A stretch of DNA of 64,000 bases from Hyphomicrobiales bacterium (GTDB taxonomy: Bacteria > Pseudomonadota > Alphaproteobacteria > Rhizobiales > Rhizobiaceae): NCBI GenBank assembly GCA_030456445.1, contig JAKDNM010000001.1, forward strand, positions 1 through 64,000. Reading direction: 5' to 3'. Positions 1-64,000 of the stretch are shown here, piece by piece. The position numbers were made by a program, and so were the translations under genes. Each line of letters opens with the position of its first letter. Position 1 is the stretch's first letter. Below the pieces are notes generated by a model. It saw only the letters and a program-made list of their open reading frames with translations, had not been told where the DNA came from and made no database searches.

Positions 1-114
1 GAACGCGGTGCGCACGCTGCTCGAAGGGTTGCGTCAGGAGGCTGGACCACATCTGAGGGCATCGCGTTGAAAGTTCGCTAAACAACGGCAAGGTAGAACA
101 AAGCGTGATTTTCG

Positions 115-699
115 CTATGCAGGTCGTCTGATGCCCTGCCGTCTCATCTCCCGATAGATCGTAGATCGGCCAATGCCCAGCTGCCTGGCAGCTTCGGCGG
201 GTGAGGTTTTCGCCTCGACCAGCTTGATGGCGGCCTCGACCTTTCTCATGTCGAGCGGTTGTCGGCCGGGCCGTTTGCCTTTTGCTCTTGCGCCGGCGAC
301 GCCATCTTTCGTTCTTTCCGAGATCAGACGCCGCTCGAAATGAGCGATGGCCCCGAACATATGGAAGATCAGTTCGCCTGCGGCCGAGGACGTGTCAATC
401 TTTTCCTCGAGGCTGAGAAGCGCTATCTGCCGCTCCCGCAACATGTTCACCGTCGCAAGCAGTTCCGCCAGTGACCGGCCGAGACGATCAAGACGGACGA
501 TGGCGAGCGTGTCGCCGGGACGGGCGTAGGCGAGAAGATCGGTAAGGCCTGGCCGGTCCATGCTCTTTCCAGATTTGACGTCGGTGAACACCCTGATCGC
601 GCCGGCCTGTTCAAGGCGGAGGGTCTGACCCGCGACATCCTGATCGCCTGTCGAGACGCGGGCGTAGCCGAGAATATGCGCCATTTTCGGGTCTCCCAA
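115..699 (-). CDS. tnpR: Tn3-type serine resolvase
   Basis: GYARVSTGDQDVAGQ, VRLDRLGRS, FGAIAHFERRLISERT and C-terminal HTH typical of Tn3 resolvases. Confidence 0.95.
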   Translation of the reverse strand: MGDPKMAHILGYARVSTGDQDVAGQTLRLEQAGAIRVFTDVKSGKSMDRPGLTDLLAYARPGDTLAIVRLDRLGRSLAELLATVNMLRERQIALLSLEEKIDTSSAAGELIFHMFGAIAHFERRLISERTKDGVAGARAKGKRPGRQPLDMRKVEAAIKLVEAKTSPAEAARQLGIGRSTIYREMRRQGIRRPA

Positions 700-829
700 A
701 CGGACGTTCTGTGGACGAGTGCAGCTTGACCTGTCGAATGATCCAGAATCCGTCCACAGAATATGTCTCTTTACCTGTGCTTGTCCACAGATTGGAAAGG
801 CCTTTTGTGGACGGCGGGAGGAGGTCTGA
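700..829. promoter_or_regulatory. Putative resolution (res) site between tnpR and tnpA
   Basis: Intergenic region of a divergent Tn3 pair with four copies of GTCCACA/TGTGGAC arranged as two inverted pairs (708-716/752-760 and 783-791/805-812). Confidence 0.7.
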
Positions 830-3799
830 ATGGCGAAACGTGAACTGCTTACTGACGCCGAGCGGGAACAGTTGCTGGGAATTCCGACGGAGCGGGATGA
901 CCTTGCCAGGCTTTACTCCTTTGAGCCAACGGATATTGACCTGATCCGTCTTCGGCGGGAAGACCGAAATCGCCTTGGCATCGGCCTGCAGATGGCTCTG
1001 TTTCGCCATCCCGGCACGACGCTGGCGCAGGTTCTCAATCGCGTCGCGGAGCCACCTCAAGCATTGCTGTCCTTTATCTCTGAGCAACTCGGCATCCCGG
1101 CCGCAGCGATTGCGGATTATGCGGCCCGTGAGCAGACGATGACGGATCATGCTCGCGAACTCGCCGTGGCTTTTGGTCTCCGCGGTCCGGCCAGGACCGA
1201 CATTCCCTTCATGATCGAGATGGCGGCCAACGCCGCGTGGCCAACCGACAAGGGCGTCGTGATTGCCGCTGGCGTGATCGACGCCTTGCGCCAGGCGAAA
1301 ATCCTTCTGCCATCGATTTCGACGATTGAGCGTGCCGGAATTGCCGGTCGGGCGCGGGCCCGAAAACAGGCCACGCACGCTCTTCTGTCCGGCCTGGGTC
1401 TGGAGAAGTTGGAGAGTCTCGATGCTCTGTTCGTCGCCGATCCCGGCACGGGCATCACTCCGATCGCCTGGCTGAAAGCCATACCTGGTGCGGCAAAGCC
1501 GGATCATGTCCGCGGCATTCTCGACCGGCTGCGATTTGTGCGGAATATCGGCATTCCGGCAAAAGCCAGCGCTACGATCCATCCCGACCGCTATCGTCAA
1601 TTCGTGCGCGAGGGCCGGGCATCGCCTGCTTACCTGATCGAGCGTTATACCGTGGCGCGCCGGCGCGCCACTCTTGTTGTCTTCCTGATCGATCTCGAAG
1701 AGCGGCTGACCGATGCCGCGATCGAAATGGCCGACAAGTTGATCGGCACAATGTTCGCCCGGGCGAAAAACACGCAGGCCCGGAAGTATGTCGCGACGTC
1801 GAAAGACGTATCACGACTGATGCGGCTGTTTCGAGGCACGATCGATGCGCTTTCAGCGGCGCTCGAAAATGATGCCGATCCCATTGAGGCGATCGATGAA
1901 TCCGTTGGATGGGCTACCTTGCTCAAGGTCAGGCACGAAGTCGCGGCAATCGCTGAAACGGCCGGCGAGGATCCGCTCATAGTGGCAGTTGACCGCTATG
2001 CGACGCTCAGGAAATTCGCTCCGGCGCTGATCGAAGCGCTTGAGTTCAAGGCCGGGCGCGGCAGCGCGCGCACGATTGCCGCGATCCGTATCCTTCGCGA
2101 ACTGAACAGATCGGGCAAGCGCGACGTTCCGCCCGATGCGCCCATGCCATTCAAGAAGGAGTGGCGCAAGCTGGTCATCGGGCCGGACGGCAAGATCAAT
2201 CGCCGCCTCTACGAAACGGCTACCCTGGCCCATCTCCGCAACAAGCTGCGCTCGGGTGATGTATGGGTCGAGCGGTCTTCAGCCTACCGTCGCTTCGACA
2301 GCTACCTGTTGCCGGAATCCGCCGCCGCTCCGATTGCGTCGGCATTGGGATTGCCGGCGACCGCCGATGAATGGCTCGATCAGCGCGGCAGAGAACTCAA
2401 CTGGCGGCTGAAACGGTTCTCGCAACGCCTCAAGCGGAACCAGCTCGAGGGAGTCAGCTTCATCGACGGCCGCTTGGCTATCACACCCGTCAGGGCCGCC
2501 GCACCCACCGATGCGGAGGCACTGGCCGATCGGCTCGATGCCATGATGCCGCGCATCCGCGTGACCGAACTGTTGCATGAGGTCGCCCGCGAAACCGGGT
2601 TCATGGCGGCGTTCACGAATCTCCGCACAGGAGAGAAATGCCCCAACGAAAGCGCGTTGCTGGCGGCGATCCTGGCCGACGCCACCAATCTCGGCCTTTC
2701 CCGAATGGCCGCCGCCAGTCAAGGCGTCACCCGCGATCAGCTCGTCTGGACCCAGGACGCCTATATCCGCGAGGACACGTACAACGCTGCCCTCGCTGCC
2801 ATCATCAATGCTCATCACCGTCTGCCGATCGCCGAAGTCTGGGGCGACGGCACGACCTCAAGTTCGGATGGGCAGTTCTTCCGCGGCGGGAAACGCGCCG
2901 CCTCGGGCGGCGATATCAATGCCCGTTATGGTGTCGATCCCGGGTTCAGCTTCTACACCCATGTCTCCGATCAGCACGGACCCTACCACGCCAAGGTCAT
3001 CTCGGCTGCGACGCATGAAGCGCCTTACGTTCTCGACGGCCTGCTGCACCATGGCAGCAATCTCAGCATCGCGGAGCACTACACCGACACCGGCGGCGCG
3101 ACCGATCACGTCTTCGCGCTCTGCGCCATGCTCGGATTCCGCTTCTGCCCCAGATTGCGGGACTTCCCGGACCGGCGGCTGATCCCGATCGATCTTCCCG
3201 CCGCCTATCCTGGTATCGCACCGCTTCTGGGAAAACGCATCCGCACCGATGTCATTCGCGAGCACTGGGATGAAGTGGTGCGTCTCGTCGCGTCGCTGAA
3301 GGCAGGCCACGTCGCGCCGTCGGTGATGCTGAGAAAGCTCGCCGCCTACGAGCGGCAGAACCAGGTCGATGTCGCTCTCCAAGAAATTGGCAAGATCGAG
3401 CGCACCCTGTTCATGCTCGACTGGTTGGAAAACCCGGCGCTCCGGCGCCGCTGTCAGGCCGGACTCAACAAGAGCGAACAGCGTCATGCGCTCACCCAGG
3501 CCATATGTACATTCCGGCAGGGCCGGATCATTGATCGCAGCCACGAGGCCCAGCAATATCGTGCCTCCGGACTGAACCTCGTCATTGCCGCGATTGTCTA
3601 CTGGAACTCCACCTATATCGCCGACGCCGTGGACCATCTGCGATCAACAGGCGAATCTGCCCCCGATGACCTTATGGTTCACACCTCACCGGTCGGGTGG
3701 GAGCATATCGCCTTCTCCGGCGATTTCCTCTGGGATCGCGCCGCACAGGCGACAAGTCGCAAGCTGCTCAATCTGTCGTCCAAAAGGCAGGCGGCATGA
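830..3799 (+). CDS. tnpA: Tn3-family transposase, 989 aa
   Basis: Full-length Tn3 transposase features: N-terminal LLTDAEREQLLGIP, and C-terminal DGTTSSSDGQFF, HHGSNLSIAEHYTDTGGATDHVFALCAMLGFRFCPRLRD. Confidence 0.97.
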   Translation: MAKRELLTDAEREQLLGIPTERDDLARLYSFEPTDIDLIRLRREDRNRLGIGLQMALFRHPGTTLAQVLNRVAEPPQALLSFISEQLGIPAAAIADYAAREQTMTDHARELAVAFGLRGPARTDIPFMIEMAANAAWPTDKGVVIAAGVIDALRQAKILLPSISTIERAGIAGRARARKQATHALLSGLGLEKLESLDALFVADPGTGITPIAWLKAIPGAAKPDHVRGILDRLRFVRNIGIPAKASATIHPDRYRQFVREGRASPAYLIERYTVARRRATLVVFLIDLEERLTDAAIEMADKLIGTMFARAKNTQARKYVATSKDVSRLMRLFRGTIDALSAALENDADPIEAIDESVGWATLLKVRHEVAAIAETAGEDPLIVAVDRYATLRKFAPALIEALEFKAGRGSARTIAAIRILRELNRSGKRDVPPDAPMPFKKEWRKLVIGPDGKINRRLYETATLAHLRNKLRSGDVWVERSSAYRRFDSYLLPESAAAPIASALGLPATADEWLDQRGRELNWRLKRFSQRLKRNQLEGVSFIDGRLAITPVRAAAPTDAEALADRLDAMMPRIRVTELLHEVARETGFMAAFTNLRTGEKCPNESALLAAILADATNLGLSRMAAASQGVTRDQLVWTQDAYIREDTYNAALAAIINAHHRLPIAEVWGDGTTSSSDGQFFRGGKRAASGGDINARYGVDPGFSFYTHVSDQHGPYHAKVISAATHEAPYVLDGLLHHGSNLSIAEHYTDTGGATDHVFALCAMLGFRFCPRLRDFPDRRLIPIDLPAAYPGIAPLLGKRIRTDVIREHWDEVVRLVASLKAGHVAPSVMLRKLAAYERQNQVDVALQEIGKIERTLFMLDWLENPALRRRCQAGLNKSEQRHALTQAICTFRQGRIIDRSHEAQQYRASGLNLVIAAIVYWNSTYIADAVDHLRSTGESAPDDLMVHTSPVGWEHIAFSGDFLWDRAAQATSRKLLNLSSKRQAA

Positions 3800-3860
3800 T
3801 GGTGTTCTCCTCCCGTTCGCCATTAGCGTTGTTTAGCGTACTTTCAACGCGATGCCCTCA

Positions 3861-5461
3861 AAAAGGATTGCGAGTCTCTCGTGATCCACTTCCTTCATGC
3901 CTATGCCAACCCAGCCCATGAACTGCGCGCTGGAGAGATCGCCCGCGAGATGTGGCCGAATGGGAATGTGACGCTGGGCCATGCCCTGCTCTCTGAATGT
4001 CGTGAATTCGAACGCGGGGTGACCGCTGCCGTCAACGCTTCGGTGCAGCCACTTCTGGCCCGGTATGTCGAACACCTTGCCGACCAGCTTGCAGCCAAGG
4101 GCTATCGGCACGAAGTGCTCGTCATGAACGGCAATGGCGGCATGGTTTCGGCGCGGTATGTCGCGAAAGAAGCGGCGAAGACCATCATGTCCGGACCGGC
4201 CTCCGGCGTCATGGCTGCCGCCTATACCGGCCGCCGCGCCGGCATCTCCGACCTCATTACCTATGACATGGGTGGTACCTCGACCGATGTTGCGCTGATC
4301 CGCAACGCCGAACCGGCGGTATCGAACGAGATCGAGATCGAATATGCAATGCCGATCCATGTGCCCATGGTGGACGTTCGCACCATCGGCGCCGGCGGCG
4401 GCTCGATTGCCCGCGTGACGGCGGCAGGCCTCCTTCAGGTCGGGCCGGAAAGTGCCGGCGCCTCTCCGGGGCCTATCTGTTACGGCCGCGGCGGGCTCAA
4501 ACCGACCATCTCGGACGCCAACCTGCTGCTCGGCAGGCTCAACCCCGCAAGGCTCAACTCCGGCCCCGGCGGCATGTCCATCGACGGAATCCGTGAGATC
4601 TTTGCTCGCGATCTCGGAGCACCACTCGGCCTCGACGCCATTGGCGCCGCAACTGCGGTCCTGCGCATAGCCAACGCCCGGATGGCAGACGCCGTGCGAA
4701 TGGTTTCGGTCAGCCTCGGTGAAGACCCCCGCGACTTTGCCCTGTTTTCCTTCGGCGGCGCCGGACCGTTGCATGCAACGTCGATCGCCCGCGAACTTGG
4801 AATCCCGCGGGTTCTGACCCCCTCGCGCCCAGGGATCACCAATGCGCTCGGTTGCGTCGTCGCGGACCTGCGGCACGATTTTGTCAACACCGTCAACCGC
4901 CAGCTCGACATTGCCGACATGAACGCTGTGCACGCACTCTTCAAGAAGCAGTCCACAGAAGGGCGCAGGCTGATCAACAAGGAAGCCGTCGCTATCCGCG
5001 AAATTCGAGAGTTTTGGTCCGTGGATATGCAGTTCATTGGCCAAACGCATCTGTTGCGCGTTCCCCTGTCAGGCCCGACGCCGACACGCGCCGAACTGCA
5101 GCAGCGCTTCGAGGAGGCCTATTTCAGCCGTTTTCGCGTCGAGTTGCCGGAAATACGTGCCAGCTTGGTCAACGTTAATACGTCTGTCATCGGACGGCGC
5201 ACCGAGGTCGATCTCTCCATCCTGATTGACCCTTCGGGTCGAAAGGCATCCCTGGAAGAAGCGCAAACGGATACCCGGCCGGTATGGTTCGACGACTGGA
5301 TCGAAACGCCGATCTATTGGCGCGACCATCTGCCGAAGACGGCTACGATATCAGGTCCCGCCATTATCGAGCAGATGGACACGACTATCATTCTCGATCC
5401 GGGCGACATCGCCGAACAGGACGGCGACGGCAACATCATCATCAGGATTGGAGGCGCATAA
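3861..5461 (+). pseudogene. hyuA: Hydantoinase/oxoprolinase HyuA, N-terminally truncated by the Tn3 element (remaining ORF from GTG 3881)
   Basis: SLVIHFLHAYANPAHE, MNGNGGMVSA, MSGPASGV, TYDMGGTSTDVAL, SFGGAGPLHA. The homologous frame starts at the Tn right end (KKDCESLVIHFLH); the usual ~150-aa N-terminal domain is missing. Confidence 0.85.
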
Positions 5462-7209
5462 TGAGCATCGATCCCATCACGCTCAGCGTCATCCAGTCCG
5501 GTCTCCAGCAAGTCTGCGACGAGATGGACCTGACCTTCTCTCGCGCCGCTTTCTCTCCCGTTATTGCCGAAGCCAATGACCGCTCCGACGGCATCTATTC
5601 CGCCGAAGACGGATCGCTGATCGCTCAAGGCGCTGGCGGCCTTCCGGTCTTCGTTGGCACCATGCAATACTCGACCCGGACGCTGATCGAGATGATCACA
5701 TCAGGCAAAGCCGCCGCACCGAAGCCAGGCGACATCTACATTGTCAATGACCCTTATCTTGGCGGGACGCATCTGATGGACGTGCGCTTTGCCATGCCGG
5801 TCTTCCGCGTTGGCAAGATCTTCTGCTGGTTGTCCAATACCGGTCACTGGCCTGACACAGGTGGCGCGGTACCTGGCGGTTTTTCCGCCACCGCGACCGC
5901 CGTCGAGCAGGAAGGCTTGCGGCTTCCACCCGTCAGGTTGTTCAAGGAAGGCAAGCTCGATGCGGAAATTTACGCGATCATCTGCTCGAATATCCGTGTC
6001 TCGGAGCAGCGCATCGGCGACGTGAAGGCGCAGGCAGCGGCTCTGCTCGTTGGTGAACAGAGATTGATCCGAATCCTCGATCGCTATGGTGACGACACGG
6101 CTCAGGAGGCGATCGGTGAGCTCCGCAGCCGCGCGGCCGCACAGATGCGCGCAAACGTCCGGCTGATCCCGGAAGGCATTTATCATTCCACCGCCTATAT
6201 CGATAGCGACGGTGTCGTGAACGAGCCGCTTGAAATCCGCCTTGCGATCACGGCCAGGGGCGACGAGCTGGAGTTCGATTTTACCGGTTCTTCCAAGCCA
6301 TGCGCCGGACCGATGAATTCTGTGCTCGCTACAACGCTCTCTTCCGTCTATCTCGCCATGCGACACATCTTCCCGGATGTGCCGATCAGCGCCGGTGCCT
6401 TTGAGCCATTGAAGGTGAAGACGCCTGTGGGAACGTTCCTGGATGCCCACTACCCTCGCCCGGTTTCCGGATGCGCCGCCGAAGTCAGTCAGCGCATCGC
6501 CGAAGCGGTGTTTGCTGCTCTGGTCGAAGCCTTGCCTGATCGGGTCACTGCATCTCCGGCCGGTAGCTCTGGCAATTTTGCGCTCGGCGGTCATGATCCG
6601 GATCGCGGCCGCGACTACGTCATGTATCAAATTTCGGGCGGCGGCTACGGCGGCAATCAAGATCACGACGGGCTTTCCAATGGTTGCTCGACGATCGGCA
6701 TCTCCAAGGCGCCGCCGGTCGAGATCATGGAGCAACAGTTTCCGGTGCTCTATCATCGCTATGCCCTGCGTGAAGGCTCCGGCGGCGCCGGTAAGCATCG
6801 CGGCGGCTTCGGCCTCGACTACGAGATCGAGATCCGCCGCGGCAATGCGACAGCAAGCTTCGTCATGGACCATGGGCGTTTCGGTCCGCAAGGTGCTTTG
6901 GGGGGCAAAGATGGCATGGTCAACTCCGTCGTCATTTGGCGTGGTGGCCAGGCAATGATCCCGGAACATCTGTCGAAGGCACAGGATATCGCATTGAGGC
7001 CGGGCGACAGGGTTCGCGTCGGCACGCCGGGTGGCGGGGGTTATGGCGATCCAATGATACGTGACCCGGAGGCCGTGGGCGAGGACGTGCGCCTCGGCCG
7101 CTATACGAACGAGCAGGCACTTGCGCTATTCGGCGTGGCGATCGGGCCGGATTTCACAGCTGATATCGACGTAACGGCCAAGACGCGTGCGACCGGTAAG
7201 GTGGCGTAG
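5461..7209 (+). CDS. hyuB: Hydantoinase B/oxoprolinase family protein
   Basis: MSIDPITLSVIQSGLQQVCDEMDLTFSRAAFSPVIAEANDRSDGIY; YIVNDPYLGGTHLMD; GGGGYGDP. Start overlaps the hyuA stop (ATAATG). Confidence 0.93.
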   Translation: MSIDPITLSVIQSGLQQVCDEMDLTFSRAAFSPVIAEANDRSDGIYSAEDGSLIAQGAGGLPVFVGTMQYSTRTLIEMITSGKAAAPKPGDIYIVNDPYLGGTHLMDVRFAMPVFRVGKIFCWLSNTGHWPDTGGAVPGGFSATATAVEQEGLRLPPVRLFKEGKLDAEIYAIICSNIRVSEQRIGDVKAQAAALLVGEQRLIRILDRYGDDTAQEAIGELRSRAAAQMRANVRLIPEGIYHSTAYIDSDGVVNEPLEIRLAITARGDELEFDFTGSSKPCAGPMNSVLATTLSSVYLAMRHIFPDVPISAGAFEPLKVKTPVGTFLDAHYPRPVSGCAAEVSQRIAEAVFAALVEALPDRVTASPAGSSGNFALGGHDPDRGRDYVMYQISGGGYGGNQDHDGLSNGCSTIGISKAPPVEIMEQQFPVLYHRYALREGSGGAGKHRGGFGLDYEIEIRRGNATASFVMDHGRFGPQGALGGKDGMVNSVVIWRGGQAMIPEHLSKAQDIALRPGDRVRVGTPGGGGYGDPMIRDPEAVGEDVRLGRYTNEQALALFGVAIGPDFTADIDVTAKTRATGKVA

Positions 7210-7471
7210 CACTCGTCGGCACTCGTGTTCACCAGCACGACCCCATCACTCCGCCCAAGGGCGGCCGATGCCACCGGGAACACGGTAGCTTGGTTCCACA
7301 CTGCCCTTTTATGCGACTTTGGCTACGGCAGCAGAACTGGAAAAATGGCTTTTGGACTCTCGTCTCAAGTGACCTGATAGCGCCATTTCAAGGCACTTGA
7401 CTTGAGTGCCATCAACGTTGGGAGCGTTTTGGCGGCGGCACGGGCAGTTTTCGGCAGACGGAAGGAACATT

Positions 7472-7735
7472 CTATCGGAAGTCGGCGGCCGTCAGAATGT
7501 ACGAGGTTTGGCGCCCGTGGGAATAGGCTTTACGGGCAACGTCGTGAATCGAGTTGCGCGCCGCGTCGAATGCGGTCAGGGATTCTGCTTCCGATAGTTC
7601 TTTTCTGCCTGACTTCGTCAATGCGCCAGACTCGACAAAGAACGGCACCTCGGACATGCCGTCATAGCCGGAGAAGCGTACCGCATTTCTTGCTTCGTCG
7701 AAGCTGCGGGATGAGTTCGGAAAGGCCAGTGTCAT
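7472..7735 (-). CDS. DUF1488-family small protein
   Basis: MTLAFPNSSRSFDEARNAVRFSGYDGMSEVPFFVE... matches the DUF1488 pattern; overlaps the upstream ORF by 4 bp (ATGA). Confidence 0.7.
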   Translation of the reverse strand: MTLAFPNSSRSFDEARNAVRFSGYDGMSEVPFFVESGALTKSGRKELSEAESLTAFDAARNSIHDVARKAYSHGRQTSYILTAADFR

Positions 7736-8058
7736 GTCTCGCATACTCCCGTCTCGGTCGCGCTCTGGGCAAGCGCCGACAGCCTGATCCGTTCTTTCCG
7801 GCGACCGGTACCACGACGATTGAGAGACATCATGCCATCGGTTGCGTCCGACCGACTGAGGCCGACCATGGCATCGCCGCCGGCACGCACCGGCACGCCG
7901 GTGAAGACGTGATAGACGGTCCATGAGCGATCCGGCTCGATGCGGCGACCGAATAGACCCTCGACCGGCTCGCGGCCTGGTGCGCCACCCTCGTTCTCCC
8001 AGGTGTCGATCGCAATTGCACTTGGCCCGCTGGCGGCTCCGCTGTCTTGTAACTTCAT
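7732..8058 (-). CDS. Conserved small hypothetical protein
   Basis: MKLQDSGAASGPSAIAIDTWENEGGAPGREPVEGLFGRRIEPDRSWTVYHVFTGVPVRAGGDAMVGLSRSDATDGM; coupled with the DUF1488 gene. Confidence 0.55.
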   Translation of the reverse strand: MKLQDSGAASGPSAIAIDTWENEGGAPGREPVEGLFGRRIEPDRSWTVYHVFTGVPVRAGGDAMVGLSRSDATDGMMSLNRRGTGRRKERIRLSALAQSATETGVCET

Positions 8059-8162
8059 GAGGGGACCTTTCTTCACCGACCCGGGATCGAAACACCGGAA
8101 TAGACTTTGCGCCACTCGCGTCAGCCTTCGGTGACCTGAGTGTAGAGCACTCGCCCCGACAG

Positions 8163-8306
8163 TCAGCCCTTGCTCTTGCCGCCCGGTGCGGCGGCATTCG
8201 CGGCTTGCTTCATCTGTGCGCCGAATGACCCTTCAACCTTGGGCGATACCTTCGCCCGCTTCGATTTTCTGATCTCGCGGCTGCTGCGTTTCTGTCCCTT
8301 GGCCAT
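8163..8306 (-). CDS. 47-aa Lys/Arg-rich small protein
   Basis: MAKGQKRSSREIRKSKRAKVSPKVEGSFGAQMKQAANAAAPGGKSKG, read manually; below the length cutoff of the supplied track. Confidence 0.5.
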   Translation of the reverse strand: MAKGQKRSSREIRKSKRAKVSPKVEGSFGAQMKQAANAAAPGGKSKG

Positions 8307-8598
8307 GGCCGAACGTCCTTTCGATGAGAGCGGTGCGATCGCCGGGAGCCGCCAAACGGACTTGCTCGAGATTGTCTTCGGTCACCACTCGCTCATACCG
8401 TTCGTCGTCGTTGCGAATTCGGTATTGCAGCGAACGTCCCACCGGCGGGAGCCTACTGGTGATGCGGTAGATGTCGCCCAGATTGGGCGATGTTCCGAAT
8501 CCGCCCTTCAGCCGGACAGTCTGCCCGATCGCGAATAGATGCGTTGCCGCTTCACGCCTGATAGGGCGACCGTGTCGCATGAGGGACGGTATAATCAT
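8233..8598 (-). CDS. Conserved hypothetical protein
   Basis: GQTVRLKGGFGTSPNLGDIYRITSRLPPVGRSLQYRIRNDDERYERVVTEDNLEQVR; resembles small rhizobial hypotheticals. Confidence 0.5.
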   Translation of the reverse strand: MIIPSLMRHGRPIRREAATHLFAIGQTVRLKGGFGTSPNLGDIYRITSRLPPVGRSLQYRIRNDDERYERVVTEDNLEQVRLAAPGDRTALIERTFGHGQGTETQQPRDQKIEAGEGIAQG

Positions 8599-8858
8599 CT
8601 CTGTCCGGAATCCTTTGTCAGGGCAGCCTCAAGGTCTGCCGAATTGATAGGCACCATCTGTTGCGTCAAACCCTGCGCGGCGATTGCCGGGAGGTGGATG
8701 AAGGAGCCGACACGCCGCCAGGCAATCCGGGAGACGCCGTCGATTGCTTCCTCGTCGTGGTCGACGCGGTATTCCCCAGCCGGCTGCGGCGCGTCAAAAC
8801 CAGGTAGCCGGAAATCGGAAGTGAAGTGGACGACAGTCTGGTTAGTGCGCGTGGTCAT
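8595..8858 (-). CDS. Conserved hypothetical protein, 87 aa
   Basis: MTTRTNQTVVHFTSDFRLPGFDAPQPAGEYRVDHDEEAIDGVSRIAWRRVGSFIHLPA; overlaps the next ORF by 4 bp. Confidence 0.55.
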   Translation of the reverse strand: MTTRTNQTVVHFTSDFRLPGFDAPQPAGEYRVDHDEEAIDGVSRIAWRRVGSFIHLPAIAAQGLTQQMVPINSADLEAALTKDSGQR

Positions 8859-9272
8859 GGTTGCGGTTCTCCGCAAGAGCACGCACATGCGGCCCCTGAT
8901 TGTTCCCATTCGAACCCGAACGATCCCGGTGCTGCCAGTACATCCGTGGTCAACGCCGGTTTCATCAAGGTTCGAACAGAGCGCCGTGCGCGCCGGTTTC
9001 GGCCTTACGCATGCGCTGACGAGAAATCGGTAACGTGTGGCGGGTAGGCAGGTCTCTGACACCGCGAAAGCCAAATTGGCGAAATCAACGTACTTTACAT
9101 ATGCGCTCTGTTTGACGACAAACAAGACGTCTTGCCTATTTTATTACGATGCGACGCTAATGATAATGCATTCTCCGCGTCTTAATTCGAGAAATTACAC
9201 CTTCAATGCGCATATCTATCTGATGGTGGCAAATCATCATTTTCGATAATTCGAAATGCCCTGGAATTGTCT

Positions 9273-9301
9273 TTGGCACTCCTATCATTCGAGTGCCAAA
9301 G
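9273..9301. promoter_or_regulatory. CIRCE element (HrcA operator) upstream of groES
   Basis: TTTGGCACTC-N9-GAGTGCCAAA, perfect inverted repeat with 9-nt spacer, 55 bp before groES. Confidence 0.9.
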
Positions 9302-9355
9302 AGCGTATACGTCGGAGGCGGTTGCCCTACGCACCGGCCGCAGAAAGAACCCCCA

Positions 9356-9670
9356 ATGAAATTCCGGCCACTCCACGACCGCGTCGTCATCCGACGCGCG
9401 GAAGGCGATATCAAATCCAGGGGCGGGATCATCATCCCCGACAACGCCAAGGAAAAACCTCAAGAAGGCGAAGTGATCGCGGCCGGCCCCGGCTCGCGGG
9501 ACGAAGGCGGCAAGCTCATCCCGCTCGACGTGAAAGCCGGCGATCTCTTCCTGTTCGGCAAATGGTCCAGCACCGAAATCAAGATCGACGGCGAAGACCT
9601 TCTGATCATGAAGGAGGCGGACATCATGGGCATCGTCGAAAAGGCCGTATCGGCCAAGAAAGCCGCCTGA
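9356..9670 (+). CDS. groES: Co-chaperonin GroES
   Basis: [46 protein letters not shown]. Confidence 0.97.
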
Positions 9671-11350
<1,680 letters not shown>

Positions 11351-11455
11351 GTAGCGTTCGAATCAGCCCGGCCAACTATAGCGGGTTACGGGACAAGAGC
11401 CGCTGAAGCGTTTGCTCTGGTGCGCGGCCATCAGTCAAAGTAAGGAGCCTTACAA

Positions 11456-11620
11456 ATGATTACGTTCGTTCAGAAGAAGAATATTCTGCCTGAGACTGAG
11501 GTGGCTAGAGAAAACCGCTTTGATCGCATTCGCAACCTCGCCGCCGAAAAACACAAGAAATCTGATGCCAACACCGCACGCAATGACTGGCAGGACGTCG
11601 AAGACAAGCGCCGTATTTGA
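11456..11620 (+). CDS. Putative 54-aa small protein downstream of groEL
   Basis: Manual reading: MITFVQKKNILPETEVARENRFDRIRNLAAEKHKKSDANTARNDWQDVEDKRRI*, preceded by a purine-rich aaggag-like RBS. Confidence 0.45.
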   Translation: MITFVQKKNILPETEVARENRFDRIRNLAAEKHKKSDANTARNDWQDVEDKRRI

Positions 11621-11712
11621 TCACCGAATACCGGCTCCACTCATGATGACACCGCTGTCGATTCTCCACGATACAGCGGGAATGCGGATAGGCTAGCTAG
11701 GCTGCAGCTTTT

Positions 11713-12552
11713 CGTGGCAAACCAGCTGCCATCTTCTTCACACCCGAAGACCGATCCAGCGGTGTGCCCGAATCCGAGATGACCAATGCGCTGACGCAAG
11801 GTCGAGGCACGGACGAGCGCTGGCATATGCGTAAGGACGGCTCCCGGTTCTGGGCTAGCGGAGAGATGTTGCGGTTGCACGACGGGGGGCCGACGGAAGG
11901 TTTTCTTAAAATATTGAGGGATCGAACCGAGCAGAAGAGGGTCCAGGAACTACAGATCCTGCTCAACCAGGAACTGATCCATCGGCTCAAGAACCAATTG
12001 GCGATGGTTCAGGGCATCGTCAACCAGTCTCTGCGGCGCGCTGACGATATCGAGGAAGCCAGATTAGCCATTGGGGAACGACTTGGCGTTCTGGGACGGG
12101 CGCACGAACTGCTGCTCACCGGCATAGGCGAGCGCACCGCGGTGCGAACGGTCGTCGAGAAAGCGATCAACCTTCATGTTGACGGCCATGCCAGCCAGTT
12201 CAGCGTGGAAGGACCGGAGATCCAGGTTGGCCCCCGCGCCGCATTGTCGCTTGCTCTTGTCTTGCATGAGCTGACGACGAACGCCTTCAAATATGGCGCT
12301 CTCTCGAACGAGCGCGGTTGCGTGGAGATAGGCTGGACGGTCGCCGTGATCGAGAATGCGCAGGCGTTCGAATTGTCATGGCGAGAGCGGGATGGACCAA
12401 CCGTCTCTTCTCCGATGACGTTCGATTTCGGATCAAGATTGATCAATGCCGGCATCGCTGGTGCAACCAATCGCGTCGAGATCGATTATGCCCCAGACGG
12501 CCTTCGCTGTTCGCTACATGTATCGATGGCCGATTTCCAATCGGAGAGCTGA
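11713..12552 (+). pseudogene. HWE/HisKA_2 sensor histidine kinase, 5'-truncated PAS region
   Basis: LIHRLKNQLAMVQGIVNQSLR (H-box), LALVLHELTTNAFKYGALS (N-box). In-frame PAS homology (AAFRGKPAAIFFTPEDRSSGVPESEM) extends upstream of the ORF start and runs into a stop (TAG). Confidence 0.75.
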
Positions 12553-12898
12553 GTGACGCATTCCACGTCGAGCAGACGACCCATCGCGCTGGTGGTCGAT
12601 GACGAGCCTTTGATCGAGATGGAAGCCGTCGATCTCTTTCACGATCTTGGCTAAGGCGATCGGCACGCGCAACGCCGACCAGGCGATGCTTATTTTGCGC
12701 GCGAGAGACGACGTCTCGCTCGTCTTCACCGACATCGAAATGCCAGGCACGATGAATGGCCTTGTTCTGGCGGCCAGAACCGCGCCGCCGGATGAAATGC
12801 TGCTGGGCCGCGCGCGGTTCTTGCCGAAGCCGTATGACAGGAAGCAGATCGAGCAAGCATTGGCATCGGGGGCAGCTTCAGGTAGCCTTGCACCATGA
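12553..12898 (+). pseudogene. Response regulator receiver protein, frameshifted and internally deleted
   Basis: Frame 1 VTHSTSSRRPIALVVDDEPLIEMEAVDLFHDLG*; then another frame gives DQAMLILRARDDVSLVFTDIEMPGTMNGLVLAARTAPPDEMLLGRARFLPKPYDRKQIEQAL. Confidence 0.75.
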
Positions 12899-14256
12899 CG
12901 AGTTCGAGCGATGATCCGGTGCTGGATCAATCACTACTCGACGGGAACCGTCCGACGGGCCGCCATCACATCGTCATAGTGGGCGCAGGCTTCGGTGGGT
13001 TGGAGGCAGTCCACCGGCTCGCGGGGGCGCCTGTCGACATTACGCTGATCGACCAGAGAAACCACCATCTGTTCCAGCCGCTGCTCTATCAGGTCGCAAC
13101 CGCGTCATTGGCAACGTCCGAGATTGCATGGCCGATACGTTACCTTTTGCGCGGACGTCCGGAAGTTGAGACCTTGCTCGCGACGGTACTTGGCGTCGAT
13201 ACGGATGCCCGTCGTGTGATGCTCGATGGCGGCGAAGCCGTCTCCTACGATACGCTCGTTCTCGCCACCGGTGCCAGGCATGCCTATTTCGGCCATGACG
13301 AATGGGAGCCGTTTGCTCTCGGCCTGAAAACGCTCGAGGACGCCACGACGATCAGGCGTCGTATCCTGCTCGCCTTCGAGCGTGCGGAACGCGAAACCGA
13401 TCCGCGCCGACAGGCCGCGCTCTTGACCTTCGTCATCATCGGCGCCGGCCCCACCGGCGTGGAACTCGCCGGCACAATCGCGGAATTGGCGCGCGATACG
13501 CTGGCGCCGGATTTCCGCAACATCGACACGAGGAAAGCCCGCATCGTTCTCATCGAAGCTGGTTCGCGCGTATTGGCGGGTTATCCCGACGATCTGTCCG
13601 CCTATGCGCAACACTCGCTCGAAAGCCTTGGTGTCGAAGTCGAACTCGACCAACCCGTCACCGACTGCACGGCTGAAGGTGTCGTCTATGGCGGTCGAAG
13701 CCTGGCAGCCAAGACCATTATCTGGGCTGCCGGCGTGCAGGCCTCTCCCGCCGCCGAATGGCTCGGCGCGCCAGCCGACCGCGCCGGACGACTATTGGTC
13801 CTTCCTGACCTCACCATTCCCGGTCACCCGGATGTCTTTGCGATCGGCGATACGGTGACGATACCCGGTCCAGATGGAAAGCCGGTCCCCGGTATCGCGC
13901 CCGCCGCGAAACAACAGGGGCGCCACGTCGCCGAATCCATCAAGGCTCGGCTACGCGGTGACGCCGCTGTTCGTCCCTTCCGCTACCATCACGACGGCAG
14001 CCTGGCGCAGATCGGCAAGCGCCGTGCCGTAATCGACTTTGGCTGGATCAAGCTCCGGGGCTCTCTCGCTTGGTGGATCTGGGGCATCGCGCACATCTAT
14101 TTTCTGATCGGCGTGCGTAACCGGCTAAGCGTCGCGCTGTCCTGGTTGTGGATATACGCGCGCAACCAGCGCAGCGCCCGCCTGATCACACAGGGCCAAA
14201 AGGACAACATAGTGGCTGAGAGACCTACCAATAGCTCGCCGACGAACCCACATTGA
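12895..14256 (+). CDS. ndh: Type II NADH dehydrogenase (NDH-2), FAD-dependent
   Basis: HIVIVGAGFGGLEAVHRL, NHHLFQPLLYQVATA, IIGAGPTGVELAG, FAIGD, APAAKQQGRHVA. Confidence 0.9.
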   Translation: MTSSSDDPVLDQSLLDGNRPTGRHHIVIVGAGFGGLEAVHRLAGAPVDITLIDQRNHHLFQPLLYQVATASLATSEIAWPIRYLLRGRPEVETLLATVLGVDTDARRVMLDGGEAVSYDTLVLATGARHAYFGHDEWEPFALGLKTLEDATTIRRRILLAFERAERETDPRRQAALLTFVIIGAGPTGVELAGTIAELARDTLAPDFRNIDTRKARIVLIEAGSRVLAGYPDDLSAYAQHSLESLGVEVELDQPVTDCTAEGVVYGGRSLAAKTIIWAAGVQASPAAEWLGAPADRAGRLLVLPDLTIPGHPDVFAIGDTVTIPGPDGKPVPGIAPAAKQQGRHVAESIKARLRGDAAVRPFRYHHDGSLAQIGKRRAVIDFGWIKLRGSLAWWIWGIAHIYFLIGVRNRLSVALSWLWIYARNQRSARLITQGQKDNIVAERPTNSSPTNPH

Positions 14257-14392
14257 TCACCGTATTTTGGTTTCAATGGAAGCAGCCGGAAAACTAAGAG
14301 AACCGCGTTTCCAGAGAAGGCCTACCCGGTCAATTTCTTATCTCCAGAGGGCACACTTCATTTGGCTCTCAATCCCACACGGGCCGGCCCAA

Positions 14393-14830
14393 TCAGGCTG
14401 CGAGGCCCAGCCGCCGGCGAAGCGCGCCAGCGCGCGGGAGGGTATCGGCGAGGCTACGGGCGTCGAGCGTCGAGAAGAACGCCTCTTGCGCCTCGGCCAT
14501 GAGCGGTGAGAGGCCGCACACGGGGGCGATGACGCACGTTACGGTGCCGTCTCGCAGGCACTCGACGGGTCCCGACCCTGCCTCCGCTCGACGCAGCACA
14601 TCGCCGATCGATATCTCCGCCGGCGGTCGTGCGAGGCGCATCCCACCGCCTCGCCCGCGCGAAGTCTTCACGAATCCTTCACGGCCAAGGAACTGCACGA
14701 TCTTGGCGATATGGTCGAAGGACAGCCGATAACGCTCAGCAATCTCGCGCGCCGGCACCTGCCGGTCGCCGGCGACGGCGAGGTACATCAGGATGCGGAG
14801 CGCATAGTCGGAATAGAAGGTGAGATGCAT
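14393..14830 (-). CDS. Rrf2-family Fe-S regulator, NsrR/RirA-like
   Basis: MHLTFYSDYALRILMYLAV..., HTH, and C-X7-C-X5-C cluster motif (ECLRDGTVTCVIAPVC). Confidence 0.88.
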   Translation of the reverse strand: MHLTFYSDYALRILMYLAVAGDRQVPAREIAERYRLSFDHIAKIVQFLGREGFVKTSRGRGGGMRLARPPAEISIGDVLRRAEAGSGPVECLRDGTVTCVIAPVCGLSPLMAEAQEAFFSTLDARSLADTLPRAGALRRRLGLAA

Positions 14831-14880
14831 GAGAGCCTTTTTGATACGGAAGCATTGACAGCGCAAGGTTTGGAATATTA

Positions 14881-14903
14881 AATCGGTATTTACGATACTG
14901 ATT
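14881..14903. promoter_or_regulatory. Candidate operator for the divergent Rrf2 regulator / norS-like operon
   Basis: Inverted repeat AATCGGTAT-N5-ATACTGATT (8/9 bp arms) in the divergent intergenic region. Confidence 0.45.
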
Positions 14904-14968
14904 ATAGCGGGCAGATCACAAGCAGGCATATTAGTTACCGAACAAGCAAAGCGCGGGAGGGACACGCG

Positions 14969-15466
14969 ATGCAGATGACGGTTCTAGCATTAAGCCTCAT
15001 TCTCATGGCCGTTATTGCCTGGGCTTTCCTCTCTGCGGCGCGTGCCGCGGGCACCGGGTCGATCGCCACAAACACCGAATCCCGGCGCAAATGGCTCATC
15101 GTGGGGCTCGTGGTCGTCGGCGTCGCGGTCACCGCGCTTTCGCTCCGGCCTTGGCCCCTTGCCGTGGCGGCAACGTCAGCCGTCGTCAACGTCTCCGGCG
15201 GGCAATGGTACTGGGAGATCGACACCGACAAGGTGCCGCTGGGCCAGCCGGTGGCGTTCAACGTCCATACAGTCGACGTGAACCATGGCTTCGGGGTAAT
15301 GGACGAAGCCGGGCGCATGCTGTTCCAGGTTCAGGCCATGCCCGGCTACGTCAACCAGGTGGAATACACCTTCGATACCCCCGGCTCCTACCACGTGGTC
15401 TGCCTCGAATATTGTGGCGTCGCGCATCACGACATGGCCACCGACTTCACCGTCGCGTCCGAATGA
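14969..15466 (+). CDS. CuA-type heme-copper subunit II (NorS-like)
   Basis: N-terminal TM helices, GQWYWEID, VDVNHGFGVMD, CuA motif CLEYCGVAHHDM. Confidence 0.85.
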   Translation: MQMTVLALSLILMAVIAWAFLSAARAAGTGSIATNTESRRKWLIVGLVVVGVAVTALSLRPWPLAVAATSAVVNVSGGQWYWEIDTDKVPLGQPVAFNVHTVDVNHGFGVMDEAGRMLFQVQAMPGYVNQVEYTFDTPGSYHVVCLEYCGVAHHDMATDFTVASE

Positions 15467-15476
15467 GGGATCCCGC

Positions 15477-16928
15477 ATGACCGCCATCGTCGAAACGCGC
15501 GGCGCTGCCGCTATCGTCCCGCAAACAGGCGCCGTGAAGCTGACCATGCTGCTGGCCGGCGTCGTGATCCTGCTCATGATGATCTTCGGATTGACCATGC
15601 GCGCCGCACAGGGCGGGCTGATCCAACTCGATCCGGCGCTGTTCTACCAGATCATGACCGCACACGGGGCGGGAATGGTCGGCGCTGCCGGGCTCACCGG
15701 CGCCGCGATCCTCTGGTATTTCACCGGACGTTACGTGGAACTCCTGCCCGGTGTTTTCTGGGCCTTTCTGGGGCTCTTCCTGCTCGGCGTGGTCCTTATC
15801 CTCGGGGCGATCTTCGTGGGCGGTTACGCCGGGGCGTGGACGTTCCTGTATCCATTGCCGGCCATGTCGGGCGGGCTGTGGGCGCCCGGAGCGGCGATCA
15901 TCTTCCTGCTGGGTTATGTCTCGATCGGCGTGGGCTTCCTGCTGCTCCACCTGGAAGTGGGGCGCAAGCTGATTGGCGCCTATGGCGGTATCGGCGGGGC
16001 ACTGGCATGGCCGGTGGCCTTCGGCAACGGTCGCCCGGAGGATGCGCCGCCGGCCACCGTAGTCGCCGCCATGGCCTCGACCATCTTCAATACGCTCGGC
16101 ATCGTGGTGGGCGCGGCCGTGCTGGTGGCCAGCATCGTCAACCTCGCTTTTCCGGCCTTCGCCGTCGACGCGCTCCTGGCCAAGAACATGATCTTCTTCT
16201 TCGGCCATGTGTTCATCAATGCTGCGATCTATATGGCGGTGATCGCGGTCTACGAGATCGTGCCGGAATATACCGGCAAACCGTGGAAGACGACGCGGAT
16301 GTTCGCCATCGCCTGGACGGTGGTGCTTCTGTTCGTGCTGGCGGTCTACCCGCACCACCTGATGCAGGATTGGGCGATGCCGGTCTGGGCGGTGGTGATG
16401 GGGCAGATCGTCTCCTATTTCTCTGCCATTCCGCTGATCGCCGTCACCGCCTTCTCGCTTCTGGTCTATCTGCGCGGCGCCAAGTCGATGCGCTGGGACC
16501 TGGCCTCGGCGCTGCTCGTGCTCGGCGTCGCCGGCTGGACCGCGGGTTCGGTGCCCGCCGTCCTCGACGGCATGATCGTGGTCAACAAGGTGATGCACAA
16601 CACCCAATGGGTGCCGGGGCACTTCCACACCTACCTGATACTTGGCGAAGTGGCGATGGCCTTCGGTTTCATGGCTTGGCTCGCCAGGCGCGGGGACGAG
16701 GGGCTCTCCGGTCTGCCGGGCGCCTTCTTCTGGGCCTACGCGGCGGGAGGAACGGGATTCGTCGTGATGTTCCTGATCTCAGGGGCAATGTCGATCCCGC
16801 GCCGCTGGGCGGTGCATCTGCCGCAATGGCACTTGCAGGCGCAGATCGCGTCCGCCTTCGCGGTGTTGATCATTCTGGCGACGGCGGCCCTCCTGCTGCG
16901 CTACCTGATGCGGGTCGGAAAGGGCTGA
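15477..16928 (+). CDS. Heme-copper oxidoreductase subunit I, probable sNOR-type NO reductase (NorY-like)
   Basis: Six-His set: TAHGAGM, FFGHVFIN, YPHHLMQDW, WVPGHFHTYL. The helix VI H-x3-Y of A/B-type oxidases is H-VFI-N here. Confidence 0.82.
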   Translation: MTAIVETRGAAAIVPQTGAVKLTMLLAGVVILLMMIFGLTMRAAQGGLIQLDPALFYQIMTAHGAGMVGAAGLTGAAILWYFTGRYVELLPGVFWAFLGLFLLGVVLILGAIFVGGYAGAWTFLYPLPAMSGGLWAPGAAIIFLLGYVSIGVGFLLLHLEVGRKLIGAYGGIGGALAWPVAFGNGRPEDAPPATVVAAMASTIFNTLGIVVGAAVLVASIVNLAFPAFAVDALLAKNMIFFFGHVFINAAIYMAVIAVYEIVPEYTGKPWKTTRMFAIAWTVVLLFVLAVYPHHLMQDWAMPVWAVVMGQIVSYFSAIPLIAVTAFSLLVYLRGAKSMRWDLASALLVLGVAGWTAGSVPAVLDGMIVVNKVMHNTQWVPGHFHTYLILGEVAMAFGFMAWLARRGDEGLSGLPGAFFWAYAAGGTGFVVMFLISGAMSIPRRWAVHLPQWHLQAQIASAFAVLIILATAALLLRYLMRVGKG

Positions 16929-16932
16929 GCAC

Positions 16933-17535
16933 GTGCATCCGTTGGTTGCCAGCCTTGCCGTCCTGCTCGCCGGCGGCGCTGTGCTGTGGCAAGCGACCGA
17001 CGGGTTTGCGGCTCTGACGACCGAGCGCGCTCGGCGTCTCAGCGCCCTCACCGACATGCCCGCCGTGCCCGCCTTCCCGGTCGAGACGATGACGGGCGAG
17101 CGGCTCTTGCTGCCACCGCAAGACCGGAAGGCGACGGTTGTCGAGTTCATCTACACCAACTGCCCCACCATCTGTCAGGCGGCGGGAGCAGAGATGGCGC
17201 GCTTGCGTGACCGCTTGGCCAACGAGCCGTTCGCGGGGCGTGTGCGGCTGGTGTCCCTGTCCTTCGATCCCACGCGCGATACGCCCGGGCAGATGGCGGA
17301 ATACGGCCGCTGGCATGGCGCCGACGGCCCGATCTGGACGGTGGCGCGACCGGAAGACGACGCCCTTCCTGCCTTGCTGGAAGCCTATGGAGTGACGGTC
17401 ATCCCTGACCGCGCGGGCGGCTTCACCCACAACGCCGCGCTGCATGTCGTCTCGCCCGATGGGCGGCTGACGGCGATCCTCGACATGGACGACATCGACG
17501 GAGCCGAAAAGGCGCTCGAGAGAGCCTTGCGATGA
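16933..17535 (+). CDS. SCO1/SenC family copper chaperone-like protein
   Basis: VVEFIYTNCPTICQAAGAEM (CxxxC-type copper site), SFDPTRDTPGQM. Confidence 0.88.
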   Translation: MHPLVASLAVLLAGGAVLWQATDGFAALTTERARRLSALTDMPAVPAFPVETMTGERLLLPPQDRKATVVEFIYTNCPTICQAAGAEMARLRDRLANEPFAGRVRLVSLSFDPTRDTPGQMAEYGRWHGADGPIWTVARPEDDALPALLEAYGVTVIPDRAGGFTHNAALHVVSPDGRLTAILDMDDIDGAEKALERALR

Positions 17536-18149
17536 ACGCGCGCCTTGTCTGGGCCACGGGCCTGATCGCCGTCGCCGCGTTGTTTCGCAACTCGCTTGAG
17601 GCCATCCCCTTGACCCATATGCTGGTGCAATTGCCCGTCCTTGCGCTGGCCGGCGCGCTCACCGCCCCATACTTGCGCTTCGGGCGGGGCGACTGGAACC
17701 GTGGCGGCTGGCCCTGCCTGCTGGCGGCAGGGTTCGGAATTGCCTTCTGGATGCTGCCGCGCAGCATCGACGCGACGCTGGCCGATATCCGCTGGGAGGT
17801 CGCGAAGTTTCTGACCTTGCCGCTTCTGGTGGGGCTGCCGCTGGCTGCCGGATACGCGCGCGCGCACCCGCTCACCCGTGCCGTGATCAAGGCGCAGACC
17901 GTATCGATGTTGGCGGTGATGGCCTTTCTCTACACCCACGCGCCGATGCGGTTGTGCAACGCCTATCTGGCGGAAGACCAATATCGACTGGGCATCGGCT
18001 TTCTCGCACTCGCCTTTGCCCTCGCCGCCGCCTGGACCACTCCGTTGCTGTTTGCGACCCGGCAACAAGCTTCTGGCCGTCAGCCTGGCGCCGGAGGAAG
18101 CAGGGGAACCGTCGATGACAGCAAGGAGGAAACACTATGCGTGCAATAG
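17532..18149 (+). CDS. Multi-pass membrane protein (orf1-like, of norSY-senC-orf1 type clusters)
   Basis: Several hydrophobic segments; start overlaps the senC stop by 4 bp; position after senC. Confidence 0.65.
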   Translation: MNARLVWATGLIAVAALFRNSLEAIPLTHMLVQLPVLALAGALTAPYLRFGRGDWNRGGWPCLLAAGFGIAFWMLPRSIDATLADIRWEVAKFLTLPLLVGLPLAAGYARAHPLTRAVIKAQTVSMLAVMAFLYTHAPMRLCNAYLAEDQYRLGIGFLALAFALAAAWTTPLLFATRQQASGRQPGAGGSRGTVDDSKEETLCVQ

Positions 18150-18517
18150 CGATACTTGGCGCTCTATTTACAGCCACACTGATGACAGGCCATGCCCTGG
18201 CGCAGGATGCCGCCGCCGGCGAGAAGGTCTTTAACAAATGCAAGGCCTGCCACGACGCCGCACAGGACAAGAACAAGATCGGACCATCGCTCCACGGCGT
18301 TATCGGCCGCACCGCCGGCACGCATGAAGGGTACAAGTATTCGCCCGCCATGATCGAAGCGGGCAAGTCGGGCGTGGTCTGGGACGAGGCCACGCTGACC
18401 AACTACCTCCACGATCCCAAGGCGACGGTCAAAGGCAACAAGATGGCGTTCCCCGGCCTGAAGAGCGACGAGGACATCGCAAATGTCATCGCCTATCTGG
18501 AGCAGGAATCACAGTAG
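18137..18517 (+). CDS. Class I c-type cytochrome (c2/c550-like) with signal peptide
   Basis: MRAIAILGALFTATLMTGHALAQ; CKACH heme motif; NKIGPSLHGVIGRTAG; NKMAFPGL Met ligand region. Confidence 0.93.
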   Translation: MRAIAILGALFTATLMTGHALAQDAAAGEKVFNKCKACHDAAQDKNKIGPSLHGVIGRTAGTHEGYKYSPAMIEAGKSGVVWDEATLTNYLHDPKATVKGNKMAFPGLKSDEDIANVIAYLEQESQ

Positions 18518-18619
18518 TCTGTTTCGCCCCGTTCTGCTGGGGTAGTGCGGCGGGCATCCCGTCCGGCTTCGTTGGCGGATAGGGTCGCAGGCACGCGGAA
18601 CCCGAAGAATGCCGTATCG

Positions 18620-18667
18620 TTCGGACACACCCTGTCAATGTCCGAAATTTACATCATACTTCGGACG
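18620..18667. promoter_or_regulatory. Candidate operator of the DUF6088/AbiEi-like remnant
   Basis: TTCGGACA (18620-18627) and TGTCCGAA (18639-18646), perfect 8-bp inverted repeat, plus a third TTCGGAC at 18660. Confidence 0.5.
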
Positions 18668-18679
18668 TGCTCTACTAAT

Positions 18680-19080
18680 CGACCTCCGATCTTCGTTCCC
18701 GGCTCAAGGCGCGCATCGACGCGACACCGGCAGCGGTTTGGACGCCCAGTGATTTCGTGGACTTGGACAACCGCGCGGCAGTCGACAAGACGCTGCAGCC
18801 CCTCATCGCGACCGGAGAGCTGAGACGGATTGATCCGTGGGCTCTATGACCGTCCTCGAAACAGTAATCTCACCGGCAAGCCGATGGTCCCCGACTACCG
18901 CTCCGTCATCAGAGCAATGACGCGGCGAGACCAGGCTCGCGTCGTGGTAGACGGTATGACCGCTGCGAACGATCTCGGCCTCACCACGGCCGTCCCCGCA
19001 CGCATCGAGGTTCTTGTAGACGCCCGCCTGAAACCAATATCGCTTGGAAAGCAGGTCATCCATTGGCTACGATGTGGGAT
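18680..19080 (+). pseudogene. DUF6088/AbiEi-like antitoxin or regulator, frameshifted
   Basis: Frame A: RLKARIDATPAAVWTPSDFVDLDNRAAVDKTLQPLIATGELRRID; after a 1-nt shift near 18835, frame B: RGLYDRPRNSNLTGKPMVPDYRSVIRAMTRRDQARVVVDGMTAANDLGLTTAVPARIEVLVDAR. Confidence 0.7.
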
Positions 19081-19368
19081 ACGCTGCATTCTGACACCTC
19101 TGGTGTCCGACCCACGACAAGCCATCGGCCCAACCTATCACCTGCTCTCTGTTCGCGAGCCAAGGCAGATTTCAGCGTTTAAGTGCTCGGCTCTTATCGA
19201 GACGGCATTGAGGACGAAGCTTGACCGAGCGGGTGGCCTGCGGAGACGACAATAAGCAAACTAGACATGGAGACGGCCAATCCACTCGATGTTGGTCTCG
19301 TGGTTACCCCCCAAAGGAACTCTTTTCGTACTCTGTGGGTGGAAACAGAGGGAAGTTACCGGATTTCA

Positions 19369-20697
19369 CTATCCCCCAACGGCGCCGCTGCTCTGCTGGA
19401 GTAGAGCGTAGCAGTCCATATTCTTCTGCTTGAGAACGCCGCACGCGCCCCACGCTTCGGACTTGGCATCAAAACCGGAATATCGGGCTCGAAAATATAC
19501 ATTTCCGTTCTTCGTAAAGCTCTCGGTAAAGGCTGAAGCGTCGGCAAGCAGTCGTGGTGCCTTGCGTGCTGCCCTCGAAAGAACTTTGCGTGCAGCCTCC
19601 TGGTCCGGCATAGATCCTATCTGGATCACCCATTCACCGTCACGCGTCGAAGCTGTGCTCATCAAATCGATATCGTCAGGCGGACGTGCCTGTGCGACGG
19701 CCGCGTCCCCGATTGCTTTGCTGATGGTAACCGGTTCTGCCGCGATTTCACGTGTCGGATTGTAGGAGGGAAGCGGGATATGACCGGCTGGGATCAAGGA
19801 AGCGATGAGCGCGCTCTCGCCACCGCGATCGATACGAAAGCGATCGCGGCCGGTGGAAGCTTTCGGCAGATAGCGGCTGATGAGATGCCTCATATGAGCA
19901 TCACGGCTCCTGCCGGTGCGACCGCCCATCACCACGGCGACAAGACTACGGCCACGGACTTCAACCGACGAGACGAGATTGAAGCCTGATGCGTTGGTAT
20001 AGCCGGTCTTGATACCGTCGACGCCCTTGACCCGGCCAAGCAGCTTGTTGTGGTTGCCGAAGCGCCGGCCCTTGTACTTGAAAGACTTGGTGGTGAAGTA
20101 GCCATAGTAGCGAGGATGATGATCGCGTAGCGCCATGCCTAGGCGCGCCATATCGCGCGCGGTTGTCTTTTGCGCCTTGTCGGGCAACCCGTTGGCGTTC
20201 CTGAAAGTGGTCGAACTCATCCCCAGCTGCCGCGCCTTTTCCGTCATCATACGCGCAAAGCCGGCTTCCGAACCGCCAAGGAACTCGCCGATAGCAGTCG
20301 CTGCATCATTCGCTGATTTCGTTACAAGGGCCAGGATGACCTGTTCCACCGTAATGGTCTGGCCAGGCCTCAGCCCCAGTTTAGAAGGAACCTCGCTGGC
20401 TGCGTTGTGCGACACCGGTATCTTCGTACTCTCTACTATCCGGCCGCTTTCAAGCGCGTCGAAGGCAAGATAGAGCGTCATCATCTTGGTGAGAGAAGCG
20501 GGATAGCGTGGCGCATCCGCATGGCTTTTGTAAAGCGTCTTGCCGGTCTTCGCATCAATGACAATACCGGCATATCTTGAATTCGCTTCTACCGTCGAAG
20601 CAGCCCCGACGCACAGTAAGATCGTGACCAGAAGCCCCAACACGGCTTTCGACAATGACGCCGGCAGCCCGGCAAACTTCTTCAATGACTGATGCAC
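19369..20697 (-). CDS. D-alanyl-D-alanine carboxypeptidase (peptidase S11) with C-terminal SPOR domain
   Basis: YPASLTKMMTLYLAF (SxxK), KSANDAATAIGEF (SxN), DGIKTGYTNASGF (KTG), and a SPOR-like tail. Confidence 0.93.
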   Translation of the reverse strand: MHQSLKKFAGLPASLSKAVLGLLVTILLCVGAASTVEANSRYAGIVIDAKTGKTLYKSHADAPRYPASLTKMMTLYLAFDALESGRIVESTKIPVSHNAASEVPSKLGLRPGQTITVEQVILALVTKSANDAATAIGEFLGGSEAGFARMMTEKARQLGMSSTTFRNANGLPDKAQKTTARDMARLGMALRDHHPRYYGYFTTKSFKYKGRRFGNHNKLLGRVKGVDGIKTGYTNASGFNLVSSVEVRGRSLVAVVMGGRTGRSRDAHMRHLISRYLPKASTGRDRFRIDRGGESALIASLIPAGHIPLPSYNPTREIAAEPVTISKAIGDAAVAQARPPDDIDLMSTASTRDGEWVIQIGSMPDQEAARKVLSRAARKAPRLLADASAFTESFTKNGNVYFRARYSGFDAKSEAWGACGVLKQKNMDCYALLQQSSGAVGG

Positions 20698-20926
20698 CCG
20701 CCCGTCCGTCGTCCCTCTTCATGAACTGAAGCCGAACGAGCCGGCCGCGAGAGTGCAAAGCTAGGCAGCCATCGTTACGAATTGCTTAAGGCATTGCTAA
20801 CGCGAGAGTTCAAATTGTCTCGCTTATCCCTGAATTTCAGGCTCACGTGGCGGCTTTTGGGAGGCGAGGGCATCCGATCTTACCCATACGGCAAACTTAC
20901 CGTCCGAAATTGTGTTTCGGCGTGCA

Positions 20927-20980
20927 AATTTGACCCCGTATTTGGGGTAATCGGCATCCAATTTGACCCCCCAATTTTAA
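20927..20980. repeat. Possible IS21-like terminal remnant: direct repeats of (C)AATTTGACCCC
   Basis: gcaaatttgaccccgtatttggggtaatcggcatccaatttgacccccc; no transposase ORF adjacent. Confidence 0.3.
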
Positions 20981-21224
20981 TTGAGATGGGCCCATCGTTC
21001 AGCTTTTGAACGGATGGCCAGGGGATGAAGTCAGTGGATACGATAGCCAGGGTAAGGCGCGCCTCTCATGTTCAGGGATGGTCGGTAAACCGAACGAAAG
21101 CGCTATCCTATCACCAAGCTCGAGTGCCCGCTGGTCAGTCGCGATTCCGTAGCGCCTTCAGCGCACGGGCTTCGTTCTGGATTGGGTTGAGGGTTAGCTG
21201 TGCCTGGACCTCCACGTCGGTCCG

Positions 21225-21450
21225 TTGAGCTAGTGTCAACAGAGGCGTCGGCAAAACCACTACGGTCGATTCGATCCAGATAGATCAGGCGCTTCACGTT
21301 GTAGAGGATGTTGGCCAGGCCGATCTTGGGCGCGGCTCGTCGACGCCGATGGTGGAGATAAACAGGCCCAGGCACTTCGGCTCGGCGAAGACATGACTCG
21401 ACACGGGAGTGCACCTTCGACTGGAGGTTGCTCATGTGGCGGTTCGATAT
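21225..21450 (-). pseudogene. IS5-family transposase C-terminal remnant
   Basis: KVHSRVES...APKIGLANILYNVKRLIYLDRID resembles IS5 transposase C-termini; internal frame disruption. Confidence 0.6.
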
Positions 21451-21522
21451 GGCGATGATTGGTGGTTTTCTACCCGTCCGCTTCGGATCGCGAACGGGCA
21501 GAAGCTGACATCCTATCTGCAG

Positions 21523-22161
21523 CTAGTGGTCGCTCTTGATCACCTTCTGCCAATGGCCGTGAAGTGCGCTCACGGTGGGGCTCGTGAGGATCGGCATCGC
21601 CTTGTGGAGTTGCTCCTCGGTCCAATCCCACCACTTCAATTCTAGCAGCATGGCGATATCAGCCTCATCGAAGCGTTTGCGGATCACCTTGGCAGGATTG
21701 CCCCCAACGATGGCATAGGGCTCCACGTCCCGGGTCACCACGGCACGCGTGCCGATCACTGCGCCGTCGCCGATCTTCACGCCGGGCATGACAATCGCCT
21801 CGGAGCCGATCCACACGTCATTGCCGACGATGGTATCCCCTGCTGGTTGGTAGCCGTTCTCTGCACCCGTGAAGGCTGGCTCTTCCGCCATCCAGAAGAA
21901 GGGAAAGGTGCTAATCCAGTCGTTTCGGTGGCCCTGGTTGCCTGCCATGATGAAGGCCGCGCCTGATCCTATCGAGCAGAAGCTGCCGATGACGAGCCTG
22001 TCGGCACCTTCGTCCGGGAGAAGGAACCGGGCGCAGTCATCGAAGCTGTGACCGTGGTAGTAGCCCGAGTAGTAGCTGTAGCGACCGACGACGAGGTTCG
22101 GATTTGTGACCTGCTGGTCGAGCGTAATGCCCTTGAAGGGGCTTTCGAAGAAGTTTTTCAT
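21523..22161 (-). CDS. catB: Type B chloramphenicol O-acetyltransferase (xenobiotic acetyltransferase)
   Basis: [79 protein letters not shown]; hexapeptide repeats. Confidence 0.9.
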
Positions 22162-22603
22162 GAAAGTTACCACTGAATGTTAGCCGCGTGTGCGACGTCG
22201 TTCGCATGCGATGATGCACGCGAACGCGAACCGGCAAGTTGATTGACCATGCCGGCATAGAAGCTTCTCGCGTCGAAACGCGGAAGCAAATTCAGATGGT
22301 ACAGTCTGCGGATTTCATACGAACAACATGCACTGGATACCTGCATGAATGCAAGAGAGCGACCGGCAGCTTCGAATACGCGCGCAAGATGGTCGTTGAG
22401 GCCGATCGAGCACATTTCCACGCTGATTACACGCCGGATAGCCTCTCATGAGTGGCTGGGGGACAGTCTGCTTTTTGCGTGGCGGGCCAGAAAAGCGGCC
22501 TTATTATAATCGGTCATGGGCAACTGGGGCGCCGGATTGTAGCCCGCTTCACTTTTGCGTACCCTCGGCAGTCTCCGAGGAGATCGCGAGGAGAAGATCC
22601 CTT

Positions 22604-23140
22604 ATGGCGAAGCTTGTTTTTGGATTGAACCAGTCGCTGGACGGCTATGTCGACCACGACCACCCGGCATTTATACCCGATCCCGTGCTTTTTCGTCATT
22701 TCATCGACGACCTGCGCGGCCTCGCCGGCAGTGTGTACGGTCGCCGTATGTATGAGGTGATGCGGTATTGGGACGAGGATCATTCCGAGTGGAACGAGGC
22801 AGAACGTGACTATGCGGCGGCGTGGCGGAGCCAATCGAAGTGGGTCGTGTCGCGCTCGTTGAAGTCCGTTGGCCCGAACACCACCCTTGTCGATGATGAG
22901 GTCGAGGCGGCGATACGCAGTTTGAAAGCTCAACTCGACGGGGTGATTGAAGTTTCCGGACCAGAGTTGGCGGGAAGTCTGACCGACCTGGGCCTTGTCG
23001 ATGAGTATCGATTGTACCTCCATCCCGTTGTGCTCGGCGCCGGCAAGCCGTTCTTCGCCGGCCCGCGGCCGCCGCTGCGCCTCCTGGCGAGCGATCGTAT
23101 CGGCGGGGACGTGATCAGGTTGACATACGTTCTAGCATAG
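22604..23140 (+). CDS. Dihydrofolate reductase-family protein (RibD C-terminal type)
   Basis: MAKLVFGLNQSLDGYVDHD...GSVYGRRMYEVM...VSGPELAGSLTDLGLVDEYRLYLHPVVLGAGKPFF. Confidence 0.88.
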   Translation: MAKLVFGLNQSLDGYVDHDHPAFIPDPVLFRHFIDDLRGLAGSVYGRRMYEVMRYWDEDHSEWNEAERDYAAAWRSQSKWVVSRSLKSVGPNTTLVDDEVEAAIRSLKAQLDGVIEVSGPELAGSLTDLGLVDEYRLYLHPVVLGAGKPFFAGPRPPLRLLASDRIGGDVIRLTYVLA

Positions 23141-23501
23141 TCACGGCGATTAGCCTGACGGACCGTTGAAGAGGCGGCTGGATTGGCGACGGCACCCTCC
23201 AGTGTCCGCCGCGGGGGTCGATTGCGGCGTTGCCTGCTCTGAGTCTTTGGAATGTCACTAGCTGGGTGGTTAGGTCCGGGTCCGGTCCGCTTTCAGGATG
23301 CTACCCACAGAAATGGACAACGGATGGGGAGCCGGCACGAGCAGCGTCGTCTTTCTGGTCATGCGGTGACCAAGACTTCGGCCGGCGGCAGCCAATCTGC
23401 GCTTCGGCGATGTATCTCAAAGAACATGTCGATTTCCGGCAATCTCATTCGTCATCATTCTGTGGACCAAAGCCGATAGATCAAGGATGGAGACAGACGC
23501 C

Positions 23502-24149
23502 ATGACCAGCACCATTACAGCCTTTGAACGGTCGCCTGATGGCGGCAAAGGACTGGCGCGAGATACACGTGTGCGCTGGGCGCTTGAAGAAGCCGAACAG
23601 CCTTACGAAGTTCGCTTGGTATCTTTCGCCGAGATGAAAAAGCCCGCACATCTCGCTCTCCATCCTTTCGGCCAGATTCCCACCTATGAGGAAGGCGATC
23701 TTGCCCTGTTCGAGACAGGCGCGATCGTCTTCCACATTGCGGAGCAGCATGCAGGCCTGCTGCCCGAAGATGCGAATGCCCGGGCGCGCGCTGTCACGTG
23801 GATGTTTGCCGCCCTCAACACGGTAGAGCCGCCGATCCTCGACCTTGTCACTGCCAGAATAATCGAGGGCAACAGGTCTTGGAGCCAGGAGCGCCTGCCG
23901 CTGGTTATTGACCGCATCCGTGCCCGGCTGGAACAACTGTCAACTCGCCTGGGCGATGCCGATTGGCTCGACGGTGCATTCAGCGCGGGTGACCTGTTGA
24001 TGGTGTCGGTGCTGCTCCGATTGAGAATGTCGGGCATCTTGGACGAATATCCGAACTTAGCCGCTTACGTCGCTCGCGGCGAAGCCCGACCGGCCTATCG
24101 TCGAGCTTTCGCCGCGCTACTGGCGATCAACGCTCCAACAACTTGTTGA
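23502..24149 (+). CDS. Glutathione S-transferase family protein
   Basis: RDTRVRWALEEAEQPYEVRLVSFAEMKKPAHLALHPFGQIPTYEEGDLALFETGAI; GDLLMVSVLLRL. Confidence 0.88.
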   Translation: MTSTITAFERSPDGGKGLARDTRVRWALEEAEQPYEVRLVSFAEMKKPAHLALHPFGQIPTYEEGDLALFETGAIVFHIAEQHAGLLPEDANARARAVTWMFAALNTVEPPILDLVTARIIEGNRSWSQERLPLVIDRIRARLEQLSTRLGDADWLDGAFSAGDLLMVSVLLRLRMSGILDEYPNLAAYVARGEARPAYRRAFAALLAINAPTTC

Positions 24150-24736
24150 AAGGTGTCCGCACGAAATTGGACCCACGGCAGGTTCTAAGCCAGCGTCCAC
24201 GCCAGGCGTATGACCGACTTTGGGTCGGCAGCGGCCTTCCAAATTAATCAGCGTTTGCAAGATAGAGGTCACATCCGTGCAACTGACTTTCCAGCTAGAT
24301 GCGCCGTCAAACGCTGGCGGGATGGCTCTGCAACCAACAGTTTCACACTGCCCTTTTATGCGCCATTCAAGACACAAATCATGAACGCTATTGCGCCGTA
24401 GCATCTATTTCCTACCCTCCATCTAGTCAGCTTTAGGCCAATGAGTAGAGGTTTGGAGCCATGCTCCCCGATGAGCGCATTGGGGCCGTTTTCGGACAGT
24501 CCGGTCATGGAGCGGCCATTCTCCATCCGACCCAATTGCGGTCATGAGGCCTCAACTATCGAAACGTCGGCTTTAGAGCCCTTTCCTGCCGAAGCGATCG
24601 GTCTGCTGTCGGCCTTTGCCGACTCCTTTCGTAGTCTGTTTGCTCATTTTTTAATTCCTCGCTCCTTCTAGTGCTGGTTGTGCAAAGGCGTTAGCGTCCG
24701 GGCTCCGCTTATTTCCCTCATTGCCAAAGGCGACCC

Positions 24737-26038
24737 ATGGCCGCGTCTTCCCCATTCGCCCGATTTATTGCCTTTGTCAGCAAGGGCGTTGTTGCCATTC
24801 GTCATTCGGGTGATAACGCGCGAGTGCCTGTCTATGGCACGGCGCCGGTCATTCCGGAGGCCAAACCGCAAGGCAAGATACCGACGTTGAAGATGCCGAC
24901 GGCCAAGGGGTGGGAGGGCGAGCACAAGCCAACGGCGGCCGCCGGGCTAAAGGTCAATGCCTTTGCGCGGGGGCTGGTGCATCCCCGCAATATGCATGTG
25001 CTGCCCAATGGCGATGTGCTGGTGGCTGAATCGATGGGCGAAGAGGGAAACCCACGCACCTTGTTCGACCATGCCATGTCGGCCACGATGCAGCGGGCGC
25101 GCGCTTCCGGCGACAGCCCCAACCGCGTGACGCTGCTGCGCGATGGCGACGGCGACGGGGTAGCTGAGGAAAGTTACGCCTATATTGAGAATGTGCGGCA
25201 GCCCTTCGGCATCGTGCTTGTCGGGGAGACGCTTTATGTCGGAGCCAGCGACGCGCTTCTGGCCTATCCCTACGAGGCGGGCGCTACGAGAATCACCAAC
25301 CCGGCCAGAAAGCTAATGGATCTGGTGCCCGGCGGGCATTGGACGCGTAATCTGATTGCCAGCAAGGATGGCACCAAGCTTTACGTGGCCGTGGGGTCTC
25401 TGAGCAATATCGCCGACGCGGGCATGGCTGCGGAAGAAAACCGCGCCTGCATTCACGAATATGACCTCAAATCGGGACAGTCCCGTATTTTTGCCGATGG
25501 CCTGCGCAATCCCGTGGGCATGGCTTGGGAGCCCGAGGAAGGGATGCTTTGGACGGTCGTCAATGAGCGCGATGGGCTGGGCGATGAGACGCCGCCTGAC
25601 TATCTGACATCGGTCAGCGATGGCGGGTTTTACGGCTGGCCCTATTGCTATTGGAACCGGGTGGTCGACGATCGGGTGCCGCAGAACGACGCCAAAGTGG
25701 CCTCGGCGCTACAGCCCGATTATGCGCTGGGCGGGCATACCGCTTCGCTGGGTCTTTGCTGGCTGCCTGAGGGCATACTGCCGGGCTTTCCGTCGGGCAT
25801 GGCCATCGGCCAGCACGGGTCGTGGAACCGCTCCAATCTCTCGGGTTACAAACTGGCATTCGTCGCCTTCGAGAAAGGCAAGCCTGTGGGAATGCCGCGT
25901 GAAATTCTCACCGATTTCCTGTCGCCGGACGAGAAATATTCCTATGGCCGCCCGGTCGGCGTGGCGCTGGCGGCCGACGGCGCGGTGTTGATGGCAGACG
26001 ATGTGGGCGACGTCATCTGGCGCGTTACCGGCACCTGA
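24737..26038 (+). CDS. PQQ-dependent sugar/sorbosone dehydrogenase family protein
   Basis: GLKVNAFARGLVHPRNMHVLPNGDVLVAES, FADGLRNPVGMAWEP, GQHGSWNRSNLSGYKLAFVAF, YSYGRPVGVALAADGAVLMADD. Confidence 0.87.
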   Translation: MAASSPFARFIAFVSKGVVAIRHSGDNARVPVYGTAPVIPEAKPQGKIPTLKMPTAKGWEGEHKPTAAAGLKVNAFARGLVHPRNMHVLPNGDVLVAESMGEEGNPRTLFDHAMSATMQRARASGDSPNRVTLLRDGDGDGVAEESYAYIENVRQPFGIVLVGETLYVGASDALLAYPYEAGATRITNPARKLMDLVPGGHWTRNLIASKDGTKLYVAVGSLSNIADAGMAAEENRACIHEYDLKSGQSRIFADGLRNPVGMAWEPEEGMLWTVVNERDGLGDETPPDYLTSVSDGGFYGWPYCYWNRVVDDRVPQNDAKVASALQPDYALGGHTASLGLCWLPEGILPGFPSGMAIGQHGSWNRSNLSGYKLAFVAFEKGKPVGMPREILTDFLSPDEKYSYGRPVGVALAADGAVLMADDVGDVIWRVTGT

Positions 26039-26272
26039 GCGCGGGCTGACGACGAAATTTTCCCGTGATCACAAGTGACGGGGGCTCAGCCTGGCGTGAG
26101 CCAAAGGCAGGCCGTACCACCTGGGCGAGACCGGCGAGAAGAATGACTCCTGGTTGATAGGTTTCTCAGCCTCTGACGACTTTAACGCGTGGGGGCCGAA
26201 ATTGCGCCAACCGTCAAGGAAGAATAGCCGGCGCCAGATACCTCATCCTCAAATCCCCGTGTTCGCGCTGGC

Positions 26273-26671
26273 TCATTCCACTGGATATATCAGGCACGGA
26301 TCAAGCATGATCTGACGTTCTCCAACACGGCTGTAACCGCCCGCAAACAGAACGATCTCACGCGATGCCTTGTGCTGTGCATAAGTCACACACATAATTT
26401 GAATGCCTTCAGGCTTACACATAATGAGATAGGCTAGGGCGCCGTCCCAATGGCTTTCCTCGATCGAGCCTTTTATAACCATGGTGATCCGGCCATCATA
26501 ATCGGGCACACGATCGATCCAGTCACCGATCGTCTCGCAGGTTGCTGTCGTGCCGAAGCCCTCTCCGCTCCGAAACGGCCCATCTTCCTCGAACACTGGC
26601 TGAGCCATCGCCAAAGTGCCGGTCACGCATAGAACAACCGTTATTAGAGCTGCCTTCAAGCCACCACTCAT
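26273..26671 (-). CDS. Small secreted hypothetical protein
   Basis: MSGGLKAALITVVLCVTGTLAMAQ signal peptide; DGALAYLIMCKPEGIQIMCVTY. Confidence 0.55.
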   Translation of the reverse strand: MSGGLKAALITVVLCVTGTLAMAQPVFEEDGPFRSGEGFGTTATCETIGDWIDRVPDYDGRITMVIKGSIEESHWDGALAYLIMCKPEGIQIMCVTYAQHKASREIVLFAGGYSRVGERQIMLDPCLIYPVE

Positions 26672-26795
26672 CTCTGGATCCCATCTATTCACTTTCTTCC
26701 GGTTGGACCGGTATTGACAACGTCGCGATGTCGGTGCGGTACCTCCCGGAGGCGCTGCGCCGATTGCGAGGTATGTTTCCGATTGGCTGAAAATG

Positions 26796-27650
26796 CTATT
26801 TCTGTTCGGCCTCCAGTTCCTTCTCGAAGGCGATGCGCGACTGTTCGACGATGTCATGCAGCAGGCCGGGTTCAACGAAAGCGGCCTTGTCGCCGGCGTC
26901 CAGCTTGGCTTTTCGTTCAAACAGGCCGGTCACTTGTGGATGCGAAGGCAAGACAATTTCGGCCTTCATAGCGCCGAGCCGTTCGAAGCTCGTGCGGAAA
27001 TCCGCGACAATACCCGGATAGCCCCTGTTGCCGACCAGGGCGTTGCCCGCGACGCTGATGCTGCAGGGAAAGATGACCTGCCGTTCCATCCCCTCGTCGG
27101 TATCCTTCAGCGACCATGTCGTGCAGCCCTTGGTATGGCCGGGCGTGAGCGTGGCCGTCATACGAAGCTCACCGAGCGCAACGACGTCGCCGTCATGCAG
27201 CACCTTGTCCACCTTGACCGCCGGGAAGCGGATGACGCCATAATTGGTGGCGCCTTCCGGCGTGCCGCTCTCAAGCGCGCGCTTGTCTTGCTCCATGGCT
27301 ATGAACGTCGCGCCCGTGTCGCGCTTCAATTGTGCGATTCCGGCCGCATGGTCATAATGGGCATGGCTGTTGAGGATGATTTTCACATCCTCAAGTTTGA
27401 ATCCCAAGGCCTCGATATTGTCTTCGATCGGCCCGGCATTTTCGGCAAGCGTTCCATCGAGCAGGATAGCCCGCCCGTCCGACAGCAGCAGATAGGAAGC
27501 CAGCCCCCGCGTGCCGACATAATAGATGTTATCGGTAATCTTGAACGGCTTTGTCGGTTGACTCCAGATAGCCGGCGGGGCCGCAATGGCGCATGCACCG
27601 CTGTTTATGCTGAAAGCCAATGCCAGCGCCGATACCGGTATTTTTCTCAT
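26796..27650 (-). CDS. Subclass B3 metallo-beta-lactamase
   Basis: Signal peptide; NSHAHYDHAAGI (HxHxDH), TPGHTKGCTTW, LPSHPQ metal-ligand positions. Confidence 0.87.
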   Translation of the reverse strand: MRKIPVSALALAFSINSGACAIAAPPAIWSQPTKPFKITDNIYYVGTRGLASYLLLSDGRAILLDGTLAENAGPIEDNIEALGFKLEDVKIILNSHAHYDHAAGIAQLKRDTGATFIAMEQDKRALESGTPEGATNYGVIRFPAVKVDKVLHDGDVVALGELRMTATLTPGHTKGCTTWSLKDTDEGMERQVIFPCSISVAGNALVGNRGYPGIVADFRTSFERLGAMKAEIVLPSHPQVTGLFERKAKLDAGDKAAFVEPGLLHDIVEQSRIAFEKELEAEQK

Positions 27651-27772
27651 GCCGAAGAATTTCCTTGTACGTGATAATGCCCCTGAACACGCGGCGACGA
27701 GGCGTATTCTCTATGTCCGCGACCGGCAAACGATGATATCTCGGCAGAGACATTAGAATTATTTGGGTATCG

Positions 27773-28660
27773 ATGGATCGGCCTCGCCTTCCGCTTAACG
27801 CCTTGCGCGCCTTCGAGGCGTCCGCAAGGCATCACAGTTTTACCCGCGCCGCGATTGAGCTTTGCGTCACTCAGGCTGCTGTCAGCCATCAGGTCAAGAA
27901 TCTGGAGGCGCAACTGGGCGTATCGCTCTTCCGGCGGTTGCCGCGCGGCCTGATGGTCACGGAGGAGGGCGAAGCCCTGCTTCCGGTGGTGCGCGAGTCC
28001 TTCGACCGCATCGGCGAGACCCTCGACCGGTTCGAGGAAGGACATCTGCGCGAGGTGCTGGCGGTTGGGGCCGTGGGAACCTTCGCGATTGGCTGGCTGC
28101 TGCCTCGCCTGCACACCTTCCGGGAGCAGACGCCCTTTGTCGATCTCAGGCTTTCCACAAACAACAACCGCGTCGATATCGCCGCCGAAGGGTTGGATTA
28201 CGCCATACGGTTCGGCGCCGGCGCATGGCACGGTCTGGATGCGGTCGAACTGTTTGAGGCGCCGCTGTCCATGCTGTGCAGTCCGCAGATCGCCGCCGGG
28301 CTTTCGTCTCCCGAAGATGTCGTTCACCAGACTTTGCTGCGCTCGTACCGCAATGATGAATGGCCGAAATGGTTTGCCACGGCCGGGCTGAAAGGGCCTG
28401 CCGCCGTGCGCGGCATGATGTTCGATTCCTCGCTTGCGATGATGGAGGCCGCGCTTCAGGGGGCAGGAATCGCCCTTGCCCCGCCGTTGATGTTTGCCAG
28501 ATTGCTGGCCACCGGCGAGATCGTCCAGCCGTTCGATGTTTCAATCGAGCTGGGCAGCTACTGGCTGACCAGACTGCAAAGCAAGCGCCCTTCAGGCGCA
28601 ATGCAGGCTTTTGCCAACTGGCTGCTGCTGCAGGCTGGCTCGATTGGCGATATTGCTTGA
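27773..28660 (+). CDS. ampR: AmpR-type LysR regulator
   Basis: LPLNALRAFEASARHHSFTRAAIELCVTQAAVSHQVKNLE; LSTNNNRVDIAAEGLDYAIRFGAGAWHG; GAGIALAPPLMFARLLATGEIVQPF, AmpR-like along its length. Confidence 0.88.
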   Translation: MDRPRLPLNALRAFEASARHHSFTRAAIELCVTQAAVSHQVKNLEAQLGVSLFRRLPRGLMVTEEGEALLPVVRESFDRIGETLDRFEEGHLREVLAVGAVGTFAIGWLLPRLHTFREQTPFVDLRLSTNNNRVDIAAEGLDYAIRFGAGAWHGLDAVELFEAPLSMLCSPQIAAGLSSPEDVVHQTLLRSYRNDEWPKWFATAGLKGPAAVRGMMFDSSLAMMEAALQGAGIALAPPLMFARLLATGEIVQPFDVSIELGSYWLTRLQSKRPSGAMQAFANWLLLQAGSIGDIA

Positions 28661-28699
28661 TACATGCTGTCGCACAACTCGCGATGATTTTTCAGGGTA

Positions 28700-28912
28700 G
28701 GCATCCGACGGGTGCCGCCACCCAACCTCAAGCGCGTCTGGCGTGTGGCCGAGGCGCTGGAATATGGCATGGTAGGCATCAATACGGGGCGCATGTCTTC
28801 GGAGACCGCGCCTTTCGGGGGCATGAAGCAATCCGGTATCGGCAGGGAGGGCTCCCGCCACGGGCTCGAGTACTATCTTGAAATGAAATACCTCTGCATG
28901 GGCGGTATCTGA
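28700..28912 (+). pseudogene. Aldehyde (succinate-semialdehyde) dehydrogenase C-terminal fragment
   Basis: [59 protein letters not shown]. Confidence 0.8.
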
Positions 28913-28930
28913 GCATCACTTTAGGGAACT

Positions 28931-29254
28931 CTAACCCGACAGAATGTCGGTCGCACGATGATCCTCGCCGACCCCGTCGATCAGGAAGACGTCTCCTTGC
29001 GAGTTGCCTGTACGCAGGGCGAGGATCGCCTGATAGGCAGGCGAGCCGTACCAGGCGCGCGCCGCCTGCAGGTCCGGGAACGCGATTACGATCACGTCAT
29101 CTGGAAAGCTGCCTTCCAGTTGTTCCTTATCGCCGCCATGGATGATGAAACGCCCCAGAAACGGTGCAAGCGTGGCGTCAATGGCCTCGATATAGGCGAC
29201 GATATCTGGGCCCATCTCGACATTGCGAAGATGGCCGATCGCATAGCTGGTCAT
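28931..29254 (-). CDS. DUF1330-family protein
   Basis: MTSYAIGHLRNVEMGPDIVAYIEAIDATLAPFLGRFIIHGG...IAFPDLQAARAWYGSPAYQAIL. Confidence 0.85.
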   Translation of the reverse strand: MTSYAIGHLRNVEMGPDIVAYIEAIDATLAPFLGRFIIHGGDKEQLEGSFPDDVIVIAFPDLQAARAWYGSPAYQAILALRTGNSQGDVFLIDGVGEDHRATDILSG

Positions 29255-29280
29255 TGGTCAAATCCTCCCTTTGCTCAGCG

Positions 29281-29676
29281 TCACGCGGCGATGGCGCGGC
29301 CACGCAGTGCATCGAATTCCAGCTTGGCCAGAATGGCGACGACCCCGGCCTGACCGACAAGGAACGCCCATCCGAGAGCGTTTGGCGCGATCAATCCCGC
29401 TGCCGGCAGGAAAATACTGGCAACAACCCAGAGCAGATTGCCGAGCACGACCACGATGGCTGCCCAGCCCGGCACCGGCGTCGTGCGAGCACTGATCGCC
29501 ATGAAGGCCGCGGTGGGGATCAGAGTTGCGCCGGTCCAGAACAGAAGGCCGGCTGGAATCTCCGTCACCCCGGCGACCAGCGTTGAACCGAGCATTAGGA
29601 CCACCCCCATCGCCGCGCATGTAGCGGCGTCGAGCACCAGCAGGGGCTTCAGAGAAGAGTGCTTGTTGTTCGTCAT
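29281..29676 (-). CDS. Conserved four-TM membrane protein
   Basis: Four hydrophobic segments; operon-like with the DUF1330 gene. Confidence 0.65.
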   Translation of the reverse strand: MTNNKHSSLKPLLVLDAATCAAMGVVLMLGSTLVAGVTEIPAGLLFWTGATLIPTAAFMAISARTTPVPGWAAIVVVLGNLLWVVASIFLPAAGLIAPNALGWAFLVGQAGVVAILAKLEFDALRGRAIAA

Positions 29677-29808
29677 GCTATTTCTCCTTCGCTGTTGATC
29701 GTCCGCAAATCTCGGCGGCCGATGCCCAATCCTTGCTAGGTTTCGATCTGGCGTCGATTACGTGCGAGGTAATTGCTGATGGCATGGCTGGGCTGCTAGG
29801 TTCCGGCA

Positions 29809-30612
29809 ATGCTGAACGAACACCCATCCGCCGGAGATCTGTTGCGCGACTGGCGCCAGCGCCGCCGGCTCAGTCAGCTGGCGCTTGCCGTCGATGCCGA
29901 GATTTCGCAGAGGCATCAGAGTTTCCTGGAATCGGGGCGATCGCAGCCCAGCCGCGAGATGGTGCTACGCCTGACCGAGCGGCTCTCCGTGCCGCTGCGC
30001 GAGCGCAACATGATCCTGACGGCTGCAGGCTTCGCGCCGATCTACCAGGAGCGGCCGCTCGATGCCCCGGAACTCGGGGCCGCCCGCGCTGCAATCGACC
30101 AAATCCTGCAAGGACACGAGCCGCACCCTGCCCTTGCGGTTGACCGAAACTGGACGCTGTTGTCGGCGAACAAGGCAGTCGGCGTGCTCATGACCGGGAT
30201 TGCGGATCATCTGGTCGGAGGTGAAATCAACGTGCTGCGGCTCAGCCTGCACCCGGAAGGGCTCGCAAGCCGCATCGTCAACTTTCAGGAATGGCGCGCC
30301 CACATCCTTACGCGCCTTGTCCACGAGATCGACGTTTCCGCCGCTCCACGCCTGGCGGCATTGCTGGAGGAACTGAAATCCTACCCTACGCCGCCGCACG
30401 CTATGTCGAAGCGCGCCGGTCCGGTCGTCGAGGGCGGAATTGTCGTGCCGCTCATGCTTTCAAGCGACGAAGGCCCGCTCTCCTTCATCAGCACCACGAC
30501 CGTGTTCGGCACCGCTATCGACGTGACGCTGTCGGAAATGACGATCGAGACCTTCTTCCCGGCCAACCCGGAAACGGCAAGTTCGATGGCGAAACTGCTC
30601 GCACGATCCTGA
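29809..30612 (+). CDS. XRE-family regulator with MmyB-like ligand-binding domain
   Basis: LLRDWRQRRRLSQLALAVDAEISQRHQSFLESGRSQPSREMVLRLTERLSVPLRERN; ALAVDRNWTLLSANKAV. Confidence 0.9.
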   Translation: MLNEHPSAGDLLRDWRQRRRLSQLALAVDAEISQRHQSFLESGRSQPSREMVLRLTERLSVPLRERNMILTAAGFAPIYQERPLDAPELGAARAAIDQILQGHEPHPALAVDRNWTLLSANKAVGVLMTGIADHLVGGEINVLRLSLHPEGLASRIVNFQEWRAHILTRLVHEIDVSAAPRLAALLEELKSYPTPPHAMSKRAGPVVEGGIVVPLMLSSDEGPLSFISTTTVFGTAIDVTLSEMTIETFFPANPETASSMAKLLARS

Positions 30613-30644
30613 CCGCGCAGCCCTTCAGGCCGAACACTTCCGTA

Positions 30645-30835
30645 ACTCGTTCACTCGGTGCCAACGAAGCGCGCCAGTTTGCCGAGCGTTTGCAGACCCA
30701 GTTCCACCGCGCCAAAACCCTTCGCGTCCTGGAACCCGGCTGCGCTGCTGAAGACCATGCCCAACGTCACCTTCGTTCCTCGAACGAGGCCCAGGCACCG
30801 GCATGTTTCGGCCCGTTCTCGCCCATAAAAGCGCG
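30645..30835 (-). pseudogene. Possible SRPBCC/AHSA1 domain C-terminal remnant
   Basis: FMGENGPKHAGAWASFEER / KVTLGMVFSSAAGFQDAKGFGAVELGLQTLGKLARFVGTE* in two frames. Confidence 0.35.
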
Positions 30836-30944
30836 CAGCCGTAAATGTCGTATCCTTAAAAACATCGCAACTGCTGTCTGCCTATTTGGAAGCCACCGTC
30901 CGCGGGCCGGGTTTTGCCATTGCGCGTTACGCCACAATGCTCTT

Positions 30945-32333
30945 TCAACGCGGGTTGGGACCCATGTGACGCTCAATTTCTCGAGCAGCACAAAGCGCGT
31001 TGGCTTCTTCGAATGGCGCTGCCAGTAGCTGGACACCGATCGGTAGTCCAGTGGAAGACGGCACACTAACGGACACCGCTGGAAACCCCACAAGGCTCGA
31101 CGCTCGGCAAAGGCGTAATGCGTTTGCACACGCTGTGTGTGATTCAACGCTTCTGATGTCAGCGTCAATCTCAGGGGTCGGCCCACAATAGACTGGACCG
31201 AGAATCGCATCGAAAGGTTCGATGAATTGTGTCCACAATCGTTGGATACGCATGCGTTCAGCAGTGGCACCAAGATAGCCGGCGAGATCAAGCGGTCGGC
31301 CAATAACCATGGCATGTTCAAGATAACGTAGCACATCAGGACCCAACAGCCTGTCGAGCATAGGCCAAACCTGCGCGAACTCCGTCATGATCAAGCCGTC
31401 ATAGGCCGCAAGCGCCGCTTCCAGTTCAGGCACTTCAATATGGGTCACAGCATATCCCGCAGACTGCAGGGCTTCGGCAGCCTGCATTACCGCCGCCTCA
31501 GATTCACTGTCGACACCCATCGCGCCAGGATCGACGATAACCCCAATATTGTGCTGCTGTGCTCTACTGTATGAGGGAGATACAGGAACCGCTCTGGGAT
31601 CACGGACGTCCGGCCCGGCAGCAATGTGCAATGCCAATTCGAGGTCAGCGACGTTCCGCGCTAAAAAGCCATCCACAGGAATAACCTGCGAGGCAAAAGT
31701 CACATCACGTGCGATCGCCCGGTCCGACGGAAAGCGCCCAGTGGTTGGTTTCAAGGAGCAAATCCCAGCAAACGATGCGGGCACTCGCACCGAACCACCT
31801 GCATCGTTTCCAAGCCCGAGCGAGGCCATGCCAGAGGCGACCGCGACAGCATCGCCGCCACTCGACCCACCGGGCGTAAGATGTTCATCATAAAGATTTC
31901 GGGTAGCGCCGAACAACTGGCTGGAAGTATGCAATCTCATCGACATGTCAGGCATATTGGCGTGCCCTATGATCACGGCTCCCGCTGCCCTCAAACGAGC
32001 AACAACTGGCGCATCTGCTGGCGCAATAGCGTCTTTGAAGGCAGGAATGCCGTGGGTTGTCGCATGACCAGCAACGTCAATGTTCATTTTTATCGAGACC
32101 GGTACACCGGCAAGCGGTCCGAGCATCTCGCCCGCATTACGCCTCTTGTCGATTTGTTCAGCTGCAGCCATCGCGTCAGTGTCAAACACCTCAGCGAGCG
32201 CATTCAAATCTGTGTTTCGCGTTTTGACTACGTCCAAATGCTCACTGAGCACATCAACGGCGCGAACCTCTCCATTGCGGACCCTGTGGGCGATTAACGC
32301 AGCGCTGCTGGCGGTGTTGGCATTCGATGTCAT
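30945..32333 (-). CDS. Amidase (amidase signature family)
   Basis: PLAGVPVSIKMNIDVAG, LTPGGSSGGDAVAVASGMASLGLGNDAGGSVRVPASFAGICSLKPTTGRFP. Confidence 0.92.
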   Translation of the reverse strand: MTSNANTASSAALIAHRVRNGEVRAVDVLSEHLDVVKTRNTDLNALAEVFDTDAMAAAEQIDKRRNAGEMLGPLAGVPVSIKMNIDVAGHATTHGIPAFKDAIAPADAPVVARLRAAGAVIIGHANMPDMSMRLHTSSQLFGATRNLYDEHLTPGGSSGGDAVAVASGMASLGLGNDAGGSVRVPASFAGICSLKPTTGRFPSDRAIARDVTFASQVIPVDGFLARNVADLELALHIAAGPDVRDPRAVPVSPSYSRAQQHNIGVIVDPGAMGVDSESEAAVMQAAEALQSAGYAVTHIEVPELEAALAAYDGLIMTEFAQVWPMLDRLLGPDVLRYLEHAMVIGRPLDLAGYLGATAERMRIQRLWTQFIEPFDAILGPVYCGPTPEIDADIRSVESHTACANALRLCRASSLVGFPAVSVSVPSSTGLPIGVQLLAAPFEEANALCAAREIERHMGPNPR

Positions 32334-32899
32334 GAGGGACCTCTTCCGGTGTTCGCCGCGGCGTGAAGTCGTTCGATGAAATACCGGCTCAAATCTTCCG
32401 GCCACGTTGAAACTATGCGTTCTGCTGCATCCCAATCGAAGGCATAGAGATTTCGCGTAGCCTCTTCGAACCCGGGTAGGTCGCCAGCCAATGTCGACAT
32501 TTGCCAGTAGAGCGCATCGATACTCACATGGTTTGGCTCAGCTTCGCCCATAGCCTGATCGATAAGGTTTCTAAGGGTCGCGGATGCGCTTCGGCCTTTT
32601 TCATCGAGCCAATGCCAATGCCGTGGAAGTAGCGTAATTTCGCGACTTTCTACGCCGAGCTTAGGCCTTCCTCTGCCCCTGCCGGCAAGTTGTTCATTGG
32701 TGCGCACGACAATGTCGTCGGCACTCCCTCGCCAATCGAAATCGACTACCCGTCCGGTAGTTTCATCAAGGAGGCGCAGTTCGGCTTGCTCCGAGGCGGA
32801 GCGTGGATGCAGGCGCCTGACTATGTCCTCTACCGTCCCTCGTGCGAGCAGCCGATGGTCGCGGAAAGCCACAAATGTTGGTTGTTTGGTCATGCCCAT
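32330..32899 (-). CDS. DUF2239-family protein
   Basis: LLDETTGRVVDFDWRG, GRGRGRPKLGVESREITLLPRHWHWL; 4-bp overlap with the amidase start. Confidence 0.8.
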   Translation of the reverse strand: MGMTKQPTFVAFRDHRLLARGTVEDIVRRLHPRSASEQAELRLLDETTGRVVDFDWRGSADDIVVRTNEQLAGRGRGRPKLGVESREITLLPRHWHWLDEKGRSASATLRNLIDQAMGEAEPNHVSIDALYWQMSTLAGDLPGFEEATRNLYAFDWDAAERIVSTWPEDLSRYFIERLHAAANTGRGPS

Positions 32900-33109
32900 A
32901 TTTACCCGGATAGAAATAGGAATGTCAATAACACCCGGGTAATAATGGTGCGGGTTCTCTCTGCAATTTCGAGCCGCGAGATCGGATTACCTGCGTCGCA
33001 ACGCTCGCACCACTCCAGTTGTCAGGTGTCGGCGCAACAGTGCGGAGCAGCAGCATTGCCGCCAGAACCATGGCTGTCGCCACAATTCCCTCGGGAAGAA
33101 GTCTCATGG

Positions 33110-33245
33110 CAATGAACGGGGCAGCCAACAGCCCCTTGCGTCTTCAACGGCCCGATCAACGGTCAATGTGTCCGGGCCTACGTCGAACAGCAGCTTGTTC
33201 CCGTAAAAAGCAGACTTTTACAGCCTGCGAAAGTCGGGCAGACCG
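33110..33245 (+). pseudogene. IS630-family transposase fragment
   Basis: CVFNGPINGQCVRAYVEQQLVPV resembles the IS630 DDE region (FDGPINGxxFxAYVEQxLVP). Confidence 0.65.
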
Positions 33246-33382
33246 GGTAGAAACTCCTCCGGTAATCTGGTCATCACCGCTGCGGTCGAGTTCGCCCGCA
33301 GCGCTTTGTGACGATCATGCTTGCCGGGTACGTCCAGCAAGGTAGATCGCGCCAGTTCCATGCCATTCAGTCACCTCCGAGC

Positions 33383-34561
33383 CTAGCGGCGGCTGACCCA
33401 GCTATTGGCGGAAATCAGCAGCATGGCGATTGCCAGAAGACCAAAGGAGACGGCCAGGCTCGACAGGTGCGCGACAAAACCGATGAGCGCGGGACCGGCC
33501 AGGACGCCACCATAACCCAGCGTCGTAATCGAGGCGATGGCAAGGCTGACGGGCATATCCTTCTGGCGGCCAGCGACAGTGAACAGTACCGGCACCACAT
33601 TGGACGCTCCGGCACCAACCAGGAAGAAACCGGCAAGCGCTGTCCATTGAAGAGGCGAAGCGATGATCAGCGCAAATCCCAGGCCCGCGAGGAAGCCGCC
33701 GAACAGCAGGATGCGCTGGCCGCCGAGCGCAGCAAGGATACGGTCGCCAAGGAGCCGCCCACCGGTCATGGCAATGGCGAATACAGCGTAGCCCCAGCCG
33801 GCCTTGGCCGGGGTAAAACTGCGTATTTCGGTGAGGAACACGGCGCTCCAATCGAGCACCGCGCCTTCGGCGAGAAAGACGAGAAAGCACAGCGCGCCGA
33901 TGAGAACGATGAAACCGCGCGGCAGGACGAAAAGCGGTGCGTCGCCGGTTTCGGCGTTACCATAGGGCAGCAAGCCCTTGGCGGAGGCGGCGAGGACAAT
34001 GAGTGCCAGGACACTGACGAGGATTGCCGCATAGACCGGCGACAGGCCGAAGGCGAGAAGCGCGCTGACGCCGCCGGCACCGATTATGCCGCCAAGGCTG
34101 AAAAGGCCGTGAAAGCCAGACATCATCGGCCGTGCGCTGTCCTTTTCGACGATGACCGCCTGGATGTTCATGGTGACGTCGAGCGTGCCGACCGAAGCGC
34201 CGAAGATCACGAGGACTGTGGCCAGCGCCAGGGGTGTCGCGGCGATAGCGAGGAAAGGCAGGGTCAGTGCCAGGATCACGCCTGAGGCGAGGGCCACCGC
34301 ACGGCAACCGAAGCGGGTGGCCAGGACGCCAGTGATGGGCATGGCGACGATGGAGCCGAGACCGAGGCACAACAGCAACAGGCCCAGCGTGCCTTCCTCG
34401 ATTTCAAGTCGCGCCTTGGCGAAAGGCACCAACGGCGCCCAGGTGGCCATGGCGAGACCCGCCACGAGGAACACAGCGCGGGTGGCACGCTGTTCGAGGC
34501 TCCCGGCGGGAGCACGCAGGTTGTCGACCGCGTCGGCACGGGACAAGATCGCCTCCTTCAT
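33383..34561 (-). CDS. MFS transporter
   Basis: Twelve hydrophobic segments; AMATWAPLVPFAKARLEIEEGTLGLLLLCLGLGSIVAMPITGVLATRFGCR. Confidence 0.9.
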   Translation of the reverse strand: MKEAILSRADAVDNLRAPAGSLEQRATRAVFLVAGLAMATWAPLVPFAKARLEIEEGTLGLLLLCLGLGSIVAMPITGVLATRFGCRAVALASGVILALTLPFLAIAATPLALATVLVIFGASVGTLDVTMNIQAVIVEKDSARPMMSGFHGLFSLGGIIGAGGVSALLAFGLSPVYAAILVSVLALIVLAASAKGLLPYGNAETGDAPLFVLPRGFIVLIGALCFLVFLAEGAVLDWSAVFLTEIRSFTPAKAGWGYAVFAIAMTGGRLLGDRILAALGGQRILLFGGFLAGLGFALIIASPLQWTALAGFFLVGAGASNVVPVLFTVAGRQKDMPVSLAIASITTLGYGGVLAGPALIGFVAHLSSLAVSFGLLAIAMLLISANSWVSRR

Positions 34562-34571
34562 AAGATTTTGA

Positions 34572-34935
34572 CTAGAGCTTTACGGCGCGCAAAACGCGCG
34601 GACCGGCAGCTTGAATGCTGGCGACGCTGTCGATGGCACGATAGAGATACATCCATTGGCGGCGAACCTTGATGTAGGTTTCGTCCAGGTGCCACTTGCG
34701 GGTGACGGTCCGCTTGCGCCGGTTGAACCGCTCCAGAAGTTGAGGCGAAAAGTGCACGACCCAACGATGCACGGTCGAATGGTCGACGCTCAAGCTGCGC
34801 TCGGCCATCATCTTCTCCAGGTCGCGCAGGCTCAGATTGTAGGTCAGGTACCAGCGTACGGACAGCAGGATCACGGATCGGTCGAAATGACGGCCTTTGA
34901 ACATGACAAACTCCCTAAAAATTTGCGACAGAACC
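34572..34935 (-). pseudogene. IS6-family transposase, 5' half
   Basis: MFKGRHFDRSVILLSVRWYLTYNLSLRDLEKMMAERSLSVDHSTVHRWVVHF...KWHLDETYIKVRRQWMYLYRAIDS then homology stops; IR-like GGTTCTGTCGCAAAT at 34935-34921. Confidence 0.85.
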
Positions 34936-35045
34936 GTCTTCAGCACCCATCTCTTTCAGGAAGATCGCCCCGGCCATCGTGGCAGCAATGCTGAATTGGG
35001 TTGCACAGCATTGCACGCGGTTTGCCCTACCACTGTCGTTGTGAG

Positions 35046-35118
35046 CCAAACGTCTCTTTTCTCAGCGTGAGGTCCCGATCGCTCCCTGAATGTTGATCGT
35101 CTCCTCAATGGTTTGGCT
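35046..35118. repeat. 73-bp inverted duplicate (copy 1) of a tetR 3' end
   Basis: About 96% identical to the reverse complement of 39919-39991 by manual alignment (3 mismatches). Confidence 0.9.
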
Positions 35119-35664
35119 GTCCGCTTCAACCTGACCATCCAAAATCAATAGCGACAGCCCATGAACAAGCGACCATGCACGCAGGGCCGTAGACCGCGTT
35201 CGCGGGTCATCAACTTCGACGCCGATCAGTGCTGCCACAGCTTCTTGCAAGTGCCTCATTGCCTGGACCGCATAAACATCCTTCTGCAATGTGGTCTTTG
35301 ATCCGATATCGGGCGAATGATTGAACATCAGCCTGAACAAACTGGAATTCGAGAGTGCGAAACGAACATAGGCGGCACCAGAGGCATTGAACCCTTCAAC
35401 CCCTCCCCCAGCCTTAAGTGAAGCGGACGATTGGGCCTCATCCAGTCGATAAAACCCTTCTGATGAAACCGCGCGCAACAACGCTTCCTTGTTAGGAAAA
35501 TGACGGTACACGGCCGTCGCACTGACGCCGGCCGCTCTTGCCACCTCTCGGAGGCTCAATCTCTCGACGTCACCGGCCTCAAGAATTCGCAAACTCTGCG
35601 AAATCAAGGCCGAACGGAGTTGACCATGATGGTAGCTGCGTTCGCTTTTTCCAACGTTCCCCAT
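35062..35664 (-). CDS. TetR/AcrR-family regulator
   Basis: RSALISQSLRILEAGDVERLSLREVARAAGVSATAVYRHFPNKEALLRAV. Confidence 0.92.
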   Translation of the reverse strand: MGNVGKSERSYHHGQLRSALISQSLRILEAGDVERLSLREVARAAGVSATAVYRHFPNKEALLRAVSSEGFYRLDEAQSSASLKAGGGVEGFNASGAAYVRFALSNSSLFRLMFNHSPDIGSKTTLQKDVYAVQAMRHLQEAVAALIGVEVDDPRTRSTALRAWSLVHGLSLLILDGQVEADSQTIEETINIQGAIGTSR

Positions 35665-35794
35665 GTTGACACCGTTACCATCGCTATTTATGTTTACATC
35701 GTAAACTTACGTACTTCCGCGGCTCTAGGCAAGTGACGCTTCGTCGCAAAAGCAACCAAACGACGTTGACCCAGACTTCTAGGATGGAAAAATC

Positions 35795-36232
35795 ATGCTC
35801 GATTTTATGCTCGCATCTGCGCACCATTTAGCGGCGTTTACGCTTTTCGGAACTGTGCTGGCTCAGCTGGCGATCATCGGGTCAGGAATGGAAGCGCCTG
35901 TGCTAAGACGCGTCAGCAGGATTGATATTGCTTATGGCATAAGCGCTTTGCTCATTCTGATTTTTGGGTTTTCCCGGGCGCTGTTTGCGGCGAAAGGATG
36001 GGACTACTACGCCCACAACGTCGCATTCTGGGCAAAGATCGGGATCTTTGTAGTGATTGGGCTCATATCCATTCGTCCAACAATCACGTTTCGTCGTTGG
36101 CGCTCCGCCACGTCACCGATCGAGCCTGCTGAAGTAGTGCGTATCCGTAGGTACTTCTATGCGCAGTTGGTTCTCTTTATTGCGCTACCGATCCTAGCAG
36201 CAGCAATGGCACGCGGTTTCGGACAATTGTGA
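35795..36232 (+). CDS. DUF2214-family membrane protein
   Basis: MLDFMLASAHHLAAFTLFGTVLAQLAII...FGFSRALFAAKGWDYYAHNVAFWAKIGIFVVIGLISIRPT. Confidence 0.82.
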   Translation: MLDFMLASAHHLAAFTLFGTVLAQLAIIGSGMEAPVLRRVSRIDIAYGISALLILIFGFSRALFAAKGWDYYAHNVAFWAKIGIFVVIGLISIRPTITFRRWRSATSPIEPAEVVRIRRYFYAQLVLFIALPILAAAMARGFGQL

Positions 36233-36456
36233 GCGCCATCCCTGGAACGCCCCGTCAATTTTACAGTACCGCCGAAATTCCATGTTTTATACCTAATGTA
36301 TCAACGCCGAGAAGCTGAACCCTTCCGAAGGAAGCAAACACGCGCGTTACGCTTTCGACGTAAATCAAGCACCGTTGAATTCAGTTTCGTTGCTCGTTGA
36401 TAGACGTTCTTTGGTTGTGACTATGAACTGAGGGCTGCAGTGAAGGAGAAGTGTAA

Positions 36457-37020
36457 ATGAAGGCAATCGAGTCGGTGCAAACCGCCCTTATCGTCATGCA
36501 TTATCAAACCGACATTCTCGGGTTCTTTCCGTTGGTCGCGCCAACCTTGCTCGCCAATACGCGCAAGCTATGTGACGCGGCGCGGGCCAAAGGCGTCAGC
36601 GTTTATTTCGCTAACCTCCGGTTTAGTCCAGGCTATCCGGAAGTCAGCCCATTGAACAAGAACGGGCAGGGGCTCAGACACCTCGGCCTCTTCGTTGACG
36701 ACTGGACTGCGCCGGAGTTAGGCCAGCAGGCTAGTGAACCGGTCATCATCGCGCAGCGCGCGAGCGTGTTCTACGGTACAGATCTGCAAGCACGACTTTT
36801 CTCACAAGGTATCGATTCACTGATTATGGTAGGCATCGCGTCGACCGGTGTCGTGCTGTCGTCGGTCGCGTATGCGAGCGACGCGGACTTCCGCCTGTAT
36901 ACCGTCAAGGACTGCTGTTATGATCCAGATCAAGTGGTACATGAACATCTGTTCTCCACAGCATTCGATTCTCGCACCACGGTCATGTCGCTTGCGGATG
37001 CTTTGCCGCTGCTCGCCTAG
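36457..37020 (+). CDS. Isochorismatase-fold (cysteine hydrolase family) protein with altered catalytic positions
   Basis: TALIVMHYQTDI, ASVFYGTDLQARL, GIASTGVVLSSVAYASD. Confidence 0.8.
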   Translation: MKAIESVQTALIVMHYQTDILGFFPLVAPTLLANTRKLCDAARAKGVSVYFANLRFSPGYPEVSPLNKNGQGLRHLGLFVDDWTAPELGQQASEPVIIAQRASVFYGTDLQARLFSQGIDSLIMVGIASTGVVLSSVAYASDADFRLYTVKDCCYDPDQVVHEHLFSTAFDSRTTVMSLADALPLLA

Positions 37021-37032
37021 GCGTTCAACCGG

Positions 37033-37305
37033 GGTTTTGTTGCAACGGCTGAAGGGAAGCGCATAAATGCCTAGTCCGAGGCCAATTATGCGGCAAGAAT
37101 TGCGAACTGCTCGGCCAGGGATGGATTCGCATTGAAGGCGTATCTCGCCTGTCGTCTGTGCATCATGTGAACCATTTAGTTGCCGGACAGGATAGTCGCA
37201 GCTGATGCCTGTGATTTGAAGCCCAGCATTGGCCGGACGCGGCGCTTGATGCGCCGATAGTCCTGCTCGATTCGGTTATTCGAGTGCGTGCAATTGTGCA
37301 GGAGA
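37033..37305 (-). pseudogene. IS6-family transposase, 3' half (degenerate)
   Basis: HNCTHSNNRIEQDYRRIKRRVRPMLGFKSQASAATILSGN*MVHMMHRRQARYAFNANPSLAEQFAILAA*; IR-like GGTTTTGTTGCAA at 37033. Confidence 0.82.
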
Positions 37306-37454
37306 TGCCGCCAGGAAAATGCTGATTTTCAAAGCGCTGCGACCTGCCGACGTCAGATCCATCATTAGCATCGCCGCGCTCAAATTTCAGCGCGGCAACA
37401 GCCAGGAATTTTCGCTCTTCGCCGCATTTGGAGTTCGACAAAGGAATTTGTACG

Positions 37455-37967
37455 ATGTCAAAAGTCTTCTTTGTTTCCGGCCGGCTGGCGTTTCGGCAAT
37501 TTGAACTGGGCGACGTGCCGGCCCTAAGTCAAATCGTCTCGGACCCATCTGTCATGTGTTTCGTAGGTGACGGAGTGCCATTGTCTACGGAACAGGCCTT
37601 ACTTTGGATCGAGCGGTCGCGCGCAAATGTCAAGCGCTTTGGCTATGGCACTGGCGCGGTGGTAGAAAATGCCACCAAGACTTTAATCGGATGGGCGGGG
37701 TTTGCCAGGCCGGAGGGGCGCCCCGAAGAAATCGTTTACGGCCTGGGTGCTCCGCATTGGGGCAAAGGTTATGGTGCGGAGTTACTCGACCACCTGCTCG
37801 GCTTCGGGCTTGATGTGGTTGGGCTCACGCAACTGAGGGCCTCCGTCGATCCTCGCAACGACAGGTCGATCTCGCTGTTGCAAAAGCGTGGATTTCGATT
37901 GGTGGATACCCAATATGATGGTGATCCATACTCGCACCAGTACTTGTTCTGCGCCGCTTCGCCGTGA
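37455..37967 (+). CDS. GNAT-family N-acetyltransferase
   Basis: GRLAFRQFELGDVPALSQIVSDPSVM...GWAGFARPEG...YGLGAPHWGKGYGAELLDHLL...ASVDPRNDRSISLLQKRGF. Confidence 0.9.
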   Translation: MSKVFFVSGRLAFRQFELGDVPALSQIVSDPSVMCFVGDGVPLSTEQALLWIERSRANVKRFGYGTGAVVENATKTLIGWAGFARPEGRPEEIVYGLGAPHWGKGYGAELLDHLLGFGLDVVGLTQLRASVDPRNDRSISLLQKRGFRLVDTQYDGDPYSHQYLFCAASP

Positions 37968-38215
37968 GATCTGGCAGACCCGGCCGGGAGGGCGTTGCGG
38001 TTATCGAGCATTGCTCGGCTAAGTTTCGTACATCAAGAGAACTATGCAGAGTTATATTGCAACCGTTACCAAAGTCAGCTCGCGGATTTCAAGGATGAAT
38101 CATTCGACGGGAACGCTTTTTCAGAAATGCCGTCAATTCTGCAAATCGAAGTCTATCCACTTTTAACGGACTCGCTAAGGTCGCGTCTCGTGTGTCCAGC
38201 CCGATAGGAGAGAAC

Positions 38216-38596
38216 ATGCCTCTGTCACAGATTTCAATGCGGAAGGGGAAGTCAAAAGAGTTTAGGCGTGCCGTAATGGACGGTATCTATAGCGCCATGC
38301 GACGGTCGTTCGCTGTGCCGGACGACGATCGGTTCATGACGTTCAGCGAGTTTGGCAGTACTAACTTTTCGTACGGTTATCGTTATCCGAATGTAGACAG
38401 GAGCGATGACCTCATCATCATCCAGATAACCGCGAGCAACAATCGGACCAAGGAGCAGAAGCTCGCGCTTTACAAAGCGATTAATGAAGAACTCGTGGAA
38501 GTCGGAATCCGGCCGGACGACATTTTTATAAACATCGTCGAAGTTCTCCCGGAGAACTGGTCATTTGGTCGCGGCATAGCTCAGAATATTGAGTGA
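38216..38596 (+). CDS. Tautomerase-family protein
   Basis: MPLSQISMRKGKSKEFRRAVMDGIYSAMRRSFAVPDDDRFMTFSEF. Confidence 0.8.
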   Translation: MPLSQISMRKGKSKEFRRAVMDGIYSAMRRSFAVPDDDRFMTFSEFGSTNFSYGYRYPNVDRSDDLIIIQITASNNRTKEQKLALYKAINEELVEVGIRPDDIFINIVEVLPENWSFGRGIAQNIE

Positions 38597-38727
38597 AGAC
38601 GGAGTCATTTTCGTGCTGGAGTGTTCATCGATCATCTCTAGAGCGTCGGCGATTGTTAAGGTGACGTGTGACCTGAGCCCCGTCTTCCCTCCAGTTTTCA
38701 GGAGAGTCTTGAGTTTTCAATCTGGCC

Positions 38728-39567
38728 TTATGCGGCCTGTTTATCCAGAGCGATTTTCAAAGCGAACTCGCTGGGTGTGATGTTGCCCAGCGAAGAGTGT
38801 GGTCTGTTTCGGTTGTAGTCCTCCTTCCATGCTGTGATTTCTGTCCTGGCCTGCGTCAGAGACGAGAACAGCGTTTCGTTGAGGCATTCGTCACGGAAGC
38901 TGCCGTTGAAGCTTTCCACGAAGCCGTTCTGCATCGGCTTGCCCGGTGCGATGTAATGCCACTCAACCTGGCTGCCCTGGCACCATTCGAGAACGGCCAT
39001 GCTCGTCATCTCCGTTCCATTGTCGGAGACAATCGTTCGTGGCTTTCCTCGGCGCACGATGACGGCATCGAGTTTCCGCGCAAGCCGCCGACCTGAGAGC
39101 GACGTGTCGGCGACCAGCGCCAGGCATTCGCGGGTGAAGTCATCGACAACGGCCAGGACCCGAAAGCGGCGACCATCCGTAAAAGCGTCGCTGATGAAGT
39201 CGAGGCTCCAGCGCTCGTTCGGACGCGAGGGCAGTGCCAAAGGTCGTCGCGTTCCCAAGGCCCGCTTGCGCCCGCCACGTTTGCGCACCGTCAGATTCTC
39301 TTCCCGATAGAGACGCCGCAGCTTCTTCAGGTTCATGACGATCCCCTGCCGACCCAGCATGACGTGAATGCGCCGATACCCGAAACGACGACGCTCGCAC
39401 GCCACCAGTTTCATAGCCTCACGGATATGAGCATCATCAGGCCGAATGCTGCGGTATCGCATGCTCGACCGGTCAACCGACAAAACCTCACACGCCCGAC
39501 GCTGGCTCACACCATGCTTCTCGCAGACATGAACCACAGCATCCCGCTTTACATCGGGCGTCACCAT
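38728..39567 (-). CDS. IS3-family transposase OrfB (DDE)
   Basis: [59 protein letters not shown]. Confidence 0.95.
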
Positions 39568-39827
39568 TTTTTTGAAGCGACATCCTTCAACATGGCGTTA
39601 TCCAGCATGGTCTCGGCGAGCAGCTTCTTCAGCCTGGCGTTCTCGTCCTCCAGAGCCTTCAACTTGCGGGCATCGGAAACCTCCATGCCGCCAAACTTCG
39701 CCTTGTATTTGTAGAACGTCGCTTCGGATATTCCGTGCTTGCGGCAGATATCGGCCGTCCTCAGGCCGTTCTCCTGCTCTTTCAATATCCCGATGATCTG
39801 TTCGTCCGTGAACCGCGAATGCTTCAT
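39561..39827 (-). CDS. IS3-family OrfA
   Basis: [72 protein letters not shown]; overlaps orfB. Confidence 0.95.
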
Positions 39828-39918
39828 GCCGTCCGTCTCCTTCAGTGTGACGGACTCTACCAAAATATGGCGGAAAATCAGGGGCTCAGGTCACGTGCTG
39901 TCGCACGTCTGAGTAGAT

Positions 39919-39991
39919 AGCCGAACCATTGATGAGACGATCAACATTCAGGGAGCGATCGGGACCTCACACTGAGAAAAGAGACGTTTGG
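39919..39991. repeat. 73-bp inverted duplicate (copy 2): tetR 3' end fragment (TIDETINIQGAIGTSH*)
   Basis: Inverse of 35046-35118. Confidence 0.9.
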
Positions 39992-40084
39992 GCGTCAATT
40001 GTATCGTCTGCAAAGCCGCCCCCGCAGCCGTTGCGCACTGGCGCAATTATGAAGACGAGAACCACGTCCACGCTGTAGCCTTCC

Positions 40085-40200
40085 TCAGCGGCTCATTGGC
40101 GATAACCCGAGAAGCGAAATCCATCACAGCGCGGATCGCGGAGTTCTTACGCAAATCGCGGTGAACCACGAGCCAGACCTCACGGGCATAATACCGCCTT
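40085..40200 (-). pseudogene. LysR-family C-terminal fragment
   Basis: YAREVWLVVHRDLRKNSAIRAVMDFASRVIANEPLRKA. Confidence 0.65.
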
Positions 40201-40219
40201 TGCGTGGATCAGTTTCCCC

Positions 40220-41446
40220 TTACTCGGCCGGTTGAGCTTGTCTGCCTGCGGCGACTTCAGTCTGCATGCCGGAGAGGCTGCGCTGGCCGAGAGCTACGGT
40301 CAAAACGGTTGCCGCAGCCGCCGCAACAGATACCCAGAAGCCGTTCTGTGCGCCGTAGTTGTCGACGACCCAGCCCGAGACGAATGAACCTAGCGCCATG
40401 CCAATGCCAATGCCGGTCATAACCCAGGTGACGCCTTCGGTCAGCATGGACTCCGGAACCCGCCGCTCGATCAGGCCGAAGGCCGTGATGAAAGTCGGCG
40501 AAATAGCGACACCACTCAGGAAGATGGCAGCCGCGAGAAGCGCGACCGAGCTGCCGGCAATCAACAATGGCAGGGTGGCCAGGGCGAGAACACTGACGGC
40601 GATCAGCATCTGGCGCTGGAGAGGCATTTTAGGATTGATCGCGCCGAGGACGAGGCCGAGCACAAACGATCCGACTGCATACACGCCGATGACAAAGCTT
40701 GCAGCACCCGGCTGGCCAAGTTCCTTCGTGATGGCGACAGAGGTCACTTCGGCCGTGGCGAAGATCGCCCCGACGAAGACCAGCGCCAGCGTGACAATCT
40801 GAACCGGACGCAGCCTGATAGCCGAGCCCCGTGGGGCATCACTGTCAAGCGCCCGCACCTTCGGTTCGGTCGACCGCTGCAGGAGAAATGCAGCCGTGCC
40901 GAACGTTAGGAATGCAGTGCTGGCGAGCATACCGGCTTCCGGGAAGAGCGACACGGAAAGACCGACCGAGAGTGAGGCGCCCGCGATGTAGATCAGTTCG
41001 TCAGCAGCCGACTCGAAGGCGAAGGCGGTGTTCATCTCCGGGCGATCGCGGAACATTTCGCTCCAACGGGCCCGAACCATCGCCGATATGCTGGGCATCG
41101 TCGCGGCGGCCAATGCAGAGGCGAACAGTGTCCAGACGGGCCAGCTCTGGTTCACAGCCGTAATCAGCACCAGAAAGGCGGCGACCGACACGAGCGCCGC
41201 AGGGGCGACAACGGCGGCCTGGCCGAAGCGATCGACAAGACGGGATAGTTGCGGCGACACAAACGCGTTTGTCAGGGCGAATGTTGCCGAAATGGCGCCA
41301 GCCAGCCAGTACTCGCCATAAGTCTGGGACAGCATGGTGATAATACCGATTGGCGCCATCGCTACGGGTAGACGTGCGATGAACGCGGCCGCTGAGAAGC
41401 CCTTGGCTCCCGGCGCCCTGAATATTTCTGCATAGGGATTTGACAT
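40220..41446 (-). CDS. MFS transporter
   Basis: MSNPYAEIFRAPGAKGFSAAAFIARLPVAMAPIGIITMLSQTYGEYWLAGAISATFALTNAFVSPQLSRLVDRFGQ. Confidence 0.9.
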   Translation of the reverse strand: MSNPYAEIFRAPGAKGFSAAAFIARLPVAMAPIGIITMLSQTYGEYWLAGAISATFALTNAFVSPQLSRLVDRFGQAAVVAPAALVSVAAFLVLITAVNQSWPVWTLFASALAAATMPSISAMVRARWSEMFRDRPEMNTAFAFESAADELIYIAGASLSVGLSVSLFPEAGMLASTAFLTFGTAAFLLQRSTEPKVRALDSDAPRGSAIRLRPVQIVTLALVFVGAIFATAEVTSVAITKELGQPGAASFVIGVYAVGSFVLGLVLGAINPKMPLQRQMLIAVSVLALATLPLLIAGSSVALLAAAIFLSGVAISPTFITAFGLIERRVPESMLTEGVTWVMTGIGIGMALGSFVSGWVVDNYGAQNGFWVSVAAAAATVLTVALGQRSLSGMQTEVAAGRQAQPAE

Positions 41447-41483
41447 TTGAGAGGCTCCTTGATCAGCAGCGCACGTCACGTAT

Positions 41484-41549
41484 ATACTCGGCGTATGTGA
41501 GTGAAATAATTGCATACGTTGCGTACGTCAACTAAAATACGGAGCGTAT
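41484..41549. promoter_or_regulatory. Candidate TetR operator array: three 13-bp palindromes
   Basis: ATACTCGGCGTAT (41484), ATACGTTGCGTAC (41514), ATACGGAGCGTAT (41537) between divergent MFS and TetR genes. Confidence 0.7.
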
Positions 41550-42161
41550 GTGAAAAAGGAAATCACGGTGCGAAAGTCGCGCAAGGAGATGATCGCCGAG
41601 ACCCGGGCGAAGCTGATTGCTGCCGCGCGCCACACTTTCGGTACGGTCGGCTACAACGATTCGAACATGGACGAGTTCACCGCAGAGGTGGGACTGACCC
41701 GTGGCGCCCTCTACCATCACTTCGGTGACAAGCAGGGCCTGCTGCGGGCGGTCATCGAGGAAATCGATTCAGAGATGACTGCGCGCCTGAAGGAGATATC
41801 GGGGCGTGCGCCGACACGCTGGCAGGGCTTTATCGATGAATGGATCGGCTATATCGAGATGGCGCTCGAGCCGGAGATCCAGCGTATCATGTTCCGTGAT
41901 GGACCGGCGGTTCTTGGTGATATTTCCCAGTGGCCGAACACCAATGGCTGTGTCATGGCTCTGAAGGAAAGCCTGGATGAGCTCAAAGCCAATGGTGTGC
42001 TTGTAGACCTCGACACGGAGGGCGCTGCACGCCTGATCAATGGCGCCAGCAGCCACGCAGCCACATGGATTGCCAGTTCCGACAATCCCGAGGAAACCTC
42101 CAGGAAGGCAGTGGCAGGCTTTCGCACCTTGCTTGAAGGGCTTCGTGTCAAGAATGGCTGA
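41550..42161 (+). CDS. TetR/AcrR-family regulator
   Basis: TRAKLIAAARHTFGTVGYNDSNMDEFTAEVGLTRGALYHHFGDKQGLLRAVIEEID. Confidence 0.92.
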   Translation: MKKEITVRKSRKEMIAETRAKLIAAARHTFGTVGYNDSNMDEFTAEVGLTRGALYHHFGDKQGLLRAVIEEIDSEMTARLKEISGRAPTRWQGFIDEWIGYIEMALEPEIQRIMFRDGPAVLGDISQWPNTNGCVMALKESLDELKANGVLVDLDTEGAARLINGASSHAATWIASSDNPEETSRKAVAGFRTLLEGLRVKNG

Positions 42162-42469
42162 GGACCCGCAGGGCCACGCCGCGGGGCCGCTTTCGTCAGC
42201 CGTCCGACGATGGCATGAGGCACCTCAGATTGGCTGTTGACCTTCTAATTACTTGAAGGAGTGGGGTCTGCCTACGTCGACGAAGGGAGACCGAAATGAG
42301 CACGGCCGAGGACCCGACAATCAGTTGCGGCTCAAGCTGCGCTCCCTCGTCGGGCCACACACAAATGCCTTTGGTCATCGCCTGCGCACTCCATGCGGGA
42401 GATCAGACAGAGGGCGGCTGACATCCGGGTTCGCTAACGAAAAAGGCGCCGCTAGCACGATCAGAGCGG

Positions 42470-42617
42470 CCGTTTGGCCGAAAATATTGCCTTCCGGATC
42501 AGCTGGATACTGCACAAGTCCCTGCCCCGGAAAAGTGTTGCGTTCCCATTCGGCTGAGCCACCCGCAACAATCAGGGCGTTCAGGCGCGTCTCAATGTCA
42601 TCCACCTCGAACCACAA
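42470..42617 (-). pseudogene. VOC/glyoxalase-family C-terminal fragment
   Basis: WFEVDDIETRLNALIVAGGSAEWERNTFPGQGLVQYPADPEGNIFG. Confidence 0.55.
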
Positions 42618-42647
42618 GGTAACGGCCTGGTCCAGATGTTGTTGGAG

Positions 42648-43115
42648 TTATCGGGCGTTCGTCAGAAAGGTTGTATGTGATGGAAGGTGCCGTTCCGCCC
42701 TGAGAATGATTAGATCATACCACGACATCTCGCTGTCAGATAAGAAAATCCCATTACGGTTGTGAGCGATCAACCGAACCATGGATCTCGATTGGTGCTC
42801 AGAGAGCTTTTCTGCTGCGGACGCGAACGCTGCGCCATTGTATTTCATCGAAGCGACACGTTCGTCATGATTGGTACGGGCGGTAAGGAACGCGATCGCC
42901 GCACGGTCCATAGCGGGCTTGTTATCTACCACTGCCGGTTCTCCAGCGAGTGTCTTCTCGACGGCAGCCGCCAGTATTTCATCGCTCAAAGCAATGTGAC
43001 AGAGCCGCCATTCGATCTCAGTCCGATCTTCTGTATTGAGTTGCCTTGCCTTGTCGATCCCTTCCGCAGCAGCGATCAAGGAATGGTAAGCTCGCACAAG
43101 CTTGGTTGTATCCAT
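42648..43115 (-). CDS. Hypothetical protein
   Basis: 155-aa ORF on the coding strand of the neighbouring MFS gene; family not recognised. Confidence 0.5.
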   Translation of the reverse strand: MDTTKLVRAYHSLIAAAEGIDKARQLNTEDRTEIEWRLCHIALSDEILAAAVEKTLAGEPAVVDNKPAMDRAAIAFLTARTNHDERVASMKYNGAAFASAAEKLSEHQSRSMVRLIAHNRNGIFLSDSEMSWYDLIILRAERHLPSHTTFLTNAR

Positions 43116-43130
43116 ATCCAGTTCTCTCTC

Positions 43131-44366
43131 TCAACTTGTAATACAGGAGCCGGATGAATTTCTCCCAAGCTCTCGATGGTTCATGAAGAGAAGCAGTAAG
43201 GCGCCGAAAGTCAGAGGGATAAGCGCAGCGGCGAATATCTGTACAGCCATCAGCGAACCTAGAACCGTTGCCAGGAAGCCGGCACCGATCACTGGCATGC
43301 CAACACCGAGATAGACGATGACGAAGAAGGCGGAGGCAGTTTCCGCTTGCTTATCTCTCGGGGCCAGCCTGTTGATTTCGGTCATTCCGCCGAGGAAGAT
43401 CAGGCCATGGCCCAGCCCTGCCGCAACCGATGCTACGATCAGGAGAGGTAGGGACATTGCGTGTCCGGCAACGATAAGGGTGACGAGCCCCAACAACAAA
43501 AGTATCAGACCGGCACCTAGCAGTTTGAGCGGTGATTTTCCGTAGCCGGCAATTTGCGCACCTATCGAACAAGCCAACATCAAGGTCACCGTAGTACCTG
43601 CAACGGCAAGATTGGTTATGCCAGAAAGCTTCAGCACGTAGGCAGGCACAAGGCTGAGTGAGAGCCCGACTACGCCAAAGGCGAGAAAATTGGCTGACCC
43701 ACTCACGGCAAAGACACGCCCCATCCCGACCGGGATGGATGGCCGACGCAGGCGCCATCTGGTTCGGGTCGAACTATCGGGCAATGATGTCATGAACGTC
43801 AGCGCAATCAGGAGGAACGCGATCTCTAAAACGAAAGACGTTACAAATGGCGCTGGTGCATATTGAGCAAGAACACCCGCGACAAGGGGCCCAACACCAA
43901 GTCCTCCGAGCGAAGCGACTGTCGTAACAAATGCAGCACGACGTCGATTGCCAGTTGGTTCATTTTCATTCAGAACTGCTGTTAGTGCTCCCGACGCGGC
44001 TCCCACCGCCAGCCCTTGCAGAATCCGCGCCGTGAATAGCCAAGCTGTACTGCTTGCAAGGGAAAAGACGGCAGACCCGGCGATGGCAAGACCCACGCTG
44101 GGCAGAAGCACGCGGCGCCGCCCGATCGAATCCGATAGTGGACCGCCAATCAGTAGTGCCGGGACGAGAGCTGCCACATAGGCGGCAAATATCAGTGTTG
44201 TCACGAGCGTTGTATGACCAAACATCTGCTCATATCCGCGATACAGTGGCGTCGGTAGATTAGTCCCGGTAAGCAGAATGAAGATTGTATAGGCGGCGGA
44301 CCAAAAGCCACCTTTGCGTGTAAGGTCGGCATCGGTGTTTTGCGTTTGGGTTTGTGCTTCCGACAT
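43131..44366 (-). CDS. MFS drug-resistance-type transporter
   Basis: LPTPLYRGYEQMFGHTTLVTTLIFAAYVAALVPALLIGGPLSDSIGRRRVLL. Confidence 0.9.
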   Translation of the reverse strand: MSEAQTQTQNTDADLTRKGGFWSAAYTIFILLTGTNLPTPLYRGYEQMFGHTTLVTTLIFAAYVAALVPALLIGGPLSDSIGRRRVLLPSVGLAIAGSAVFSLASSTAWLFTARILQGLAVGAASGALTAVLNENEPTGNRRRAAFVTTVASLGGLGVGPLVAGVLAQYAPAPFVTSFVLEIAFLLIALTFMTSLPDSSTRTRWRLRRPSIPVGMGRVFAVSGSANFLAFGVVGLSLSLVPAYVLKLSGITNLAVAGTTVTLMLACSIGAQIAGYGKSPLKLLGAGLILLLLGLVTLIVAGHAMSLPLLIVASVAAGLGHGLIFLGGMTEINRLAPRDKQAETASAFFVIVYLGVGMPVIGAGFLATVLGSLMAVQIFAAALIPLTFGALLLLFMNHRELGRNSSGSCITS

Positions 44367-44405
44367 GCTAGTGATCCTCGTGACTGAACGGACGTCAGTC
44401 GTAAT

Positions 44406-44426
44406 TGACTGACAGTCATTCAGTCA
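44406..44426. promoter_or_regulatory. Candidate TetR operator
   Basis: TGACTGA-N7-TCAGTCA perfect inverted repeat between divergent MFS and TetR genes. Confidence 0.6.
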
Positions 44427-44451
44427 AGGGATTCGATCGGTAAAAGTCGCG

Positions 44452-45057
44452 ATGAAGAAACGGAAGCGTATCAGTAAGGCGCCAGATGTGAGGCGAGAGG
44501 AGCTCGTACAGGCTGCTGCTGTTCTGTTTTCAGAAAAGGGCATAGCCGCTACTGGCATCGGCGATATCACCGATCGAAGCGAAGTCGCGCGCGGCACATT
44601 CTATCTCTATTTTGCGTCCAAGGACGAAGTTGTTGCAGAGCTCTGGCAGCGTTATGTGGCGGGCTTCATGAGCCTCGCCGACGGCCTTTTGGAAGATTCC
44701 CAAGGCTTAGCCCAGGGTCCCCTCATACTGGATTTACTTGTCAGGCTCACCGAACATGCATTGGACCACGCTCATTTGCATCGGCTGATCTATGGGACAG
44801 CCGATGCCTCCGCTATCGCGTTGTGTCGGCAATCTGACCAAGCCATCCTCGAAAGATTGACCGGGGTAATCTCGAGATATTTCACGGTCTTGGGTCGCAA
44901 GGTTAATGCTGAGCTATTTGCGTCATTTTTATATCATTCCCTCGACGGTGCACTTCATAACGCCATAATGAAGAATGAGCCGGTTGACCGCGCGACCTTC
45001 ATCAATGGCGTGAAGCAATTCGCAGTTCACGCACTAGAGATCAACGTGGTGCCTTGA
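44452..45057 (+). CDS. TetR/AcrR-family regulator
   Basis: REELVQAAAVLFSEKGIAATGIGDITDRSEVARGTFYLYFASKDEVVAELW. Confidence 0.92.
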   Translation: MKKRKRISKAPDVRREELVQAAAVLFSEKGIAATGIGDITDRSEVARGTFYLYFASKDEVVAELWQRYVAGFMSLADGLLEDSQGLAQGPLILDLLVRLTEHALDHAHLHRLIYGTADASAIALCRQSDQAILERLTGVISRYFTVLGRKVNAELFASFLYHSLDGALHNAIMKNEPVDRATFINGVKQFAVHALEINVVP

Positions 45058-45798
45058 GTGTTAAACAGTGCTGCTGAGCCTAAACTGGCTAACATACTAC
45101 CCGAGCTGACCTCACCCAAATTCGACGCAATCCGGGACGCTGTTCTGCCTCTCCTCATTTATGATGCGCAGATTGCAGCCGCGCGTCCACTTCTTGTATC
45201 CTTAGGCGCCGACTCGCTTATCGGCGAGGTGCGCTACTTGGCCGAGGTCAACAACTTTGCGGCAACGAGCTTTAGCATGTCGTTGGCAGAGCGGGCACGC
45301 CAGTTGGGCGTAGTCCCACAGTTGAGGGAAGTCTTGCTCGACTTGCCAGCTTCCCCGGGACGCGATCAGTTCCTCCGGGCGACGCTTACGCTGTTGCCGC
45401 TTCTGCTGCGGTCATGGCGCGCACCGGTGTCGGCGATGGTCGCGGCGACTTTTCCCTCGATCTATCGCGAGTTGGCAAAGGAAGCGGACGTTCCCGAGCT
45501 GCTCAAGTTCGTTCCCTTCTTCGACTGGGATCGCTGCAAGACTGCACGGCGAGAGCTTGTCGACGCATTTATCGCATCCACGGTCTGGAAGCCTGGCGAT
45601 CTGGCCCTGACGGCCTGTCGCGCCTCGGATGTCGGCAAGATCCTAAGACGCGCCGCAAAAACTTACGGCGGCGAAGGCTATATCGAACGCGTTTCTGCGG
45701 ATCTCTCTCGATTGCCAGGGCCGTGCCGCGAGAAGGCGAACCGCGTCATAGAAACCATTCGCTCAGTTGGACCGGCCAAATACGATTGGCGTGACTAG
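45058..45798 (+). CDS. Hypothetical protein
   Basis: 246-aa ORF starting immediately after the tetR stop; family not recognised. Confidence 0.5.
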   Translation: MLNSAAEPKLANILPELTSPKFDAIRDAVLPLLIYDAQIAAARPLLVSLGADSLIGEVRYLAEVNNFAATSFSMSLAERARQLGVVPQLREVLLDLPASPGRDQFLRATLTLLPLLLRSWRAPVSAMVAATFPSIYRELAKEADVPELLKFVPFFDWDRCKTARRELVDAFIASTVWKPGDLALTACRASDVGKILRRAAKTYGGEGYIERVSADLSRLPGPCREKANRVIETIRSVGPAKYDWRD

Positions 45799-45827
45799 AT
45801 TTAGCCTGGAAACTAATTGTGCACTTG

Positions 45828-45849
45828 ATATGCTCATAAATGTGCATAT
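45828..45849. promoter_or_regulatory. Candidate operator of the Xre/RES toxin-antitoxin module
   Basis: ATATGC-N10-GCATAT inverted repeat flanked by TTGTGCA direct repeats upstream of the antitoxin. Confidence 0.45.
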
Positions 45850-45879
45850 ATTGTGCAGAATGGGTTTCGAGGTTTTGAC

Positions 45880-46266
45880 ATGACTCAAGTTCAGCTCGCA
45901 CATAACACAATGGTCTCCGGCTTCGTCGATAGCCTTCAGGAGCCGCGGACACCCTATATTTCACCGAAGCGTCTGTCGCAGGCGCTGGGCGTGAAGGTTG
46001 CCAATCTGGCGCAACTGACAGGTGTGCATCGCAATACGCTGCGCAACCCCGCTTCGGAACGCCTGCAGGGCAGGTTGCGGGAGATGGTGAAGGTGATTTC
46101 GGCAGCCACCGAACTCACCGGCGATGTCGACAAGGCGATCTATTGGTATCGTAATGAGCCGATCGCGGATTATGGACACCGCACGGCGGCTGAGCTTGTT
46201 GCCGATGGTCAGGTTGAGGCAGTTCTGGCCTTCGTTCGTGATCTCGAAAACGGGGCGCGCGGGTGA
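45880..46266 (+). CDS. Xre/MbcA/ParS-type antitoxin
   Basis: SPKRLSQALGVKVANLAQLTGVHRNTLRNPASERLQGRLREMVKVISAATELTGDVDKAIYWYRNEPI. Confidence 0.85.
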   Translation: MTQVQLAHNTMVSGFVDSLQEPRTPYISPKRLSQALGVKVANLAQLTGVHRNTLRNPASERLQGRLREMVKVISAATELTGDVDKAIYWYRNEPIADYGHRTAAELVADGQVEAVLAFVRDLENGARG

Positions 46267-46787
46267 ACATTACCCGCGTCGGACCCGATGGAATCTTCCA
46301 TCGCTATCTGACGCCCAAATGGTCGTTTTTGCCAACCAGTGGCGCCGGCGCTGCGATTGATGGCGGTCGCTTCAACCGGCCAGGTGTTGAGGCGCTCTAT
46401 CTTTCGCGTGCGCCGCAGACGGCGCTTGAGGAATACAGGCAAGGCGCCAGCATCACCCCGCCAGCGACGCTTGCCGCTTACAAAGTGACCCTTACCGAAG
46501 TCGTTGACCTTTCAGAAGGCTTCGACCCGGACCGCTGGGTCAGCGATTGGAAGGACTGGGGCTGTGCCTGGCGCCAAATTGCCCGTATCGACAGGAAAAT
46601 ACCACCGTCTTGGAAGCTTGCCGATCTGGTGATCACGGCTGGACTTCGCGGCATCCTGTTTCCATCCTTGCGTCATGCCGGCGGCACCAATCTGGTGATT
46701 TTCCCCGCCAACCTACTCGATGGCGACACGGTCGAGGTTCACGATCCCGACAATCGGTTACCGCACGATCAATCTTCGTGGCCGTAA
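46263..46787 (+). CDS. RES-domain toxin
   Basis: GRFNRPGVEALYLSRAPQTALEEYRQGAS...NLVIFPANL; 4-bp overlap with the antitoxin gene. Confidence 0.88.
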   Translation: MNITRVGPDGIFHRYLTPKWSFLPTSGAGAAIDGGRFNRPGVEALYLSRAPQTALEEYRQGASITPPATLAAYKVTLTEVVDLSEGFDPDRWVSDWKDWGCAWRQIARIDRKIPPSWKLADLVITAGLRGILFPSLRHAGGTNLVIFPANLLDGDTVEVHDPDNRLPHDQSSWP

Positions 46788-47130
46788 TTCCTAATCACGC
46801 AGGACGCAGACAACCGTTTGCAGTGCGATCGAGGGTTGTTGTGAGCGATCTGTGGAGGTCAACATTGTTGGGGCGTGCGATGCCAGGAGCATGGCGATTG
46901 TGGCCCATGACCGAAGCGTGGAAGATCGGCCCGTCGGGAGCCCATACTTCATCTGTGGAACCATCATTGCGAGGCGGGCTGCTGTGCAGGGCATGACAAT
47001 CTCACCGAAAGATGATGCGCAGGCTGGCGCGTCCATTGTGGAAGGGACTGTATCGGCATGGTGGTCGTTCCCATATGCGGTCGGAAATGCCGAGGCTACA
47101 TCGTTCAACTCAAGGTCCTGGAGGGCGTAA

Positions 47131-48069
47131 GTGAACCCCAAACTGCTGAAGACATTCCTGGCTGTCGCCAGAAGCCGGAACGTTACCCGCGCTGCCGAAC
47201 AGGTCCACCTCGCGCAGTCGAGCGTCAGCGACCAGATTCAGGTTTTGGAAACCGAATTGGGAGCGAAGCTTTTTGTCCGAACGCGGCAGGGCTTGATCCT
47301 GACGCAAGGGGGTGAGACCCTGAAGTCCTATGCTGAGGAGATCCTGGCCCTTGCGGATGAGGCGCGTTCAGCGGTGGAAACAGCCGCCGGGCGCAGCGGC
47401 AGGTGCCTGACCATCGGTGCGCTGGAAACGATCGGCGCGGCACGGCTGCCGCAATGGCTACGGGACTTTCAGCGCCGGCAGCCGGATATCAAAGTGCATC
47501 TGAAAATCGCCGGGAGCGGCGAGCTGGTGCAAGGTTTGGAAGACGGCGCGCTTGACGCGGTGTTCTGCTTCGACAAAGGCCCCATCGACGAGCGGCTGGC
47601 CAGGCGTGTTGTCTCGTCCGAACCGCTCGTTCTCATCGTGCCTCCCGAGGAAGCGAGCAGGATACCGACCCTCGATCTTCAATCCGTTGCCTCGCTTCGT
47701 TTCATAACGACTGAGCGCGGGTGCATCTATCGGCACATGCTCGACAAAGCGTTTGCCGCGGACGGCTTCAGCCCGCCGGAGATTGCATCCGAAGTCGGTA
47801 GCATCACCGCGATCGGCCGCCTTGTCGCCGCCGGCATCGGCAGCGCTCTCGTTCCCCGCCTGGCGGTTGAAGACATGCTCGATCGCGGGGACGTTGTCGA
47901 ATTGCCCTGGACCGGTGCGGGCAGCACGGTGGCTCTTGTCCTGATCTGGCGCCGCCGCCGCGTTCTGTCGCCGCCGTTGAAGCGATTTCTGGCAACGGCA
48001 GACGAATTGGCGCCGGCTGTCAGATCAACCGATGCCCGCCCTCGACATGCAGGACGGTCCCTGTCGTAA
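47131..48069 (+). CDS. LysR-family regulator
   Basis: MNPKLLKTFLAVARSRNVTRAAEQVHLAQSSVSDQIQVLETELGAKLFVRT. Confidence 0.93.
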   Translation: MNPKLLKTFLAVARSRNVTRAAEQVHLAQSSVSDQIQVLETELGAKLFVRTRQGLILTQGGETLKSYAEEILALADEARSAVETAAGRSGRCLTIGALETIGAARLPQWLRDFQRRQPDIKVHLKIAGSGELVQGLEDGALDAVFCFDKGPIDERLARRVVSSEPLVLIVPPEEASRIPTLDLQSVASLRFITTERGCIYRHMLDKAFAADGFSPPEIASEVGSITAIGRLVAAGIGSALVPRLAVEDMLDRGDVVELPWTGAGSTVALVLIWRRRRVLSPPLKRFLATADELAPAVRSTDARPRHAGRSLS

Positions 48070-48748
48070 AGGTGCTGTTCATGAGAAAAGCGATCGCTTC
48101 GGCTATGTCGCCGGCTTGCCCAATTCTACCGACAGGCAGGCGTTTCGCCATCGCCTCCAGCGCCTCGTCTTTCTTGTCGCCGGCGACAAAGGTCCAGATC
48201 GGGGTATCGACCCAGCCCGGCGAGACCGCATTGACCCTCAATGGGGCGAGTTCGACCGCCAAGGCGCGAACCAACCCTTCCAGCGCTGCATTGATCGTTG
48301 CCACGACCGAGCCTCGCGGCAAGGGCCGATAGGCGGCGATGCCGGACGTGAGCGTGATGGACCCGTTTGGGGTGAGCTTTGGCGCTCCGTGCTTTGCAAG
48401 CAGGAGCGCGCCGAAAATCTTGCTTTCCACCGCGCGATGCGCCGCTGTGAGGTCGAGCGAGGGGAGCAGTTCGTAGGCACCCTGGATATCGGCTGCGGTG
48501 CAGACGATGTGGTCCAACTGCCCCGCTTGCTCAAACAGTCGAACAACCTCGGTTTCCCTCGTGATGTCCACCGCGATCGTCTCCAATTGGGATTGGACAT
48601 CGAGGCTTTCGCGTGCGCGGTCCAGCTTTTCTTCGCTGCGCCCGACGATAACGACCTCTGCGCCGTCGTCGAGACAGCGCCTGGCGAGTGCCAGCCCCAT
48701 TCCCGAATTGCCGCCTACGATGAGAACCCTTGAATTCGTGCCTGCCAT
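48020..48748 (-). CDS. SDR-family oxidoreductase
   Basis: VLIVGGNSGMGLALARRCLDDGAEVVIVGR...VNAVSPGWVDTPIW...GGHRLI; 50-bp tail-to-tail overlap with lysR. Confidence 0.92.
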   Translation of the reverse strand: MAGTNSRVLIVGGNSGMGLALARRCLDDGAEVVIVGRSEEKLDRARESLDVQSQLETIAVDITRETEVVRLFEQAGQLDHIVCTAADIQGAYELLPSLDLTAAHRAVESKIFGALLLAKHGAPKLTPNGSITLTSGIAAYRPLPRGSVVATINAALEGLVRALAVELAPLRVNAVSPGWVDTPIWTFVAGDKKDEALEAMAKRLPVGRIGQAGDIAEAIAFLMNSTFTTGTVLHVEGGHRLI

Positions 48749-49371
48749 GTTTGTCTTCCTTCCTCAAGTTTGAATGAGAAGGCAGATCTTTCAGGTCAGG
48801 TTCAAATGTGGAAACGGAAGAAAGCGATAACATCATCGGGAATTCCGATGGCGGATAACGCCCGGTCGTGGCGGGGTGGTTGTTCTAGATACGCTCGCCA
48901 GCGAGCAGATGTTATCCACGAAAGCCGTGTTCGCGGGTGTGTCCCAGCGTTGCTCGGCCTGACCGCGCTGACGGGATCGGAGGAGGCTCGTGGCGGGAAC
49001 CCGACCGCAGCACCCTCCGCAAAACCTTCCGCTAGATATTCAGATTTCGGCAGATTGCCATGGTGGCTATGAGTTTCGACCTACGGCTCTGCCAGGTCGC
49101 AGCGCTGGGGCAGGATTTCATCGCTCACCACCCGGCGCGAGGCAACCGGATCGGTATGGGGACGAGCAGAACCGGCCTCCGCATCATGTCGACATCAGGT
49201 AGGCGATCGGTGAGAAGGTGCAGGCAGGTCTGGCGGCGGGTCGGCGATAAGATCCGGCAGGCTCCGTCTTCCGGGCAGACATCCCAGACGCTGCGATCGA
49301 TGCGCTCGGCCGGTGCCGCCGACGCGGTTGCGACCCGGCCCTCCGTCGGGCCCGTCAGCCGGGCGGCCGCA

Positions 49372-50271
49372 TCAGGTCGTCCCTGGCCGCACGCGGCTGT
49401 CGAGCGAACGCATCATCTCGTCGGTTTCGGTCTTGAGCCAGGCCGTGAAGTGCCGCCCCAGATCCGCCTTCCCGCCCGCTTCGCTCGCGACCGGCGCGTA
49501 ACCATAACGGGACGGCAGCGGTTCACATTCGCAGGTAACCAGTCGTCCGTCCTCAAGGTCTTGGAACGCCAGGGCGTAGGGCGCCAAGGCCGTGCCGTGA
49601 CCTGCCGCCGCCGCCTGCACCAGCAGCCCCGCATGACTGTAGCTACGTGAGAAAAGCGGCTGAAGGGCCGTTCGGCCATTTAGCGAGAGAAAGGCGAGCC
49701 ACAGATCGGAGCCGCCTTCCCGCAAGAGAGGCAAGCGCAGCGCCGCATCGAGGGACGACGCCCCCAATGTCGGACTGAACACGGGAATGAGCTGGTCGCG
49801 GAACAGCAGCCCGGCCGTGTCCGCGCGGAGATGGCGGATGGCAACATCGCAGGATCCGTCGGCCAGCGACGCGAGTGCGTCGGTGGCCTCAACCCGCACG
49901 TCCAAATCGGGATAGCGCAGACCAAACCTGTGCAGGCGCGGCGCCAGCCATTTCATGGCCAGGGAATGGGTCGTCGAGACCCTTAGCACGACGGCGGCGT
50001 CCTCCGCCTGCAAAGCCGTGATTCCGGCGGCCAGGGTCCTCAGCGCCGCGCGCACGATGACGGCGAGTTCGCGGCCTTTCCCGGTGAGTTCGATCTGTCG
50101 GGGGTGACGGATGAACAGCGCGAACCCCAGCCGCTGCTCGGCCTGTTTCACCTGCAGGCTCACCGCGCCCGCGGTCTTGTGAAGTTCAAGTCCAGCTAGG
50201 CGGAAGCTGCCAAGTCGGGCCGCGCATTCAAAGTCGACAAGGCCAGTGACGCGAGGCAGACGGTCGATCAT
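49372..50271 (-). CDS. LysR-family regulator (GcvA-like)
   Basis: GLVDFECAARLGSFRLAGLELHKTAGAVSLQVKQAEQRLGFALFIRHPRQIELT. Confidence 0.9.
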   Translation of the reverse strand: MIDRLPRVTGLVDFECAARLGSFRLAGLELHKTAGAVSLQVKQAEQRLGFALFIRHPRQIELTGKGRELAVIVRAALRTLAAGITALQAEDAAVVLRVSTTHSLAMKWLAPRLHRFGLRYPDLDVRVEATDALASLADGSCDVAIRHLRADTAGLLFRDQLIPVFSPTLGASSLDAALRLPLLREGGSDLWLAFLSLNGRTALQPLFSRSYSHAGLLVQAAAAGHGTALAPYALAFQDLEDGRLVTCECEPLPSRYGYAPVASEAGGKADLGRHFTAWLKTETDEMMRSLDSRVRPGTT

Positions 50272-50356
50272 GCCGAAGCATAAATATATTTAATGCTCAG
50301 CGCAAGAAGTACTGGTTTGCGGCAGAAATTATCGACCTTTAGGCTAAGGAAACCTT

Positions 50357-51304
50357 ATGCAGGAGGACTCCTTGACCAAATCCGTTCTCGTTATCGGCGG
50401 CACTCGTTTTTTCGGACGCATCCTCGTGGATAGGCTTGTCACCGAGGGCCATCAGGTGACGATCGCCACCCGGGGCCGGGCGTCCGATACCTTCGGAGCG
50501 ACCGTCGAACGCATCGGCGTTGATCGCCGCGATGGCGGCGCCATGGCCGCGGCGTTCGAAGACCGCAAGTTCGATCTCGTCTTCGACCAGATGTGCTACA
50601 GTCCGCGTGATGCGGAAATCTCCACCCGGGTCTTTTCCGGCCGGGTCGGACGCTACGTCATGACATCGACGATCGAGGTCTACGATCAGGTGCATGGGGA
50701 GATCGACCGGCCCCTGGCTGAAGACGACCTCGTGTTGGACGACGAACCGGTTGATCCCGGGTTTGCGTGGGACGACCCGCTGGTGGCGGACGCCCATTAC
50801 GGATCCGGCAAACGCCAGGCCGAGGCCGCGCTGTTGCGCCACGCGGTCCTGCCGGTCGTGACCGTCCGGGTTGGTCACGTCCTCGCGGGTCCCGAGGATT
50901 TCACCGGACGCCTCGCCCATTACGTGGACAGGGCGGTCGAGGGCCGAACCCTGAGACACGCCGCCGGATCCGGGAAGAGCGCCTTCATCGACGGGCCCGG
51001 CATCGCCAATTTCCTCGCCTGGGTCGGCGGCGAGACCTTCCGGGGACCTGTGAACGCCGCGGCGGAGGGAGCCCTGTCAGCCGCCGGGATCTTCGAGCAG
51101 GTCGGAGTGATGGCCGGCGTGCCGCTTGCGCTGCAGCCCGTGGAGAACTCGACGGCGTCCAATACACTCAGCCCGTTCGACTATGAGCGCGACTTCACCA
51201 TGGATACCAGGCGGGCCGCCGCCCTCGGTCACCGCTTCGGTCACAGCCATGACTGGCTGGATGGCCTGATCGCCGCCCACCTTGCAGATCGGGCCACGAA
51301 GTGA
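50357..51304 (+). CDS. NAD-dependent epimerase/dehydratase family protein
   Basis: SVLVIGGTRFFGRILVDRLVTEGHQVTIATRG...RVGHVLAGPEDFTGRLAHYVDRAVEG. Confidence 0.9.
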   Translation: MQEDSLTKSVLVIGGTRFFGRILVDRLVTEGHQVTIATRGRASDTFGATVERIGVDRRDGGAMAAAFEDRKFDLVFDQMCYSPRDAEISTRVFSGRVGRYVMTSTIEVYDQVHGEIDRPLAEDDLVLDDEPVDPGFAWDDPLVADAHYGSGKRQAEAALLRHAVLPVVTVRVGHVLAGPEDFTGRLAHYVDRAVEGRTLRHAAGSGKSAFIDGPGIANFLAWVGGETFRGPVNAAAEGALSAAGIFEQVGVMAGVPLALQPVENSTASNTLSPFDYERDFTMDTRRAAALGHRFGHSHDWLDGLIAAHLADRATK

Positions 51305-51588
51305 CGTTTCCGTTGCCGGGCCCCGGGATGCTGCTCTCGTTCCTGCTCGCCTCCTCCCTCCTGATCATCGCCCCCGGGCCCGCGACGTACTACGTGATCG
51401 CCCAGGCTCGCATCTCCCGACACAGCGCCACTTTGGCCGTGGCCGGCATCGTCATGGGCGACTTCGTCCTGATCGGCGTGGCCGGGGTCGTGCTGAAGGT
51501 GGCCGGCGCGCGCTATGTCGCCTGGCTCGGCCTGGGGATGCTGAAGACCCAGACCCGTCCGGCGGCGGGGGAGCTGCGCGCCCAAAAG
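51301..51588 (+). pseudogene. LysE/RhtB-type transporter, 3'-truncated by an IS
   Basis: SFLLASSLLIIAPGPATYYVIAQARISRHSATLAVAGIVMGDFVLIGVAGVVLK... homology ends at the IS481 boundary. Confidence 0.8.
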
Positions 51589-52588
51589 TGTAGATATGTC
51601 GGTACTCGCGGGACATTTCCATTAGCTTCCCAATTCTGGGACGATGGAGATGCACATGAGCAAGGATCAGCGCGAGATACAGCGCAAGCTACGCATTCTG
51701 AGGCATGCGGACGAGACTGGGCATGTTGCGAAGACCTGCCGGTATTTTGGGGTCGGTCGCAGCAGCTTCTACCGTTGGCGTGAAGCCTATCGGAAACACG
51801 GCGACCCCGGTTTGGTGAATCACCCGCCCATTCCTAAATGGCACGCCAACAGAACGCCTATCGAGATCGAGGAGAAGGTTCTCCATCTCCGGAGCAAATA
51901 TCATCTCGGGCCCATGCGCATCGTTTGGTATCTGGCGCGGTATCACGACATCAAGGTATCAGACGCGACCGTCTCCCGAATATTGAAACGCAATGGCGTC
52001 AACCGCCTTCCGCGCGGCACCCGCCTGCGCAAGGTCCATACCAAGCGTTACAACAAGCAGGCTCCCGGCCACCACATTCAGATGGACGTCAAGTTCCTGA
52101 CTTTCAAAGGGGCGCGCGGTGAAAAGGTTCGGCGCTTTCAGTTCACTGCTATTGATGACGCGACAAGGGTGCGGGCTCTGAAAATCTACGAGAAACACAC
52201 CCAGGCCAGCGCCACCGACTTCGTCGACCACATCATCGAGAAGTTCCCGTTTCGAATCCGTGAGATCAGGACCGACAACGGCCACGAATTCCAGGCAAAA
52301 TTCCACTGGCACGTCGAGGACAAGGGCATTCGTCACGCATATATCAGACGCGGTACCCCGCAGTTGAATGGCAAGGTCGAGCGCTCACACCGATCAGATC
52401 AGCAGGAATTCTATCAACTGCTCAGCTACAAGGATGACGTCGATCTCGAAGCAAAACTTGGCCAATGGGAGCAATTCTACAACTTCGCTCGACCGCACGG
52501 AGCCTTCAACGGAAAGACACCTTACGAGGCGCTCCGCGAAAAGCTATAGTCGCACCACGAAATGTCCCAAGAGCACCTGCAGCTTACA
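51589..52588 (+). mobile_element. IS481-family-like insertion sequence, about 1000 bp
   Basis: TGT...ACA ends with imperfect inverted repeats sharing GGGACATTT; one DDE transposase; no obvious target duplication. Confidence 0.7.
51644..52549 (+). CDS. IS481-like DDE transposase
   Basis: KTCRYFGVGRSSFYRWREAYRKHGDPGLVNHPPIPK...QMDVKFLTFKGARG...IRTDNGHEFQAKFHWHVEDKGIRHAYIRRGTPQLNGKVERSHRSDQQEFYQ. Confidence 0.93.
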   Translation: MEMHMSKDQREIQRKLRILRHADETGHVAKTCRYFGVGRSSFYRWREAYRKHGDPGLVNHPPIPKWHANRTPIEIEEKVLHLRSKYHLGPMRIVWYLARYHDIKVSDATVSRILKRNGVNRLPRGTRLRKVHTKRYNKQAPGHHIQMDVKFLTFKGARGEKVRRFQFTAIDDATRVRALKIYEKHTQASATDFVDHIIEKFPFRIREIRTDNGHEFQAKFHWHVEDKGIRHAYIRRGTPQLNGKVERSHRSDQQEFYQLLSYKDDVDLEAKLGQWEQFYNFARPHGAFNGKTPYEALREKL

Positions 52589-52739
52589 AACCCACCTTCG
52601 CACATCAATGACGTCGGGGGGCGGTTACATCATCAAAACCCGCCAGCCTGACAAGTTCGAAGTGGTGGAGACCGAATTCCTCCTACACCTGCTGATGGGC
52701 GGGCTCACATATCCGCTTGGCAAGCGGCACAAGCGCCCT

Positions 52740-54422
52740 TTACTCAACATTCCATTCACCGAAGAAATCATTGCCCTTGTCGTCAATGACGATGAAAGCG
52801 GGGAAGTCCTCGACCTCGAGCCGCCAGACGGCTTCCATGCCGAGCTCTGGATAGTCCACAACCTCTACCTTGCGGATACAATTCTGCGCCAGCCGCGCCG
52901 CTGGGCCGCCAACGGAACCCAGATAGAAGCCGCCATGGCTGGCGCAGGCTCGGCGGACCTGCTGGGAGCGATTGCCCTTGGCAAGCATCACCATCGACCC
53001 GCCGAAGGATTGAAATTGGTCGACAAACGAATCCATCCGCCCAGCTGTGGTAGGCCCGAAAGAACCAGAGACGTGGCCCGCCGGTGTTTTCGCCGGCCCG
53101 GCATAATAGATTGGATGATTTCTGAAGTAGTCCGGCATCTGTTCGCCCTTTTCCAGCCGCTCGCGGACCTTGGCGTGCGCCGCGTCGCGCGCGACGATAA
53201 TGGGTCCAGAAAGCGAGAGCCGTGTTTTCACTGGATAGATTGTGAGCTCCTTCAGGATCCGGTCCATGGGCTGATTGAGATCAATGCGCACGACGTTGCC
53301 CACCAGTTCCGCCTCGTCGATATCAGGCAGATAGCGCGCCGGGTTGGCTTCGAGCTCCTCAAGGTAGATGCCGCTTTCGGTTATCTTGCCTAGGGCTTGG
53401 CGGTCCGCCGAACACGACACGCCGAGCCCGATTAGCAACGATGCGCCGTGGCGCGGCAGGCGGATGAGCCGCACGTCGTGGCAAAAATACTTGCCGCCGA
53501 ACTGTGCACCAATGCCGAGCGTTTGCGTGGCCTTTTGGATCTCGGCCTCCAGCGCGAGGTCACGAAAGGCATGCCCCTTGATGCTACCGGCTGTCGGCAA
53601 TCCATCCAGATATCGCGTTGAGGCGAGCTTCAATGCCTTCAGATTCATTTCCGCCGACAGCCCGCCGATCACGATCGCCAGATGGTACGGCGGACAGGCG
53701 GCGGTGCCTAAAGTCAGTATCTTTTCTTTGAGGAATTGCAACAATCGGTTGTGCGTTAGCAGCGCAGGTGTCCCCTGATAGAGGAAGGTCTTGTTGGCTG
53801 AGCCGCCACCTTTGGCGACGAAAAGGAATTTATAGGCATCCTCGCCTTCCTCGTAGATATCTATCTGCGCCGGAAGGTTGTTTCTGGTGTTCTTTTCCTC
53901 AAACATCGACAAGGGCGCGAGTTGCGAATAGCGCAGGTTCTTCTTCTCATAGGCGTCGAGAACGCCTCGTCCGAGCGCCTCGGCGTCGCTGCCCTCGGTC
54001 CAGACCCTGCGGCCCTTCTTGCCCATGATAATTGCCGTGCCCGTGTCTTGGCACATAGGCAACACCCCGCCAGCGGCAACATTTGCGTTTTTCAAAAGCT
54101 CGTAGGCGACGTACCGGTCATTATCCGTGGCTTCCGGGTCGTCGAGGATGCTGGCGAGTTGCTGAAGATGACCCGGCCGTAGCAGATGATTGATGTCGGC
54201 GAACGCCGTTTCCGACAAAAGCCGCAAACCCTCGGCCTCAATGGCGACGATTGGCTGGCTGCGGAAGCGATCGATCGACACAAAGTCGGATGTAAGCTTG
54301 CGATACGGGGTCGTATCCTCGGAGAGAGGAAAAAGGTCGGAGAGTACCTCTTGGACCATGGCTCTTCCTGACTGGATCGAACGACGTGTCCCGTCCTCCA
54401 AGCCTGTTGTTATATTATGCAC
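52740..54422 (-). CDS. Class I (Fe-S) fumarate hydratase family; candidate mesaconase
   Basis: [87 protein letters not shown]. Confidence 0.92.
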
Positions 54423-55548
54423 GCCGCTGCAGGAATTCGAACTTTATCGCATCGGTATGTTGCCCAAGCGCTGACACCGGCCTGAGCGACAGTACCTGAC
54501 CGTCAACCACGGCCGGCGGAGCGATAATATCGATCAGACCGTTAGGCGTTTCAACCTCGATTGTTCGAAGATGCGGATGCTCGGTGAGCTTGCCGATGTC
54601 ATTCAACTCACCATAAGCGAGCCCAGCAGCCTCCAGCGCGCTCATCGCCTCAATGCTGTTGAGTTTGGTGAACCGCTTCCCGATAATTAGTTCCAATGCC
54701 GCACGGTTAGCGATCCTTGCGCTGTTGTCGGCGAATTGCTGGTGCCGAACGAGATCGGGTCGGGACAGAAACAAGGTGCAGAAATTCAACCATTCCCGGT
54801 CGTTTTGGACCGAGAAAATGACATCGTGCCCATCATTGCAACGGAATGCACCATAGGGCGCAAGCGACGGATGACTTACTCCCGCGCGAACCGTTTCATG
54901 CCGAGCATAGACATGCTGCAGAAAGGGCACATTCATCCAGTCGGCCACGGCGTCGAAAAGCGATATCTGGATGTTGCTGCCCCTCCCCGTTCGCTCCCGC
55001 GCAAACAACGCCTGCAAGATCGCGCTATGCGCCGTCATGCCGGCTGCGATGTCGCAAACGGAGACTCCTACCCGTGCAGGACCGACGCTGTTCCCGGTTA
55101 TAGAGCACAGGCCCGCTTCAGCCTGCACGATGAGGTCGTAGGCCTTGAGATGCGAGCGCGGCCCACTGGAGCCGAAGCCGGTGATGTCGCACGTGATCAG
55201 GCGCGGATGCAACGCGCTAAGCGATGCGTGGCCCAAGCCTAGCTGTTGCAAGCTCCCGGGCTTCAGATTCTGAATGAACACGTCTGCTTCTGCGATCATG
55301 TGCTCGAGCAGCAACCGATCGTCCGGCGACTTGATGTCGAGACAAACCGATTCTTTGCCACGGTTCAGCCATACAAAATAGGCGCTCTGACCCCGCACCA
55401 TCCGGTCATAATCCCTAGCGAAATCACCCTCACGCCGCTCGATCTTGATCACCCGCGCACCCGCATCAGCCAGGCGACTTGACGCATAGGGTGCAGCCAC
55501 GGCCTGCTCGACCGCTACAACAGTGATTCCGGCAAGACTGTCATTCAT
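54415..55548 (-). CDS. CaiB/BaiF family III CoA-transferase
   Basis: [48 protein letters not shown]...[17 protein letters not shown]. Confidence 0.93.
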
Positions 55549-56797
55549 GATCTGCTCTGTTTATCAAGGACTGCCGCGCCAGCGCGGCAAAAAGACGGCT
55601 CTGTTCGTTGCCGACGATCGAGACAGCTTCGTCAACGCCCATGCCCGGTTTGGCGAGCATCATGTCCGCTTGCGTGGCCACCGCGACATGAACGGAAAGC
55701 TTGGCCGACAGGTCGGTTTCGACGCAGCTTCCACCGAGATAGGCGCCAATGCCGTTTTCCTTGCACACCAGGACCGCCGATACGATGTCGGCAATACTGC
55801 CAACATCCGGCATCTTGATCTGCACCAGGTCTGCCGCGCGGGCGCGTGCAAAGGCTTTGATATCGGACAGCGTGTTGCAGCGCTCGTCGACGACGATCTT
55901 GGCTGTCGTTCCGAGCCTGCGCATAGCCTCGACGATCGATCCATATCCATCGACCTGAGCTGTCAGCGATCCGAAATCGGCCGGGCACTCAATGTGAAGT
56001 AAGAAACCTGGCACTTCGTCAGCAATGCTTGCAATGAAGCCCGCGATATGGCTTGGATCAAGGCCTATCTCCAAGCCGATCCACCCATAGACGTCGAAGT
56101 GCAGGATCGGGTTGTACCCGGGAACACCGATGGTCCGGATCCGCTGCCCCACCCAGCGAACAAAATCCCGGAAAGCCTGCCCGTCCGCACCGAACTTGGC
56201 GCGAGAATTAATAAGGCCGTGGGGAAGCACGTCGACGCCGCGCAGGATCATTTTGTCGACGTTGATCTCTCTGGCATCGCCACTCTGTGCGTAGATCGGT
56301 ACAACCGCCTTGGGAATTGGCAGCCCGAATTCGGCGCAAATCACTTCTGCCGGTGTGCACCTGCCGGCCTCGGCCGCTGCATTCAGCATGGCTTGGCTTA
56401 CACCATACTCAATCGCCGCGGGCAGGCGGTACCCATCCGAGGGCGCAAGGACTTCGGCGCAACTGGACCTAAACGACAAGACGTCGATATTTTGAAGTCT
56501 CGGAAACAGTACGCGGCGTACGAGCTCGGCAGCTTCTCTGGACCGGAATAACGGATCACGACCGGCCGCGCCGGCATACTGCACGCCCATCATGTCGCCC
56601 CATGCGATCGATTTGTTCGAGAGAACCAGGCCGATGCCGAGCGTCTCAGCCGGAATCCTGACAGCAGGAAATCCCGGCGTCAGTGGCGAGCCTATATAGC
56701 GAAAACCATCAGTCTCGACCCCTGAACGGATCGCGGCCTGATCGTCATAAAAAAAGGCTCCGTGTCCTGGAGCCAGCAGAACATCCTCAATATGCAA
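55541..56797 (-). CDS. mal: Methylaspartate ammonia-lyase
   Basis: IEDVLLAPGHGAFFYDDQAAIRSGVETDGFRYIGSPLTPGF, GVQYAGAAGRDPLF, HFDVYGWIG, KIVVDERCNTLSDIKAF, KMPDVGSIADI; probable TTG start overlapping the amidase end. Confidence 0.9.
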   Translation of the reverse strand: MHIEDVLLAPGHGAFFYDDQAAIRSGVETDGFRYIGSPLTPGFPAVRIPAETLGIGLVLSNKSIAWGDMMGVQYAGAAGRDPLFRSREAAELVRRVLFPRLQNIDVLSFRSSCAEVLAPSDGYRLPAAIEYGVSQAMLNAAAEAGRCTPAEVICAEFGLPIPKAVVPIYAQSGDAREINVDKMILRGVDVLPHGLINSRAKFGADGQAFRDFVRWVGQRIRTIGVPGYNPILHFDVYGWIGLEIGLDPSHIAGFIASIADEVPGFLLHIECPADFGSLTAQVDGYGSIVEAMRRLGTTAKIVVDERCNTLSDIKAFARARAADLVQIKMPDVGSIADIVSAVLVCKENGIGAYLGGSCVETDLSAKLSVHVAVATQADMMLAKPGMGVDEAVSIVGNEQSRLFAALARQSLINRADHE

Positions 56798-58394
56798 GAC
56801 GCAACTCCACTTTATTCGTCTCAAGTGAACTGCGGGCCGCCGATAGCGCGCAGGGACGGCGCTGATGCCAAGGCGTGACCCGTTCAAATTGCGCCGCCAA
56901 GGTTAACAGTCGGAACTCCGCCCCCGGTCGACCAACAAGCTGCATGCCTATCGGCATGCCGTTTGCATCCTCCCCGCACGGCACCGACAAGGCCGGCACG
57001 CCCAGATAGTTCAACCACCGCGTCCAGCGCGTCATCGATCCGATGAGTTCGGGAAGCGGGCCTAGTTTCGCTTCGTCGGTCTCATCGATGAAGGGGACGG
57101 GAATTCCAACGGTTGGAATAAGCAGTACATCGACATCTCGCAGAGTGGTCTCTAAAAAATGCCGGAGATGGCTGGAGCGCTGGTTCAGGGCGCTGACATA
57201 GGCTGGCGCGGCGACGAATAGCCCGCCTTCGACGCGACGTAGCACAGGCCGTGAATAGGCTTCTCTGTGGGCGCCAAGCATTCTTGCGTGTGCCGATGCC
57301 GCTTCAGAGCGCTGGATAATGTCTGCGAGCGCATGCAGGCGCCCAATATCGGGCAGTGACCGCTCGACAATTTCACCGCCCAGCATGGCGAACACTGCCG
57401 CCGCCTTGTCAATGGCTTCTGCGACGACGACGTCCGCGCCCTCGGCAACGTTTCGCTTTGGGTATGCGATCGCGAACGATCGCGCGCCGGGGCTTCCTCC
57501 CGCTGCGTCGATTGACACCGCAACGGCGCGATCAGGGTCTGCGAGATCAGGGATAGTTATGGCATCGAAGAGCAGGGCGCAGTCCACAACACGCCTAGCC
57601 AGGGGGCCGACGCAATCCAGCGACCAGGAAAGCGGCATGACTCCCGCAGTGCTGACGCGACCCTGGGTAGGCTTCAGTCCCACCACGCCACAGCAGGAAG
57701 CCGGAATGCGAATGGAGCCTCCGGTGTCCGATCCGAGAGAGCCCGAGACGATGCCAGCCGCTACCGCGCTCGCCGCGCCACTCGACGAGCCGCCGCTCAC
57801 TCGCGCGGGATTCCATGGATTGCGACAATGTCCAAAAATTGAATTGTGCCCGGTCGCTCCAAGCGCGAACTCCGCCATTGTCAGCGCGCCAATGGTGACG
57901 GCGCCAGCGTCGGCAAGCCGTCCAATCACCTCGGCCGAGCGAGCAGGGAAGCGGCTTTGGCGAATCCGTGATCCGAAACTGCAAAGATGGTCGTCCCGGT
58001 CGAAAAGATCCTTGTGCGCGACGATCATCCCGTCAATAGGCCCGCGAGGCTGGCCCGCGTCATGCCGCTCCTGGGATGCCACTGCCGCGCTAAGCGCCTT
58101 CTGTTCATCGATAGCTGTAAAGGCATTGAGATGGTGGTTCAGGTTCCAGGCAAGCTCGATTGCCGCTTTCATCTCCGTCACGATCTTCCCGTCACCCGAT
58201 GCAGTCGCGCAGCTGTAGCCAACCCTGTTAACGGGCAGGACGGGGTCGGCAGTTTCGATGAAGGCGAAGCTCCCGCCATCGACATAGTCTGACGCCGCCA
58301 GATCGTGTAGCCTGGCTGCCTCCATTTTCAGGGCGTCGCCAAACTCCTCCAATGCGGCATTCTGCAAGTTGCCTATAACGTCCTCCGAATTCAT
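56787..58394 (-). CDS. Amidase (amidase signature family)
   Basis: PIDGMIVAHKDLFDRDD, ARVSGGSSSGAASAVAAGIVSGSLGSDTGGSIRIPASCCGVVGLKPTQGRV. Confidence 0.92.
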   Translation of the reverse strand: MNSEDVIGNLQNAALEEFGDALKMEAARLHDLAASDYVDGGSFAFIETADPVLPVNRVGYSCATASGDGKIVTEMKAAIELAWNLNHHLNAFTAIDEQKALSAAVASQERHDAGQPRGPIDGMIVAHKDLFDRDDHLCSFGSRIRQSRFPARSAEVIGRLADAGAVTIGALTMAEFALGATGHNSIFGHCRNPWNPARVSGGSSSGAASAVAAGIVSGSLGSDTGGSIRIPASCCGVVGLKPTQGRVSTAGVMPLSWSLDCVGPLARRVVDCALLFDAITIPDLADPDRAVAVSIDAAGGSPGARSFAIAYPKRNVAEGADVVVAEAIDKAAAVFAMLGGEIVERSLPDIGRLHALADIIQRSEAASAHARMLGAHREAYSRPVLRRVEGGLFVAAPAYVSALNQRSSHLRHFLETTLRDVDVLLIPTVGIPVPFIDETDEAKLGPLPELIGSMTRWTRWLNYLGVPALSVPCGEDANGMPIGMQLVGRPGAEFRLLTLAAQFERVTPWHQRRPCALSAARSSLETNKVELRLAY

Positions 58395-58577
58395 CTGGAC
58401 CCCACTGAGATGCCATTGCTTCTCTACCAAAACATTTGGTCTAGCAAATATAGTTTCGCGCGGCGGATCATCGCGATTCAAGATCGCTTTCCTCGTGATG
58501 AGGAGGATAAATTTATTGAACCTCAATGACTTGCAATGTAAGTTTGTGGAGATTATTCATCTGTTTTGATTGTTTTC

Positions 58578-59504
58578 ATGGATCTTCGACAGCTCCGCTA
58601 TTTCGTCGGTGTCGTGGAGGCTGGCAGCTTCACCAAAGCGGCTAGGCGGCTACACATCGCCCAAAGCGCGCTCAGTCTGCATGTGCGCCGGATGGAAGAA
58701 GCATTTGGAGTGACTTTGCTGCTCAGGGAGCAGACTGGGATCCGGCCGACGGACGCAGGCACAAAACTTCTTGAGCATGCGCAGATCATTTTGCGGCAAT
58801 TCGCCTTGGCCGAGCGCGATCTCCAAAGTCAGCGACATTCGGCCGAAGGTGTAGTCACCATTGGTATCCCTTCCGGTTTGGCCCGCGTGCTGGTCTCTGA
58901 ATTGCTGGCTGCCACGCGTGCGCAGTTGCCGCGCGTTTCCCTTCAGATCGTTGAGGGCATGACGGGAAACCTGGAGGATTGGCTGACGGCAGGCCGCCTC
59001 GACCTTGCCGTTCTATACCGCGACGTCGGAAAGGTCGGCGACCATTTCGAACTGGCGCGAGAGGATTTTCACCTTGTCGCCGCCCCGCAAATGGCGCCGC
59101 CGCAGGAAACGATCGCTCTTTCGGATCTGCGCGGCCTCCCGCTGGTCCTGCCGATGGGCAACAACAATGGCCGGCGCTCGGTATCGAGACAAGCGGAGCG
59201 TCTGGGCTGGGAACTTGAGGTCAAGTTCGAGGTTGATTCGCTGACCAGCATCATAAAAATGGTGACTGAGGCGAAAGCATATTCCGTCCTGACGCCCCCC
59301 GCTTTTTTAAACGAATTACGCCTGGGGCTGGTCTGGGCAGCCCGGGTTGTCCAACCGGAAATCAGTCGTTCGGTGATCCTAGCGGTTTACCCACGCGAGG
59401 GTCGCAAAGTCGCGGTGAGTGCGATCAAAGATCTGATCGGCAACGTCGCCCGTCAGCTCGTCGGCACGGGTGACTGGCCAGCTCGGGTGTTTGATCCACA
59501 TTGA
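58578..59504 (+). CDS. LysR-family regulator (Nac/Cbl-like)
   Basis: MDLRQLRYFVGVVEAGSFTKAARRLHIAQSALSLHVRRMEEAFGVTLLLRE; divergent from the amidase operon. Confidence 0.93.
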   Translation: MDLRQLRYFVGVVEAGSFTKAARRLHIAQSALSLHVRRMEEAFGVTLLLREQTGIRPTDAGTKLLEHAQIILRQFALAERDLQSQRHSAEGVVTIGIPSGLARVLVSELLAATRAQLPRVSLQIVEGMTGNLEDWLTAGRLDLAVLYRDVGKVGDHFELAREDFHLVAAPQMAPPQETIALSDLRGLPLVLPMGNNNGRRSVSRQAERLGWELEVKFEVDSLTSIIKMVTEAKAYSVLTPPAFLNELRLGLVWAARVVQPEISRSVILAVYPREGRKVAVSAIKDLIGNVARQLVGTGDWPARVFDPH

Positions 59505-59639
59505 GCAGTCTGGCCGAGCAAAAATCGTGTCAGCTTCCTATCGATGAGCCTAACCCGAGCGTTCCGGGATTTTAGGAATAACGAGATGCATCGAAACTAC
59601 GATATGATGCGCGCCGCATGCTCTTTTCAAATACGCTTT

Positions 59640-60389
59640 TTAGAGGGCCGCCGCGATTTCTCCACCAAGATAAGCCGACTGGACTGACGGGTCTTTTGCC
59701 AACAAATCGGCATCGCCACCCATGACAACATGGCCGGACTGGAGGACATAGCCGCGATGAGCGATCTCAAGCGCCATCAGAGCGTTTTGTTCGACAAGCA
59801 CGACCGTCTTGCCGCTTTTGTTCACCGACTGGATGATCTCGAAGATCTTTTCGACAAACAGCGGCGACAGCCCCATCGACGGCTCGTCAAGTAGAATGAT
59901 GCGCGGGTCGAGCATAAGAGCACGCGCAATCGCCAGCATCTGTTGTTCGCCTCCCGAAAGGGTACCGCCATATTGGCGTTCTCGCTCGCGCAGCCGAGGA
60001 AAAAGCTCGAAACTGGCTTCGATCCGACGGGTGATCTCGGTCTTCGAAGTGAGAAGATACGCACCTATTTCGAGATTCTCGCGAACGGTAAGGCGGGAGA
60101 AAATCCGTCTGCCTTCCGGCACATGTGTGATGCCAGTTCTGACGATTTCGTCGGCATCAATCTTGTGGATTGGCTGACCTCCCAGCAGAATTTCTCCCGA
60201 GCGCGGGGTCAGCAGCTTGGAGAGCGTATGAAGCGTTGTCGTCTTGCCGGCTCCATTGCCGCCGATAAGTGTGACGATCTCACCTTCGTTCACGTGAAAA
60301 CTAATACCTTTTAATGCCTGCACGTGGCCGTAGTACACGTGCAGGTCTCGTACTTCGAGCAGCGGTCCTTTTGTCGTTTCGATGGTCAT
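59640..60389 (-). CDS. livF: Branched-chain/polar amino acid-type ABC transporter ATP-binding protein (LivF-like)
   Basis: VYYGHVQALKGISFHVNEGEIVTLIGGNGAGKTTTLHTLSKLL, LSGGEQQMLAIARAL. Confidence 0.93.
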   Translation of the reverse strand: MTIETTKGPLLEVRDLHVYYGHVQALKGISFHVNEGEIVTLIGGNGAGKTTTLHTLSKLLTPRSGEILLGGQPIHKIDADEIVRTGITHVPEGRRIFSRLTVRENLEIGAYLLTSKTEITRRIEASFELFPRLRERERQYGGTLSGGEQQMLAIARALMLDPRIILLDEPSMGLSPLFVEKIFEIIQSVNKSGKTVVLVEQNALMALEIAHRGYVLQSGHVVMGGDADLLAKDPSVQSAYLGGEIAAAL

Positions 60390-61201
60390 TGGGTCACCTC
60401 GACCAGGGCATCATGTGCCTTTGCCAACTTGGCCGCCACGCTGCGTCCCAGATAGGCTTCGACGACGCGGGGGTTCGAGCGTATTTCTGCGGGAAGGCCC
60501 TCGCAAAGTTTTTCGCCATGATCGAGCACGATCACGCGATCCGACACGCTCATCACCAGCGGCATGTCGTGTTCGATCAAAACGACGCTGATCCCCAATT
60601 CGTCGCGAATACGATGAATGAGATCTCGCATCTCTCCGGTTTCGCGCGGGTTCATTCCCGCCGATGGCTCGTCGAGCAGCACCAGAGCCGGATTTGCCGC
60701 AAGGGCGCGTGCAATCTCAAGCTTGCGTTGCTCACCATAAGACAGGTTGTGGGCGATCTCCGCCGCTTTGCTGCCAAGTTGTACATAATCGAGTAGGAAA
60801 CGGCCCCGCTCAATTGCCGCGCGCTCGCGCTGCAGAAAGGCACGATTCCGCAACAGCGCGTCGAGGTAGCTTGTCGCGATATTCGCATGCTGGCCCACAA
60901 GGACGTTTTCCAGCGTGGTCATCGCTCCAAAGAGCCGGATATTCTGGAAGGTCCGCGCCACCCCGGCTGCTGCAATCTGGTCCGGTCTAAGGCCAAGGAG
61001 ATTGCGTCCGCGAAACCTTATTTCGCCGGCGTCAGCTCGAAAGATGCCGGTCAAGAGATTGAAGAACGTGGTCTTGCCGGCGCCGTTCGGCCCGATGACA
61101 GAAGCGATCTCGCGCTCTTTCACATCGAACGTCACGTCGTGGACTGCAACCAGTCCGCCGAACCGCTTGCTCAAGCCGGTGATCGTCAACAGCGGCGTCA
61201 T
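60386..61201 (-). CDS. livG: ABC transporter ATP-binding protein (LivG-like)
   Basis: LSKRFGGLVAVHDVTFDVKEREIASVIGPNGAGKTTFFNLLTGIF, LSYGEQRKLEIARALAANPALVLLDEPSAGMN. Confidence 0.93.
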   Translation of the reverse strand: MTPLLTITGLSKRFGGLVAVHDVTFDVKEREIASVIGPNGAGKTTFFNLLTGIFRADAGEIRFRGRNLLGLRPDQIAAAGVARTFQNIRLFGAMTTLENVLVGQHANIATSYLDALLRNRAFLQRERAAIERGRFLLDYVQLGSKAAEIAHNLSYGEQRKLEIARALAANPALVLLDEPSAGMNPRETGEMRDLIHRIRDELGISVVLIEHDMPLVMSVSDRVIVLDHGEKLCEGLPAEIRSNPRVVEAYLGRSVAAKLAKAHDALVEVTQ

Positions 61202-62490
61202 GCTTGATTTCCCGGTTTGCCGGTGGAAGAGTCCACATCGATCCCTATGTTTTTCCTTTTCGCCGGCACAAGACCCTGTGGGCGATAGAGCATCATGATG
61301 ATCAAAATGATGCCGAATATCAGCCTTTCGTACTTCGACGGCTCGAACTGAGCAGGCAGGTTGGCGAAGGAGAAACCAAGGAACTCGACGCCATCGGCCC
61401 GCATGGTATTCAACCACGCGCTCAAAACCTTCAGCACCTGAAGGTTGAGCAAGGTCACCGCCGCCGCTCCCAGAACTGCCCCGCGGATCGATCCGAGCCC
61501 ACCGAGCACGATCATAGCGAGAACGGCGATTGACTGATTAAAGTCAAAAGATTCCGGGCTAACATAGGTCTGTTTAGCGGCAAAAAGCACACCTACACCG
61601 CCCGCCATGGCAGCTCCCGTGGCGAAGGCTATAAGCTTGGTGGCAACCAGTGGGATGCCCATGGCCTGCGCGGCGATCTCGTCTTCGCGGATCGCGACCC
61701 AGGCGCGACCGATACGGGATGCGTCAAGCCGGCGATTGACCAGAATGGCGCAGCCAATCAGGCAGAGTACAAAAAAATAATAGATCAGCGCCTGCCATTT
61801 ATATTCAGGGACCGCGTCCGTAGCCAGGGCTATGGCAAGGCCATTCAAGGGTTGGGCTATGCCGGCGATGCCTTGCGGACCGTTGGTGATGTTAACGGGC
61901 TTATCGAGGTTGTTGGCGAGGATACGCACCATCTCACCGAAGCCGAGGGTTACGATCGCCAGATAGTCGCCACGAAGACGCAGCACTGGCAGACCGAGCA
62001 GAATGCCGGCCAGCGCCGCTACGCCCACTCCTATCGGCAGTACAAGGAAAAACGCCTCAGCCGGAAGCGGAAACGACCCTGGCAGGAACATCGATGCCTG
62101 TGTCGAGCCCAATATTGCCCACAGATAGGCGCCAAGGGCGAAGAAGGCGATGAAACCGAGATCCAGAAGACCTGCAAGGCCAACGACAATATTGAGGCCG
62201 AGCGCCAGAACAGCGTATATTGCCACCTGCGTCGTAACATCGAGGTAGAAGGTGTTGGCAAGCCCGACGACGGGCAGGACAAACAGGAGGATCGCTGCAA
62301 GTACCGTTCGACTGGCCCAAGGCGCCACGTTGTCCGTGGTCGCGAAAAAGATAGATGCCAGCACTGCCATGAAGATACATGTGTCTATCAGGCTTGACCC
62401 TGTGAACACCCAGATCTTCAGGCAGGCGAATACGCCGGCATAGGCAAGGAGCGCTACCGAGCGCATCGTAGATGGATGCCAGCCGCTCAT
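61198..62490 (-). CDS. livM: ABC transporter permease (LivM-like)
   Basis: AIYAVLALGLNIVVGLAGLLDLGFIAFFALGAYLWAIL; LRGDYLAIVTLGFGEMVRI. Confidence 0.92.
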   Translation of the reverse strand: MSGWHPSTMRSVALLAYAGVFACLKIWVFTGSSLIDTCIFMAVLASIFFATTDNVAPWASRTVLAAILLFVLPVVGLANTFYLDVTTQVAIYAVLALGLNIVVGLAGLLDLGFIAFFALGAYLWAILGSTQASMFLPGSFPLPAEAFFLVLPIGVGVAALAGILLGLPVLRLRGDYLAIVTLGFGEMVRILANNLDKPVNITNGPQGIAGIAQPLNGLAIALATDAVPEYKWQALIYYFFVLCLIGCAILVNRRLDASRIGRAWVAIREDEIAAQAMGIPLVATKLIAFATGAAMAGGVGVLFAAKQTYVSPESFDFNQSIAVLAMIVLGGLGSIRGAVLGAAAVTLLNLQVLKVLSAWLNTMRADGVEFLGFSFANLPAQFEPSKYERLIFGIILIIMMLYRPQGLVPAKRKNIGIDVDSSTGKPGNQA

Positions 62491-63452
62491 CACACCTTCT
62501 CCGCATAAGCGCGACCAACTAGCCCGTTGGGCCGGAATATCAGGATCAGTATGAGGATGGAGAAGGCGATGATGTCCTTGTATTCGGTCCCGATGGCGTT
62601 GTTGGTCCACATGGGAATGTAGGTGCCCAAGACAACCTCGAGGATTCCAAGTAACACTCCGCCCAGCACTGCACCTTCGACGGAGCCGATACCTCCGAGC
62701 ACTGCTGCAGTGAACGCCTTGATACCGGGAATGAAGCCGGAAAACGGATCCATCCTTCCGAACTGCAGCGCGTAAAGCACCCCGGCTACGCCGCCGGCTA
62801 CACCGCCAATGAAGAAAGTGGTGGCAATGACTTTGTTGACGTTGATGCCCATTAACTGGCTCGTTTTCTGGTCGAGGGCCACGGCCCTCATAGCTTTGCC
62901 GAGCCGGGTGCGGTGCACCATGTAATAAAGCCCGGCCAGCAAGGTGACCGCCAGGACGATGATCGCAAGCGTCCGATTCGAAATGAACACGGTCTCGCTC
63001 AGGACGATCTGCCGATTGAAGAAAGGAAAGGACGGAAAAGGTCTGATGAACTGACCGAAGAGGCTTTCAACGAAACGAACACTGTCTTGCAGAAAAAGGC
63101 TGACGCCAATCGTAGTAATCAGCGGAACGAGCCGAGGAGCGTTACGTACCCGAAGCGGCCGATACGCCACGCGTTCGATTGCAACGGCCAGAAAGCCGGC
63201 GGCAAGGCCACCAACCGCAATGGCCACCACGAGCTGGATCAACGGATGCAGACCGGTTCCGGCCAGACCGTAGATAAGCACTTCGATAGCGACGATAGCG
63301 CCTACCATGAAGACTTCGGAATGAGCGAAGTTGATCAAGCCAAGCACGCCGTACACCATGGTGTAACCGAGAGCGATCGACGCATAGATCAGGCCGAGTA
63401 CAAGCCCGTCTATCAATGTCGTTGGTAATAGAAGCAGCATGTCCGTCAGCAT
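62490..63452 (-). CDS. livH: ABC transporter permease (LivH-like)
   Basis: LVLGLIYASIALGYTMVYGVLGLINFAHSEVFMVGAIVA. Confidence 0.93.
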   Translation of the reverse strand: MLTDMLLLLPTTLIDGLVLGLIYASIALGYTMVYGVLGLINFAHSEVFMVGAIVAIEVLIYGLAGTGLHPLIQLVVAIAVGGLAAGFLAVAIERVAYRPLRVRNAPRLVPLITTIGVSLFLQDSVRFVESLFGQFIRPFPSFPFFNRQIVLSETVFISNRTLAIIVLAVTLLAGLYYMVHRTRLGKAMRAVALDQKTSQLMGINVNKVIATTFFIGGVAGGVAGVLYALQFGRMDPFSGFIPGIKAFTAAVLGGIGSVEGAVLGGVLLGILEVVLGTYIPMWTNNAIGTEYKDIIAFSILILILIFRPNGLVGRAYAEKV

Positions 63453-63552
63453 GTCAGAATTCCAAGTCGTTAGCTGGGTGAGGTGATCGCACCAGAGCTT
63501 GCGCCCAATATGGCGACGGACGTCAGTCGTCCGCCGCCATGTTCAAAGGGTG

Positions 63553-64000
63553 TCAATCGAGCGGCGCCGCGACGAGTTCTATGCTGACCACCTTGTTGTT
63601 TGCTGGATCTGGCGCCACCGCCACCACCACATACTTAGCTTCCTTTATGTCGCCCTTGCCGTTGAACGCGATGTGCCCCGTGAGGCCATCGAAATCAACC
63701 TTGCGCACTTGTGCCGCGATGGCTTCGCGCGACGGAGCAATGACGCCTGCTTTCAACTCGGCTTCTAGGGCGGCAAGAATCGCGTGAGCAGCATCATAGC
63801 CATAGGCTGAAAAGCCTTCTGGTGCGCGGCCGAACTTTGCTTTGTACTTTGCCCCGAATTCGTTGCCAGTAGGGAGTTGCCCAAACGGAACACTGGTCGT
63901 GGTGAAGAAGATGTCGGTCATGTTGTCGGCGCCAGCGATCTTCTGCAAGTCGGAACTGTCTAGCCCATCGCCGCCAAGGAATTTGGCAGAGAGGCCCTTT
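63553..64000 (-). CDS. Periplasmic amino-acid-type substrate-binding protein, cut by the window edge
   Basis: FLGGDGLDSSDLQKIAGADNMTDIFFTTTSVPF...FSAYGYDAAHAILAALEAE...GLTGHIAFNGKGDIKEAKYVVVAV. Confidence 0.85.
   Translation of the reverse strand, partial: KGLSAKFLGGDGLDSSDLQKIAGADNMTDIFFTTTSVPFGQLPTGNEFGAKYKAKFGRAPEGFSAYGYDAAHAILAALEAELKAGVIAPSREAIAAQVRKVDFDGLTGHIAFNGKGDIKEAKYVVVAVAPDPANNKVVSIELVAAPLD

Follow-up and report, generated by a model that had tools for sequence, protein, structure and literature searches.

The window, by which we mean the whole 64,000-nucleotide stretch of Hyphomicrobiales DNA analyzed here, contains between positions 14393 and 18517 a gene coding for an Rrf2-family regulator and, divergently oriented, a tightly packed operon beginning with norS, in which adjacent genes are separated by a few bases or overlap. 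The regulator gene lies on the minus strand (14393-14830; PF02082, 112 bits); its probable real start is at 14830, giving a protein of 145 aa, the longer open reading frame to 14965 being merely mechanical. The C-X7-C-X5-C cysteine spacing reported for this protein in a preliminary description of the locus is present (CLRDGTVTCVIAPVC). All the other genes lie on the plus strand. The first, norS (14969-15466), codes for a CuA-type subunit II (PF00116, 33.4 bits) with its CuA ligands present in a motif that reads as intact (C-LEY-C-GVA-H-HD-M), and is followed by norY (15477-16928), which codes for the sNOR catalytic subunit I (PF00115, 143.7 bits), an assignment based on alignment, tree and structural model. 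Next come a gene for a SCO1/SenC copper chaperone (16933-17535; PF02630, 52.9 bits), which probably acts in CuA/CuB assembly, and orf1 (17532-18149), coding for a hydrophobic protein that is conserved with the operon, has zero family matches in Pfam and is presumably a membrane protein. The last gene (18137-18517; PF00034, 40.8 bits) codes for a class I c-type cytochrome with a CKACH motif and a signal-peptide-like start, whose nearest NCBIfam model is CycA c-550 (114 bits, under the cut-off of 240) and which is the likely electron donor. The open reading frame list and the family searches bore out the gene content, order, strands and coordinates proposed earlier for this segment. Upstream, the NADH dehydrogenase 2 gene (12895-14256) was considered as a part of the module and discarded, as it is absent from related loci. 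A groEL/Cpn60 gene coding for 544 aa lies further upstream, at 9716-11350.

A putative sigma-70-type promoter for norS was read from the sequence at 14855-14883 on the plus strand, with TTGACA at 14855 and a -10 element, TATTAA or TTAAAT, at a spacing of 15-17 bp; TTGACA is also found in the homologous intergenic regions of loci L038, L047, L044, L050, L057 and L073. Overlapping the -10 region is a predicted NsrR-type operator, AATCGGTATTTACGATACTGATT (14881-14903, no strand assigned), a 23-bp inverted repeat of the form 11-1-11. The repeat found in the Rrf2/norS intergenic regions has the consensus AATAnGYATTTnAAATRCnTATT, to which the operator in the window matches at 17 of 22 positions, a score equaled by none of 200 dinucleotide shuffles. 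Likewise, 37 of the 39 homologous regions beat dinucleotide-shuffled versions of themselves at P ≤ 0.05, and 31 did so at P ≤ 0.01, in a scoring that is partly circular since the consensus was drawn from the same regions. With up to two mismatches allowed, the operator pattern occurs at two sites in the 4.08-Mb genome, which are those of its two sNOR copies (see below), while a reversed control pattern occurs at none. The predicted operator resembles NsrR sites in length, symmetry and its GYATTT core, and we take it to differ from the RirA type. Its core, GYATTT-N-AAATRC, matches the enterobacterial half-site AAGATGTATTT, described for NsrR of E. coli and Salmonella (PMC10783083), at 9 of 11 positions. 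An operator apparently dedicated to two sNOR operons strengthens the regulatory part of the interpretation given below, and a partial search of the literature found no earlier report of this Rrf2/operator pair.

We aligned 90 family members of subunit I with 29 reference heme-copper proteins, classed by motif as A-type, cbb3, cNOR (Glu at H+4), B-type, bNOR-like (one Asn-bearing protein of the B clade) and eNOR-like (two Gln-bearing proteins); NorY residues are numbered with R at 15474 as residue 1. The six His ligands of the two hemes and CuB (H64, H245, H294, H295, H383 and H385) are invariant in the family, and Asn249, at H245+4 in the motif GHVFIN249, is Asn in all 89 homologues covering the column. 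Both features on which the preliminary description had relied, the full His set and the helix VI Asn, are thus present and family-wide. Asn is also the published active-site residue of sNOR, which is listed for Betaproteobacteria, Silicibacter (as the genus of Ruegeria pomeroyi was formerly called), Deinococcus and Geobacillus (PMC8756737, Table A4). The equivalent of the helix VII Tyr of cbb3 oxidases had been placed at TTR (276-278), taken to correspond to SYR. That position is wrong: in the alignment, the Tyr of the cbb3 references falls in the column of V288, six residues ahead of the HH pair. The claim that no Tyr stands there holds, the column being Val in 86 of 89 family members and Tyr in all four cbb3 references. 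With N249 at H+4 and V288 at the helix VII site, NorY carries Tyr at neither of the sites that characterize the A/B/C oxygen reductases, and equivalents of the A-type channel residues D132, N139, E286 and K362 are absent as well. Conversely, Y253, Y292, D365 and Y387 are invariant residues specific to the family. Y253 is at H+8, the site of the second Glu in cNOR, Y292 is two residues before the HH pair, the site of Trp in the A-type WAHH, and Y387 is two after the HFH motif; the three tyrosines could lie near the heme/CuB center. The AlphaFold model of NorY (mean pLDDT 88.1, pTM 0.91) has a fold that matches heme-copper oxidases.

To place 15477-16928 in the heme-copper superfamily, we used a tree of 52 subunit I proteins, 25 of them from the sNOR family, in which the sNOR anchor is the Ruegeria pomeroyi homologue, the N. 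europaea sequence lying outside the tree. All 25 family members, including the R. pomeroyi megaplasmid protein, fall on one branch (100/100), apart from the A, cNOR and cbb3 branches (each 100/100), eNOR (100/100) and the B group with its bNOR-like protein. NorY accordingly groups with the R. pomeroyi sNOR homologue and separately from the O2-reducing A/B/C oxidases, as had been anticipated. A union of sNOR with bNOR, represented by one bNOR-like reference only, was rejected (AU test, P = 0.005). Neither a union of sNOR with all of the B group (P = 0.18) nor one with C/cNOR (P = 0.36) was rejected, and either may reflect the deep origin of sNOR. The B-type oxidase label used in PMC6967387 was not retained, sNOR being outside the sampled B clade, although a sister relation to B was not rejected (P = 0.18). 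By its sequence, the operon is a member of the already known sNOR type. Some proteins met in this survey depart from the pattern: subunit I of L195, on the Thermomicrobium roseum megaplasmid, and of L198 has Gln at the Tyr position and is eNOR-like, so that T. roseum carries an eNOR-like gene and an sNOR on one plasmid. A PF00115 protein from a genome of the same genus (L196, contig C1023 of G002) has Gly where the Tyr would stand and GHSH in place of GHFH, and forms a long branch beside cbb3.

The gene order norSY-senC-orf1 is the one named for ammonia oxidizers (PMC4940428), and the preliminary description was right in recognizing it in the window. A contig scan of genomes yielded 80 named loci from Alpha-, Beta- and Gammaproteobacteria and one Bacillota isolate, the Thermomicrobium homologue having been found through a plasmid search. 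Neighborhoods were counted over 86 loci with both subunits, and contig ends make the counts lower bounds: SCO is present in at least 82 loci, orf1 in 81, a transporter of the FNT (formate/nitrite) family in 53, a directly divergent Rrf2 gene in 41 and a truncated hemoglobin in 20, with a cytochrome c near the operon in merely 14. Since it recurs in 86 loci, the gene set is more than a chance association. An FNT gene was found neither in the window nor elsewhere in its genome. The closest relative is the locus of a Hyphomicrobiales metagenome-assembled genome (L047), with a subunit I 93% identical to that of the window, in which two CRP/FNR regulators, nirK and a gene coding for a nirV-like FGE-sulfatase protein lie in the region downstream of the sNOR operon, at 7352-11083; its NirK matches TIGR02376 at 539 bits (cut-off 296). 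In the Roseobacteraceae loci L068, L070, L075, L076, L087 and L044, the sNOR operon adjoins cbb3 oxidase genes and a truncated hemoglobin gene, and in R. pomeroyi it adjoins a full ccoNOQP set together with heme and cytochrome c biogenesis genes.

The genome (93% complete) contains a second sNOR copy on another contig (C95; L038, 7136-9019), which has its own Rrf2 gene and operator and is truncated by the contig end. The two copies share ~93% protein identity and 87% DNA identity over 1.9 kb, with different upstream neighbors: those of the second copy code for an ECF-type sigma factor, an anti-sigma-like protein and a secreted-repeat protein. The PF00115 proteins of the genome comprise oxidases of the A and cbb3 types, the two sNORs and one more partial match on C227, which is unclassed; apart from this match, no cNOR or qNOR is among them. 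NirK was not found in the genome, and a candidate nirS on contig C151 was dismissed as too weak, consisting of three overlapping Cytochrom_D1 matches in one 493-aa frame (20-31 bits each, ~60 together).

At high similarity, the sNOR family occurs in one other genome among 80 relatives and in 4 of a further 384 genomes from the class; on these counts the distribution of the operon is patchy. The operon has a GC content of 64%, compared with about 58-60% in most of the window. Transposase genes are found in the window, of the Tn3 type at 830-3799 and with an integrase core at 38728-39567 (IS3-like) and 51644-52549 (another type), but none flanks the operon. The mobile accessory region proposed in the preliminary description is thus only suggested, by the patchy distribution and by transposases situated elsewhere in the window, and we regard mobility of the operon as plausible. 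Beside the Tn3-family transposase, a hydantoinase-type gene (3881-5461) seems to lack a start, as if interrupted. Elsewhere in the window, 26796-27650 codes for a secreted protein of the metallo-beta-lactamase superfamily (PF00753) that by its motif looks like subclass B3.

We are fairly confident that the locus codes for a two-subunit, cytochrome c-fed NO reductase of the sNOR family under the control of its own NO-sensing repressor. The clade, Asn249 and the missing Tyr support the original assignment to an sNOR NO reductase rather than a terminal oxidase, and the FNT, truncated hemoglobin and nirK/nirV-like neighbors of related loci supply a nitrogen-oxide context. The sequence analysis establishes the genes, their key residues, the placement in the family and the operator together with its specificity across the genome; how NO is sensed and the operon repressed, what the substrate is, which route electrons take and what the enzyme is for are what we infer, as follows. 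Without NO, the Fe-S Rrf2 protein would occupy the repeat at 14881-14903, which overlaps the norS promoter, and silence the operon. Attack of NO on the Fe-S cluster would release the repressor, thereby turning on norS, norY, SCO, orf1 and the cytochrome c gene. SCO would load copper, and the c-type cytochrome would hand electrons to CuA in NorS, from where they would reach heme and then the heme/CuB center of NorY, at which two NO would be reduced to N2O. Asn249 would stand in for the cross-linked Tyr on which clean four-electron reduction of O2 depends, and orf1 would be a conserved partner in the NO-reductase module.

In its own organism the enzyme would serve detoxification, not respiration. 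That sNOR is instead a respiratory NO reductase of denitrification, paired with a nitrite reductase, appears unlikely, though nirK stands beside the operon in L047 and NirK is commoner in sNOR genomes (10 of 49, against 18 of 289 Alphaproteobacteria; Fisher's test, P = 0.003, which ignores kinship and compares a set of 49 that includes other classes). Detoxification fits better because neither nirK nor a convincing nirS was found in this genome and 39 of the 49 sNOR genomes have no NirK. The same gap, with no NirK and only weak partial Cytochrom_D1 matches in the genome, also counts against the NO-reductase model itself, as would a location of Y253, Y292 or Y387 near the heme/CuB center.

In the main alternative, the enzyme would be a high-affinity terminal oxidase acting chiefly on O2 at low tension, NO reduction would be a side reaction, and the regulator would answer redox or O2 stress. 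Such a role was proposed in 2020 for sNOR of N. europaea, whose transcripts rose 2.7- to 10.8-fold under O2 limitation (PMC6967387), and it agrees with the retention of the CuA subunit and the full CuB His set, unlike in cNOR, and with the proximity of cbb3 genes in several Roseobacteraceae. We nevertheless find it improbable, given that NorY has a cross-linked Tyr at neither the A/B nor the C position and lacks the A-type D- and K-channel residues, that its operator is of the NsrR type and its relatives have FNT, truncated hemoglobin and nirK as neighbors, and that A-type and cbb3 oxidases are already encoded in the genome.

The scores of the Rrf2 regulator against the RirA model (106 bits, cut-off 193) and the NsrR model (93 bits, cut-off 182) both miss the cut-off, while elsewhere the genome codes for a clear RirA (270 bits) and for another protein that fits NsrR best among the models (133 bits, likewise short of the cut-off). 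In an Rrf2 tree with some long branches elsewhere, the alphaproteobacterial regulators linked to sNOR group in a single clade (26 rows, 99/99) that excludes the RirA of this genome, its NsrR-like protein and E. coli NsrR. What had been called an NsrR/RirA-like regulator does belong to the Rrf2 family and has an NsrR-type operator; its place in a separate clade sets it apart from both NsrR and RirA proper. According to Rodionov et al. (2005), NsrR is nearly missing from Alphaproteobacteria (PMC1274295). That the Rrf2 protein senses iron as RirA does, so that the operon would answer iron status and not NO, is improbable: it shares its cysteine spacing with the RirA of this genome and scores slightly higher with the RirA model than with that of NsrR, but a clear RirA exists elsewhere in the genome, the protein falls in a distinct sNOR-linked clade, and the NsrR-type operator is found at the sNOR operons only, not at iron genes.

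The sNOR enzyme type was already known, though little studied; what this analysis adds is a dedicated regulator clade with its predicted operator, the presence of two copies, and the result that sNOR is the sole NO reductase found in this genome. We further propose, as an idea whose chances we consider evenly balanced, that a third Rrf2 sensor clade travelled with sNOR across Alphaproteobacteria and controls only the sNOR operon via its own NsrR-like operator, making up a self-contained, transferable NO-defense unit in whose enzyme Asn249 and the invariant Tyr253 and Tyr292 replace the cross-linked Tyr. Genes for sNOR are often annotated as cytochrome oxidases, that of R. pomeroyi being 'cbb3-type' in PLSDB, and a capacity to produce N2O is therefore missed. 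The role of sNOR is also disputed between NO removal and O2 respiration. An NsrR-type switch kept across dozens of genomes, with two sites in this one, favors NO as the physiological signal. Such a dedicated switch makes the disputed role directly testable.

Compared with known regulators, the Rrf2 protein shares with NsrR of E. coli and Salmonella its family, three Cys, a 23-bp 11-1-11 operator and the GYATTT core, and differs in its cysteine spacing (C-X7-C-X5-C, where E. coli NsrR has CSSEFCHITPAC), in its separate clade and in scoring below the NsrR cut-off. With RirA it has the cysteine spacing and the Rrf2 family in common, whereas the true RirA of this organism is encoded elsewhere in the genome. 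As for the enzyme, cNOR (NorCB) likewise draws electrons from cytochrome c to reduce NO, as we predict for the NorSY of the window, but has Glu at H+4 and H+8, lacks CuA and is very distant. eNOR is also a two-subunit, cupredoxin-type NO reductase, with Gln for Asn and a separate clade (100/100). The bNOR/CuANOR of Bacillus resembles NorSY in its CuA subunit and in Asn at the same position (Pseudogracilibacillus C6b), but lies inside the B-oxidase clade, and its union with sNOR was rejected. The closest match is sNOR/NorSY of ammonia oxidizers and of Silicibacter (Ruegeria) pomeroyi, with which the operon has the CuA subunit, Asn at H+4, SCO/SenC, orf1 and the gene order in common; on the R. 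pomeroyi megaplasmid the order is the same and subunit I is 65% identical to that of the window. Unlike these known sNOR loci, the window has a c-type cytochrome gene after orf1 and no FNT gene, and, in a comparison based on the R. pomeroyi sequence, it adds a documented dedicated Rrf2 regulator and a shared predicted operator.
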